Assembly: GCA_015233235.1 (NCBI GenBank) | Contig: JADFYD010000001.1 | Location: 1-43,890, forward strand | Origin: Candidatus Omnitrophota bacterium | Lineage (GTDB): Bacteria; Omnitrophota; Gorgyraeia; Tantalellales; Tantalellaceae | DNA length: 43,890 nt | Direction: 5' to 3' | In this document: positions 1 to 43,890 of the stretch, piece by piece | Layout of the letters: every line of letters starts with the position of its first letter | Numbering within the stretch: position 1 is the first letter of the stretch | The notes under the pieces: generated by a model | The model's database searches: none | What the model saw: only the letters and a program-made list of their open reading frames with translations | What the model was told of the DNA's origin: nothing | Translations under genes and position numbers: made by a program

Positions 1-2
1 GG

Positions 3-365
3 GATATTTCCGACGTCTCGTTTAATACGCATCCGGAACAAGCTTTACCGAATACGCTGAATGTTTCTTTCAGCGGCGCCGAAGGGGAGGCGCTTCTTCT
101 CTATTTGGATCTTGAGGGTATCGCTGTTTCGACTGGGTCAGCCTGCGCTTCGGGTTCGTTGGAACCCTCACATGTGCTTATGGCGCAAGGCGTAGGCGAG
201 GAAATGGCGCATAACTCCATACGTTTTAGTTTGGGCAGGAACAATACGGCTGAAGATATAGAATATGTTCTTGCCGCTCTTTCCGGCATAGTAAAAAAAG
301 TTCGGGACATATCAACGAGTTATTCGGCGAAAATGTGCGCGAAAGACGGCGGGGCTATCGATTGA
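3..365 (+). CDS. nifS: Cysteine desulfurase (NifS/IscS), C-terminal part; 5' end lies left of the window
   Basis: Open frame from base 3: DISDVSFNTHPEQALPNTLNVSF...GIAVSTGSACASGSLEPSHVL...NSIRFSLGRNNTAEDIEYVL; active-site loop SxGSACxSG and the SIRxSLG motif. Confidence 0.93.
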   Translation, partial: DISDVSFNTHPEQALPNTLNVSFSGAEGEALLLYLDLEGIAVSTGSACASGSLEPSHVLMAQGVGEEMAHNSIRFSLGRNNTAEDIEYVLAALSGIVKKVRDISTSYSAKMCAKDGGAID

Positions 366-415
366 CAAGCTTTTTGCCGTTCCTCTTTCGCGTCATAAAA
401 AAATGCGAGGCTTAG

Positions 416-832
416 ATGGAATGGGTATATACTGACGAGGTTAAAGACCACTTTATAAATCCGCGCAATGTGTTTTTGGATGAAGAAAAATTTGTCTATA
501 ACGCGTCCGGCAAATCCGGGAATATCAAATGTGGTGACGAAATGGCGTTTTATCTCTTCGTGGACGATTCTACAAAAGTTATCAAAGATTGCCGCTGGAA
601 AACCTATGGCTGTGCCAGCGCTATAGCGAGCACGTCGGTACTTTCTGAGAAGATAAAAGGTATGACAATTTACGATGCCTATAAAATCACCCCGAAGGAG
701 ATAGTTGATACCCTTAAAGGGCTTCCGGCCCACAAGATCCACTGCTCTGTTCTGGGCGATGACGCCCTTCGTGTCGCTATTGACGATTATTGCTCTAAAA
801 ATGGCATTAATATAAAAACACAAAAAAAATAG
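416..832 (+). CDS. NifU/IscU-like iron-sulfur cluster scaffold protein
   Basis: [14 protein letters not shown], Gxx[33 protein letters not shown] motifs typical of the NifU N-terminal domain; directly after nifS. Confidence 0.92.
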
Positions 833-843
833 GAAGGTGGAGA

Positions 844-984
844 ATGGACAAATTTGTATGTACGGTATGCGGATATGTGTACGATCCGGCTCAAAATGAC
901 AACGTTCCATTTGATAAACTTCCGGAAGATTGGGTATGTCCCGAGTGCGGTGTAGGGAAGGACTTATTTGAAAAGGTCAGCTGA
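844..984 (+). CDS. Rubredoxin, short-loop form (46 aa); below the ORF-track length cut-off
   Basis: Manual translation [46 protein letters not shown]; two CxxC pairs; upstream aaggtgg RBS. Confidence 0.95.
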
Positions 985-1009
985 TTATCTTTAGAACAAG
1001 GAGGAGAGA

Positions 1010-1546
1010 ATGATAGGTGATAAAATGGCAAAAAGTATAAGCCAGCAGATCACGCGTGAGCTATATTCCGCGTATTTGTATGTCGGCATGAGCGCATATG
1101 CTGATGGTATAGGGTTGAAAGGCGTTGCAAATTGGTTTTTTGTGCAAATGCAGGAAGAAATGGTCCATGCGTACAAGTTCTATGCCTACGTTAATCAACA
1201 AGGCGGAAAAGTTTCTCTTGGAGGGATCGATAAACCGACACAGGACTTTACTTCCGTTAAAGATGCGTTCAAAAAGACACTTGAACATGAACGGACAGTG
1301 ACGGCGAATATTAATCAACTTATGGCGCAGGCGAAAGAAGAGAAAGACGCGGCGACGGAAATCCTGCTTCAATGGTACGTGACCGAACAGATCGAGGAAG
1401 AAGCGAACCCGACTGAAATACTTCAAAAACTTAATTTAGCGGGTGAAGGGAATGGACTGTTCCTTATAGACGCGGAACTAGCCAAAAGAACTTTTGTCGT
1501 GCCGGCGGGTGTTCAGGTAGGTTACGCTCCGGCGGCTGTGGCATAA
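1010..1546 (+). CDS. ftnA: Non-heme ferritin
   Basis: RELYSAYLYVGMSAYAD...NWFFVQMQEEMVHAYKFYAYVNQQGG...LQWYVTEQIEEE ferroxidase-type ferritin signature. Confidence 0.9.
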   Translation: MIGDKMAKSISQQITRELYSAYLYVGMSAYADGIGLKGVANWFFVQMQEEMVHAYKFYAYVNQQGGKVSLGGIDKPTQDFTSVKDAFKKTLEHERTVTANINQLMAQAKEEKDAATEILLQWYVTEQIEEEANPTEILQKLNLAGEGNGLFLIDAELAKRTFVVPAGVQVGYAPAAVA

Positions 1547-1592
1547 GATCGGTTGCACATGAACACATTTTTGGGGGCGGGTCCCCAGAGTA

Positions 1593-1614
1593 GGGGCACG
1601 GCGTGCCGTGCCCC
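1593..1614. repeat. Short near-perfect palindrome ggggcacggc-gt-gccgtgcccc
   Basis: Perfect 10-bp arms, 2-nt loop, in the gap between ferritin and the flavin reductase gene. Confidence 0.9.
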
Positions 1615-1660
1615 TGCCCTGAACGATGAACCATGAATCATGAACCAAAATAGGAGCGCC

Positions 1661-2350
1661 ATGAATAAATGTGTACTGCAGAATATTTCCTACGGTGTGT
1701 ACGTCATTTCATCGGTAAAAGATGGCAAATACAACGGGCTGATCGGCAATTGCGTCATTCAGATAACAAATGAGCCGATCACGATCGCCATCAGTATTAG
1801 CAAAAAGAACCTCACCCATGATTTTATTATGTCCAGCGGATTGTTCACGATATCTATTCTTGATAGGACGGCGCCTTTGAAGTTTATCGGACAGTTCGGG
1901 TTTAAGTCAGGGCGCGATACAGATAAGTTTGTGGGAGTAGGATATAAGGTTCTCCCATCCGGTTGTCCGTTGGTAACGGACCATACACTTAGCTGGATAT
2001 CGGCAAAAGTGCTGAAAAATATGGATTGCGTCACACATACACTGTTTTTAGCCGAAGTTATGGATGGTGACACACTAAAAAACGGCGAGCCCATGACATA
2101 CGAGTATTATCATCAGGAAAAACGCGGTACAACACCAGAAAACGCTCCGACTTTCATAAAAAACTCGGATCAAAAGATCTGTGCCACGGGTTCAAAATAC
2201 CGGTGCTTGGTATGCAACTATATTTATGACCCATTGTTGGGAGATAAAGATAGCGGTATTGAACCGGGCATTCCTTTTGAAAAATTGCCTGATAACTGGG
2301 TCTGCCCGATATGCGGTGTCGGAAAAGACCAATTTGTAAAGGTGGACTAA
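1661..2350 (+). CDS. Flavin reductase (DIM6/NTAB-type) fused to C-terminal rubredoxin (Hrb-like high-molecular-weight rubredoxin); start could be 1640
   Basis: N-terminal flavin reductase domain ([27 protein letters not shown]...); C-terminal [12 protein letters not shown]...[14 protein letters not shown]. Confidence 0.9.
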
Positions 2351-2351
2351 T

Positions 2352-3512
2352 ATGAAAGCGCTGGAGATCAAAAAGAACGTATACTGGGTTGGGGGGATCG
2401 ACTGGACGCTAAGGAATTTTCACGGATATTCTACAAAAAGCGGTTCCTCATACAACGCATATCTTATACTGGGCGAGAAAAAGATACTTATCGACACGGT
2501 GAAAGAGTATCTTTTCGATGAAATGCTGTCCCGAATAGAATCTGTATGCGATCCAGCATCGATCGATATTATAGTTTCCAACCATACCGAAATGGACCAT
2601 TCTGGTTCTATCGAAAAATTATGCCGTATCGCCAAGAACGCGGTCGTTATGGCTTCGCCGAACGGCGAGAAGGGCCTTAAAAAACATTTTTTCGGCGATC
2701 TGAACATAAAACCGGTCGCCAGCGGAGAAACTTTAGACTGTTCGGATCACAAACTGCAGTTTTTCCATATGCCGATGGTGCACTGGCCTGATTCCATGGC
2801 GACATATTGTCCCGAGAAAAAAATTCTTTTTCCTAATGACGCTTTTGGCCAGCATATCGCATCAACCGAACGTTACGATGACGAAATGGATTTTGGTTTC
2901 GTAAAACAAGAGGCCACTAAATATTACGCGAATATCGTTCTTCCGTACGGGTCTCAGGTCAACGCGGCTCTGGGCGCTCTGGGGGGACTTGACTTTGATA
3001 TTATTGCGCCAAGCCACGGGCTGATTTGGAGGAAGCATATTCCGGAAATACTGGCGTTATACAAAAAATGGTCGGATAACGAGACGGAGAACCGGGGGGT
3101 CATAGTTTATGATTCCATGTGGCATTCAACCGAACGGATCGCGTATGCGCTTTATGACGCTTTTTGTGAGAAAAAAATATTCGCGGAATTATCTGACCTT
3201 AAAACGAACGATATTTCAGACCTTATGACCAAAATACTTGAAGCTAGATATATTTTTGTAGGTTCGCCGACGCTTAATAACGGCATGTTGCCCACTGTCG
3301 GAGGGTTTTTAACCTACTTAAAAGGTCTTGCTCCGAAAAAGCGTGTAGGTATGGCTTTTGGCTCTTATGGATGGGGCGGGCAAAGCATCGGTCAGATAGA
3401 AACGGTGCTGAAAGATTCCGGTTTCGCTATGCTTGACAGCATTAAAGTTCAATATGTGCCCGACAAAGCGGTCCTTAAGGGAATAACGGAACGCGTTACT
3501 AAACTGCTGTAA
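2352..3512 (+). CDS. fprA: A-type flavoprotein / flavodiiron protein (rubredoxin:oxygen oxidoreductase)
   Basis: Diiron ligand motif HTEMDH, FPNDAFGQH, APSHGLIWR; C-terminal flavodoxin domain GVIVYDSMWHSTERIA. Confidence 0.94.
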   Translation: MKALEIKKNVYWVGGIDWTLRNFHGYSTKSGSSYNAYLILGEKKILIDTVKEYLFDEMLSRIESVCDPASIDIIVSNHTEMDHSGSIEKLCRIAKNAVVMASPNGEKGLKKHFFGDLNIKPVASGETLDCSDHKLQFFHMPMVHWPDSMATYCPEKKILFPNDAFGQHIASTERYDDEMDFGFVKQEATKYYANIVLPYGSQVNAALGALGGLDFDIIAPSHGLIWRKHIPEILALYKKWSDNETENRGVIVYDSMWHSTERIAYALYDAFCEKKIFAELSDLKTNDISDLMTKILEARYIFVGSPTLNNGMLPTVGGFLTYLKGLAPKKRVGMAFGSYGWGGQSIGQIETVLKDSGFAMLDSIKVQYVPDKAVLKGITERVTKLL

Positions 3513-3573
3513 AATAAATCGGTCAGCGGTAAATAACACTCAAAATCAAGAACTGTAAAAATGGAGGTAGCGA

Positions 3574-3951
3574 ATGACGGTCCTAAACGATGTTTACAAG
3601 TGCGCTGTTTGCGGTAATGTTGTCGAGGTCGTGAATGCAAGTGCCGGCACGCTCGTATGTTGTGGTCAGCCAATGAACCGACTCGAAGCCAAAACTGCCG
3701 ATCAGGGGAAAGAAAAACATGTTCCGGTAGTTACTGAATCGGGCGGTAAAGTTACCGTTGCAGTGGGCAGCGTTGAGCATCCGATGCTCGATAATCACTA
3801 CATAAAATTCATAGAGGTTTTGACGAAAGACAAAGTCTTGCGAGCGGATTTGAAACCGGGTATGAAGCCTTCGGCAGTGTTTGATGTCGCAAAAGCAGAC
3901 ATTGTCACGGTGCGGGAGTATTGCACGGTGCACGATTTGTGGAAAGCGTAA
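3574..3951 (+). CDS. dfx: Desulfoferrodoxin / superoxide reductase with N-terminal Cys4 centre
   Basis: YKCAVCGNVVEV...LVCCGQPM plus KHVPVV, VEHPMLDNHYIKFIEV, REYCTVHDLWKA. Confidence 0.95.
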   Translation: MTVLNDVYKCAVCGNVVEVVNASAGTLVCCGQPMNRLEAKTADQGKEKHVPVVTESGGKVTVAVGSVEHPMLDNHYIKFIEVLTKDKVLRADLKPGMKPSAVFDVAKADIVTVREYCTVHDLWKA

Positions 3952-3975
3952 ATAAAAGAAAAACTGGGGGTATCA

Positions 3976-4551
3976 ATGGCATGTTTGAAAGGATCAAAGA
4001 CGGAGAAGAACTTGTTAGCGGCATTTGCGGGAGAATCACAGGCTAGGAATAGGTACACGTATTTCGCGAGTATCGCGAAAAAGGCCGGATACGAACAGAT
4101 AGCGGCGATATTCCTTGATACGGCCGAAAACGAAAAGGAACACGCTAAGAGATACTTTAAATTTCTGGAAGGCGGAATGGTCGAAATCCAGGCGAAATAT
4201 CCCGCCGGTGTTCTGGGCGAAACAGTTGAAAATTTGAAGGGCGCCGCCGCCGGTGAACATGAAGAATGGACTAAGCTTTACAAAGAAGCCGGTGATGTCG
4301 CCGAAGCCGAGGGATTTAAAGATGTAGCCGTCGCTTTTCGCAGTATTTCTAAAGTCGAGGAGCAACATGAAAAGAGGTACAGGAAACTTATCGAAAATCT
4401 GGAAAAGTCTAAAGTCTTTAAAAAAGACGTTCCTGTGAAGTGGAAATGCCGTAACTGTGGGTTTGTACATGAAGGTAAAGAAGCAGTGGAAAAATGCCCG
4501 GCGTGTCTGCATCCTCAGGCGTTTTTTGAGGTATTGGGGGAAAATTATTAA
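3976..4551 (+). CDS. rbr: Rubrerythrin
   Basis: GSKTEKNLLAAFAGESQARNRYTYFA... and C-terminal rubredoxin-like WKCRNCGFVHEGKEAVEKCPACLHPQAFFEV. Confidence 0.96.
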   Translation: MACLKGSKTEKNLLAAFAGESQARNRYTYFASIAKKAGYEQIAAIFLDTAENEKEHAKRYFKFLEGGMVEIQAKYPAGVLGETVENLKGAAAGEHEEWTKLYKEAGDVAEAEGFKDVAVAFRSISKVEEQHEKRYRKLIENLEKSKVFKKDVPVKWKCRNCGFVHEGKEAVEKCPACLHPQAFFEVLGENY

Positions 4552-4560
4552 GGAGAAAGC

Positions 4561-4794
4561 ATGAAGAAAGTCACTGTATATTCAACGCCTATGTGCGGGT
4601 ATTGCATAAGGCTGAAGCAGTTTTTGGATCAGAAGGGTGTGGAATATGAAACGATCGACATATCGAAAGACCCGTCGAAACTCCAGGAATTGGTAAAAAA
4701 ATCCGGGCAGATGGGCGTGCCGGTGACGGACATCGAGGGGAAGATCATTGTTGGGTTTGATAAGCAGGAGATAGTTGAGGCGTTGGGAATATAA
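4561..4794 (+). CDS. Glutaredoxin-like protein (CGYC active site)
   Basis: KVTVYSTPMCGYCIRLKQFLDQKGVEYETIDISKDP...MGVPVTDIEGKIIVGFD. Confidence 0.9.
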   Translation: MKKVTVYSTPMCGYCIRLKQFLDQKGVEYETIDISKDPSKLQELVKKSGQMGVPVTDIEGKIIVGFDKQEIVEALGI

Positions 4795-4820
4795 TTCGCT
4801 AGCAACTCCATGGATAATAC

Positions 4821-5729
4821 ATGGCACACGTATATGATCTCATAATCGTCGGCGCCGGGCCGGCCGGGATAGCGGCTAGCGTTTATGCCGCCCGTAAAAA
4901 ACTTGATTTTCTTGTTCTCACCGGAAATATCGGCGGGCAGGTCACCTGGACCGCTGATGTCGAGAACTACGTTGGTTTTCAGTTTATTACGGGTCCGGAC
5001 CTTGTAGGAAAGTTTGAAGAGCATATACAAAAATATAACGTACCGGTCTATGAAGACGAGCTGCTTGATAGAATAGAAAAAAAAGACGACACTTTTATTT
5101 TGACGACTCGTAAAAATGTTTTTTCGTCACGGTCCGTCATACTTGCCACCGGAAAAAGATCAAAAGAATTGAATGTTCCGGGCGAACAACAATTCAGGAA
5201 TAAGGGCGTGGCTTATTGTGCCACCTGCGACGGCCCTCTTTTTTACGGCAAACGCGTGGCTGTCATAGGAGGGGGAAATTCCGCCATGGAGGCCGCCCTT
5301 CAACTTCTGTCTATAGCAGATAAAACCTATTTACTTACTGTTAATAACGAGCTTTACGGCGACGCGATCCTGAAAGAAAAAATAATTAGTGCTGGCAGGG
5401 TTAATGTTATCACCGGTGCCGTCGTAACTTCTATAACGGGGGATAGCTTTGTCGGTTCTATTACTTATGAAAAAAATACCGTGCAAAATTCACTTCCGGT
5501 GGATGGCGTGTTTGTTGAGATAGGGCTGGTTCCTAACACCCAATATCAAAGTGGGCTTGAATTAAATGAGATCGGTGAAATTAAAGTTAACCTCAGGAAC
5601 GAAACTAATATCCCCGGGATATTTGCCTGCGGTGATGTTACTGATGTCCCTGAAAAACAGATTATAATAGCGGCCGGTGAGGGCGCGAAAGCGGCGATCA
5701 TGGCGGGGAAGTATTTGAGCGCCAGATAG
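4821..5729 (+). CDS. trxB: Thioredoxin-disulfide reductase
   Basis: FAD motif IIVGAGPAGIAASVYAAR, CATCDG active site, NADPH motif VIGGGNSAMEAA, GIFACGDVTD. Confidence 0.95.
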   Translation: MAHVYDLIIVGAGPAGIAASVYAARKKLDFLVLTGNIGGQVTWTADVENYVGFQFITGPDLVGKFEEHIQKYNVPVYEDELLDRIEKKDDTFILTTRKNVFSSRSVILATGKRSKELNVPGEQQFRNKGVAYCATCDGPLFYGKRVAVIGGGNSAMEAALQLLSIADKTYLLTVNNELYGDAILKEKIISAGRVNVITGAVVTSITGDSFVGSITYEKNTVQNSLPVDGVFVEIGLVPNTQYQSGLELNEIGEIKVNLRNETNIPGIFACGDVTDVPEKQIIIAAGEGAKAAIMAGKYLSAR

Positions 5730-5759
5730 ACATAACGTTGTTCGTCGTTCGTGGTTCGT

Positions 5760-6395
5760 ATGAAAATAGAAGATCTCTTTAAACAATATGCGAAGCGAAA
5801 ACAAGGGATCCGTGCGAGGCTGCGCGAGTTCAGGAGCATCCTCGATGCGGGAGAAGAAGATGTTTTCGCGGAGCTGTGTTTTTGTATATGCACGCCGCAA
5901 TCAAACGCTGTCCTTGCCGACAGGGCGATATCACGGTTAAAAAAGAGCGGCAGACTTTATGACGGAACATTCGATGAGATGCGGCCGGGTATGTCGGGGG
6001 TGCGTTTTCCTAATAACAAGACGCGATTTTTATTAGAAGCACGGCAACTTTTTATTGAAGACGGCAAGATCGGGATAAAGAAACACATTAATGCGCGCGA
6101 CGTCTTTTCGACACGACAGTGGTTTTATGAGCATGTGAAAGGTTTGGGGCTAAAAGAGTCCAGCCATTTTTTGCGGAACATCGGATTGGGTTCGTCGCTC
6201 GCGATACTTGACGTTCATATTTTAAGGCGCATGGTCGCGTTTAATGTGATAAAAGAAGTGCCTAAAACATTGTCCGTTAAAACATATTTTGATCTCGAAA
6301 AAAAACTTGCTCATTTTTGCTCATCCATCGGTATACCGATGGATGAGCTTGACCTTTTGTTCTGGTCGGATGCCACAGGCTTTATTTTCAAGTGA
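5760..6395 (+). CDS. N-glycosylase/DNA lyase (Ogg2-type 8-oxoguanine DNA glycosylase)
   Basis: HhH-GPD-type protein: FAELCFCICTPQSNA...VKGLGLKESSHFLRNIGLGSSLAILDVHILRRM. ATG at 5760 preferred over GTG at 5751. Confidence 0.8.
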   Translation: MKIEDLFKQYAKRKQGIRARLREFRSILDAGEEDVFAELCFCICTPQSNAVLADRAISRLKKSGRLYDGTFDEMRPGMSGVRFPNNKTRFLLEARQLFIEDGKIGIKKHINARDVFSTRQWFYEHVKGLGLKESSHFLRNIGLGSSLAILDVHILRRMVAFNVIKEVPKTLSVKTYFDLEKKLAHFCSSIGIPMDELDLLFWSDATGFIFK

Positions 6396-6437
6396 TCTTT
6401 ACACTCGGCGTGCCGTTAATTTTATGTGAGGAGAATT

Positions 6438-7055
6438 ATGTTTAAGAGGTTTTACACCTGGCAAGTAAGGTTAGCGATCGGTCTCGTGCTGGCGTCGACG
6501 GCGCTTTATGCGGTACATTACTTTATTTTTCGTGATGCGCGTCACATATATTTTTACCTTCTTCACGATATTGGTTTTATCCCTATACAGGTTCTTATCG
6601 TGACGCTCATACTTGACAGGTTCCTTAACGAGTACGAAAAACAAGCTCGTCTAAAGAAATTGAATATGGTCATAGGTACTTTTTTTTCTGAGGTCGGGAC
6701 GGACCTTATAAAGATGGTCTTGAGATACGCGGAAATGGACCAGGGCGTCAAAAACGACATCGCTGCGTTGAAGGATTGGGAAATTAAAAAGTTCTATAAA
6801 ATGGGATGCAGTTTGAGAAAATGTCAGTGCACCGTTAAGGCTTCGAGAGGGGAACTTTCAGATCTCAAGGTTTTTCTGATGAGTAAAAGAGATTTTATGC
6901 TGGCTCTTCTTGAGAATCCAAATCTTTTAGAACATGAGTCGTTTACCGAGCTATTGTGGGCAGCTTTTCATCTTATCGAGGAACTGGCCAACCGGCCCGA
7001 TATACACAGGATACCCGACAAAGATCATGAGCATATTTTGCTTGATACGAAAAGG
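6438..7055 (+). pseudogene. Uncharacterised membrane-anchored helical protein, apparently 3'-truncated; called ORF (6426-7424) runs on through antisense nifS sequence
   Basis: RBS gaggagaatt-ATG; N-terminal hydrophobic segments then helical domain to ...[14 protein letters not shown]; from about 7055 the frame is the complement of conserved nifS codons, so the tail is probably not native. Confidence 0.65.
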
Positions 7056-7727
7056 AACACCGCGCTTTACATAAAGCCCTCCCACCCCTTTGGGACCGTA
7101 AAACTTGTGTCCGGAGAAAGTCAGAAAATCAACTCCCAGCTTTTTCACATCGATCGGCACCTTACCCACTGCCTGTACCGCGTCAGTGTGGAAAAAAGCG
7201 CCGTGACTGTGAGCTATTTCGGCTACTTTCGCGACATCGATCAGAGTTCCGGAAACATTATTAGCCATCATGACAGAGACCAGGGAAGTTCTTTCGCTGA
7301 CCTTCGATTCAAGATCGGCAAAGTCCAAGCGCCCGTAACGGTCGACGCCAACATAGTGGATCTTTTGTCCCTTACCGGCGAGACACTTAGCCGTCTCTAT
7401 TATGCATGGGTGCTCGATTTTTGAAGTGACTATTTCGCGGGCGGAGTGAGACTTATCGGTACAGGACATGCAATCGCAGCAGAAAGTGTTAAGTACGGTA
7501 TTATTTGCCTCGGAACCGCTTCCAACAAATATTATCTCTTCCGGAGTGGCACCGATAATTTTCGCGGTAACAGCCCGGGCATCTTCTATTCTTTTACGTG
7601 CCGCCCGCCCTGGTGCGTGTAAACTTGAAGCGTTCCCATAGACGTCAAAATTATCTATTAAAACTTTTTTGACTTCCTCATGCAGCGGGGTAGTCGCGTT
7701 ATTGTCGAGATATATGTGCTTTTTCAT
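7056..7727 (-). pseudogene. nifS: Cysteine desulfurase N-terminal fragment (about 215 aa), truncated at the 3' side
   Basis: [19 protein letters not shown]...[13 protein letters not shown]...[15 protein letters not shown]...[16 protein letters not shown]...[23 protein letters not shown], then diverges ([10 protein letters not shown]...). No PLIHGGGQE.. region or active-site Cys loop follows. Confidence 0.85.
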
Positions 7728-7753
7728 TTTTCCTCTTTCAGCCGGAAAAACTA

Positions 7754-8149
7754 TCATACCAGCTCCTTTATTCTAATGTTTTTCAATCGATTTGCAACAG
7801 TTTGTTCAAGTCCGTCAATGTGTATTTTCAATTTACAGCTATTCATCCCGGGACAGGCGATTTTTCCCGATGTGTGGTCGCTCAACGAAAAATCACCCTG
7901 AAATATCATGACGACATTGAAAAGGGTTGTCTCCGGAAGAGAAGATGAGCCTTTAAATCCCCCGCCCTTGCCTTTCATCGCGGTTAAAATACCCTCTTTG
8001 TGCAGTTTTTGCAGTATTTTTCGTAAAAAAGGACGCGGTATACTCAAGCTTGAGGCCATATCTTTCACGGAAATGACCTCTCCCCCTTTAGCCGCCATGC
8101 AGCACAAAGCTCGTATAGCATAATCCGTGTCACGCGTTATTAACTTCAT
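7754..8149 (-). CDS. Rrf2 family transcriptional regulator
   Basis: [65 protein letters not shown]; typical Rrf2 wHTH, adjacent to nifS. Confidence 0.93.
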
Positions 8150-8634
8150 TTTATCCCCAAACGCGCCTGCATTTCGTTTATATCATAGCCGAAATACAGC
8201 ACTTTCCCAGACTGGTCAATAGCAATTACCGATGGTATACCTCTCACGCCATAAAGGTTGCCTACTTCACCGGTCGTGTCCAAAAGTATCGGATATGTCA
8301 TACCGTTCTTCTTGGCGAAGCCGGAGACTTTCTCCCGTGATTCCTGCACATTTACCCCGAAGACGGCGATCTTCCCTTTATGTTTTTCATAGAATTTTTC
8401 TACAGCCGGTATCTCTGCCCTACACGACGGGCACCAGGTAGCCCAGAAAACCAGTACTGTTTGGTTTGATTTAAGTATGTTATATAAATTGACGTCCTCA
8501 CCTGTCGTGTTCTTAAGAGTGAAATCAACCGCGGTATTCTTCATCTCCGCATTGCCTGTCCCAGAGAAACAAACCTGCAGCAAAAATACTCCTATAAATA
8601 CAAACACGGACAAAATCCTGATTACCCCTTTCAT
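8146..8634 (-). CDS. TlpA/ResA-family thiol-disulfide oxidoreductase (signal peptide)
   Basis: VFWATWCPSCRAEIPAVEKFYEKHKGKIAVFGVNV...YGVRGIPSVIAID. Confidence 0.92.
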   Translation of the reverse strand: MKGVIRILSVFVFIGVFLLQVCFSGTGNAEMKNTAVDFTLKNTTGEDVNLYNILKSNQTVLVFWATWCPSCRAEIPAVEKFYEKHKGKIAVFGVNVQESREKVSGFAKKNGMTYPILLDTTGEVGNLYGVRGIPSVIAIDQSGKVLYFGYDINEMQARLGIK

Positions 8635-8662
8635 AACCCCCTCCTCTTTTATGTGACTGCCT

Positions 8663-9370
8663 TTATACGCTCAGAGTTCCGGCCTTGAATATGAAATACG
8701 CTCCAAGCGCAAGCATCAAAAAACCCATTAATTTTTCAATAATACGAACAAACTTGTCCGATTTGGGTAGCGCTTTCATTAACCCGGCAAATGTGCCAAT
8801 AGCCATAAGGACCGTCCCGAGACCGAACGAAAACGTAAATAGGAGTAAAAATCCGAATACTGCATTCTGTTTCGAAGCCGCGAAAGCAAGAAGCGCACCT
8901 ATGACTGCCGTTGTACATGGGGCCGCAATAAGCCCTGAAGCGACGCCCATTACGAAAGCGTTCAAATAAATGCTGTTATGCCTTACCACTTTACCGGCAC
9001 CGACCCTGTTCAAGAAATATGTCGGCAAGGTTATCACGTTGAAAAAAGATAAAGCGAAAAATATTATAAAAGTGCCGACGATCAAATGCGCTATCGGGCT
9101 CGATTGCACCGCCCCGAAAAATTTGCCTGTCAATGCGGCAAAAAGACCTAAAATGGCGAACATCAGCGACATACCGACCACATAAAACAAAGAAACTAAA
9201 AAATTGGTAAATCTGGATTTTTCCTGGGAAGCCCCTATTACACCAACAACTATCGGTACAAGCGGGTAAACACATGGCGTGAATGCAGTAAGTATCCCCG
9301 CGCCATATACTATAAGGAACGTCAGCACATTAATGTTTTCCAACGACAAATGCATATTATTCATACTCAA
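8663..9370 (-). CDS. CcdA/DsbD-type transmembrane cytochrome c biogenesis / thiol-reductant transporter
   Basis: VYGAGILTAFTPCVYPLVPIVVGVIG... and ASGLIAAPCTTAVIGALLAFAA; multiple TM segments, paired Cys-Pro motifs. Confidence 0.9.
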   Translation of the reverse strand: MSMNNMHLSLENINVLTFLIVYGAGILTAFTPCVYPLVPIVVGVIGASQEKSRFTNFLVSLFYVVGMSLMFAILGLFAALTGKFFGAVQSSPIAHLIVGTFIIFFALSFFNVITLPTYFLNRVGAGKVVRHNSIYLNAFVMGVASGLIAAPCTTAVIGALLAFAASKQNAVFGFLLLFTFSFGLGTVLMAIGTFAGLMKALPKSDKFVRIIEKLMGFLMLALGAYFIFKAGTLSV

Positions 9371-9502
9371 ACCTCAGATAATGATACCATAAATGTATCA
9401 TTAGTCAAATGTTTTCTTCTTTGAAATCGTAAAGTTTACGTGATTTTGGTGTTTGCAAATTCGGCGTGACGTTTTAAGAGATTAGAAGTTAGAGATATGA
9501 CC

Positions 9503-9560
9503 GCATTAGAAATTCGAGATATTCCGACTAATCTAATATCTAATCTCGAATTTCTAATGC
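9503..9560. repeat. 18-bp perfect inverted repeat (gcattagaaattcgagat / atctcgaatttctaatgc) with 22-nt loop
   Basis: Direct base comparison 9503-9520 vs 9543-9560; embedded in attaga/gagat-rich word repeats. Confidence 0.9.
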
Positions 9561-9564
9561 TCTA

Positions 9565-9617
9565 CCAAAATAAAAAAGCCTTCAGACATCTTGAGCGTGA
9601 AGGCTTTTTTATTTTGG
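9565..9617. terminator. Strong bidirectional terminator hairpin (20-bp perfect arms with A/T tracts)
   Basis: ccaaaataaaaaagccttca (9565-9584) / tgaaggcttttttattttgg (9598-9617). Confidence 0.9.
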
Positions 9618-9820
9618 TGGAGCTAAGGGGAATCGGCGCCTCCGTCCCGCCTTGCATATTTTTGGCTTCACCTACGTTCGCCAAAAATATGGCGGGACTC
9701 CGGTCGGCCACCCGCCGCCTCAGTTGATAGGAACTGCTCCCTAAGGTCGCAGTTCCCTGTATAAGGCTCGGCGGCTCCCTTCGATTCCCCTTCTGATGAT
9801 GCGTGTAAACAGATAGTCAG
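9618..9820. mobile_element. Candidate 203-bp non-coding insertion at the tRNA-Ala 3' end, with nested hairpins
   Basis: 19-bp direct repeat gtggagctaaggggaatcg at 9617-9635 and 9820-9838; outer IR aaggggaatcg 9625-9635 / cgattcccctt 9782-9792; inner hairpins 9644-9666/9680-9698 and 9730-9737/9749-9756. Confidence 0.6.
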
Positions 9821-9893
9821 TGGAGCTAAGGGGAATCGAACCCCTAACCTCCTGATTGCGAACCAGGCGCTCTGCCAATTGAGCTACAGCCCC
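9821..9893 (-). tRNA. tRNA-Ala, anticodon CGC; no encoded CCA at this copy
   Basis: Minus strand folds as GGGGCTG TA GCTC AATTGGCA GAGC G CCTGG TTCGCAA TCAGG AGGTT AGGGG TTCGATT CCCCT TAGCTCC A; 73 nt; contains G3:U70, the tRNA-Ala identity pair. Confidence 0.95.
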
Positions 9894-9948
9894 ACGAGAA
9901 AAATATTGTATGTACTGCGGATTTTAGAACAAAATTCCGGAGAAATAC

Positions 9949-10158
9949 TTAAATAGGCTTGGCAAGTTTGACAACAAAATTAGGACCGTCACCTTCCAAT
10001 GTCACATGGCCCTCACGAGCAAGCCACCCAATGCTCATTAAGACATATGACCTGTCTTTACCTAGAGCCGTAATCAGATTCTCCATGGTTTCCTGATTAT
10101 GGTTATTATCAAGGTAGTTCCATATATCCCCGGCGACAAGCCCTATCCTTGTTATCAT
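9949..10158 (-). CDS. Small winged-helix domain protein (DUF2582-like)
   Basis: MITRIGLVAGDIWNYLDNNHNQETMENLITALGKDRSYVLMSIGWLAREGHVTLEGDG; start at MITR (RBS ggaggac). Confidence 0.75.
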   Translation of the reverse strand: MITRIGLVAGDIWNYLDNNHNQETMENLITALGKDRSYVLMSIGWLAREGHVTLEGDGPNFVVKLAKPI

Positions 10159-10250
10159 TGAATGTCCTCCTTTTGTACAACAAAACTCAAATCGCATTCT
10201 AATACACAATCAATAGAATATCAAACATATTTTAAAATTATTCGCAAACT

Positions 10251-10493
10251 TTATTTTATCTCCCCGGACTTCTTTTCGATGTAACTGGAGCATTTAGGAC
10301 ATTTCGAGATCTCGTCGTTCATGCTGTCAACATATGTATTGCCGCATATGTGGCAATACCAAACATGTTTTTCATCAGAACTAAAGCTCTTGAGCTTTGT
10401 CCCAAGATCATAAAAGATCCACAGGACCAGAAGCGCGATCACGGACAAGAACAGATATATAAATATGAGAACGGAAAGATCGATCCTGATCAC
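10251..10493 (-). CDS. Small membrane-anchored zinc-ribbon protein
   Basis: One N-terminal TM, then WYCHICGNTYVDSMNDEISKCPKCSSYI (CxxC...CxxC). Confidence 0.65.
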   Translation of the reverse strand: MIRIDLSVLIFIYLFLSVIALLVLWIFYDLGTKLKSFSSDEKHVWYCHICGNTYVDSMNDEISKCPKCSSYIEKKSGEIK

Positions 10494-10900
10494 GAGCTCA
10501 CCCGTCGGTTTGAAGAGATCGCCTCATCACTGCCCTCAAGCATATAATTCGGCAGCGCTTTCTTTTCTTTAAGCTCCTTAGGCAGCGTCTCTTCGTTATC
10601 TTTAACTTCCGGAATAACCAGGCCAACGCCAGGCCCCCCGGACACGATTGGCGCTTTCACTTTCAACGCGTCAGGATAACTTTCCCTGGGCAGCATCTGA
10701 TAAGCCGATATGGCCGTCGGAAGTGCTCCTTCCATCATAATGCCAAAGGCGTTTTTCTTTAACACAGGCCCCAGGAAATTCATTTTTACCAGTTGCTTCT
10801 GCTCAGGTTTTATTTGCGGCATTGATATCCCGAAAACACTCATGGCAAAAATGTGCAGGCTTAAGGATATGATCAACGCACCAAACAGATCCCGACTCAT
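10490..10900 (-). CDS. TonB/TolA-like membrane-anchored protein
   Basis: N-terminal TM (LFGALIISLSLHIFAMSVFGI), Pro-rich remainder; directly downstream of exbD-like gene. Confidence 0.55.
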   Translation of the reverse strand: MSRDLFGALIISLSLHIFAMSVFGISMPQIKPEQKQLVKMNFLGPVLKKNAFGIMMEGALPTAISAYQMLPRESYPDALKVKAPIVSGGPGVGLVIPEVKDNEETLPKELKEKKALPNYMLEGSDEAISSNRRVSS

Positions 10901-10918
10901 ATTCTCCCCCAAAAAGCT

Positions 10919-11323
10919 CTATTCTTGCGCCGTAGCGACATTGATCTGTTTCACGCCTTCACGGCGGCACATATCCCATATTTCTATGATCTTTCCGAAA
11001 TCAGCTTTTTTATCCGCATTGATCAGGATAGGCTGGCAATCTTTAGTCGCCAACGCGATCCGCGATAAAAGAATATCGCGCTCCGTCCGACGTTCGTTTA
11101 TATAGACATCCCCTTTCTCGTCCACGGATATGATAAAAAGGTTTCTCGATAACACTTCACCCGTAACAGCTTTCGGCAAATTGACGCGTATCCCTGGTTG
11201 AAGAATAAAACTCGAGGTCAACATAAAAAATATCAGGAGCAGAAAAAGGATATTAATAAGAGGCGCTATGTCAAGGTACCCTTTTTTTATTTCCAAAGTG
11301 GTTTTTGTCCTAAACTTCATCAT
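10919..11323 (-). CDS. Biopolymer transport protein ExbD/TolR
   Basis: KKGYLDIAPLINILFLLLIFFMLTSSFILQPGIRVNLPKAVTGE...QPILINADKKADFGKII. Confidence 0.93.
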   Translation of the reverse strand: MMKFRTKTTLEIKKGYLDIAPLINILFLLLIFFMLTSSFILQPGIRVNLPKAVTGEVLSRNLFIISVDEKGDVYINERRTERDILLSRIALATKDCQPILINADKKADFGKIIEIWDMCRREGVKQINVATAQE

Positions 11324-11942
11324 CTTCCCTTTTGGACCCTAAAATATTTATCACATCAGTAGCGCTTTTCTCCATCTCGAGCACGAAACCCTTTACTTTA
11401 CTAACCAGAAAATTATAGGCGACATAAGTCGGGATAGCCACTACCAAACCACCGACCGTGGTAATGAGCGCCTCCCATATACCGCCGGCGAGGTCTCCGG
11501 GATTCACCGGAGAAAGGGCGGTCGCTTTTTGTTCTATCACCTGAAAGGCTTTCATCATACCTGTCACAGTGCCCAAAAGACCCAATAGCGGCGAAATATG
11601 TGCTATTGTCGCCAGAATATCTATGTTCTTTTCGAGCCTCGGGATCTCGTGTATGGCCGCGTCTTCTATCGCTTCCCTTATCTCGGGTTTGGACCGGTCA
11701 TGTTTAAGAATGCCCGCCTTAACGATAGAGGCAATAGGTCCCGGCGTGGCGTTACAAAGGTCGATCGCGTCTATTATTTTATTTCTTTTCAGAACACGCG
11801 AAATCTCATCCATAAAGCTTTTCGTATTGATTTCAGCTCTTCTTAAATGCCATATCCTTTCGAATACGATAGCCACCGCTACAACGGACGCCAGCATGAT
11901 AAGCAGCATTATCGGCCCGCCCTTCACCATAAGTTCCCACAT
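11310..11942 (-). CDS. MotA/TolQ/ExbB proton channel family protein
   Basis: MWELMVKGGPIMLLIMLASVVAVAIVFER...NIDILATIAHISPLLGLLGTVTGMMKAFQ...GGIWEALITTVGGLVVAIPTYVAYN. Confidence 0.95.
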   Translation of the reverse strand: MWELMVKGGPIMLLIMLASVVAVAIVFERIWHLRRAEINTKSFMDEISRVLKRNKIIDAIDLCNATPGPIASIVKAGILKHDRSKPEIREAIEDAAIHEIPRLEKNIDILATIAHISPLLGLLGTVTGMMKAFQVIEQKATALSPVNPGDLAGGIWEALITTVGGLVVAIPTYVAYNFLVSKVKGFVLEMEKSATDVINILGSKREDDEV

Positions 11943-11953
11943 ATTTTGCTCCT

Positions 11954-14488
11954 TTACGCTCTACCTTTCAATAACCGGATCTTTTCTTTCGCGAATTCCG
12001 CTTCATTCCCTTCACCTTCGGAAAGTTTGCGGTACAGGTTTAACGCCTTGTCAAACTGACCTTTTTTTTCCAGAAGTAACGCGCAGCGCTCCTCGGCCTG
12101 CATAAGCCAAGGTTTCCCCCGCGGATACTTGTATTCTACGTTCAAATATTCCTCGATAGCCCTATCGGTATCTCCAAGTTTCTCGTAAGAATCGGCAATG
12201 TCAAACTGGATCTGCGAATTAACCTCTGTATTCTGTTCATTGAGCGACAATTTGAAATACTCTATAGACAGTTCGTACTTGTTCTGGTCCTTTAGCATTA
12301 TCCCGATCCGGTTATTGGCTGTACTTGCAAATTTACTGGAAGGATATTTCCTAAGCAGACCTTTATACTGTTTTACCGCTTCATCAATTTTACCACTTTT
12401 TGTAAAAATGTCACCAATTGTTAAAATGGCCTGCGGCGCCCATTCGCTGTCGGGATAACGCTCAATTATTTCCAGAAATTTCCCGGCGCTGGCCTCATCC
12501 TTAGCAATATCATAATTGATCCACGCTAAAAGATAGCAGGCGTCGGCCACGAAAACACTTTCGGGATAATTCTTCACGATATCCTCAAAATACTCCCTCG
12601 CCCGCACGAAATCACCCTGATTGTAGTAGTACTCGCCAAACCAGGGCTTTATCCCGGGTAAAATAGAAACATCTGAGCAAGATTTTAGGATATCGTTAAA
12701 TATAGCCAGTGCCGAACCGTTATTACCAATTTTATAGTATGCCCACCCAAGATAATATCTGGAAGAAATACGTATCTCATCGCTGGAAGATTCGGTTATG
12801 ATGCTGTTAAATATTTTTATTGACCCGTTAAAATCACCGCTATTGTATAAGGCCTTACCTTTTAAAAGCAGCGCGTTGTAATAAAGAACGCTTCTGGGCT
12901 CCGCGCCGAGTATTTTATCAAACTGGTTCACGGATTCAGCATAATCGTCGGTTTCAGCGTACAACGTGCCCAGCTGATAGGCAGCTTTATCCGACAGATC
13001 CGACTTCGGGAAATTTACCTGTAAAGACCTGAAGGCCAATATTGCCATATCGTATTTTTTCAATTTTTTCAGAATATCACCGACCCTGTATTGGGCATAA
13101 TCTGCAAGACCGCTGTCAGGGAATTCTCTAAGCACACGGTCAAAAACATCCGAAGCGGCAAGAAGTTTGCCCTGCCTTTCAAACGCGACGCCAATATCAC
13201 AAAGAGAGCTGGCGACAAAAACTGGTTCCCTGGAGACGGCCGCAGTTTTTTCAAACTCCGTGATAGCTAGATCGTCTTTTGCCATACTTAAGTAACACTG
13301 TCCCAGAAAATAATGCATCCGGCCAGAATATTTACCGTCAGGAAAGATTTTTATACCGACGGTTAGGGTCTTTATCGCCTCATCGTATTTCCCGTTCCTG
13401 CAATAAAGTTCACCCAAAAGATTATATGCATATTCCGCGCATGGGTTAGACTGAATATCGTCGATGATCTTTTTGTATAACAGCATGGCGCCGGAGACAT
13501 CATTCCGTTTGATGCAAACAGACGCAGCCCCCATGAGAGCGGCGCATTTTGTCGAGGGATCGGTAGCGCACGAAGAGGCGTCGTTAAAATACTTCAAACT
13601 CGAAGCGAAGTCAGATCTTGAAGCGTAGGCATCCGCAAGTTTAACCAATATTTTATCCTTCAAATATCCGATCTTTTCTCCCTGTATGAGTTTTTCAAAA
13701 ACAAAAATTGCTTTTTGTTTTTCCCCTATTTTAAAATAACAATCCCCCAAGAGATAATAAGCCTCAAAAACATTTTCATTGACGGGGTATTTTTCGGTAA
13801 ATGAAATGAGAACGGAAGCAGCTTTGTTAAATTTACCGGTTTTATAGAGTATCTCCCCGGTTTTGTATAGAGCTTTTGCCTCTGGCACGGTATTCGGGTA
13901 GTTTTTTGAAACATCACTCAGTATTTCGACCGCCGTATCGACCTCTCCAAGCGCCTCATAGCACCACGCTTCGGAATAAAGCGAAAATGGAGCGTATTTA
14001 CTCACAGGATAATCGTCGATAACTTTCTGGTACGCAGGAATTGCCTCTTTGTAGTTTTTTTCGCGGTAATACGTTTCCGCCAACCAATACATCGCCGCGT
14101 CAGCGAAGGGGGAAGCGGAAAACTGCTCGAGTATCAGATTGAACTCTTGAGATGCGTCTTGAAATTCGCCTTTTTCAAGATCAATACGCCCCAGGATGAG
14201 ATGAACTTCGGCAAGCGACTCGAACGGAAGGTTCATTTTTAGCATCTCGCTAAGTTTCTTTTCGGCGATGTCAAAAAAACCGTCTTTAATGGCCTTTTTG
14301 GCGAATGCCAGACTCCCCTCTATGTCAGCCGGAATATTCCCAGGAGAAAAGTTTGAGCTCTCATACGTCCCTTTCACTCCACCATCGACACATAAAGCCG
14401 GCGTCGTAGAAAAGAACGAAACAATAATGAAAACACAAAATATATGATAAAAAAAACAACGCATGTGATTTAAGTGGCGAATTTTCAC
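11954..14488 (-). CDS. Large tetratricopeptide-repeat protein (844 aa, signal peptide)
   Basis: Many TPR/YbgF-like units, e.g. FADAAMYWLAETYYREKNYKEAIPAYQKVIDDYPVSKYAPFSLY. Confidence 0.92.
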   Translation of the reverse strand: MKIRHLNHMRCFFYHIFCVFIIVSFFSTTPALCVDGGVKGTYESSNFSPGNIPADIEGSLAFAKKAIKDGFFDIAEKKLSEMLKMNLPFESLAEVHLILGRIDLEKGEFQDASQEFNLILEQFSASPFADAAMYWLAETYYREKNYKEAIPAYQKVIDDYPVSKYAPFSLYSEAWCYEALGEVDTAVEILSDVSKNYPNTVPEAKALYKTGEILYKTGKFNKAASVLISFTEKYPVNENVFEAYYLLGDCYFKIGEKQKAIFVFEKLIQGEKIGYLKDKILVKLADAYASRSDFASSLKYFNDASSCATDPSTKCAALMGAASVCIKRNDVSGAMLLYKKIIDDIQSNPCAEYAYNLLGELYCRNGKYDEAIKTLTVGIKIFPDGKYSGRMHYFLGQCYLSMAKDDLAITEFEKTAAVSREPVFVASSLCDIGVAFERQGKLLAASDVFDRVLREFPDSGLADYAQYRVGDILKKLKKYDMAILAFRSLQVNFPKSDLSDKAAYQLGTLYAETDDYAESVNQFDKILGAEPRSVLYYNALLLKGKALYNSGDFNGSIKIFNSIITESSSDEIRISSRYYLGWAYYKIGNNGSALAIFNDILKSCSDVSILPGIKPWFGEYYYNQGDFVRAREYFEDIVKNYPESVFVADACYLLAWINYDIAKDEASAGKFLEIIERYPDSEWAPQAILTIGDIFTKSGKIDEAVKQYKGLLRKYPSSKFASTANNRIGIMLKDQNKYELSIEYFKLSLNEQNTEVNSQIQFDIADSYEKLGDTDRAIEEYLNVEYKYPRGKPWLMQAEERCALLLEKKGQFDKALNLYRKLSEGEGNEAEFAKEKIRLLKGRA

Positions 14489-14493
14489 CAGGA

Positions 14494-14862
14494 TTATTTA
14501 CCGGCGGTATATTTTTCAAGAGCGTGCGCTATCTTGTCACGTGCTTTGGCGTCTAAATCAGAAAAGTTAACTGCGACCAAAAACATATGCGGTACGATGA
14601 CTTTCTCGGCGCGTATCACCTTTCCGAAATATGTCGTATCGCTCGACCCGTCGGCCAGGTCGATCTTGATATCAAGGATCGTCCCGACTTCAACCGGTTT
14701 ATTGTAATAGAAAAGAAGTCCACCGGCGCCGATATCCAGCACCGCTACCATATCCCAGGTAGAGGAAGGTTGCGTATCGGGATGTTTGGGGTTCATACGA
14801 AATTTAACCATTACGGGTTTTTTCACCCTCTGGTATTTACGCCTTTCCTGCCCGTTATACAT
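14494..14862 (-). CDS. PilZ domain protein
   Basis: ERRKYQRVKKPVMVKF ... VLDIGAGGLLFYYNKPVEVGTILDIKIDL. Confidence 0.85.
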   Translation of the reverse strand: MYNGQERRKYQRVKKPVMVKFRMNPKHPDTQPSSTWDMVAVLDIGAGGLLFYYNKPVEVGTILDIKIDLADGSSDTTYFGKVIRAEKVIVPHMFLVAVNFSDLDAKARDKIAHALEKYTAGK

Positions 14863-14890
14863 GTTGCCCTCCTCGTAGGTAAATATAAAA

Positions 14891-15160
14891 CTATTTTACC
14901 TGGTTGTCGAATTTTACTTTATCAACTTTTGGCAGATCCTTTTTGGCCTCATCAAATGTAACAGCGCTGGCCTTTGCTTTTTCCTCCTGCTGCATTTTCT
15001 CAAGCGCCGTCAGATATTTCTGCTGCAGTTGCTGAAGGTCTCGCTGCCTCGCTTTTTTTTCGTCAACAACTACCGCGGAGATAGTAAGCACCATAAGGAC
15101 AACCGTGATAACCGCGATAATTATAAGCTCTTTAACTACTTTATCGTCAATCTTTTTCAT
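14891..15160 (-). CDS. Hypothetical single-TM coiled-coil protein
   Basis: KELIIIAVITVVLMVLTISAVVV TM then RQRDLQQLQQKYLTALEKMQQEEKAK. Confidence 0.6.
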   Translation of the reverse strand: MKKIDDKVVKELIIIAVITVVLMVLTISAVVVDEKKARQRDLQQLQQKYLTALEKMQQEEKAKASAVTFDEAKKDLPKVDKVKFDNQVK

Positions 15161-15216
15161 TCTCGTCCCCCCGAGTTATAAGATACCATAGTAATATATC
15201 CTATATTCCAGGATTT

Positions 15217-16056
15217 TCAATAACGATTATGAAAAAAGCCGAAGAATTCATGTTCATGCATATAAAACTCCTTGATCGAGTGTCTTTCCGCAAAGATCCG
15301 TATTTCCATTTTTACAGCATCCCAAACTTTCCGGAATTGATCGCCGTTGGTGATCATTTGTCCGTAACGCTCTCCCAGACTTTCATCAATATTTCTGATC
15401 GCCTCAATTATTTTTGCGATATTTCCCAGATTGAAATTTAGAAACTCAAACTCGATCCTCGAGGCCCCGGGGAAAAGCTCAGATACAGCATCATAGCGGG
15501 ATATCCACGGCAGAACAGGAGAAAAGTACGGTATAACGCGAACATCCTCGCTCAAAAGTTCTTTAACACACTCTATCCGGGACTCAAACGAAGGCGCTTT
15601 GGGCTCGAATATGGACCTAAACGGTTCGGAGTAATTATTCACGGTAAAGTAAATGCCCTTGCATGAATCGGACCTCAGCAAATTAACATAATCGCAAGAG
15701 AGCGGTGAGCGAGTCAAAATATAGTATGGAATGCGTTCTGAATTCAATATTGTCAGGATATCACGCATTACCCTGGACTTCTCTTCGAAAGGCTGGAAAC
15801 ATTCAGTTGTTGAGCCGAGCAAGATTGACCGCGGTTTTTTTAATACTATCTCTTTTTTTAGTAAGTCCACAATATTTGTTCTAACCTCGAGATACTCACC
15901 CCATTTCCTCGAGTCTTTCTTGTTAACTTTATTAAAGCGATTATAACAGTATAGACAGGCGAATTCACAACCGCGGTACGGGTTCAGGACATATTCCGCC
16001 AGATTTATCGACGTGCGGTTAAGCGCGTTTACTGCCTTGATTTCATTAATTTCCAT
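15217..16056 (-). CDS. SPL-family radical SAM protein
   Basis: NRTSINLAEYVLNPYRGCEFACLYCYNRF (CxxxCxxC), ...GSTTECFQPFEEKSRVMRDILTIL...YILTRSPL. Confidence 0.85.
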   Translation of the reverse strand: MEINEIKAVNALNRTSINLAEYVLNPYRGCEFACLYCYNRFNKVNKKDSRKWGEYLEVRTNIVDLLKKEIVLKKPRSILLGSTTECFQPFEEKSRVMRDILTILNSERIPYYILTRSPLSCDYVNLLRSDSCKGIYFTVNNYSEPFRSIFEPKAPSFESRIECVKELLSEDVRVIPYFSPVLPWISRYDAVSELFPGASRIEFEFLNFNLGNIAKIIEAIRNIDESLGERYGQMITNGDQFRKVWDAVKMEIRIFAERHSIKEFYMHEHEFFGFFHNRY

Positions 16057-17359
16057 GATAACCTTCACCAACAAGATTATTCACGAACGCATTTGTAATT
16101 TTAATTCCCGCCTCTCTTGCCTCGCGAATAAAGGTGTCTACCCGTCGCGCGGCTTCGTTTTCTGGCACACACCCTAACCCGTCCAGGACATGCGTACCAT
16201 CGTAATGCTGGAAAGGATTTATCTGCTCGATCTTCGGTATAAACTCTTTATTCCGGACCACAAAGTCAAGGCTATCATAAAAATCATCCTCCGTTTCGCC
16301 GGGATACCCGACGATCATGCTCACGCCGAAGGAAATGTCATACTTTTTCAGTTTCTTAAAAAACGCTAATGCTTCATCGGATGTAAAACCTTTTCGCATA
16401 GTTTTAAGTGTTTTCTCGGAGCCCGATTCCAGCCCCACAAACAGGTGGTAACATCCGCTTTTTTTTATCGATTCAAATATCTTTTCTCTCATGTCGGCGC
16501 GCACGGCGATCTGGGCCTCCCAGTTCACAGTTCCAAACCTATATATCATCCCTTCGAGGAGCTCTTCAAAAACCGCCAATGAACCGTTTATCATTGAATC
16601 ATGAAAAATAAACCGGTTTATGCCTCTTTGGCGATAAGAAGCTATCTGGTCAAGCATATTATCGGCCGTATATACGCGATATTTATTATAAAGTAACGTT
16701 TCCGAACAAAAACCACATTTTCTTACGCACCCTCGCGAGAACATAAGGCTCACGGCGGACTTTTTCGGGTATAGATCAAAATCAAAATCGGAATAGTCGG
16801 GAAAAGGAAGAGATCTTTCATCCTGGATCTCAATAAATTTCTCCACCCGCTCCCCGCCATTATAACCGCACCGGATAAATTTCAGGAAGGGTTCTTCTCC
16901 CTCTCCAACAACCACAAGGTCACAAAAGCTCTTAAGGCCCGAAAAGAACTCTTCGCCATGTTTAAAATAGAGCCGCGCGATCTCGGGTCCGCCCAAAATG
17001 ATCCTGATATCGTTCTTCAATTTTTTTAAAAGAGACGCCGCGTGACGCACGGTGTTGATATTGCTTTTAAAACATGAAAACCCGACTACGTCATATGCGG
17101 CAAGTTTGTCTAAAACATGTGAAAACCCGCCAAACCTCTCATCAATGATACTCACAATGTTCTCTTCCAATAGCGCATTACAACTTTTTCTCCACTCTTT
17201 CTTTAATTCGTCATCCGCAAGATTAAAGAAATAATTATTAAAATCTAGAGTGTCGCACGCGATATCATTCCTCCCCAAATATCCTTTAATACACGCCAAC
17301 CCTAACGGAGGCAACCCCGGCCAAAAAAGCGGCAAAAGCACAACAGCGACCTTCTTCAT
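16046..17359 (-). CDS. B12-binding domain radical SAM protein
   Basis: N-terminal LLPLFWPGLPPLGLACIKGYL..., LGGPEIARLYF, then FSRGCVRKCGFCSETLLYNKYR and FVGLESGSEKTLKTMRKGFT. Confidence 0.9.
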   Translation of the reverse strand: MKKVAVVLLPLFWPGLPPLGLACIKGYLGRNDIACDTLDFNNYFFNLADDELKKEWRKSCNALLEENIVSIIDERFGGFSHVLDKLAAYDVVGFSCFKSNINTVRHAASLLKKLKNDIRIILGGPEIARLYFKHGEEFFSGLKSFCDLVVVGEGEEPFLKFIRCGYNGGERVEKFIEIQDERSLPFPDYSDFDFDLYPKKSAVSLMFSRGCVRKCGFCSETLLYNKYRVYTADNMLDQIASYRQRGINRFIFHDSMINGSLAVFEELLEGMIYRFGTVNWEAQIAVRADMREKIFESIKKSGCYHLFVGLESGSEKTLKTMRKGFTSDEALAFFKKLKKYDISFGVSMIVGYPGETEDDFYDSLDFVVRNKEFIPKIEQINPFQHYDGTHVLDGLGCVPENEAARRVDTFIREAREAGIKITNAFVNNLVGEGYHGN

Positions 17360-17490
17360 AAAGCTTTCCTTCAATTTGATTTATGATGAATTATAGCCTC
17401 ATTAAACCCATCTCGCAAGTAGACATGCCCCATTTCTTTTGGTATTATATCAGCAATGTAAGAGACTGAAACGCAATGAAACACTGATTC

Positions 17491-17560
17491 GCGGCACACA
17501 GGGCATATTCTGCGCGCGGCTGGTTATAGCGGCCGTGCTCGAACATGCCCTATGTGCCGC
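17491..17560. repeat. Hairpin element B1 (16-bp arms, 1 mismatch)
   Basis: gcggcacacagggcat 17491-17506 / atgccctatgtgccgc 17545-17560. Confidence 0.8.
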
Positions 17561-17598
17561 TCATCAACGTATTTGATGGAAGTTGCGATGAACAAGTA

Positions 17599-17745
17599 AG
17601 GCGGCTTTAATGGTATGTTCGAGCACCGTATGAGTCGGCGCCGCGGCCTTAATTAACATACTCTACAGCGTTACACTACGCCTGCTTGATAATAATGGAC
17701 GCGGCGTCCGACCAAGGCGCGCAGAACATACCGTTAAAGCCGCCT
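17599..17745. repeat. Hairpin element B2 (22-bp arms, 1 mismatch; nested inner stem)
   Basis: aggcggctttaatggtatgttc 17599-17620 / gaacataccgttaaagccgcct 17724-17745; inner gtcggcgccgcg / cgcggcgtccgac (17634 / 17700). Confidence 0.8.
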
Positions 17746-17760
17746 CTCATCAGGTAATTT

Positions 17761-19434
17761 ATGCTGACAAGTTTAACGGTTAAAAATTTCGGGTTGATGG
17801 ACGATTGCTCGGCTGAGTTCTCGCCTAAGCTCAACATTTTTACCGGCGAGACCGGCGCCGGCAAAACCCTGCTTATCGACGCGCTCCGATTTGTTCTTGG
17901 AGATAAGATAACCTCCTCACACCTAAGGGACGCTCAAAAACCGTGCGTTGTCGAGGCCGTTTTCGAACTTTCAAAAGATTTTCTAGCCAATAACGAGGTG
18001 TTCAATGAATACAAACAGGACGACGAAAGATCGTTCGTCATACATAGATCTTTCTCTCCCGACAAGCCTCATAAGATAAAGATTAACGGGTTCAATCTTA
18101 CCGTCTCCGAGCTAAAAAGCCTGGGCAACACGTTAATCGATTTTCACGGTGCTAACGAGCACCAAACGCTTTTTGAATCCGAATACCACATAATGATACT
18201 CGACAGACTTTCTAATTTTGCCGAACTTAAAGAAGAGTACAAAGCAGCGTTCCTCACCTACTCGGAAAGCCTGCATGAACTGGAAAATCTGGAAAAACTC
18301 GCGTCCACACGGGAACGCGAGATCGAAATATTATCGTCGCAGGTTAAAGAATTAGAACAGCTGCCGCTCTCTGAAGACAAATTTTTTGAAACCCAAAGCA
18401 AGTTAGCCCGCCTTGAAAACTCGGAAAAACTTTACGAGTCGGTGAATTCCTTGTTAGAACTGCTGCAGAATGAAGAAATAGGGCTGACTTCTACAGCGTC
18501 CAAACTTTTCGCCCCCATGGAGAAACTTAACGATCTTGACGCAAGCACCGAAAAATACGGTGTTATGCTTACTGACCTTGACGAAAATGCCAGGAACTTA
18601 ACGAGGCTACTTTCCGAATACGCTTCGTCCCTCGAGTACGACCCGGAAGAAGCGGCCGATATTTACAGACAAAATGACATCTATTATCAGCTGCAAAGAA
18701 AATACGGTCCTACGATCGGCGACGTTGAAAGGTTTTATGCCGAGACAAAAATTAAATACGGGACATTGTGTAACCTAGAGAACAACACAAGCGAACTGAA
18801 CAAAGAAACTATCCGCAAAAAGAATAAAGCTTTTTCACTTGCCAAAAAACTATCTGAAAAAAGATTAAAACAGTCCAAGATCCTGGCGAAGATCATCGAG
18901 GAGGAGCTTAAGGAACTGGGGATAAAACACGTTCAATTCGAAACAAGGATAACCGAATGTCCTCTCAACAAGAACGGGATCGACAACGTGGAGTTCTACA
19001 TAAGTCCCAACGCGGGGGAAGAACTTAAGCCTATGGCTGAAATAATATCATCCGGCGAAGCCGCCCGCGTCATGCTGGCGCTCAAAAAAGCGCTTATTAA
19101 CGTGGATCCCGTACCGGTACTGATCTTCGACGAGATAGACGCGCAAATCGGAGGACGCCTGGGAACCGTCACCGGCAAAAAGCTTAAGGAACTTTCTAAA
19201 AATCATCAGGTGCTTCTTATCACTCATTTGCCGCAGATAGCCAGTTTCGCGGACCGTCATTTTAAAGTCGTAAAGAACGTGACGGGTGGAAAAACTTCCA
19301 CGTCTCTTGAAGTACTCGAGAAGGACTTACGCGTTGAGGAACTAGCCAAAATGATGAGCGGCGAAAAAATAAACGAAACTTCCATAAAACACGCCCGAGA
19401 AATGCTTAAAACAGCTACAGATTTAAACTCTTGA
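17761..19434 (+). CDS. recN: DNA repair protein RecN
   Basis: MLTSLTVKNFGLMDDCSAEFSPKLNIFTGETGAGKTLLIDALRFVLGD ... EIISSGEAARVMLALKKAL ... PVLIFDEIDAQIGGRLGTVTGKKLKELSKNHQVLLITHLPQIASFADRHFKV. Confidence 0.96.
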   Translation: MLTSLTVKNFGLMDDCSAEFSPKLNIFTGETGAGKTLLIDALRFVLGDKITSSHLRDAQKPCVVEAVFELSKDFLANNEVFNEYKQDDERSFVIHRSFSPDKPHKIKINGFNLTVSELKSLGNTLIDFHGANEHQTLFESEYHIMILDRLSNFAELKEEYKAAFLTYSESLHELENLEKLASTREREIEILSSQVKELEQLPLSEDKFFETQSKLARLENSEKLYESVNSLLELLQNEEIGLTSTASKLFAPMEKLNDLDASTEKYGVMLTDLDENARNLTRLLSEYASSLEYDPEEAADIYRQNDIYYQLQRKYGPTIGDVERFYAETKIKYGTLCNLENNTSELNKETIRKKNKAFSLAKKLSEKRLKQSKILAKIIEEELKELGIKHVQFETRITECPLNKNGIDNVEFYISPNAGEELKPMAEIISSGEAARVMLALKKALINVDPVPVLIFDEIDAQIGGRLGTVTGKKLKELSKNHQVLLITHLPQIASFADRHFKVVKNVTGGKTSTSLEVLEKDLRVEELAKMMSGEKINETSIKHAREMLKTATDLNS

Positions 19435-20341
19435 TATTGCTCGATACGACCGACGCTGAATCACCCAGCAACTTTTTCTCTTCCGCTGTTAGAGGCAACT
19501 CAAGGACTTTTTCGACCCCGGACGCACCGAGGATAACAGGTACGCCGATATAGAGATCTTTTAGGCCGTATTCACCATTTAGATATGCGCTTGCCGGCAG
19601 CAAGCGTTTTTTGTCTTTTAAAATACACTCCACCATTTCTACGACGGAGGCCGCCGGAGAATAATAGGCGCTGCCGGTCTTGAGGTGAGCTACAACTTCT
19701 GCGCCGGCATTTTTCGTACGTTCGATGATCTTATCCAACTTTTCTTTTGATAATAATTCAGTGACAGGAACACCGGCGACCGTACAAAATCTGGCAAGAG
19801 GAACCATGCTGTCACCGTGGCCGCCTAATACCATAGCTTGTATGTCCCCTGCCGAAACCTTAAGTTCCTTAGCCAAAAAACATCTGAACCGCGCCGAATC
19901 CAGTACACCGGCCATACCGATAACCTTATTCGACTTAAAACCGCTTATTTTCCAGGCAAGATAGGACATAACATCTAAAGGATTTGTCACAACTATTATT
20001 ATGCTTTTAGGGGAACGCTTTGATACATCTTCCGTTACTGACTTCACAATCGCGACGTTCTTCGCTAGCAGGTCTTCACGAGACATCCCTGGCTGGCGGG
20101 CTAGCCCCGCGGTAATAACAACAATATCAGAATCAGCCGTATCCGCGTAATCGTTACTTCCCTTTATGTCAGCGTCAAACCCGCGTGAGGGACCAGCCGC
20201 CATCATATCGAGTGCTTTCCCCTGCGGCAATCCTTCCACCTTATCCACCAACACTACGTCGGCTAGCTTGTTTTCAAGTATATACTGCGCGCATGTCGCG
20301 CCCACATTCCCCGCGCCTATAACAGATACTTTATGTCTCAT
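19415..20341 (-). CDS. mdh: Malate dehydrogenase (LDH/MDH superfamily)
   Basis: MRHKVSVIGAGNVGATCAQYILENKLADVVLVDKVEG...TAGLARQPGMSREDLLAKN...VVTNPLDVMSYLAWKISGF...VLGGHGDSMVPL. Confidence 0.95.
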   Translation of the reverse strand: MRHKVSVIGAGNVGATCAQYILENKLADVVLVDKVEGLPQGKALDMMAAGPSRGFDADIKGSNDYADTADSDIVVITAGLARQPGMSREDLLAKNVAIVKSVTEDVSKRSPKSIIIVVTNPLDVMSYLAWKISGFKSNKVIGMAGVLDSARFRCFLAKELKVSAGDIQAMVLGGHGDSMVPLARFCTVAGVPVTELLSKEKLDKIIERTKNAGAEVVAHLKTGSAYYSPAASVVEMVECILKDKKRLLPASAYLNGEYGLKDLYIGVPVILGASGVEKVLELPLTAEEKKLLGDSASVVSSNIKSLNL

Positions 20342-20501
20342 AATATTTCTCCCCTTTTTCAACTCGAATTATTCTATCGCACTTACCATGAGAGTCAAGG
20401 AGTTTTGAATATGAGTATGATACAAACGATGCCGAAGGGAAAAGCTTCCGTGCGGGGACGCTCATGAGCAAAATATAGGAAGGTATGTCTAATACGGAAT
20501 C

Positions 20502-20804
20502 ACATGTTCAGGGGTGATATTTCAAGATATTTCCGAGCCTTTTTAACAGCGCAAAAGTTCGCCCGCACTTGTAGATGCCGCGGTAGATACTTTCCGGACG
20601 AACCCCCGGCAGCGACGTCGGGCTTGGACTTCGAGCCGACAATTTGTTTTCTAATCAAGGCGAGAAGCCGACTCGCTGCCGGATGAGCCCGACTGGCCGC
20701 CGGAGCCGGTCGGGCGTGTTCGGACGGAAAGTATATACCGCGGCATCTTGATATAAACCTTAAAACCAGCTCGAAAATGTCTTAAAATATCACCCCAGAC
20801 ATGT
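20502..20804. repeat. Large nested inverted-repeat element C (about 303 bp)
   Basis: Outer 28-nt arms 20511-20538 / 20769-20796 (25/28 complementary); second arms 20573-20603 / 20718-20748 (28/31); inner ccggcagcga 20606-20615 / tcgctgccgg 20673-20682 (perfect). Confidence 0.85.
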
Positions 20805-20818
20805 ATAACACGCATTAA

Positions 20819-21091
20819 TCAATACAGCACCCGGTATGCGCATGAGGGATGAAGGCCTCTTTTGGGGATGTTCTCGCGGATCTCGACGCACCTGAATTTT
20901 TTTCCGGAAATGGTCTCTCTTTCTCCAAGGCGGGTCTTGTAGATCCTGCAAAAATACGTGCCGTCGGGGTTCTTGCTCAGGAAAAAACACGGGTCATCTC
21001 CCGCCCCGCAGCACATGCCACATTTCTTGCATAAACTCTCGAACTCGGAGAATTTGTTGGCAAGATATTCTTCGTAATCCTGACCGTTCAT
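20819..21091 (-). CDS. Cysteine-cluster (YkgJ-like Zn/Fe-chelating) protein
   Basis: FESLCKKCGMCCGAGDDPCFFLSKNPDGTYFCRIYKTR...FRCVEIRENI...HPSCAYRVLY; start at MNGQDYEEY. Confidence 0.75.
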   Translation of the reverse strand: MNGQDYEEYLANKFSEFESLCKKCGMCCGAGDDPCFFLSKNPDGTYFCRIYKTRLGERETISGKKFRCVEIRENIPKRGLHPSCAYRVLY

Positions 21092-21312
21092 TTGGGTGTT
21101 TTTTTGGGGAGGAAGGAGCGGAATAAAAAGCCGATAAAAACGATGAAATAAAAAAGGGCGACGAATAAAAGAAGGAGCATAAAAAACGCGATAAGTATCG
21201 ATGAAGCGCCGAGAATGAGCTGCCAACCGATAAACCCGAAGAAAATAACAAAGGGCGCGAGAATGAGAACCGCGAGTCCCACAAGAAAGTTTTTTAATGT
21301 TTCCATGTTCAC
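21088..21312 (-). CDS. Small hydrophobic membrane protein
   Basis: 74 aa, two hydrophobic stretches; ATGA overlap with downstream gene at 21088-21091. Confidence 0.55.
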   Translation of the reverse strand: MNMETLKNFLVGLAVLILAPFVIFFGFIGWQLILGASSILIAFFMLLLLFVALFYFIVFIGFLFRSFLPKKTPK

Positions 21313-21332
21313 GCGCCTTGAAGTGTTGTACC

Positions 21333-21719
21333 TTATATTTGGTTTGAAGTAAGCGACTGGACTTCAGCGTCAGACATATTCTTCCTTCTCAGGAAACAAG
21401 CGCCGACGTCGTAGGAAACCCCCGGCTCGCCTTCGGAGATCCTCACCACGCGGGCAAGTATGCCATTCTTGACTATTACAAGATCCTCTTCTATCTCACT
21501 ACAGACATTAACCATTTTGTCATCCATGATGATCCATACTATTGAAGACAATGCCGGCGGTATCTGAGTAGTATTGAAAAGTATGCCGCTAGCGCTTACA
21601 TTTTTTGTCTGTATGTTGGCCTTATTCGAGTATTTATTGGTCTTGAGTTCTCTGAACTCAACCTGAGCCGCGTGGTCTATCCGGAGAAATTCCCTTTGTT
21701 CCTGAAATTCATCGCTCAT
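21333..21719 (-). CDS. PilZ domain protein
   Basis: QREFLRIDHAAQVEFRE...TKNVSASGILFNTTQIPPALSSIVWIIM. Confidence 0.75.
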   Translation of the reverse strand: MSDEFQEQREFLRIDHAAQVEFRELKTNKYSNKANIQTKNVSASGILFNTTQIPPALSSIVWIIMDDKMVNVCSEIEEDLVIVKNGILARVVRISEGEPGVSYDVGACFLRRKNMSDAEVQSLTSNQI

Positions 21720-21765
21720 TATGTCCTCCACTGTTTAGAAAATATTATCCGAATGTCCGTTGTAG

Positions 21766-22566
21766 CTATGCTTTATTAACAAATTGTACAGCATTCCTGA
21801 AAATTTGCAAGCCTATACCCGTCTCTTTTCCTTTTTTCACACAGCGCTGCCATCTCGGATGCTGCGTAAAAAAGATGTGCCTTTCAGGATGCGGCATCAT
21901 CCCGAGAATACGGCCGGTGCTATCGCAAATTCCGGCGATATTATCAACCGAACCGTTGGGGTTTACCGGATATGCGCCTTCATTACCCGCTTCGTCGGAA
22001 TATCTAAAAACGATCTGTCCGTTAGCTCGGAGTTTCTTCAGCACCTCGCTGCTTTGAGGGACAAACTTACCCTCGGCATGCGCTATAGGAAGGTAAATGA
22101 TCTCCGGGAGTTGCTTTGTCCATACACACAAATTTTTTACGGGATCTTTTTTTAGATATATCCATCTGTCAATATAATGTCCCGCATCGTTAAGGGTCAG
22201 TGTGACTTTAGGAGCGAAAAGCTCGTCCTTAGTAAAAAGCGGTAAAAGCCCCATTTTTACCAGCACCTGAAAACCGTTACATATCCCGATGACCAGCTTT
22301 CCCCGTGAAACAAACTCACTTAACTCATTTTTTAAGCTATGTTTCATCTCGTTCGCGAGTATTTTTCCGCTGGCGATATCGTCCCCGTATGAAAACCCGC
22401 CAGGTATCGCGAGTATATTGAATTTCTTCATCGCAGATTTGTTCTTTATAAGGGAATTAATATGCATGACATCCGCGAATGCGCCCGCCAAACGGAACGC
22501 GTGCGCTGTTTCGACGTCACAATTAGTTCCCGCCGTCCTGATGACCAGTGCCTTCGCCTTACTCAT
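21766..22566 (-). CDS. purQ: Phosphoribosylformylglycinamidine synthase, glutaminase subunit PurQ
   Basis: ALVIRTAGTNCDVETAHAFRLAGA...IPGGFSYGDDIASGKILA...VIGICNGFQVLVKMGLLP...HAEGKF...MMPHPERH. Confidence 0.96.
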   Translation of the reverse strand: MSKAKALVIRTAGTNCDVETAHAFRLAGAFADVMHINSLIKNKSAMKKFNILAIPGGFSYGDDIASGKILANEMKHSLKNELSEFVSRGKLVIGICNGFQVLVKMGLLPLFTKDELFAPKVTLTLNDAGHYIDRWIYLKKDPVKNLCVWTKQLPEIIYLPIAHAEGKFVPQSSEVLKKLRANGQIVFRYSDEAGNEGAYPVNPNGSVDNIAGICDSTGRILGMMPHPERHIFFTQHPRWQRCVKKGKETGIGLQIFRNAVQFVNKA

Positions 22567-25435
22567 GCATTACCTTTCTTATTGTGTTCTGCCAGGAATA
22601 TTTCAATTTATCAATATCGGCGTTAACGACCGTTTTGCCGCCCAGCCCTTTAACCAGCATTTTTTTATCTTTCCTGACTTTACCGACAAAACCTAAATGC
22701 ACGCCGCGAAGAGCTTTTTCAAACTCTTCCTTTTTGCCGGCTGGAACTTCTGCGATAAAGCGCCCGTTTGATTCCGAGAAAAGCACGACGTCATCCCTTT
22801 TAACGGATCTGTCGCGGGGAAGTTTCCCGAGGTCTATATCTGCGCCATATCCTCCCGCAAAAAACATTTCTGCTGCGCTTACGGCGAACCCGCCGTCCGA
22901 AATGTCATGACATGAAACTACCAATCCCTTTCGTATGGCGACGCTGAGTTTCCGCATAAGCTGGGCGGACACTTTAGCGTTGACACGCGGGACGACACCG
23001 CCCGAAAGTCCATTAACCAGGTTATACTGAGAGCCCCCAAGTTCCTGAAAAGTTTTCCCGAGAACATAAATGAGGTTCCCGGGCTCTTTCACATCCATAG
23101 AAATGGTCTTACGAACATCGTCTATGACTGCTATCGCGGAAATTAAAAGTGTCGAGGGGATAGCGACTACCCCCTTACCTGTATTGAACTCGTTATTTAA
23201 ACTGTCTTTCCCGGAAATAAACGGTGTTCCAAAGGCTTTACCGAAATCGTAACATGCCTGGGAAGCGCGCACCAATTTCCCGAGCTCGACAGGGTTTTCG
23301 GTTGAACCCCAGCAAAAATTATCAAGGATGGCGATTTTGTCGGGATCACCGCCCACGGCGATGATCTGTCGTATCGCTTCTTCAATGACGCTGGCGGCCA
23401 TCCAGTAAGGATCGATATCGCCATAACGTGGATTAATACCATTGGATATGACTATTCCTTTGTTACTCGTCAAAACAGGACGGATAACCGCGGCATCCGA
23501 CGGCCCGTCGTTCTCGGCGCCTACGAGGGGTTTTAAAACACTTCCAGCCTGCACCTCATGGTCATACTGCCTGATGATCCACTCTTTGCTTGAAATATTC
23601 CATGATGCGAGTATCCGCGCAAGATCTGTGTTATAATTCGTTCTTACAGGTGTCGCAATGCGTGGGTCTTCATGCCGATTTTTCCAAATGGCCTTACGAA
23701 CTACACCCGGAAGTCCGCCGTGCAGAAATTCCATATCGAGGTCCGCGACTTTGTGTTTCTTATAGAAAAGCTTCAGTTTCTTATCACGTGTAAATTTACC
23801 TATAACAACGGCCTCGACATTTTCACTCTCAAATATACTAAGAAGCTTTTTCAGCTTTTTTGGTTTTACCGCCAGCACCATCCGTTCCTGAGCTTCGGAT
23901 ACCCATATTTCCCACGGTTTCAGACCTTCGTACTTGAGAGGCGCTTTTTCAAGATATACCTCGGCACCGGTCTCCTCTCCCATCTCACCGACGGCGCTTG
24001 AAAAGCCACCCGCGCCGCAATCAGTAACGGCATCATACAGGCCGAGATCACGCGCTTTTAAAAGTGTATCAAGCACTTTCTTTTCGGTGATCGGGTCGCC
24101 GATCTGAACGGCAGTTGCAGAAATAGTCTCCGATTCATGCGTGAGCTCAGAAGAGGAAAAAGTCGCGCCATGAATGCCGTCGCGACCGGTCCTTCCGCCT
24201 ACGGCCACGATAAGATCGCCCGAGGAAACTTTTTTAAACGAACAAGCCTTTGGCATAATTCCGATATTACCGCAATAAACAAGCGGGTTCCCGGTATATC
24301 TTTCGTCAAAGTAAACCGCACCGTTCACCGTCGGGATGCCCATTTTATTGCCATAATCACGGACACCCGACACAACGCCTTTCATTACTCTTTTGGGATG
24401 TAACGCGCCTTTTGGTATTTTTGCGTTCGGCGCGTCCGGAAAACCGAAACAAAAGACATCAGTATTAGCGATTGGTTTTGCTCCAAGCCCTGTGCCCAGC
24501 GTGTCGCGAATAACGCCGCCGATACCTGTCCCGGCACCGCCGTACGGCTCAAGCGCGGACGGATGATTGTGAGTTTCCACTTTGAAACACACATTATGCT
24601 TATCGTCAAATTCTATGATACCCGCATTATCTTTAAAAACCGAAATACACCATGGCTTTTTAAGTTCAATAGTGGCTTTCATTACGGTGTTCTTGAGGAG
24701 TTTTCTGACAAGTTTACCATCAAAAAGAATATCTCCGAGCATGGTCTTATGCTTGCAGTGTTCGCTCCACGTCTGCGCGATCGTCTCAAGTTCACAATCC
24801 GACGGATTGCGGCCTATCGTCTTATAATGTTTTCTAATAACCTTCATTTCGGCCAAAGACAAATACAAACGTGCATCATAGCTCAATTTAGACAAACCCG
24901 GATCATCCAGTGTGATAACCGGCACCTCTGTATAAGAGAAATCATATTGAGCGGCATTTTCGGCAGTTTCGGAATGCGTTACGATGTGCTGTATCAGTTT
25001 GTTGTATAAAAGTTTGTCGGCGACATTACGTGATGTACCGGCGTTGAATCTGCCGGCAAAAATATATTTTTTAGATGTCGTCACCGAAACACCGACAATA
25101 CCCATGTCGTTCATTGCTTTTATCACGCTATCACGCACAGGGTCCATGACGCCGGGATTCGACGCGATCTCGACCGTGTTTTTCTGCGCAAACCGCTTGT
25201 CGCGTAACGCACAGGGGTAAACACGGCATTCCTGGGAGACGGAGTCAGCAAGAAGAGTCCTGGCAACGTCCTTAGCTTTTTTCGCGGTAACATCACCGGT
25301 AAGAGTGAAAACATCGACTATGTCCACATGCTTAACACCGTTTATACCGATGTCTTTTATGTCTTTAAGAAGATTACCGCTTCTTGGGTCAGGGAAATTT
25401 TTTTTATTCCCAATTTCTATTCTGAAAGTCAGCAT
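22559..25435 (-). CDS. purL: Phosphoribosylformylglycinamidine synthase PurL with N-terminal PurS-like extension
   Basis: Central DCELETIAQTWSEHCKHKTM, KVETHNHPSALEPYGGAGTGIGGVIRD, VAVGGRTGRDGIHGATFSS, DCGAGGFSSAVGEMGEETGAEV; 958 aa with PurS-like N-terminal segments. Confidence 0.95.
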   Translation of the reverse strand: MLTFRIEIGNKKNFPDPRSGNLLKDIKDIGINGVKHVDIVDVFTLTGDVTAKKAKDVARTLLADSVSQECRVYPCALRDKRFAQKNTVEIASNPGVMDPVRDSVIKAMNDMGIVGVSVTTSKKYIFAGRFNAGTSRNVADKLLYNKLIQHIVTHSETAENAAQYDFSYTEVPVITLDDPGLSKLSYDARLYLSLAEMKVIRKHYKTIGRNPSDCELETIAQTWSEHCKHKTMLGDILFDGKLVRKLLKNTVMKATIELKKPWCISVFKDNAGIIEFDDKHNVCFKVETHNHPSALEPYGGAGTGIGGVIRDTLGTGLGAKPIANTDVFCFGFPDAPNAKIPKGALHPKRVMKGVVSGVRDYGNKMGIPTVNGAVYFDERYTGNPLVYCGNIGIMPKACSFKKVSSGDLIVAVGGRTGRDGIHGATFSSSELTHESETISATAVQIGDPITEKKVLDTLLKARDLGLYDAVTDCGAGGFSSAVGEMGEETGAEVYLEKAPLKYEGLKPWEIWVSEAQERMVLAVKPKKLKKLLSIFESENVEAVVIGKFTRDKKLKLFYKKHKVADLDMEFLHGGLPGVVRKAIWKNRHEDPRIATPVRTNYNTDLARILASWNISSKEWIIRQYDHEVQAGSVLKPLVGAENDGPSDAAVIRPVLTSNKGIVISNGINPRYGDIDPYWMAASVIEEAIRQIIAVGGDPDKIAILDNFCWGSTENPVELGKLVRASQACYDFGKAFGTPFISGKDSLNNEFNTGKGVVAIPSTLLISAIAVIDDVRKTISMDVKEPGNLIYVLGKTFQELGGSQYNLVNGLSGGVVPRVNAKVSAQLMRKLSVAIRKGLVVSCHDISDGGFAVSAAEMFFAGGYGADIDLGKLPRDRSVKRDDVVLFSESNGRFIAEVPAGKKEEFEKALRGVHLGFVGKVRKDKKMLVKGLGGKTVVNADIDKLKYSWQNTIRKVMHE

Positions 25436-25436
25436 T

Positions 25437-26987
25437 TTATTCCCATTCGATTGTGCTGGGCGGTTTGGAACTCACGTCAAACACGACCCTGTTCACGCCT
25501 TCTACTTCGTTTATTATACGGTTTGACATCTCTCCGAGAACATGGTAAGGGACCTTGGCCCAATCCGCCGTCATACCGTCAACACTGGTTACCGCCCTGA
25601 TCGCGAGGACATTCTCATAAGTTCTCATATCGCCCATGACACCTACGCTTTTCACCGGAAGAAGCACGCCGAATATCTGCCAAGTTTCCCCGTAAACACC
25701 CGTTTTTTTCGCTATGTCTATAATGATCCAGTCGGCTTCGCGCAGAATTTCAAGCCGTTTTTTAGTAAGGTCACTGATGATACGCACAGCCAGACCCGGC
25801 CCGGGGAACGGCTGCCTGTCAGTGATCTCGGACGAAAGACCAAGTTCTTTACCGACTTCACGAACCTCGTCCTTAAAAAGTTCTCTGAGGGGTTCAACAA
25901 GTTTAAGCCCCATTTTTTTGGGAAGCCCGCCGACATTATGATGCGATTTTATAACCTTACTCGGCCCACCATAAAAAGACTGAGATTCAATAACATCGGG
26001 ATAAAGTGTACCTTGAGCGAGATATTTCACGCCTTTAGTGCTCTTAGCGGCTTTCTCAAAAACACGTATAAAAGTATGGCCGATTATCTTACGTTTTCTC
26101 TCTGGGTCCGTCACGCCTTTAAGCGCGTCTAGAAATATTTTTTCGGCTTTTATAACCGTTAGTGGAAGTTTAATATTACGTTCAAACAGTTCCTTGACAC
26201 GTTCGCGTTCACCTTTACGCAAAAGACCGTTATCCACAAAAATGCATCGTAATTTGTCCCCTATCGCTTCCTTCAGCAGCACCGCGGAGACCGTGGAATC
26301 GACACCGCCGGAAAGTCCCAGAATGACCTTATCCTCGCCTACAACTTTTGATATTTCCTGTATCTTGTTCTCTATAAACGATTTCATGGTCCAGTTTTTT
26401 TCGGCTGCGGCAATGTTAAAAATAAAATTGCGTAGAATCTTACTGCCACCAACCGTATGAACCACTTCGGGATGGAACTGTACCCCGTAAATTTTATTTG
26501 CGATGTCGCAGAACGCCGCCGCACGCGTATTACCGCTTCCGGCGATAATCTCAAAGCCCTTCGGCAGAACCTCCACTTTGTCGCAATGGCTCATCCAAGT
26601 GACCCCGGACCCGCTAAGACCTTTAAAAAGCGGATTTGTTGTCTTAAAAGACACTACTGTACGGCCATACTCTTTTTTGCCGCTTTTCAATATTTTCCCG
26701 CCGGCAAGCTGGCCGATAAGCTGCATCCCGTAACAAATACCCAAAATAGGTATACCGCTTTTCAAGATGCTTTTTTCAATGCGCGGAGAGTTCGTATCAT
26801 AAACGCTTGATGGCCCGCCGGAAAATATTATGCCCTTCGGCTCCAGTTCCTTGATCTTTTTGACTGCCAACTCCGGGGGGCAAACTTCGGAATGCACGTG
26901 AAGTTCACGTATGCGCCTGGCAATAAGTTGCACATACTGCGAGCCAAAATCGACCACTAAAATTCCCGCTTTTCGATAATCATTCAT
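25437..26987 (-). CDS. guaA: GMP synthase (glutamine-hydrolysing)
   Basis: ILVVDFGSQYVQLIARRIRELHVHSE...GICYGMQLI...LGLSGGVDSTVSAVLLKEAIGDKLRCIFVDNGLLRKGE...RVVFDVSSKPPSTIEWE. Confidence 0.97.
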   Translation of the reverse strand: MNDYRKAGILVVDFGSQYVQLIARRIRELHVHSEVCPPELAVKKIKELEPKGIIFSGGPSSVYDTNSPRIEKSILKSGIPILGICYGMQLIGQLAGGKILKSGKKEYGRTVVSFKTTNPLFKGLSGSGVTWMSHCDKVEVLPKGFEIIAGSGNTRAAAFCDIANKIYGVQFHPEVVHTVGGSKILRNFIFNIAAAEKNWTMKSFIENKIQEISKVVGEDKVILGLSGGVDSTVSAVLLKEAIGDKLRCIFVDNGLLRKGERERVKELFERNIKLPLTVIKAEKIFLDALKGVTDPERKRKIIGHTFIRVFEKAAKSTKGVKYLAQGTLYPDVIESQSFYGGPSKVIKSHHNVGGLPKKMGLKLVEPLRELFKDEVREVGKELGLSSEITDRQPFPGPGLAVRIISDLTKKRLEILREADWIIIDIAKKTGVYGETWQIFGVLLPVKSVGVMGDMRTYENVLAIRAVTSVDGMTADWAKVPYHVLGEMSNRIINEVEGVNRVVFDVSSKPPSTIEWE

Positions 26988-28215
26988 TAGTGTATTTTTC
27001 CCATTTGGTTAACAAGTCAACGGAGTTAATCAGGTCTAAAATGTAAGTCGTGTAGTCTTCGCCGGTAGCGCCGGTGCTGCGTCCGGTCAGAACAAATTTT
27101 CTTTCAAATTGTCCCGCGATGTCCAGCGCCTTTTCGACTATTTCGGATTCTTTAGCAAAACCAATATGGCCAAGAAGCATGCTGCTTGCTCTTATCATAG
27201 ACGATGGGTCGGCATATATGTCCCTGCCTTCCTGGACCATTCTGGGAGCGCTGCCGTGTATCGCCTCAAACATGGCCCATTTTTTTCCTATATTCGCGCT
27301 TCCGGCCGTACCGACCCCGCCCTGTATCTGCGCTGCCTCATCAGTCAGGATATCGCCATAAAGGTTGGGGAGCACAATAACCTCAAAATCTCCGCGCCGT
27401 TCCGCATCAAGCAGTTTTGCCGTCATTATATCGATGTACCACTCGTCAAGTTTTATCCCGCACCCGGCATATTCCGAAGCGATCATTTTGGCGATCTCAG
27501 AGAATTTGCCGTCGGTTGTTTTTATGACATTAGATTTTGTCACGGCGGTCACCCTCTTGAACCCGTTCCTCTTCGCATATTCGAACGCCATGCGTATTAT
27601 GCGCTCGGTGCCTTGTCTGGTAGTGACCGTAAAATCTACAAAAAGATCATCCGTTACGCATATCCCTTTCGAGCCAAGGATATAAGCGCCTTCTGTATTC
27701 TCCCTGAAGAATGTCCAATTAATGCCTTCTTTGGCTATTTTAACTGGTCGCACATTTGCGAAAAGATCCAACTCACGCCTCATTGCTACGTTGGCGCTCT
27801 CGATATTAGGCCATTTATCGCCAGCCTGGGGTGTTGTCGTCGGGCCCTTAAGGATTACGTGACACTTCTTTATTTCTGCGAGCACATCGTCCGGGATAGC
27901 CTTCTTATGCTTGACACGGTTCTCAATTGTCAGACCTTCGATAGTGCGGAACTGTACTTTACCGTTTCTAGATTGTTCCCGAAGAACATGCTTCAGGATG
28001 CGTTCCGAATGTTTGGATATCTCCTTTCCTATGCCGTCACCCCAGCATATTCCTACAACAATGGATGGAAGGCGTGAATAATCGGTCCATTCTGAACTTT
28101 GTTTCATTACTTCAATTCTGGCCAACTGATCTTTGATTATGCCGCTGAAGTGCGTAAGCGCTCTATCGACATATGCTGTTCCGCAAAATTTTTCATCCAC
28201 AATACTTTCCCCCAA
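26980..28215 (-). CDS. Isocitrate/isopropylmalate dehydrogenase family protein, probably isocitrate dehydrogenase
   Basis: VGICWGDGIGKEISKH..., LKGPTTTPQAGDKWPNIESANVAMRRELDLFANVRPVK, FFRENTEGAYILGSKG, NLYGDILTDEAAQIQGGVGTAGSANIG. Confidence 0.88.
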   Translation of the reverse strand: MGESIVDEKFCGTAYVDRALTHFSGIIKDQLARIEVMKQSSEWTDYSRLPSIVVGICWGDGIGKEISKHSERILKHVLREQSRNGKVQFRTIEGLTIENRVKHKKAIPDDVLAEIKKCHVILKGPTTTPQAGDKWPNIESANVAMRRELDLFANVRPVKIAKEGINWTFFRENTEGAYILGSKGICVTDDLFVDFTVTTRQGTERIIRMAFEYAKRNGFKRVTAVTKSNVIKTTDGKFSEIAKMIASEYAGCGIKLDEWYIDIMTAKLLDAERRGDFEVIVLPNLYGDILTDEAAQIQGGVGTAGSANIGKKWAMFEAIHGSAPRMVQEGRDIYADPSSMIRASSMLLGHIGFAKESEIVEKALDIAGQFERKFVLTGRSTGATGEDYTTYILDLINSVDLLTKWEKYTNE

Positions 28216-28409
28216 TTTTACACAGTGGAACTACTCGGCGTTTTTGAATAGCATATTATAAATATCTAAACTGATATTTTCAACCTATATTTTCGTGTGC
28301 CGAGAACTTAGCATGCTCTTTTTTTACTCTTTTACTTGAAAAATTCACGCATTTAAACAATAATATAACGCGGTAAACAAAAAAACTTAAAGGAAGGACG
28401 CCAACTATT

Positions 28410-30074
28410 ATGAAAACACACAAAATTATCGCGTACATTTTGAGCGCAGCTTTCGTAATTACGAGCACTAGAGTTCCGGCTTACACAGACGACACTGCGG
28501 ACATCAAGGGAGTCTACAAACAACTTACGGACTCGGAAGTCTCAAAGTCGGTCGACAAGATCGACAAAGACATGCAAAATCTCCGAAACGAGAAAAAGTT
28601 TATTACCCTGGTGGCAGAAGAGAAAAAATATGAACAGTCTGGCAACACCGTAGTCGCAGAATACATTCAGAAAAAGATCGATCACCTGATGAATGATAGG
28701 TCATTCGAACGATATTTGTGTAACAAAAACTCTCAGGAGATCGCCGCCAGTGCTGAAAAAAAAGCCAAACTCGAGGCCGAAAAGAAAGCGCGTCTTGAAT
28801 CAGAAACAAAAGCGAGACTCGAATCCGAAAAGAAGGAAAAACTTGCCGCCGAAAAGAAGGCAAAATTAGATGCTGAAAAAAAGGCAAAATTTGAAGCCGA
28901 AAAACAGGCCAAACTCCAGGCCGCAAATAAAGCTAAAATGCTCGCCGACCAAAAAGCCAAGCTGCGGGCCGAGGAGACTGCTAAAGAAGAAGCGATGAAG
29001 GCCGCTAAGCTGGAAGCCAAAAGAAAAGCGGCTCTTGAAGCTGAAGCTAACGCCAAAAAACTTTCCGAACAAAAAGAGGCGCTCCGTGCCGAAAAAGCCG
29101 CTAAACAGGAAGCCGAGAAAAAAGCCAAACTTGAAGCGGACGCAAAACTAAAAAAAGAACGCGAACTCGCAAGACAGGAACGTCTTCGCCGGGAAGAAGA
29201 GAAGAGAGCGGAAATGAGCGCTAAAGAAGACGCGCGCAAACAAGCCATTAAGGAAAAGACAAAAAGGGATAAAGCCGAAAAAGCCGCTAAAAAAGCCGCG
29301 GAAAAACAAAGCGCTGCCGATGAAATTAAACAGCTTCGCGAAAGCGCCCTCAAGGCCAAGGAAGAAACCCAGCGAAAAGCTATCGAGAAATCAAAAAATA
29401 CTGAACTCATGCAAAAACATACCGATGAATTGAAACTCGAAAAAGAAGCCAAAAAGAAAGAACTTGAAGAAAAACGGAAGAAAGAGGAATCCATAAAGGC
29501 TGCAAAACTCGAAGCCAAAGCAAAAGCAAAAAAAGAAAAAGAACTTGCCGCGCAAAAAGCAAAAGAAGAATACGAGGCTAAACAGGCCGCTCTTAAAGCC
29601 CAAAAAGAGCTCGAAAAACAGCGGCGCGAAGAACTGGAGAAAAAACGCGAAGATGAGCTACGAGAGAAAGAAGAAGCGAGAAAAAAGGAACTTGAGGAAA
29701 AACGTCAAAAGCAAGTGGCAGAAAAAGCGGCGAAACTTGAAGCCGAAAAGAAACTCAAAAAAGAACGCGAACTCGCGGAACAACAGCTACGAGACTCGCA
29801 GGAGTTAAAGCGCCGTGAGACAGAGGCAAAACGCGCGGCTAAACAGGAAGCCCAGAATTCGCTTGCTGATAAAGAACGATCAGAACGCGAAAGACAGGAT
29901 GAAGAATCCCTTAAAGTAAAGAAGCAGGAATCTCTTCTGGCGGAAGTCAAAGCACACTATGACAAGGCCGAAAAGTTATATGCCGCGGGAAAATATGACC
30001 AGGCAAAAACTGAATGGCAGAAAGTACTGGACCTTTCCAACGATCCGCTCCTGAAAAAATCCGGACAGAACTGA
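28410..30074 (+). CDS. Secreted/periplasmic Lys-Glu-Ala-rich long-helix (TolA-like) protein with C-terminal TPR-like segment
   Basis: Signal-like N-terminus MKTHKIIAYILSAAFVITSTRVPAYT; long EKKAKLEAEKKARLE...-type region; end HYDKAEKLYAAGKYDQAKTEWQKVLDLS. Confidence 0.85.
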   Translation: MKTHKIIAYILSAAFVITSTRVPAYTDDTADIKGVYKQLTDSEVSKSVDKIDKDMQNLRNEKKFITLVAEEKKYEQSGNTVVAEYIQKKIDHLMNDRSFERYLCNKNSQEIAASAEKKAKLEAEKKARLESETKARLESEKKEKLAAEKKAKLDAEKKAKFEAEKQAKLQAANKAKMLADQKAKLRAEETAKEEAMKAAKLEAKRKAALEAEANAKKLSEQKEALRAEKAAKQEAEKKAKLEADAKLKKERELARQERLRREEEKRAEMSAKEDARKQAIKEKTKRDKAEKAAKKAAEKQSAADEIKQLRESALKAKEETQRKAIEKSKNTELMQKHTDELKLEKEAKKKELEEKRKKEESIKAAKLEAKAKAKKEKELAAQKAKEEYEAKQAALKAQKELEKQRREELEKKREDELREKEEARKKELEEKRQKQVAEKAAKLEAEKKLKKERELAEQQLRDSQELKRRETEAKRAAKQEAQNSLADKERSERERQDEESLKVKKQESLLAEVKAHYDKAEKLYAAGKYDQAKTEWQKVLDLSNDPLLKKSGQN

Positions 30075-30087
30075 CAAAGTGGCCCGC

Positions 30088-31785
30088 TCAGGGTTTATTT
30101 TGGATGGTGCAGACAATATTGCGGCCCTTTTCTTTTGCGACATAGAGCGCTTCATCCGCGCGCTTAATGACCGAGTCTAAAGTGTCACCCTTAATGTATG
30201 AGGACACACCAACGCTGGATGTGACAGGATAGCGTTGTTTTTCATCCCTGATCTCTTTGTTTTGGATATTAAGCCGTATCTTCTCGCCTATCTCCAGAGC
30301 GTATTCAAGCGTCGTGCTTCTTAGTATAACCAGCATCTCTTCACCGCCGTAACGCGCGACGATATCCGAACCCCTAACGGATGTTTTTAGAACCGAGGCA
30401 GTCTCCTTAAGCACCAGATCGCCAATCTGATGGCCGTAGGTATCGTTCACTCTTTTGAAATGGTCCAAGTCACACATAATGATCGAAAAAACTTTTGTCA
30501 TCCCGTGAAGAACGGCCTGGATCTCATTTTCAAGCATCATCTTAGCGTAGCGTATATTGTATAGACCGGTAAGACCGTCAGTGATCGATATTTTCAATAA
30601 CTGTTTTTTCTCAATATTTGAGCATACAAAGTTGTACGTCCCTAGCGCGACCGAATTGAGCAGCGTTGAAAATAAGACCGTAAACACAGGCAATTTGTAT
30701 CCACACACGAACACTAAATAACTCGCGACTAGATAACCGCACACCAGGATTGCCACAAAAATATTTTCAATGACCGGATTTTTACCCTGCAGTATAAAAA
30801 CAAGAAGAAAAGAGATGACAACCATTATCAGTGCCCCCATCCAGAACGGCAGGACACGCATAAAACTCTTGGAAAGTATAGTATCTAAAGCGTTCGCAAT
30901 AATACCTATCCCGGGGTACTCAGACTCAACCGGTACCGGTTTTATGTCGTACAGACCATACGCGGATATCCCGATAAGGCATATTGAATTCTTAAAAACC
31001 TTAAGGTCCATATCGGGTGCCTCTCCGTCGGCCGATTTTTGGAACGCAGCTAAAACATCCAAAAAATCATAATGCCTGAACGATTTCGTCCATGTGCCGC
31101 GCCAATTGATCAACAGATTCGTATGATCAATAAGAGGCACCACGATCGCGTTTCGCCCGGGAGCTCCGGATAAAATGAGTTTTTCATTCTTTATTTCCGC
31201 TGTATCGATCTTTTGCCCCAGATAGTCCGATGCCATGCGTAACACAACATGCGGCGACGCTTCCCCCTTACCAGATAAAAATACCATCGGCATGCGTCTT
31301 ATAGAACCGTCCATGTCAGGGTAAATGTTCATGCTTCCCATATTCTTTACAGAGGAAGAAAACCTTTCTATTGGATAAAGAGCGCTATCGTTATCATAGT
31401 TCTTTCCCGAAAATATATATGGAAGGTAAACTTTACCGCTCGCCTTTATCGCCTCTGCGAATAGGGCGTCGTCGACGTCATCTGCCTTTTCCGAAAATAT
31501 CACATCGAAATATATGACTTTTGCGCCCAGATCGGTCAGAACCTTGGTCATAGCGGCATGCCACATGCGTTTCCAAGGCCACCTGCCGATTTTGTCTATA
31601 TCTGCATTGGTTATTTCTATGATGTTTATCGGTTGAGTTGATAGGGAGTTTCCTTTAATGCGGAAAAAAACGTCACTAAAAGCGTTTTCAATGTTCGAGG
31701 CAAACTGGAATCCGCATGCTGCGATAATGCACGCGGTGATAACCCCAACAATACTGATCCTGGATATAACCGTCTTTGAAAACAC
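30088..31785 (-). CDS. CHASE2-GGDEF diguanylate cyclase
   Basis: CHASE2: VFFRIKGNSLSTQPINIIEITNADIDKIGRWPWKRMWHA...VIYFDVIFSE; three TMs; GGDEF: DGLTGLYNIRYAKMML...DLDHFKRVNDTYGHQIGD...VARYGGEEMLVIL. Confidence 0.93.
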   Translation of the reverse strand: MFSKTVISRISIVGVITACIIAACGFQFASNIENAFSDVFFRIKGNSLSTQPINIIEITNADIDKIGRWPWKRMWHAAMTKVLTDLGAKVIYFDVIFSEKADDVDDALFAEAIKASGKVYLPYIFSGKNYDNDSALYPIERFSSSVKNMGSMNIYPDMDGSIRRMPMVFLSGKGEASPHVVLRMASDYLGQKIDTAEIKNEKLILSGAPGRNAIVVPLIDHTNLLINWRGTWTKSFRHYDFLDVLAAFQKSADGEAPDMDLKVFKNSICLIGISAYGLYDIKPVPVESEYPGIGIIANALDTILSKSFMRVLPFWMGALIMVVISFLLVFILQGKNPVIENIFVAILVCGYLVASYLVFVCGYKLPVFTVLFSTLLNSVALGTYNFVCSNIEKKQLLKISITDGLTGLYNIRYAKMMLENEIQAVLHGMTKVFSIIMCDLDHFKRVNDTYGHQIGDLVLKETASVLKTSVRGSDIVARYGGEEMLVILRSTTLEYALEIGEKIRLNIQNKEIRDEKQRYPVTSSVGVSSYIKGDTLDSVIKRADEALYVAKEKGRNIVCTIQNKP

Positions 31786-31834
31786 TTCTTCCCGGCCTTC
31801 TTGTTGTTAAAATAAAAAATAAGCGGGTTTGTGC

Positions 31835-32296
31835 TTACGACTCTACCGTTACAGAGAAAGTAGTTCCACGCACTCCCACAATGGATGTCGGAGTTTTAAC
31901 TTCAAATTTCGATTTTTCCGATTGAAGTTTTTTGGCTTTTATAAGCACTTCTCCCACGGAAAGGTCTAAAAGTGTCTTATGCGACTCTGGATCAGCGGCA
32001 TCTTTCCCCTTAAATAGTTCCGAGAGCGTCAAATTGCTGTTTGGCTTAAGTTCCACATCAGCCCCTTCTTCACCGCCTTCTAAACGTATCACGGCTTTTG
32101 AATCCGGACCGGTCTTGATTATCGCTCCCTCTCCAAGCAACATACCAGCCGTAGCTTTCGCCCACTGGACGCCGGTAGTGCTTACATCGACGGAGCCTTC
32201 CACGGAAACTACCGAAGCGTTCTCACAAAATCCCTGCTGCAAATGGACGGCATACATCGCTGCGATAATACCAACTATAAGAAATACTTTCTTCAT
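31835..32296 (-). CDS. FecR domain protein (signal peptide)
   Basis: VSVEGSVDVSTTGVQWAKATAGMLLGEGAIIKTGPDSKAVIRLEGG...LKPNSNLTLSEL...FEVKTPTSIVGVRGTTFSVTVES. Confidence 0.88.
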   Translation of the reverse strand: MKKVFLIVGIIAAMYAVHLQQGFCENASVVSVEGSVDVSTTGVQWAKATAGMLLGEGAIIKTGPDSKAVIRLEGGEEGADVELKPNSNLTLSELFKGKDAADPESHKTLLDLSVGEVLIKAKKLQSEKSKFEVKTPTSIVGVRGTTFSVTVES

Positions 32297-32421
32297 GCCT
32301 TTCCTCCTGTTTTCGATTAAGTACTTACCTCTTGCGCGACGTTCCTCAAGAACACTTCTTCAAGTTCGACATCTAAATGATACACAAGGTTGAATGAAAA
32401 TGCAATATGTGAAAGACTCAA

Positions 32422-32468
32422 AAAACAAAAAGAGGGACATCAAAGAACGATATCCCTCTTTTTGTTTT
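32422..32468 (-). terminator. Rho-independent terminator downstream of 32482-32853
   Basis: aaaacaaaaagaggga 32422-32437 / tccctctttttgtttt 32453-32468, perfect 16-bp arms. Confidence 0.85.
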
Positions 32469-32481
32469 AATTCAGAACTTA

Positions 32482-32853
32482 TTAAGAAACCTGTTCCTGG
32501 GTCTTCTTGCCGGCTTCAACCGGTACCATTACGGTCTGTTCCGTAGCCACTTTTACTGTTTCAGCGCTTTTCACAACAGGTGTAGTTACAATTTCAGGAG
32601 CTTTGTCTACTTGCCCTGTCAGTGTTTCGCCGGTAACTTTTACCGTATCAACGACTACGCCTACAGTATTTTTCGCGGCAGTGCCTACAGTATTCGCCGA
32701 CTCATTAACAACATTGGCGGGATAGTTCACTACTGTCTTACCCGCTTTTTTCGCCATTTCCTTCGCACTTTTTTGTTCCGCCGCGAACGAGGAACCCGCG
32801 ACAAGAGTCACAGCAAAAAAGCAAACTGTTACCGCTGCAATTACTTTCTTCAT
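32482..32853 (-). CDS. Secreted Val/Thr/Ala-rich small protein
   Basis: Signal peptide MKKVIAAVTVCFFAVTLVAGSSFAAE, then repetitive VVNESANTVGTAAKNTVGVVVDTVKVTGETLTG; own terminator. Confidence 0.75.
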   Translation of the reverse strand: MKKVIAAVTVCFFAVTLVAGSSFAAEQKSAKEMAKKAGKTVVNYPANVVNESANTVGTAAKNTVGVVVDTVKVTGETLTGQVDKAPEIVTTPVVKSAETVKVATEQTVMVPVEAGKKTQEQVS

Positions 32854-32877
32854 GTTTCTTACTCCTCCTTTTTTATG

Positions 32878-33327
32878 TTACGATATTTTTTTAGACACTA
32901 ACCCACTTATCACTTTGCCATCCGCCTTACCGGATACTTTTCTCATGACTTCTTTCATCACTCTACCCATATCTTTTTGGGATACCGCGCCAAGTTCTTT
33001 GATCGTATCATCCACTATTTTAGACAGTTCTTCTTCCGATAGAGGCTTCGGGAGATACACCGAAAGAACTTCAATGTGAGTTTTTTCTCGCGCCGAAAGA
33101 TCGGGGCGGTTGCCCGCATTGAATTGATCGATCGAATCCTTACCCTGCTTAACGAGCTTATTTACAAGAGATATCACGCCTGGGTCGTCGATCTCCTTGG
33201 AAAGATTTTCGATCTTTTTATTTTTGATCTCTGCTAAAAGCAGTCTTATCGCGGTAAGGGTCTCCGCCTCGCCTTTCTTCATAGCAGCTACCATGTCTTT
33301 TTTTATCTGTTCTTCCAGCATTCCCAT
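32878..33327 (-). CDS. GatB/YqeY domain protein
   Basis: MLEEQIKKDMVAAMKKGEAETLTAIRLLLAEIKNKKIE...LSVYLPKPLSEEEL...DMGRVMKEVMRKVSGKADGKVISGLV. Confidence 0.95.
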   Translation of the reverse strand: MGMLEEQIKKDMVAAMKKGEAETLTAIRLLLAEIKNKKIENLSKEIDDPGVISLVNKLVKQGKDSIDQFNAGNRPDLSAREKTHIEVLSVYLPKPLSEEELSKIVDDTIKELGAVSQKDMGRVMKEVMRKVSGKADGKVISGLVSKKIS

Positions 33328-33333
33328 GATTTA

Positions 33334-33831
33334 TCAGAGCTTCTTATTTTGTGAAGATCTTTTTTTATTCACGGCAAAAACCCTCTGGAAAGGGTTTAAG
33401 TAGTCCAAAAGCAACTTCCCTTCAAGATGATCTATCTCGTGCTGAATACATTTTGCCAAAAGGCCCTCACATTTTTTTATGATTAAATTCCCACACACAT
33501 CACGACCTTCCACTTCTACTATGGTGGGGCGTGCGATCTTTATCGCAAGCCCGGGTAAGCTCAAACAGCCTTCATCCATTGTATCACTTTTTTCAGATCT
33601 TGATACAATACTCGGGTTGACCATCACTTCCAGACCTTTGCCAACATCAACCGTGATAATCCTGGCGCTGAGCCCGACCTGCGGAGCGGCCAAACCGATG
33701 CCGTTATTGATATACATCAGTTCGGACATGGCTTCGACTATACTCAAAAGCCTTTTATCAAAGATCTCTACTTCCTTAGCTTTTTTACCCAAACATGGAT
33801 CAGGATAAATTCGAAGCTTGAGCTGTTCCAC
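33334..33831 (-). CDS. def: Peptide deformylase
   Basis: GIGLAAPQVGLSARI, EGCLSLPGL, CIQHEIDHLEGKLLLDYL. Confidence 0.97.
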   Translation of the reverse strand: MEQLKLRIYPDPCLGKKAKEVEIFDKRLLSIVEAMSELMYINNGIGLAAPQVGLSARIITVDVGKGLEVMVNPSIVSRSEKSDTMDEGCLSLPGLAIKIARPTIVEVEGRDVCGNLIIKKCEGLLAKCIQHEIDHLEGKLLLDYLNPFQRVFAVNKKRSSQNKKL

Positions 33832-34187
33832 TATTTACCCTTAGTTATCTTATTCCCTTTAGAAAGTTCCACAACACGCGGCTTCATATTTTTGCATTCA
33901 TCAGTTTCAAGATGACAATATGTGAGTACAACTACGGTGTCTCCAACCTCGCCGCGTCTGGCCGCCGGGCCGTATAAGACCACCTTTCCAGAACCGGCTT
34001 TTTCCTTAATTGCATAGGTTATAAGGCGTTCGCCGCTGTGCTGATTTAAAACATGCACCTGTTCTCCGGGAAAAATATCCGCCGCTTTCAGTATTTTTTC
34101 GTCGATACCAATGCTGCCGTTGTAGTGCAGCGACTTACCGGTCAAAACAGCTTCTTTTATTTTGGATTTGCACAGAATTCTCAACAT
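33831..34187 (-). CDS. panD: Aspartate 1-decarboxylase
   Basis: MLRILCKSKIKEAVLTGKSLHYNGSIGIDEKILKAADIFPGEQVHVLNQHSGERLITYAI...GPAARRGEVGDTVVVLTY. Confidence 0.96.
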   Translation of the reverse strand: MLRILCKSKIKEAVLTGKSLHYNGSIGIDEKILKAADIFPGEQVHVLNQHSGERLITYAIKEKAGSGKVVLYGPAARRGEVGDTVVVLTYCHLETDECKNMKPRVVELSKGNKITKGK

Positions 34188-34210
34188 AGAAAGTCGTCCT
34201 CGTCAGATGA

Positions 34211-34567
34211 CTAGTTTTTTTGCTTACCAAGAGGTTTGTTACTGATATTCGTCAGCGAATCGCCGTCAAAATAGAGATACATATCCTCCGAAAAATAATC
34301 CGCACCGACAGGTAAAGCTGTTGTCATAGCTTTATAGTACCATTCTTCCCTTTCTCCGTCCCATGCGCCGGCTGCAATAACTACACTTTTAAAATTTGGC
34401 TCCCCAAAGACATGCACAACCTCGGATTTGGACATGCCCACCTTAGCGGCGCTTGTGCCTATCGGGTTTTTAAGTATTTGTTTTGGCCCCGGGATAGTCA
34501 TATCCGCGCAGCCGGAAAAAAACGCAAGAACAGTAACAAGCCCGACAAAGCAAATAAGATTTTTCAA
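34211..34567 (-). CDS. Lipoprotein with SmpA/OmlA-like segment
   Basis: Lipobox-like VLAFFSGCADM; VGMSKSEVVHVFGEPN...EEWYYKA. Confidence 0.65.
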   Translation of the reverse strand: MKNLICFVGLVTVLAFFSGCADMTIPGPKQILKNPIGTSAAKVGMSKSEVVHVFGEPNFKSVVIAAGAWDGEREEWYYKAMTTALPVGADYFSEDMYLYFDGDSLTNISNKPLGKQKN

Positions 34568-34592
34568 TTTTCCTCCATTTTGTCGTTAAAAA

Positions 34593-34958
34593 TCACGCGG
34601 AGTGGTAATCCGAACTATATAAAATGTCGCACAAGTATCTCAACAAAAAATTCTTATGGGCATCCTCGATATAGATAATCTCCGCGCCTACGTCGTACGG
34701 GGAATTGTCTTCTAGTGTCACCTTTTTTACCCATATGATCTTGCCTTTTAGGCTGATAGTTTTGTCATAGGTGGGAAGGTCCATTTTGATGGATATCTGC
34801 TCTATCGGATCGATCTTAAAAGGCACCTCAAATTTCAAACCAACCGGCGATATGTTCTTCGTAATGGTCTCATGGTGCCACGTTTTCCCGGAAACCTTCA
34901 CCCTGACCGGCACCTCAATTCTTATGTACCGTCTTCGTTCTGATAGGTTGATCGTCAC
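34593..34958 (-). CDS. PilZ domain protein (GTG start at 34958 likely; ORF open to 35012)
   Basis: SERRRYIRIEVPVRVKVSGK...TKNISPVGLKFEVPFKIDPIEQISIKMDLP. Confidence 0.85.
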   Translation of the reverse strand: MTINLSERRRYIRIEVPVRVKVSGKTWHHETITKNISPVGLKFEVPFKIDPIEQISIKMDLPTYDKTISLKGKIIWVKKVTLEDNSPYDVGAEIIYIEDAHKNFLLRYLCDILYSSDYHSA

Positions 34959-35078
34959 GTATATCCCCTGGTTATTTCCCGGAAGTATAGCATATATGCA
35001 ACTTAACGTCAATATTATCTTGGATCATTCGCGCGCCGAATTTTTACATGTTAAGTCTAACTATTTGCTCGCATACCA

Positions 35079-36821
35079 TCACGTACCTAGTTTTTCAACC
35101 CAATTGTCCACAAGCTTGATCAGATCCTCATCGATCACGAACCCCGGTTTATCCGGATCGGCAGAATCGCGGCCCAGGAATTTTCCCAGGGATCGGTATT
35201 CGAACACTTTGAACTTATTATTTCCTTTCCCTAACAGTTTGAGTTTATCAGCAACCTCGATCCTGAAATCTTCGTCATCTTTTCCAAACAGAAGAAGTAA
35301 CGCCCCTTTCGAATTGATCAGCGTCTCGTAAGGACGTCTGTTCATAAAATCCTTGAGCGGTTGCGTGAAAATCTTTTTATTGGCGAAAAAAAAGAAACTG
35401 TCCGAGCTTCCCAGAATATTTTGGAATTGGTTCTCCACGTTAGTGCAGAGATACATCATATATTTCGCATCAAATTGTTTAAATCCAAAACTCGACAGAT
35501 ATTTGGCCAGATCACCTTGTTTAAAACCGCCCTTCAGAAGATCTATCTGTGATATAAAAGGCAGTCCCAGAACGACGGTCGGAACACCTCCCTCTATATT
35601 CGTAGATGCAGAAAGCGCCAGATAACCGCCGCTGCGGAGACCCAAAAAAACAATTTTATCCTTATTAAAAAGCGGCAAACGGCGCATAAAATTGTAGGCG
35701 GCTTTTATATGATTGCTTTTTTCAATATCACCCAGCGCGTTATAACTGCCTTGGCTCTTGCCTTGTCCGGGCATATCAAAATCAAACACCGCGATCCCTT
35801 TTCTGTTCATGCTTGATATGAAATTTTTGTAGAAGAATTCTTCGCTCTGTGGTCGGGGAATGCTATCGGAAACTATAATCATAACCGGAAATCTGCTGCC
35901 GGATACCGGCAAAAAAAGCCTGCCGGAAAGTATAATGTTCCCCTCTCCCTCGAAAAAAACCGTTTTTTCCCTGCCTATCGGATACAACTTGTCGATCTGC
36001 ACAGGACCAGGTATTTTTTCAGTAAAAAGCAGGTCGGGTTCGAAGTTTTCATAGAATATCAGGAGCATTTTAAAGAGCTTCTCAAACCTTCTGTGAAAAC
36101 TCACGATCGAATACCGTGCGTTAATGCCAGGGGCATCCACGTGCAGAATGATATGTGTGTACTTGCTTACGTTAACTGATATGTCTTTGAACGCGGGGCA
36201 GGAAACAATATATTTTTCGGTTTCAACCCTTTTTCCGTTTACCGGTATAAATTCATCCCCGAAATATTTTACAGACATTTTGTCTCTAAAGATCGGGAGC
36301 ACCCCATTTACGGGCATCATGACCTCGAAAAACTGTGTTCCTCTTCTCCAGTAGCTGTATTTGTCAAAGAGTGCCATGTAGGTGGCCACCTTATCCGGGC
36401 TAAAAACAAAAGTCTTAACACCGGTTGAAAATTTGTTCAACATAGAAAAAAGCGGATGACTATAGAACAGAATATCGGCTGTCTCTCCCTCCTGTTTTAG
36501 AATGTAGTAGCCTTCTTCATTTCTGGTACCAAAAAATTTAGCGACATATTTTACCGGCATTCTTTGATGCCTGTTTAAAAATAGCTCTTCCTCCCGAACG
36601 GGAAAATCCAATGAATCGGGATAGTTCTCGATCGTTTTATAAATTATGTTATTTTCGGTCGTATACTTTTCTATTTGCACCTTGGCGGACAATCTTTCAC
36701 CAGAGTATTCACCATACTCGTAAACTTCGCTCCCGATGAACGCCACATACAGAAAAGCGATAACAAAAAGCGCAAACATAAAAAACAAAGACGCAAAGAA
36801 AATTATTATAAGTTTTTTCAT
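35079..36821 (-). CDS. Membrane-anchored alpha/beta hydrolase-fold protein
   Basis: N-terminal TM; VMIIVSDSIPRPQSEEFFYKNFISSMNRKGIAVFDFDMPGQGKSQGSYNALGDIEKSNHIKAAYNFMRR...FLGLRSGGYLALS. Confidence 0.8.
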   Translation of the reverse strand: MKKLIIIFFASLFFMFALFVIAFLYVAFIGSEVYEYGEYSGERLSAKVQIEKYTTENNIIYKTIENYPDSLDFPVREEELFLNRHQRMPVKYVAKFFGTRNEEGYYILKQEGETADILFYSHPLFSMLNKFSTGVKTFVFSPDKVATYMALFDKYSYWRRGTQFFEVMMPVNGVLPIFRDKMSVKYFGDEFIPVNGKRVETEKYIVSCPAFKDISVNVSKYTHIILHVDAPGINARYSIVSFHRRFEKLFKMLLIFYENFEPDLLFTEKIPGPVQIDKLYPIGREKTVFFEGEGNIILSGRLFLPVSGSRFPVMIIVSDSIPRPQSEEFFYKNFISSMNRKGIAVFDFDMPGQGKSQGSYNALGDIEKSNHIKAAYNFMRRLPLFNKDKIVFLGLRSGGYLALSASTNIEGGVPTVVLGLPFISQIDLLKGGFKQGDLAKYLSSFGFKQFDAKYMMYLCTNVENQFQNILGSSDSFFFFANKKIFTQPLKDFMNRRPYETLINSKGALLLLFGKDDEDFRIEVADKLKLLGKGNNKFKVFEYRSLGKFLGRDSADPDKPGFVIDEDLIKLVDNWVEKLGT

Positions 36822-37393
36822 AGCACGTTCATTCCGGTAATTTTAATTTCTGGCCTATAATCTTTTTCGCCTTTTTTCGCGAATCCCTTAACTCCTGAAA
36901 TTTTTGCGAGAATATTTCTTGGTAATTTCGCCAGCACATGCCTTATCTCCAGGGAATCACCCAGGTCAACCCTTTTAGATTCCCTTCTCGTACCGGCATA
37001 AAAAGGAGACTCCGGCACCATGGAGCTGTCCAGGGGATAGAAAACATCCTTAAATACGACCACACCGTCTTTGGTGGCACATACGAACTCAAGCCCAAGA
37101 GAGGTCAGCACCTTTCGTGTATTGTTCTTTATTTTTAGCTCCAGGACCGGTGGGTATTTCCTGTCTAGCGTGCCTTGTTCCGCGTCTATTGAGATACTGG
37201 AAATTTCGAGTTTGTCCCTATATATCTCCGCCAGCATTCTGTAGAGTGAATTTTCATACTTTGAGGTGAAAATATCGGATTTTATCTGCACATAAAAATC
37301 GTAACCCGCCAAAGTCAACAAAATCACGATCGAGATCAACGCAGAAGAAATGAGCACGGTACTCATATTTTTCAGTTTTAATCTTAAACGCAT
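36818..37393 (-). CDS. Hypothetical single-TM protein, translationally coupled to 35079-36821
   Basis: N-terminal TM (STVLISSALISIVILLTLAGY), beta-rich rest; 4-bp overlap with downstream gene. Confidence 0.6.
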   Translation of the reverse strand: MRLRLKLKNMSTVLISSALISIVILLTLAGYDFYVQIKSDIFTSKYENSLYRMLAEIYRDKLEISSISIDAEQGTLDRKYPPVLELKIKNNTRKVLTSLGLEFVCATKDGVVVFKDVFYPLDSSMVPESPFYAGTRRESKRVDLGDSLEIRHVLAKLPRNILAKISGVKGFAKKGEKDYRPEIKITGMNVL

Positions 37394-37394
37394 G

Positions 37395-37925
37395 TCATCG
37401 CCTCATCCCGCTTTCGCACCTGTAGATCTCCCGCAACATGTTGAAATATTTCCTAATTTCCTCCTGCCCATAATCAGGGTACGTCCAAGGCCATGTATCA
37501 AAAGAGCCGGCCTTGAATTGCAGAGTATTTTCCGCGAATATCCCGCTTCTGAGGTATATTCTATGAACATAGTCCTTGGTCGTCAGCAGAGAAAGCTTCG
37601 CTTCTGATAAATACCCCGGGTCGACGTTCACGTTCCGCCTGCCGAGTTTAGTATATTTTCTTTCGATGGCGTTGGAGTAGAGTTTCGTTTTGTAAATATC
37701 TTCCGGGGAAACCAGTTTCTTGAACGCGTAAAAACACCGGTTCAAAGGCTTGCCCATTTCTTTGCAGTAATATTCGGTATAGTCGAAGGGTCCCTGCCAG
37801 GCGGGAAAATGGAATGCCCCATATCGTTTGACCAAAAGTTTCACGGCAAGATCGCGGTATTTCTCATCGCGGTAAATAACGCTGGCTATCAGCATTACTG
37901 TTTTATGGCAAGCGGCCGTTCCCAT
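37395..37925 (-). CDS. DUF4416 family protein
   Basis: AWQGPFDYTEYYCKEMGKPLNRCFYAFKKLVSPEDIYKTKLYSNAIERKY...VNVDPGYLSEAKLSLLTTKDYVHRIYL. Confidence 0.8.
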   Translation of the reverse strand: MGTAACHKTVMLIASVIYRDEKYRDLAVKLLVKRYGAFHFPAWQGPFDYTEYYCKEMGKPLNRCFYAFKKLVSPEDIYKTKLYSNAIERKYTKLGRRNVNVDPGYLSEAKLSLLTTKDYVHRIYLRSGIFAENTLQFKAGSFDTWPWTYPDYGQEEIRKYFNMLREIYRCESGMRR

Positions 37926-37954
37926 TTCACTCCAAGACGATCCACACTAAACGT

Positions 37955-38317
37955 TTAACTGGAAACCCGGCCGATATAGTCCACCAGGAGCTGTTTTTCC
38001 TTAGGATCGATAGTGTTGAAAAATATCGCCAGGTCATAATGATCGATCTTTCCGTCATGCACAACGGGATGCTCCCTGACGACTACGCCTTCCACGTTCA
38101 AAAGCACGGGTTTACTTTCGGATTTATTTCCGGGAAGAGCCAGGACAATATCCAATTTTGTCATAAGCGGGATCTCTTTTTTTACTTTACAGTAAATGCC
38201 GCTTGCGCTGACATCCAAACTTTGCGTTATGGTGTCGAAATCGAGGTGTTTCACCTGAATGGATATCGCCTTGTGTTTAATCCTTGGATACGCGCGTCTT
38301 TCTTTTTTTCCGTCCAT
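37955..38317 (-). CDS. PilZ domain protein
   Basis: KKERRAYPRIKHKAISIQVK...TQSLDVSASGIYCKVKKEIPLMTKLDIVLALP. Confidence 0.85.
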   Translation of the reverse strand: MDGKKERRAYPRIKHKAISIQVKHLDFDTITQSLDVSASGIYCKVKKEIPLMTKLDIVLALPGNKSESKPVLLNVEGVVVREHPVVHDGKIDHYDLAIFFNTIDPKEKQLLVDYIGRVSS

Positions 38318-38340
38318 CTTCTCTCTCCGTGAATTTTTTG

Positions 38341-38688
38341 TCATTCCGGCGGCCAATTCAATTGTTTCCCGCCTAAAACATGAAAATGCACATGAAAAAC
38401 TTCCTGCCCGCCGTTCTTATTGCAATTTGCCACTACTCTATACCCGTCAGCCGCTATTTTATGTTGCGATGCAAGCTCCGCTATCTTGAGAAAAATCCCA
38501 CCGACAAGTTCCTTATCTCCGGGGCCCAAGTCGTTCAGAGTGCTTATGTGCTTTTTGGGCACCGCTAACCAATGGACCGGAGAAATGGGATGAATATCCT
38601 TAAAAACAACCATATCTTCCCCGTCATAAACCCGGTCCGACTTAATTTCACCGGCAGCGATCCTGCAGAAAATACAGTTTTTTTCCAT
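38341..38688 (-). CDS. HIT family (histidine triad) protein
   Basis: MEKNCIFCRIAAGEIKSDRVYDGEDMVVFKDIHPISPVHWLAVPKKHIS...GGQEVFHVHFHVLGGKQL. Confidence 0.96.
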   Translation of the reverse strand: MEKNCIFCRIAAGEIKSDRVYDGEDMVVFKDIHPISPVHWLAVPKKHISTLNDLGPGDKELVGGIFLKIAELASQHKIAADGYRVVANCNKNGGQEVFHVHFHVLGGKQLNWPPE

Positions 38689-38701
38689 AGGGGTATCTGC
38701 A

Positions 38702-38986
38702 TCAGGCCGTTTTTTCTGATTCTTTTGCGGCCTTCTTCTTATCGTCTTCAATTTTTTTCTTGTAACATTGCACATTGCAGAAAAAATTCGCGTTGCGGTA
38801 ATACCACATTTTTTTGGGGAAATTCTTGCCGCACGCGGCGCATGCCGCCGGAACCTGTCGGGCCGTATTTTTTGGGGTGAATGCTGGTTTCGCGATCTTC
38901 CCGGCCTTCTCGTCTACCACCGCGGGCTCAAGATTCGTCGCCGCCTCTTTGGTTTCCGTTTTTTCAATTTCCTTTTCTTCGCTCAC
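38702..38986 (-). CDS. Small protein with C-terminal CxxC...CxxxC zinc-finger-like segment, GTG start
   Basis: GTG at 38986 preceded by ggaggag; PAACAACGKNFPKKMWYYRNANFFCNVQCYKKK. Confidence 0.6.
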   Translation of the reverse strand: MSEEKEIEKTETKEAATNLEPAVVDEKAGKIAKPAFTPKNTARQVPAACAACGKNFPKKMWYYRNANFFCNVQCYKKKIEDDKKKAAKESEKTA

Positions 38987-39356
38987 TTTTCTCCTCCGAT
39001 CCGCTGTTTTTGTTTTTTGTATGGAGCCACTTTTCGTAAATGTAATTAAGCATTTTATTCTTATCGGACGCACCGATATTTTTTACTTTCAAACCGCCGC
39101 GGTATTTGTCTCTTCCGGATATATTATCCGAGGCTCCCCAGGCTATCTCACCGGTGACAACTATAGGGATATTATCACCCGGGATAAGGAGTTCCAGCTC
39201 TACTTCTTCGCCTTTCTTGATCGCACGTTCAGATATAATACCGATACCGTTCTGGCTGAAGTCGCTGACTGTCACTTTCTCTTTCTTCTTGCCGCTCAAG
39301 TGCAAAGCTTCCAAAAGCAGATTAAAACGCATGTATTTTCTTTTTTCTTCCATCAT
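38964..39356 (-). CDS. PilZ domain protein
   Basis: EEKRKYMRFNLLLEALHLSGKKKEKVTVSDFSQNGIGIISERAIKKGEEVELELLIPG. Confidence 0.85.
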   Translation of the reverse strand: MMEEKRKYMRFNLLLEALHLSGKKKEKVTVSDFSQNGIGIISERAIKKGEEVELELLIPGDNIPIVVTGEIAWGASDNISGRDKYRGGLKVKNIGASDKNKMLNYIYEKWLHTKNKNSGSEEKSERRKGN

Positions 39357-39466
39357 GATCCTTTCGCGCCTTAAGGACGGGTAAATTTTTGAATATATAA
39401 TACTAAGTATCGCGGTCTTTGTCCAGAAATATATAAGCAGCCATTTCCGTTAGTTTAATGGAATAA

Positions 39467-39500
39467 AAAAGGGAGGAACTTTTTACGTTTCCTCCCTTTT
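39467..39500 (-). terminator. Rho-independent terminator downstream of 39523-39849
   Basis: aaaagggaggaa 39467-39478 / ttcctccctttt 39489-39500. Confidence 0.8.
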
Positions 39501-39522
39501 CGACTTCACATTACCTACACTA

Positions 39523-39849
39523 CTATTCGCTGAACACAAACTCCGGTTCAAGAACCGGTTTGTAATCTTCAGGAATCGGGAACGGGAATGTGACAGTTTC
39601 ATAAACACCGGCGCCAGTCCTAACTATAGTCATCCCAACACCTTTTGCCAAACCCATTGTAATACCAGCTAAAAAATTCTGTTCCACGCTAGTATCATAA
39701 ATATTTTTCGGCAATTCCACCCAACCTGTCAACACGTTGGCAAGGCCCCTACCCAGTTTTTTAGCCGGATCCTGCGCGAAACTCTGCGTAGCCATACCCA
39801 ACAACCCGATCACTACCAAACAAATAACCATCATCTTCAAGATTTTCAT
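39523..39849 (-). CDS. TIGR04073-like (exosortase system-associated) secreted protein
   Basis: Signal peptide; KKLGRGLANVLTGWVELPKNIYDTSVEQNFLAGITMGLAKGVGMTIVRTGAGVYETVTFPFPIPEDYKPVLEPEFVF. Confidence 0.75.
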   Translation of the reverse strand: MKILKMMVICLVVIGLLGMATQSFAQDPAKKLGRGLANVLTGWVELPKNIYDTSVEQNFLAGITMGLAKGVGMTIVRTGAGVYETVTFPFPIPEDYKPVLEPEFVFSE

Positions 39850-39909
39850 TCTTTCACCTCCTTTAGTTCATTATTATGAAATATATCATGACAAGTAAAA
39901 CATGTCAAG

Positions 39910-40272
39910 TTAAGCGCTTAACAATTTATCAACAAGCGCCTCTAACTTCTTTTTGTCTTCTTTGGAAATCTCTGTAAATTCAATTCCAATATCGTAAACG
40001 TGCTCATCTTTCACTCCAGGATGTGCAACCCTTATCACCCAAACGATCGTTCCTTTCGCCCTGACGGCATCCCCATCAGAAAGTTTCAACTCCACTTCCG
40101 CCGTTTCAAACAGCTCAAACTCTCTATTGAACGTTAAGCAAACGCCGCCTGCACCGACATTCTCGGTAATGGCGTCATAACGCAGAGTATTGTTTTTCCC
40201 TGAGATCTTAACCGCACAAGCATAATACGCACGCGGAAACTTACGTCTGTCTATCCCTTCCCATATGATCAT
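39910..40272 (-). CDS. PilZ domain protein
   Basis: IDRRKFPRAYYACAVKISGK...TENVGAGGVCLTFNREFELFETAEVELKLSDGD. Confidence 0.85.
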   Translation of the reverse strand: MIIWEGIDRRKFPRAYYACAVKISGKNNTLRYDAITENVGAGGVCLTFNREFELFETAEVELKLSDGDAVRAKGTIVWVIRVAHPGVKDEHVYDIGIEFTEISKEDKKKLEALVDKLLSA

Positions 40273-40400
40273 GGTACAAATAATACATGATGAATTACAA
40301 AAATTCAAGTTTTCAGGAAAAAACTTTACAATATGTTTTAATTTCCCTTTTATAATTGAATGAGCTACGCTATAATAAAAAAAAATATGCGGGTGGTTTT

Positions 40401-41225
40401 ATGTATTTAGACTTTTACGGCTTAAAAGAAAATCCTTTCAATGTGACAAGCGATCCAAGTTTTCTTTTTTTAAGCAGGACCCACAAGGAAGCGCTTGACC
40501 ATTTACTCTTCGGCATAAACGAACGTAAAGGCTTTATCGCTATTACCGGCGAGATCGGCGCGGGCAAGACCACACTCTGCCGTGCCCTTCTTTCACATCT
40601 GGCACCCGGAACTAAAACCGCCGTTATTTTCAATTCAAACCTGCCGGAAATGCAGCTATTGGAAGCTATCGTCGGAGATTTCGGTATCACTCCGGAAAAA
40701 CACAATAAAATTAGCCTCATGAAAAGCTTCAACAAATTTCTTTTAGAACAGTTGGCCCGCAACAACAACGTCGTCCTAATTATTGATGAAGCGCAAAACT
40801 TAAAAACTTCCACACTTGAAACTATCCGCATGCTCTCAAACCTTGAAACATACAAAGAAAAACTTCTTCAGATCGTGCTCGTGGGCCAACCCGAATTGGC
40901 GCAAAAATTAAAGTCACCCGAACTTGTGCAGCTTAGACAGCGCATTGCCGTGAATTTTCATCTGCAGGCACTTTCAAAGGATGAGGTCGTAGATTACATA
41001 AACCACCGTCTTCAGGTAGCCGGCGCGGTGAAAAATATACTTTTCGGCGCTTTTGCCGCGGATTTAGTCGCGGATTTTTCCGGAGGCATACCAAGACTCA
41101 TAAATATTCTTTGCGATAAAGCGCTGCTGCTTGGTTTTGTAAAAAATACCCAGATCATAGGCAAGGCCATTATCGAGCAAAGCATCGAAGAGCTGAAAGG
41201 AAATTACACTTTCGCGGGGCGCTGA
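40401..41225 (+). CDS. ExeA/GspA-like AAA ATPase
   Basis: MYLDFYGLKENPFNVTSDPSFLFLSRTHKEALDHLLFGINERKGFIAITGEIGAGKTTLCRALL...VVLIIDEAQNL...IVLVGQPELAQKL...GGIPRLINILCDKALL. Confidence 0.93.
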   Translation: MYLDFYGLKENPFNVTSDPSFLFLSRTHKEALDHLLFGINERKGFIAITGEIGAGKTTLCRALLSHLAPGTKTAVIFNSNLPEMQLLEAIVGDFGITPEKHNKISLMKSFNKFLLEQLARNNNVVLIIDEAQNLKTSTLETIRMLSNLETYKEKLLQIVLVGQPELAQKLKSPELVQLRQRIAVNFHLQALSKDEVVDYINHRLQVAGAVKNILFGAFAADLVADFSGGIPRLINILCDKALLLGFVKNTQIIGKAIIEQSIEELKGNYTFAGR

Positions 41226-41226
41226 C

Positions 41227-41856
41227 ATGAGCATAATATCCGAAGCGCTAAAAAAAGCCGAAGCTGAAAAGGCGCAAAAGGCCACGAAAGAAACACCGTC
41301 CCCGGAGCCTCTTCTCTCCGGCAACAAACCCGCGCCTCATAACAACAAAAGTCGGAAAAACCCCGCCCCGGCGATCGCGATCACTGTTTTCGTGTTAATA
41401 AATATTTTGAGCGTCATCCACTATGTAATGTTCCCTAAATATTATGAGAATATGATAAACAAAATCTCACCTGTAAAAATCGCCATCCGCGGACCGCTGA
41501 AGTTCGAGATACTTAATCCTGAAGCTTTCGTTATGCCTGACGACACTTCCCGCGTAATGATCCCTCCAAAAAAAATACCCGCCTCCATGGTGCCAACGAT
41601 CATACCCATAAAAAAAGAGAGCATCCCTCCCGTTCCGGCCTCAATCAAAGAGGAAATCATTCCTATGCAGCAAAACGCGCCTGTTCTTCCCTTGCTTACC
41701 GGCATTATGTATGTCCCCGGTGATCCTAAAGCCATAATCGACGGACGCATAGTCAGCCTCAACGAAAAGGTTAAAGATTTCACCGTTACGGAAATCACAA
41801 AAACCAAAGTCATGCTCCGCCGCGGCGCGGAAACCCAGGAACTGGTGTTGAATTAA
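41227..41856 (+). CDS. GspB-like single-TM protein, partner of the ExeA-like ATPase
   Basis: MSIISEALKKAEAEK start, TM AIAITVFVLINILSVIHYV, C-terminal LLTGIMYVPGDPKAIIDGRIVSLNEKVKDFTVTEITKTKVMLRRG; 1-nt gap from the ATPase. Confidence 0.7.
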   Translation: MSIISEALKKAEAEKAQKATKETPSPEPLLSGNKPAPHNNKSRKNPAPAIAITVFVLINILSVIHYVMFPKYYENMINKISPVKIAIRGPLKFEILNPEAFVMPDDTSRVMIPPKKIPASMVPTIIPIKKESIPPVPASIKEEIIPMQQNAPVLPLLTGIMYVPGDPKAIIDGRIVSLNEKVKDFTVTEITKTKVMLRRGAETQELVLN

Positions 41857-41858
41857 TA

Positions 41859-42017
41859 ACGATGCGGCGGGTGGCAACCGTGAAGTCTGAGCGACGAAAA
41901 AATCGATGCGAGCGCTTAAATAACGAGACTTCTCTGAAGTTCTTCGCCTGCAGAGTAATTAGCGAGTCCGATTTTTGAGAAGCGAAGACGAACGGTTGAC
42001 AGGACCCGCCGCATCGT
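41859..42017. repeat. Nested inverted-repeat element D between convergent genes
   Basis: acgatgcggcgggt 41859-41872 / acccgccgcatcgt 42004-42017 (perfect 14 bp); caaccgt 41875-41881 / acggttg 41992-41998. Confidence 0.85.
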
Positions 42018-42445
42018 CACGCAAGTTTAATTTTAATGTCATCCGGAATGCGGATGGGTTTAAGAGATGTGTTGATGAATACATGCTTTGTGTGACCAAC
42101 CGTGCAGAGTTTTGTGCCGTTAATGATCTCATACTCGAACTTCAATTTGAACGCTTCCTGCTCGGCAAGTTTTACATAGATCCTTATTAGATCATCATAT
42201 CTGACCGGAGCGATGTATTTACAAAATGATTCTGTAACGGGAAGAAAGATCTTTTTCTCTTTCTCGATCTGGTTATAATCCATCCCCTTGTGTCTGAAAT
42301 AATCGGTACGGGCTATCTCGAACCAAACCAGATAGTTGGAGTAGTACGCGAAACCCATCTGGTCGGTCTCGGCATAACGCACACGCAGTTCAGCGAAAAA
42401 CCCGTCCATTTTGTTGGTCCTTTCGTTAACGCATATGTTAAACAT
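42017..42445 (-). CDS. YbgC-type acyl-CoA thioesterase (4HBT)
   Basis: AELRVRYAETDQMGFAYYSNYLVWFEIARTDYFRHKGMDY. Confidence 0.92.
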   Translation of the reverse strand: MFNICVNERTNKMDGFFAELRVRYAETDQMGFAYYSNYLVWFEIARTDYFRHKGMDYNQIEKEKKIFLPVTESFCKYIAPVRYDDLIRIYVKLAEQEAFKLKFEYEIINGTKLCTVGHTKHVFINTSLKPIRIPDDIKIKLA

Positions 42446-42456
42446 GCGGCCGTATT

Positions 42457-43548
42457 TTATCTAACGAATTTTTTTACAGTTTTCTCTATAAGTTCCGCAG
42501 GCAATCCTTCGACTACCGTCACATGTCCTATAGCCCGCGGCAATACAAATCTATTAGACCCTTTTGTGAACTTTTTATCGTTGATATATGTACTCAAAAT
42601 CTTTCTAACCGATACGCCTCTCGCTATAAGCGGAAGACGCACAGTTTTGATAAGACTTTTGATCCTTTCGAATTCACTACATGGCAATATCCCAAGTTCT
42701 ACGGCGATGTAAGAGGCCATTACCATGCCGACCGCGACAGCCTCGCCATGCGTGTACGCCCCATCATATCCCGATGCCGCTTCAACGGCATGTCCCAGCG
42801 TGTGACCAAAATTAAGGATTATCCTCTCATCTTTTGAATCGAATTCGTCCTTAGCGACAATATCCGCTTTTACGGCCACGCATCGGGCGATTATTTTTTC
42901 AAGGAACATATCCTCTGGAGTAAGCAGATCACCTACATGAGATTCGAGCATTTCGAATAACACTTTATCTTTTATAACACCGTATTTAATGATCTCGGCG
43001 AATCCCGAAGAGATCTGTCTTGGAGGAAGCGTTTTAAGAAACTTAATGTCGGTAAATACAGCTTCGGGTTGTTTAAAAGCGCCGATTATATTTTTAGCCT
43101 CTGCAAGGTCAATTCCGGTTTTTCCTCCTATCGAAGAATCTACCGCGGCAAGTAACGTCGTCGGGATTTGGACGAGAGGAACACCTCTCCTGTAAGTCGC
43201 CCCGACAAAGCCCGCGAGGTCTCCCACCACTCCTCCGCCCAAGGCGATTATGAGCGGTTTAGTCTGCGGTGCAAACTTGATGATCTTACGGACGACATCA
43301 CGGAAAGTTTCTATTGATTTAGATCTTTCTGAAGGCGCCACACATATGTAGAAAACCTTATTCGGAAGGGTTTTAAGATTGTTTTTCACGTATTTGCCGG
43401 TTTTCGAGTAAACAACAGTATCAGTTATAACAGCGATGGGATTTTCAAAACACTTCTCCTTCAGAAAAAGCGGCAACCGATTCAGTGCGCCGGCTCCGAT
43501 TTGTACACCGTAGCTTCTTTCTGCAAGTTTGACTTTTATATTTTTCAT
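42457..43548 (-). CDS. aroB: 3-dehydroquinate synthase
   Basis: LIIALGGGVVGDLAGFVGATYRRGVPLVQIPTTLLAAVDSSIGGKTGIDLAEAKNIIGAF...ILNFGHTLGHAVEAASGY..YTHGEAVAVGM. Confidence 0.97.
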   Translation of the reverse strand: MKNIKVKLAERSYGVQIGAGALNRLPLFLKEKCFENPIAVITDTVVYSKTGKYVKNNLKTLPNKVFYICVAPSERSKSIETFRDVVRKIIKFAPQTKPLIIALGGGVVGDLAGFVGATYRRGVPLVQIPTTLLAAVDSSIGGKTGIDLAEAKNIIGAFKQPEAVFTDIKFLKTLPPRQISSGFAEIIKYGVIKDKVLFEMLESHVGDLLTPEDMFLEKIIARCVAVKADIVAKDEFDSKDERIILNFGHTLGHAVEAASGYDGAYTHGEAVAVGMVMASYIAVELGILPCSEFERIKSLIKTVRLPLIARGVSVRKILSTYINDKKFTKGSNRFVLPRAIGHVTVVEGLPAELIEKTVKKFVR

Positions 43549-43598
43549 AATGTTAGAAATATATCATAAAAGAAAGGAATACGCAAAACCAAGATATG

Positions 43599-43890
43599 TT
43601 ATTTTATCGTGGATCCGGCGGGTATATCTTTTTCTGTCGTGAGGATAACGGTGGATTCTTCATTTGACGCAGCTAAGATCATGCCGTTTGATTCTTCTCC
43701 CCTGATAACTGCGGGCTTCAAATTGGCGATAACCGCGACATTTTTACCTATCAATTCCTCAGGGATATAGCTTTTTCTTATACCGGCTACGACCTGTCTT
43801 TTCTCGGTGCCAAGGTCTATTTCAATGAGATAAAGACGGTCAGCATTGGGATGCTCACGTACGCTTAATACCTTGGCCGTCCGTATCTCA
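43599..43890 (-). CDS. metG: C-terminal tRNA-binding (EMAP/OB) domain, probably the end of methionyl-tRNA synthetase; continues beyond the window
   Basis: Manual translation EIRTAKVLSVREHPNADRLYLIEIDLGTEKRQVVAGIRKSYIPEELIGKNVAVIANLKPAVIRGEESNGMILAASNEESTVILTTEKDIPAGSTIK*. Confidence 0.85.
   Translation of the reverse strand, partial: EIRTAKVLSVREHPNADRLYLIEIDLGTEKRQVVAGIRKSYIPEELIGKNVAVIANLKPAVIRGEESNGMILAASNEESTVILTTEKDIPAGSTIK

Follow-up and report, generated by a model that had tools for sequence, protein, structure and literature searches.

A probable family of very small non-coding mobile elements in the T-loops of tRNA genes of Omnitrophota

The tRNA-Ala locus

The window, that is the whole stretch of 43,890 nucleotides that was analysed, contains a single tRNA-Ala(CGC) gene on its minus strand at 9893-9821 (ARAGORN; Rfam RF00005, 67.7 bits). 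A 19-bp direct repeat with the plus-strand sequence gtggagctaaggggaatcg is found at 9617-9635 and again at 9820-9838, the starts of the two copies being 203 bp apart. Read on the minus strand this repeat corresponds to C56 to A73 of tRNA-Ala plus C74. The distal copy leads into CCA-AAATAAAAAAGCC and a terminator hairpin at 9565-9617, and the proximal copy leads into C-T-G, with no CCA encoded for tRNA-Ala. The first-pass annotation had described the repeat, the distal CCA and terminator and the proximal CTG in the same way, and the sequence confirms this description. The identity of the two copies breaks off exactly at C56 of the T-loop: GGAGGCGC stands before the distal copy as against ..GGTT in the tRNA. 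The features of the tRNA and of its displaced end are the following.

9821-9893, minus strand: intact tRNA-Ala(CGC), positions 1-73 (ARAGORN, Rfam; T54 = 9840, C56 = 9838, A73 = 9821)
9820-9838, minus strand: proximal copy of the 19-bp repeat, C56-C74 (sequence)
9617-9635, minus strand: distal copy of the repeat, the displaced tRNA 3′ half, C56-C74 (sequence)
9615-9617, minus strand: encoded CCA, now apart from the tRNA (sequence)
9565-9617, minus strand: terminator-like hairpin of the displaced tRNA end (inverted repeat CCAAAATAAAAAAGCCTTC..GAAGGCTTTTTTATTTTGG)

A terminator hairpin of similar style is also present 3′ of tRNAs that have no element (L048). An AT-rich repeat, attagaaattcgagattag.., lies at 9484-9564 of the window and forms an inverted repeat whose end reads gcattag..aatgctct. 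In the genome of the window this repeat is found 3′ of the terminators of several tRNAs with or without the element, with further sites in L029 (380-470), L030 (minus strand, 900-815) and L048.

The sequence between the two repeat copies is hairpin-rich and folds (as DNA) with z = -6.3, none of 200 shuffled sequences folding equally well. By comparison with other copies it can be divided into the following parts.

9793-9819, minus strand: trailer or filler between the proximal repeat and the element, with no homologue in other copies (copy comparison)
9780-9792, minus strand: antisense segment AAGGGGAATCGAA, a perfect complement of T54-T66 of tRNA-Ala (9828-9840) and of the distal copy
9636-9779, minus strand: structured core GGGAGCCGCC..GGAGGCGC (covariance model R1, covariation, fold z -6.3)
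9770-9775, minus strand: 5′ strand of helix P_b, GCCGCC, partner of 9714-9719 (covariation)
9730-9756, minus strand: hairpin P_c with arms 9749-9756 and 9730-9737 (inverted repeat; covarying hairpin in relatives)
9714-9719, minus strand: 3′ strand of helix P_b, GGCGGC (covariation)
9698-9713, minus strand: most conserved segment GGGTGGCCGACCGGAG (invariant columns in alignments A1 and A2)
9644-9698, minus strand: long hairpin P_d, of variable sequence and length (covariation; tiny loop in minimal relatives, L277)
9636-9643, minus strand: right end GGAGGCGC, abutting C56 of the distal tRNA copy (junction common to nearly all copies)

The insert initially delimited as 9636-9819 is real, but the mobile unit comprises only the 157 non-coding bases 9636-9792, and 9793-9819 is trailer or filler. 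The inverted copy of the T-loop and the 3′ strand of the T-stem at 9780-9792 had previously gone unnoticed.

Copies of the element in other genomes

We looked for copies at other tRNA 3′ ends and found them in the genome of the window, in its family and throughout the phylum. The draft genome of the window itself contains diverged copies of the insert (82% identity over 166 bp, E 3e-38; 75%, E 9e-21), which adjoin tRNA-Leu(CAG), tRNA-Lys and tRNA-Ser, and the layout is nearly uniform among the stretches from this and related genomes, which lie beside different tRNAs. With a covariance model of 90 positions of the element core (R1) we obtained 35 matches in 9 of the 19 genomes of the family and matches in 52 of the 384 genomes of the phylum Omnitrophota; among the matches listed the named relatives with the element are Candidatus Omnitrophota. 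Altogether the family uses about 20 tRNA isotypes. For 70 of the 80 phylum matches that were read out a tRNA on the same strand is located 13-221 nt upstream. The remaining ten are mostly at contig ends or N-gaps, where a partial tRNA is visible at several, and true exceptions without a tRNA are L206, which repeats the stretch of L244 minus the tRNA, and L240. In L294 (about 1455-1530) the element stands behind a T-arm with CCA (GGGGTTCAACTCCCCTCAGGTCCACCA) which resembles the 3′ end of a tmRNA and is recognised neither by ARAGORN nor by Rfam.

One more true match, the fifth, consists of two units in tandem behind tRNA-Leu at 5777-6200 of L163 (JAKJFK010000013.1). This is a metagenome bin labelled candidate division TA06, which is by name outside Omnitrophota, and therefore the family may reach beyond the phylum or the bin may be mislabelled. 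Using R1 under strict filters we obtained no match in 294 genomes of Planctomycetota, and in 248 genomes of Elusimicrobiota no true copy, only one weak match with no tRNA nearby. Viral contigs gave no match in scans for the exact 19-mer and for the paired motifs. At gathering thresholds tRNA was the only Rfam family matched, and a relaxed scan yielded weak sub-threshold matches. A literature search of open-licence papers retrieved no description of the element, and the family is apparently so far undescribed.

Layout, junctions and duplication

In the direction of the tRNA the order is tRNA, trailer, which frequently includes a terminator, antisense segment of about 12 nt, core, and then C56 with the tRNA 3′ half. 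Across the copies the core follows the plan GGGAGC..GGGTGGCCGACCGGAG..GGAGGCGC, and the right junction is ..GGCGC followed directly by C56 in nearly all of them. The duplication starting at C56 measures about 18-83 bp in single copies with an intact distal half and is longer where whole units sit in tandem (L273, L239, L163). It is never shorter than the tRNA end, which would fit selection for a working tRNA. The distal tRNA halves are frequently decayed. The ends of the element are unrelated to each other, and the sole terminal inverted match is that of the antisense segment to the flanking tRNA copy. Among the copies read we found no larger version with an open reading frame and no integrase or integrase remnant. 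At some tRNAs (L300, L310, L316, L275; genomes G349, G184, G291) a repeat CGAGCGCCC..GCGCTCGGCATTCCGCGGCTGCC..GGCAGCCGCTTCAGGAGC is present within the core or replaces it; this could be either one element nested in another or a second form of the family.

A partial tRNA copy downstream of a tRNA is also what a decayed tandem tRNA would leave behind, the distal copy being then the remnant of a second gene. In nearly every copy, however, the identity sets in at C56 with GGCGC in front of it, no remains of a decayed 5′ half are seen there, and relatives have empty sites. We side with the first-pass annotation, which argued against this reading, and consider its probability negligible.

Empty and filled sites

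We also looked for relatives with an empty site and found them in the congeneric genomes G349 and G184, which have the syntenic cluster Arg(TCG)-Lys(CTT)-Leu(TAG)-Gly(GCC) in common. Three of these genes, those of Arg, Leu and Gly, continue directly into their trailers in G349, whereas in G184 an element and a second 3′ half are present at each of the three. At the Arg and Gly genes of G184 the native trailer of the empty site corresponds to the sequence past the distal copy. At tRNA-Leu the right flank apparently rejoins native DNA at a GCCCA microhomology, and given this flank the resolution of the insertion appears not to be uniform. In a further genome (G387) two cores with 96% identity are located one at tRNA-Leu and the other at tRNA-Ser. 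Empty and filled sites in congeners imply insertion with duplication, and at the level of compared loci they show the family to be mobile. For the tRNA-Ala of the window itself we found no empty site, the empty sites being seen in relatives only.

We consider it highly probable, from the comparison of copies and sites, that the insert of the window belongs to a dispersed family of mobile elements which are very small, non-coding and non-autonomous and which insert into the T-loops of tRNA genes in the orientation of the tRNA. On insertion the sequence from C56 through the 3′ end is duplicated, so that a complete tRNA is kept upstream and the old 3′ half is displaced downstream together with CCA and terminator. 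In the window the duplication seems to have ended at C74, which would explain why tRNA-Ala was left without its CCA. Two earlier proposals are thus borne out, namely a short non-coding insertion that regenerates the tRNA and strands CCA and terminator, which the copies and empty sites support, and a miniature non-autonomous tRNA-targeting element, for which the copies at many tRNAs and the empty and filled sites of the congeners speak.

The antisense segment

Across the copies the antisense segment is complementary to positions 54-65 of the local tRNA. The mean match to the own tRNA is 6.7 of 9 positions compared with 4.8 in shuffles (maximum 5.1 in 2000 of them), and this score understates the match because some wrong tRNA assignments in clusters are included. 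The complementarity is strong at tRNA positions 54-62, declines at 63-66 and is near background from 67 onwards; the direct copy is conserved to about 80% or more up to position 73. In a few copies (L219, L039, L099) the antisense stretch is longer and extends as far as the CCA. We also considered whether the segment is a copy of the T-stem strand 49-53 and rejected this, as it complements 61-65 instead (17 versus 4). The pairing would span the T-loop and the 3′ strand of the T-stem and end where the acceptor stem starts, which suggests that a folded, tRNA-like target is recognised.

If the segment were a conserved guide, close cores would be expected at tRNAs with a common T-arm sequence. This was not seen (8% versus 9% background, with a few rows in which the tRNA within a cluster is wrongly assigned). 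Close cores are found at different tRNAs without a common T-arm sequence, and therefore the segment is probably re-specified at or after each move. This could happen by copying from the target, by selection for pairing or by correction of an imperfect palindrome.

Structure of the core

Four helices covary, namely P_a, in which the antisense segment pairs with the distal T-stem, and the helices P_b, P_c and P_d of the core; none of 500 shuffles reached the observed scores. For P_b, 401 of 492 cells are paired in 82 elements, compared with a mean of 280 and a maximum of 310 in shuffles. The minimal copies of G190, in which the second arm is shrunk to GGCCGACCGAAGGCGCC, show a predicted pairing P_e (GGC/GCC plus CC/GG) and indicate that P_d can be dispensed with. 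Copies that have ACCC have AGGG opposite (L229, L245). Fold score and covariation show that the element has the capacity to fold. Of the 26 triloops 15 are C(GNA)G, a type which is characteristic of stable DNA hairpins and found in some RNAs too. Because of this share we lean to single-stranded DNA as the active form.

Covarying structure, orientation along the tRNA and complementarity to the T-arm would also be expected of a functional RNA kept by the host or of a self-splicing intron at tRNA genes. Against this, the upstream tRNA is complete without splicing, the distal halves are often decayed, presence differs between congeners and Rfam gave no match, so that we judge this explanation to be very improbable. 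A group I intron in particular, with the antisense segment as its internal guide, was rejected in view of missing core motifs, the lack of an Rfam match and the complete upstream tRNA.

Candidate partner enzymes

Candidate partners were looked for in 26 carrier genomes and 26 non-carriers, the latter defined as genomes with no R1 match; these may hide variant copies, and the drafts are incomplete.

Integrases were the first-pass explanation. In such a reading a circle with a tRNA 3′ half would recombine at the T-loop with a tyrosine recombinase supplied in trans. The junction in the T-loop, which is one known crossover site of tRNA-targeting tyrosine integrases, the direct repeat of the tRNA 3′ end, the regenerated tRNA and the tandem units all agree with it, and XerC/D-like recombinases score in nearly all genomes. 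A circle would, however, bring the 3′ half of the donor and spoil other tRNAs, yet close cores at different tRNAs have locally matching halves. The duplication varies in length from its fixed start at C56, the copies have no integrase or remnant, and integron integrase exceeded the family cut-off in none of the 26 carriers and in 3 of the 26 non-carriers. Moreover, integrase elements carry one tRNA-specific attP, whereas here nearly all isotypes are targeted by one family and the antisense segment of each copy matches the local tRNA. Integration by attP/attB recombination could thus not be upheld, and we regard an integrase-mobilised mini-element as distinctly unlikely.

An IS200/IS605-like or REP-like element would be moved by a Y1 (HUH) transposase through single-strand transfer, with guide pairings at both ends. 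The guide-like antisense segment at the 5′ foot of the hairpin and the pairing of GGCCGACC with the 3′ end resemble the plan of IS608, in which GL/CL and GR/CR form the pairings between guide and cleavage site; in addition the triloops are of the DNA type and Y1_Tnp is common in these genomes. We found no association of Y1_Tnp with the element (21 of 26 carriers versus 20 of 26 non-carriers, in incomplete drafts), and the flanks of 20 Y1 genes lack the motifs and ends of the element, some having other repeats such as GGTCTGACCCC. IS200/IS605 insertion, unlike the insertions described here with their duplication from C56, produces no target duplication. This alternative is unlikely in our view.

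Several Y1/RAYT-like genes of other Omnitrophota (L340, L344, L345, L346, L349, L350) are flanked by GGGGTCAGRCC/GGYCTGACCCC or similar short repeats, seemingly the REP partners of these genes. G009 contains nine near-identical IS200-type TnpA genes, mostly at contig bases 76-441 (C503, C18, C124, C125, C253 and others), a recent expansion that breaks the assembly.

The precise right junction together with a variable duplication would also suit a target-primed retroelement, in which reverse transcription of the RNA would start at a nick in the T-loop and give a precise 3′ and a variable 5′ junction, and the structured core in tRNA orientation is transcript-like. Reverse transcriptases (RVT_1) are not enriched, however: 6 of the 26 carriers have one, as against 7 of the 26 non-carriers, and none was found in copy-rich carriers such as G184, G291, G355, G007 and G011. 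We consider a retroelement quite improbable.

Discussion

The preferred reading, insertion of a small structured element into tRNA T-loops, leaves room for a specific mechanism. The element may act as a folded single strand, whose antisense segment of about 12 nt would pair with the T-loop and the 3′ T-stem strand of the target. The 3′ end GGCGC, held by GGCCGACC via helix P_e, would thereby be set against C56, and a nuclease or transferase supplied in trans would join it to C56. Copying from the other side of the nick would generate the variable duplication, and the strand would then be joined to the 5′ side of the element. This scheme as a whole, a folded single strand with an antisense-positioned transfer of its 3′ end to C56 by an enzyme in trans, is tentative, and we would expect it to fail somewhat more readily than to hold. 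With slightly more confidence, though still short of an even chance, we propose that the family could represent a new class of mobile element, in which folded tRNA genes or tRNAs are recognised by a re-specified antisense segment of about 12 nt and the enzyme belongs to none of the known transposase, integrase or reverse transcriptase families. As the T-loop is common to all tRNAs, almost any tRNA gene could serve such an element as a safe site.

Integration at tRNA genes is a classic phenomenon, in which an integrating element is normally suited to a single tRNA. The tiny elements described here, all of one family, enter the T-loops of almost all tRNAs, leave the tRNA intact and bear a locally matched segment, which makes target choice by base pairing directly testable. 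The family points to a further mobilising activity in Omnitrophota, and would explain the partial tRNA copies in these genomes and, at least at the present locus, a missing CCA end. If the antisense-guided reading is true, a new class of mobile element would have to be added to those known.

Several known systems can be compared. Elements with tyrosine integrases (islands, IMEs, prophages) have the tRNA target, the direct repeat of the 3′ end and the working tRNA in common with the family, which differs in being 157 bp long and gene-free, in using nearly all isotypes, in its local antisense segment and in its variable duplication. IS200/IS605 and REP/RAYT elements are likewise short, hairpin-rich and non-coding with terminal pairings of the guide/cleavage type and DNA-type loops, whereas here the target is duplicated, the antisense segment of about 12 nt is tRNA-specific and the local Y1 genes bear other repeats. 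Integron cassettes (attC) resemble it in the capacity for single-strand folding, in an imperfect stem with its 3′ arm as junction and in tandem units, but the present unit is gene-free, its target is the tRNA T-loop and IntI over the cut-off was absent from the 26 carriers. MITEs are also short, dispersed and non-autonomous with target duplication; the present element lacks terminal inverted repeats proper to it, its duplication has no fixed length, and no parent transposase was found. Group I introns in tRNA genes share the target, and the antisense segment recalls their internal guide, but Rfam scans gave no intron core and the upstream tRNA is complete. Target-primed retroelements, finally, have the same precise 3′ and variable 5′ junctions, whereas the family described here has no association with reverse transcriptase.
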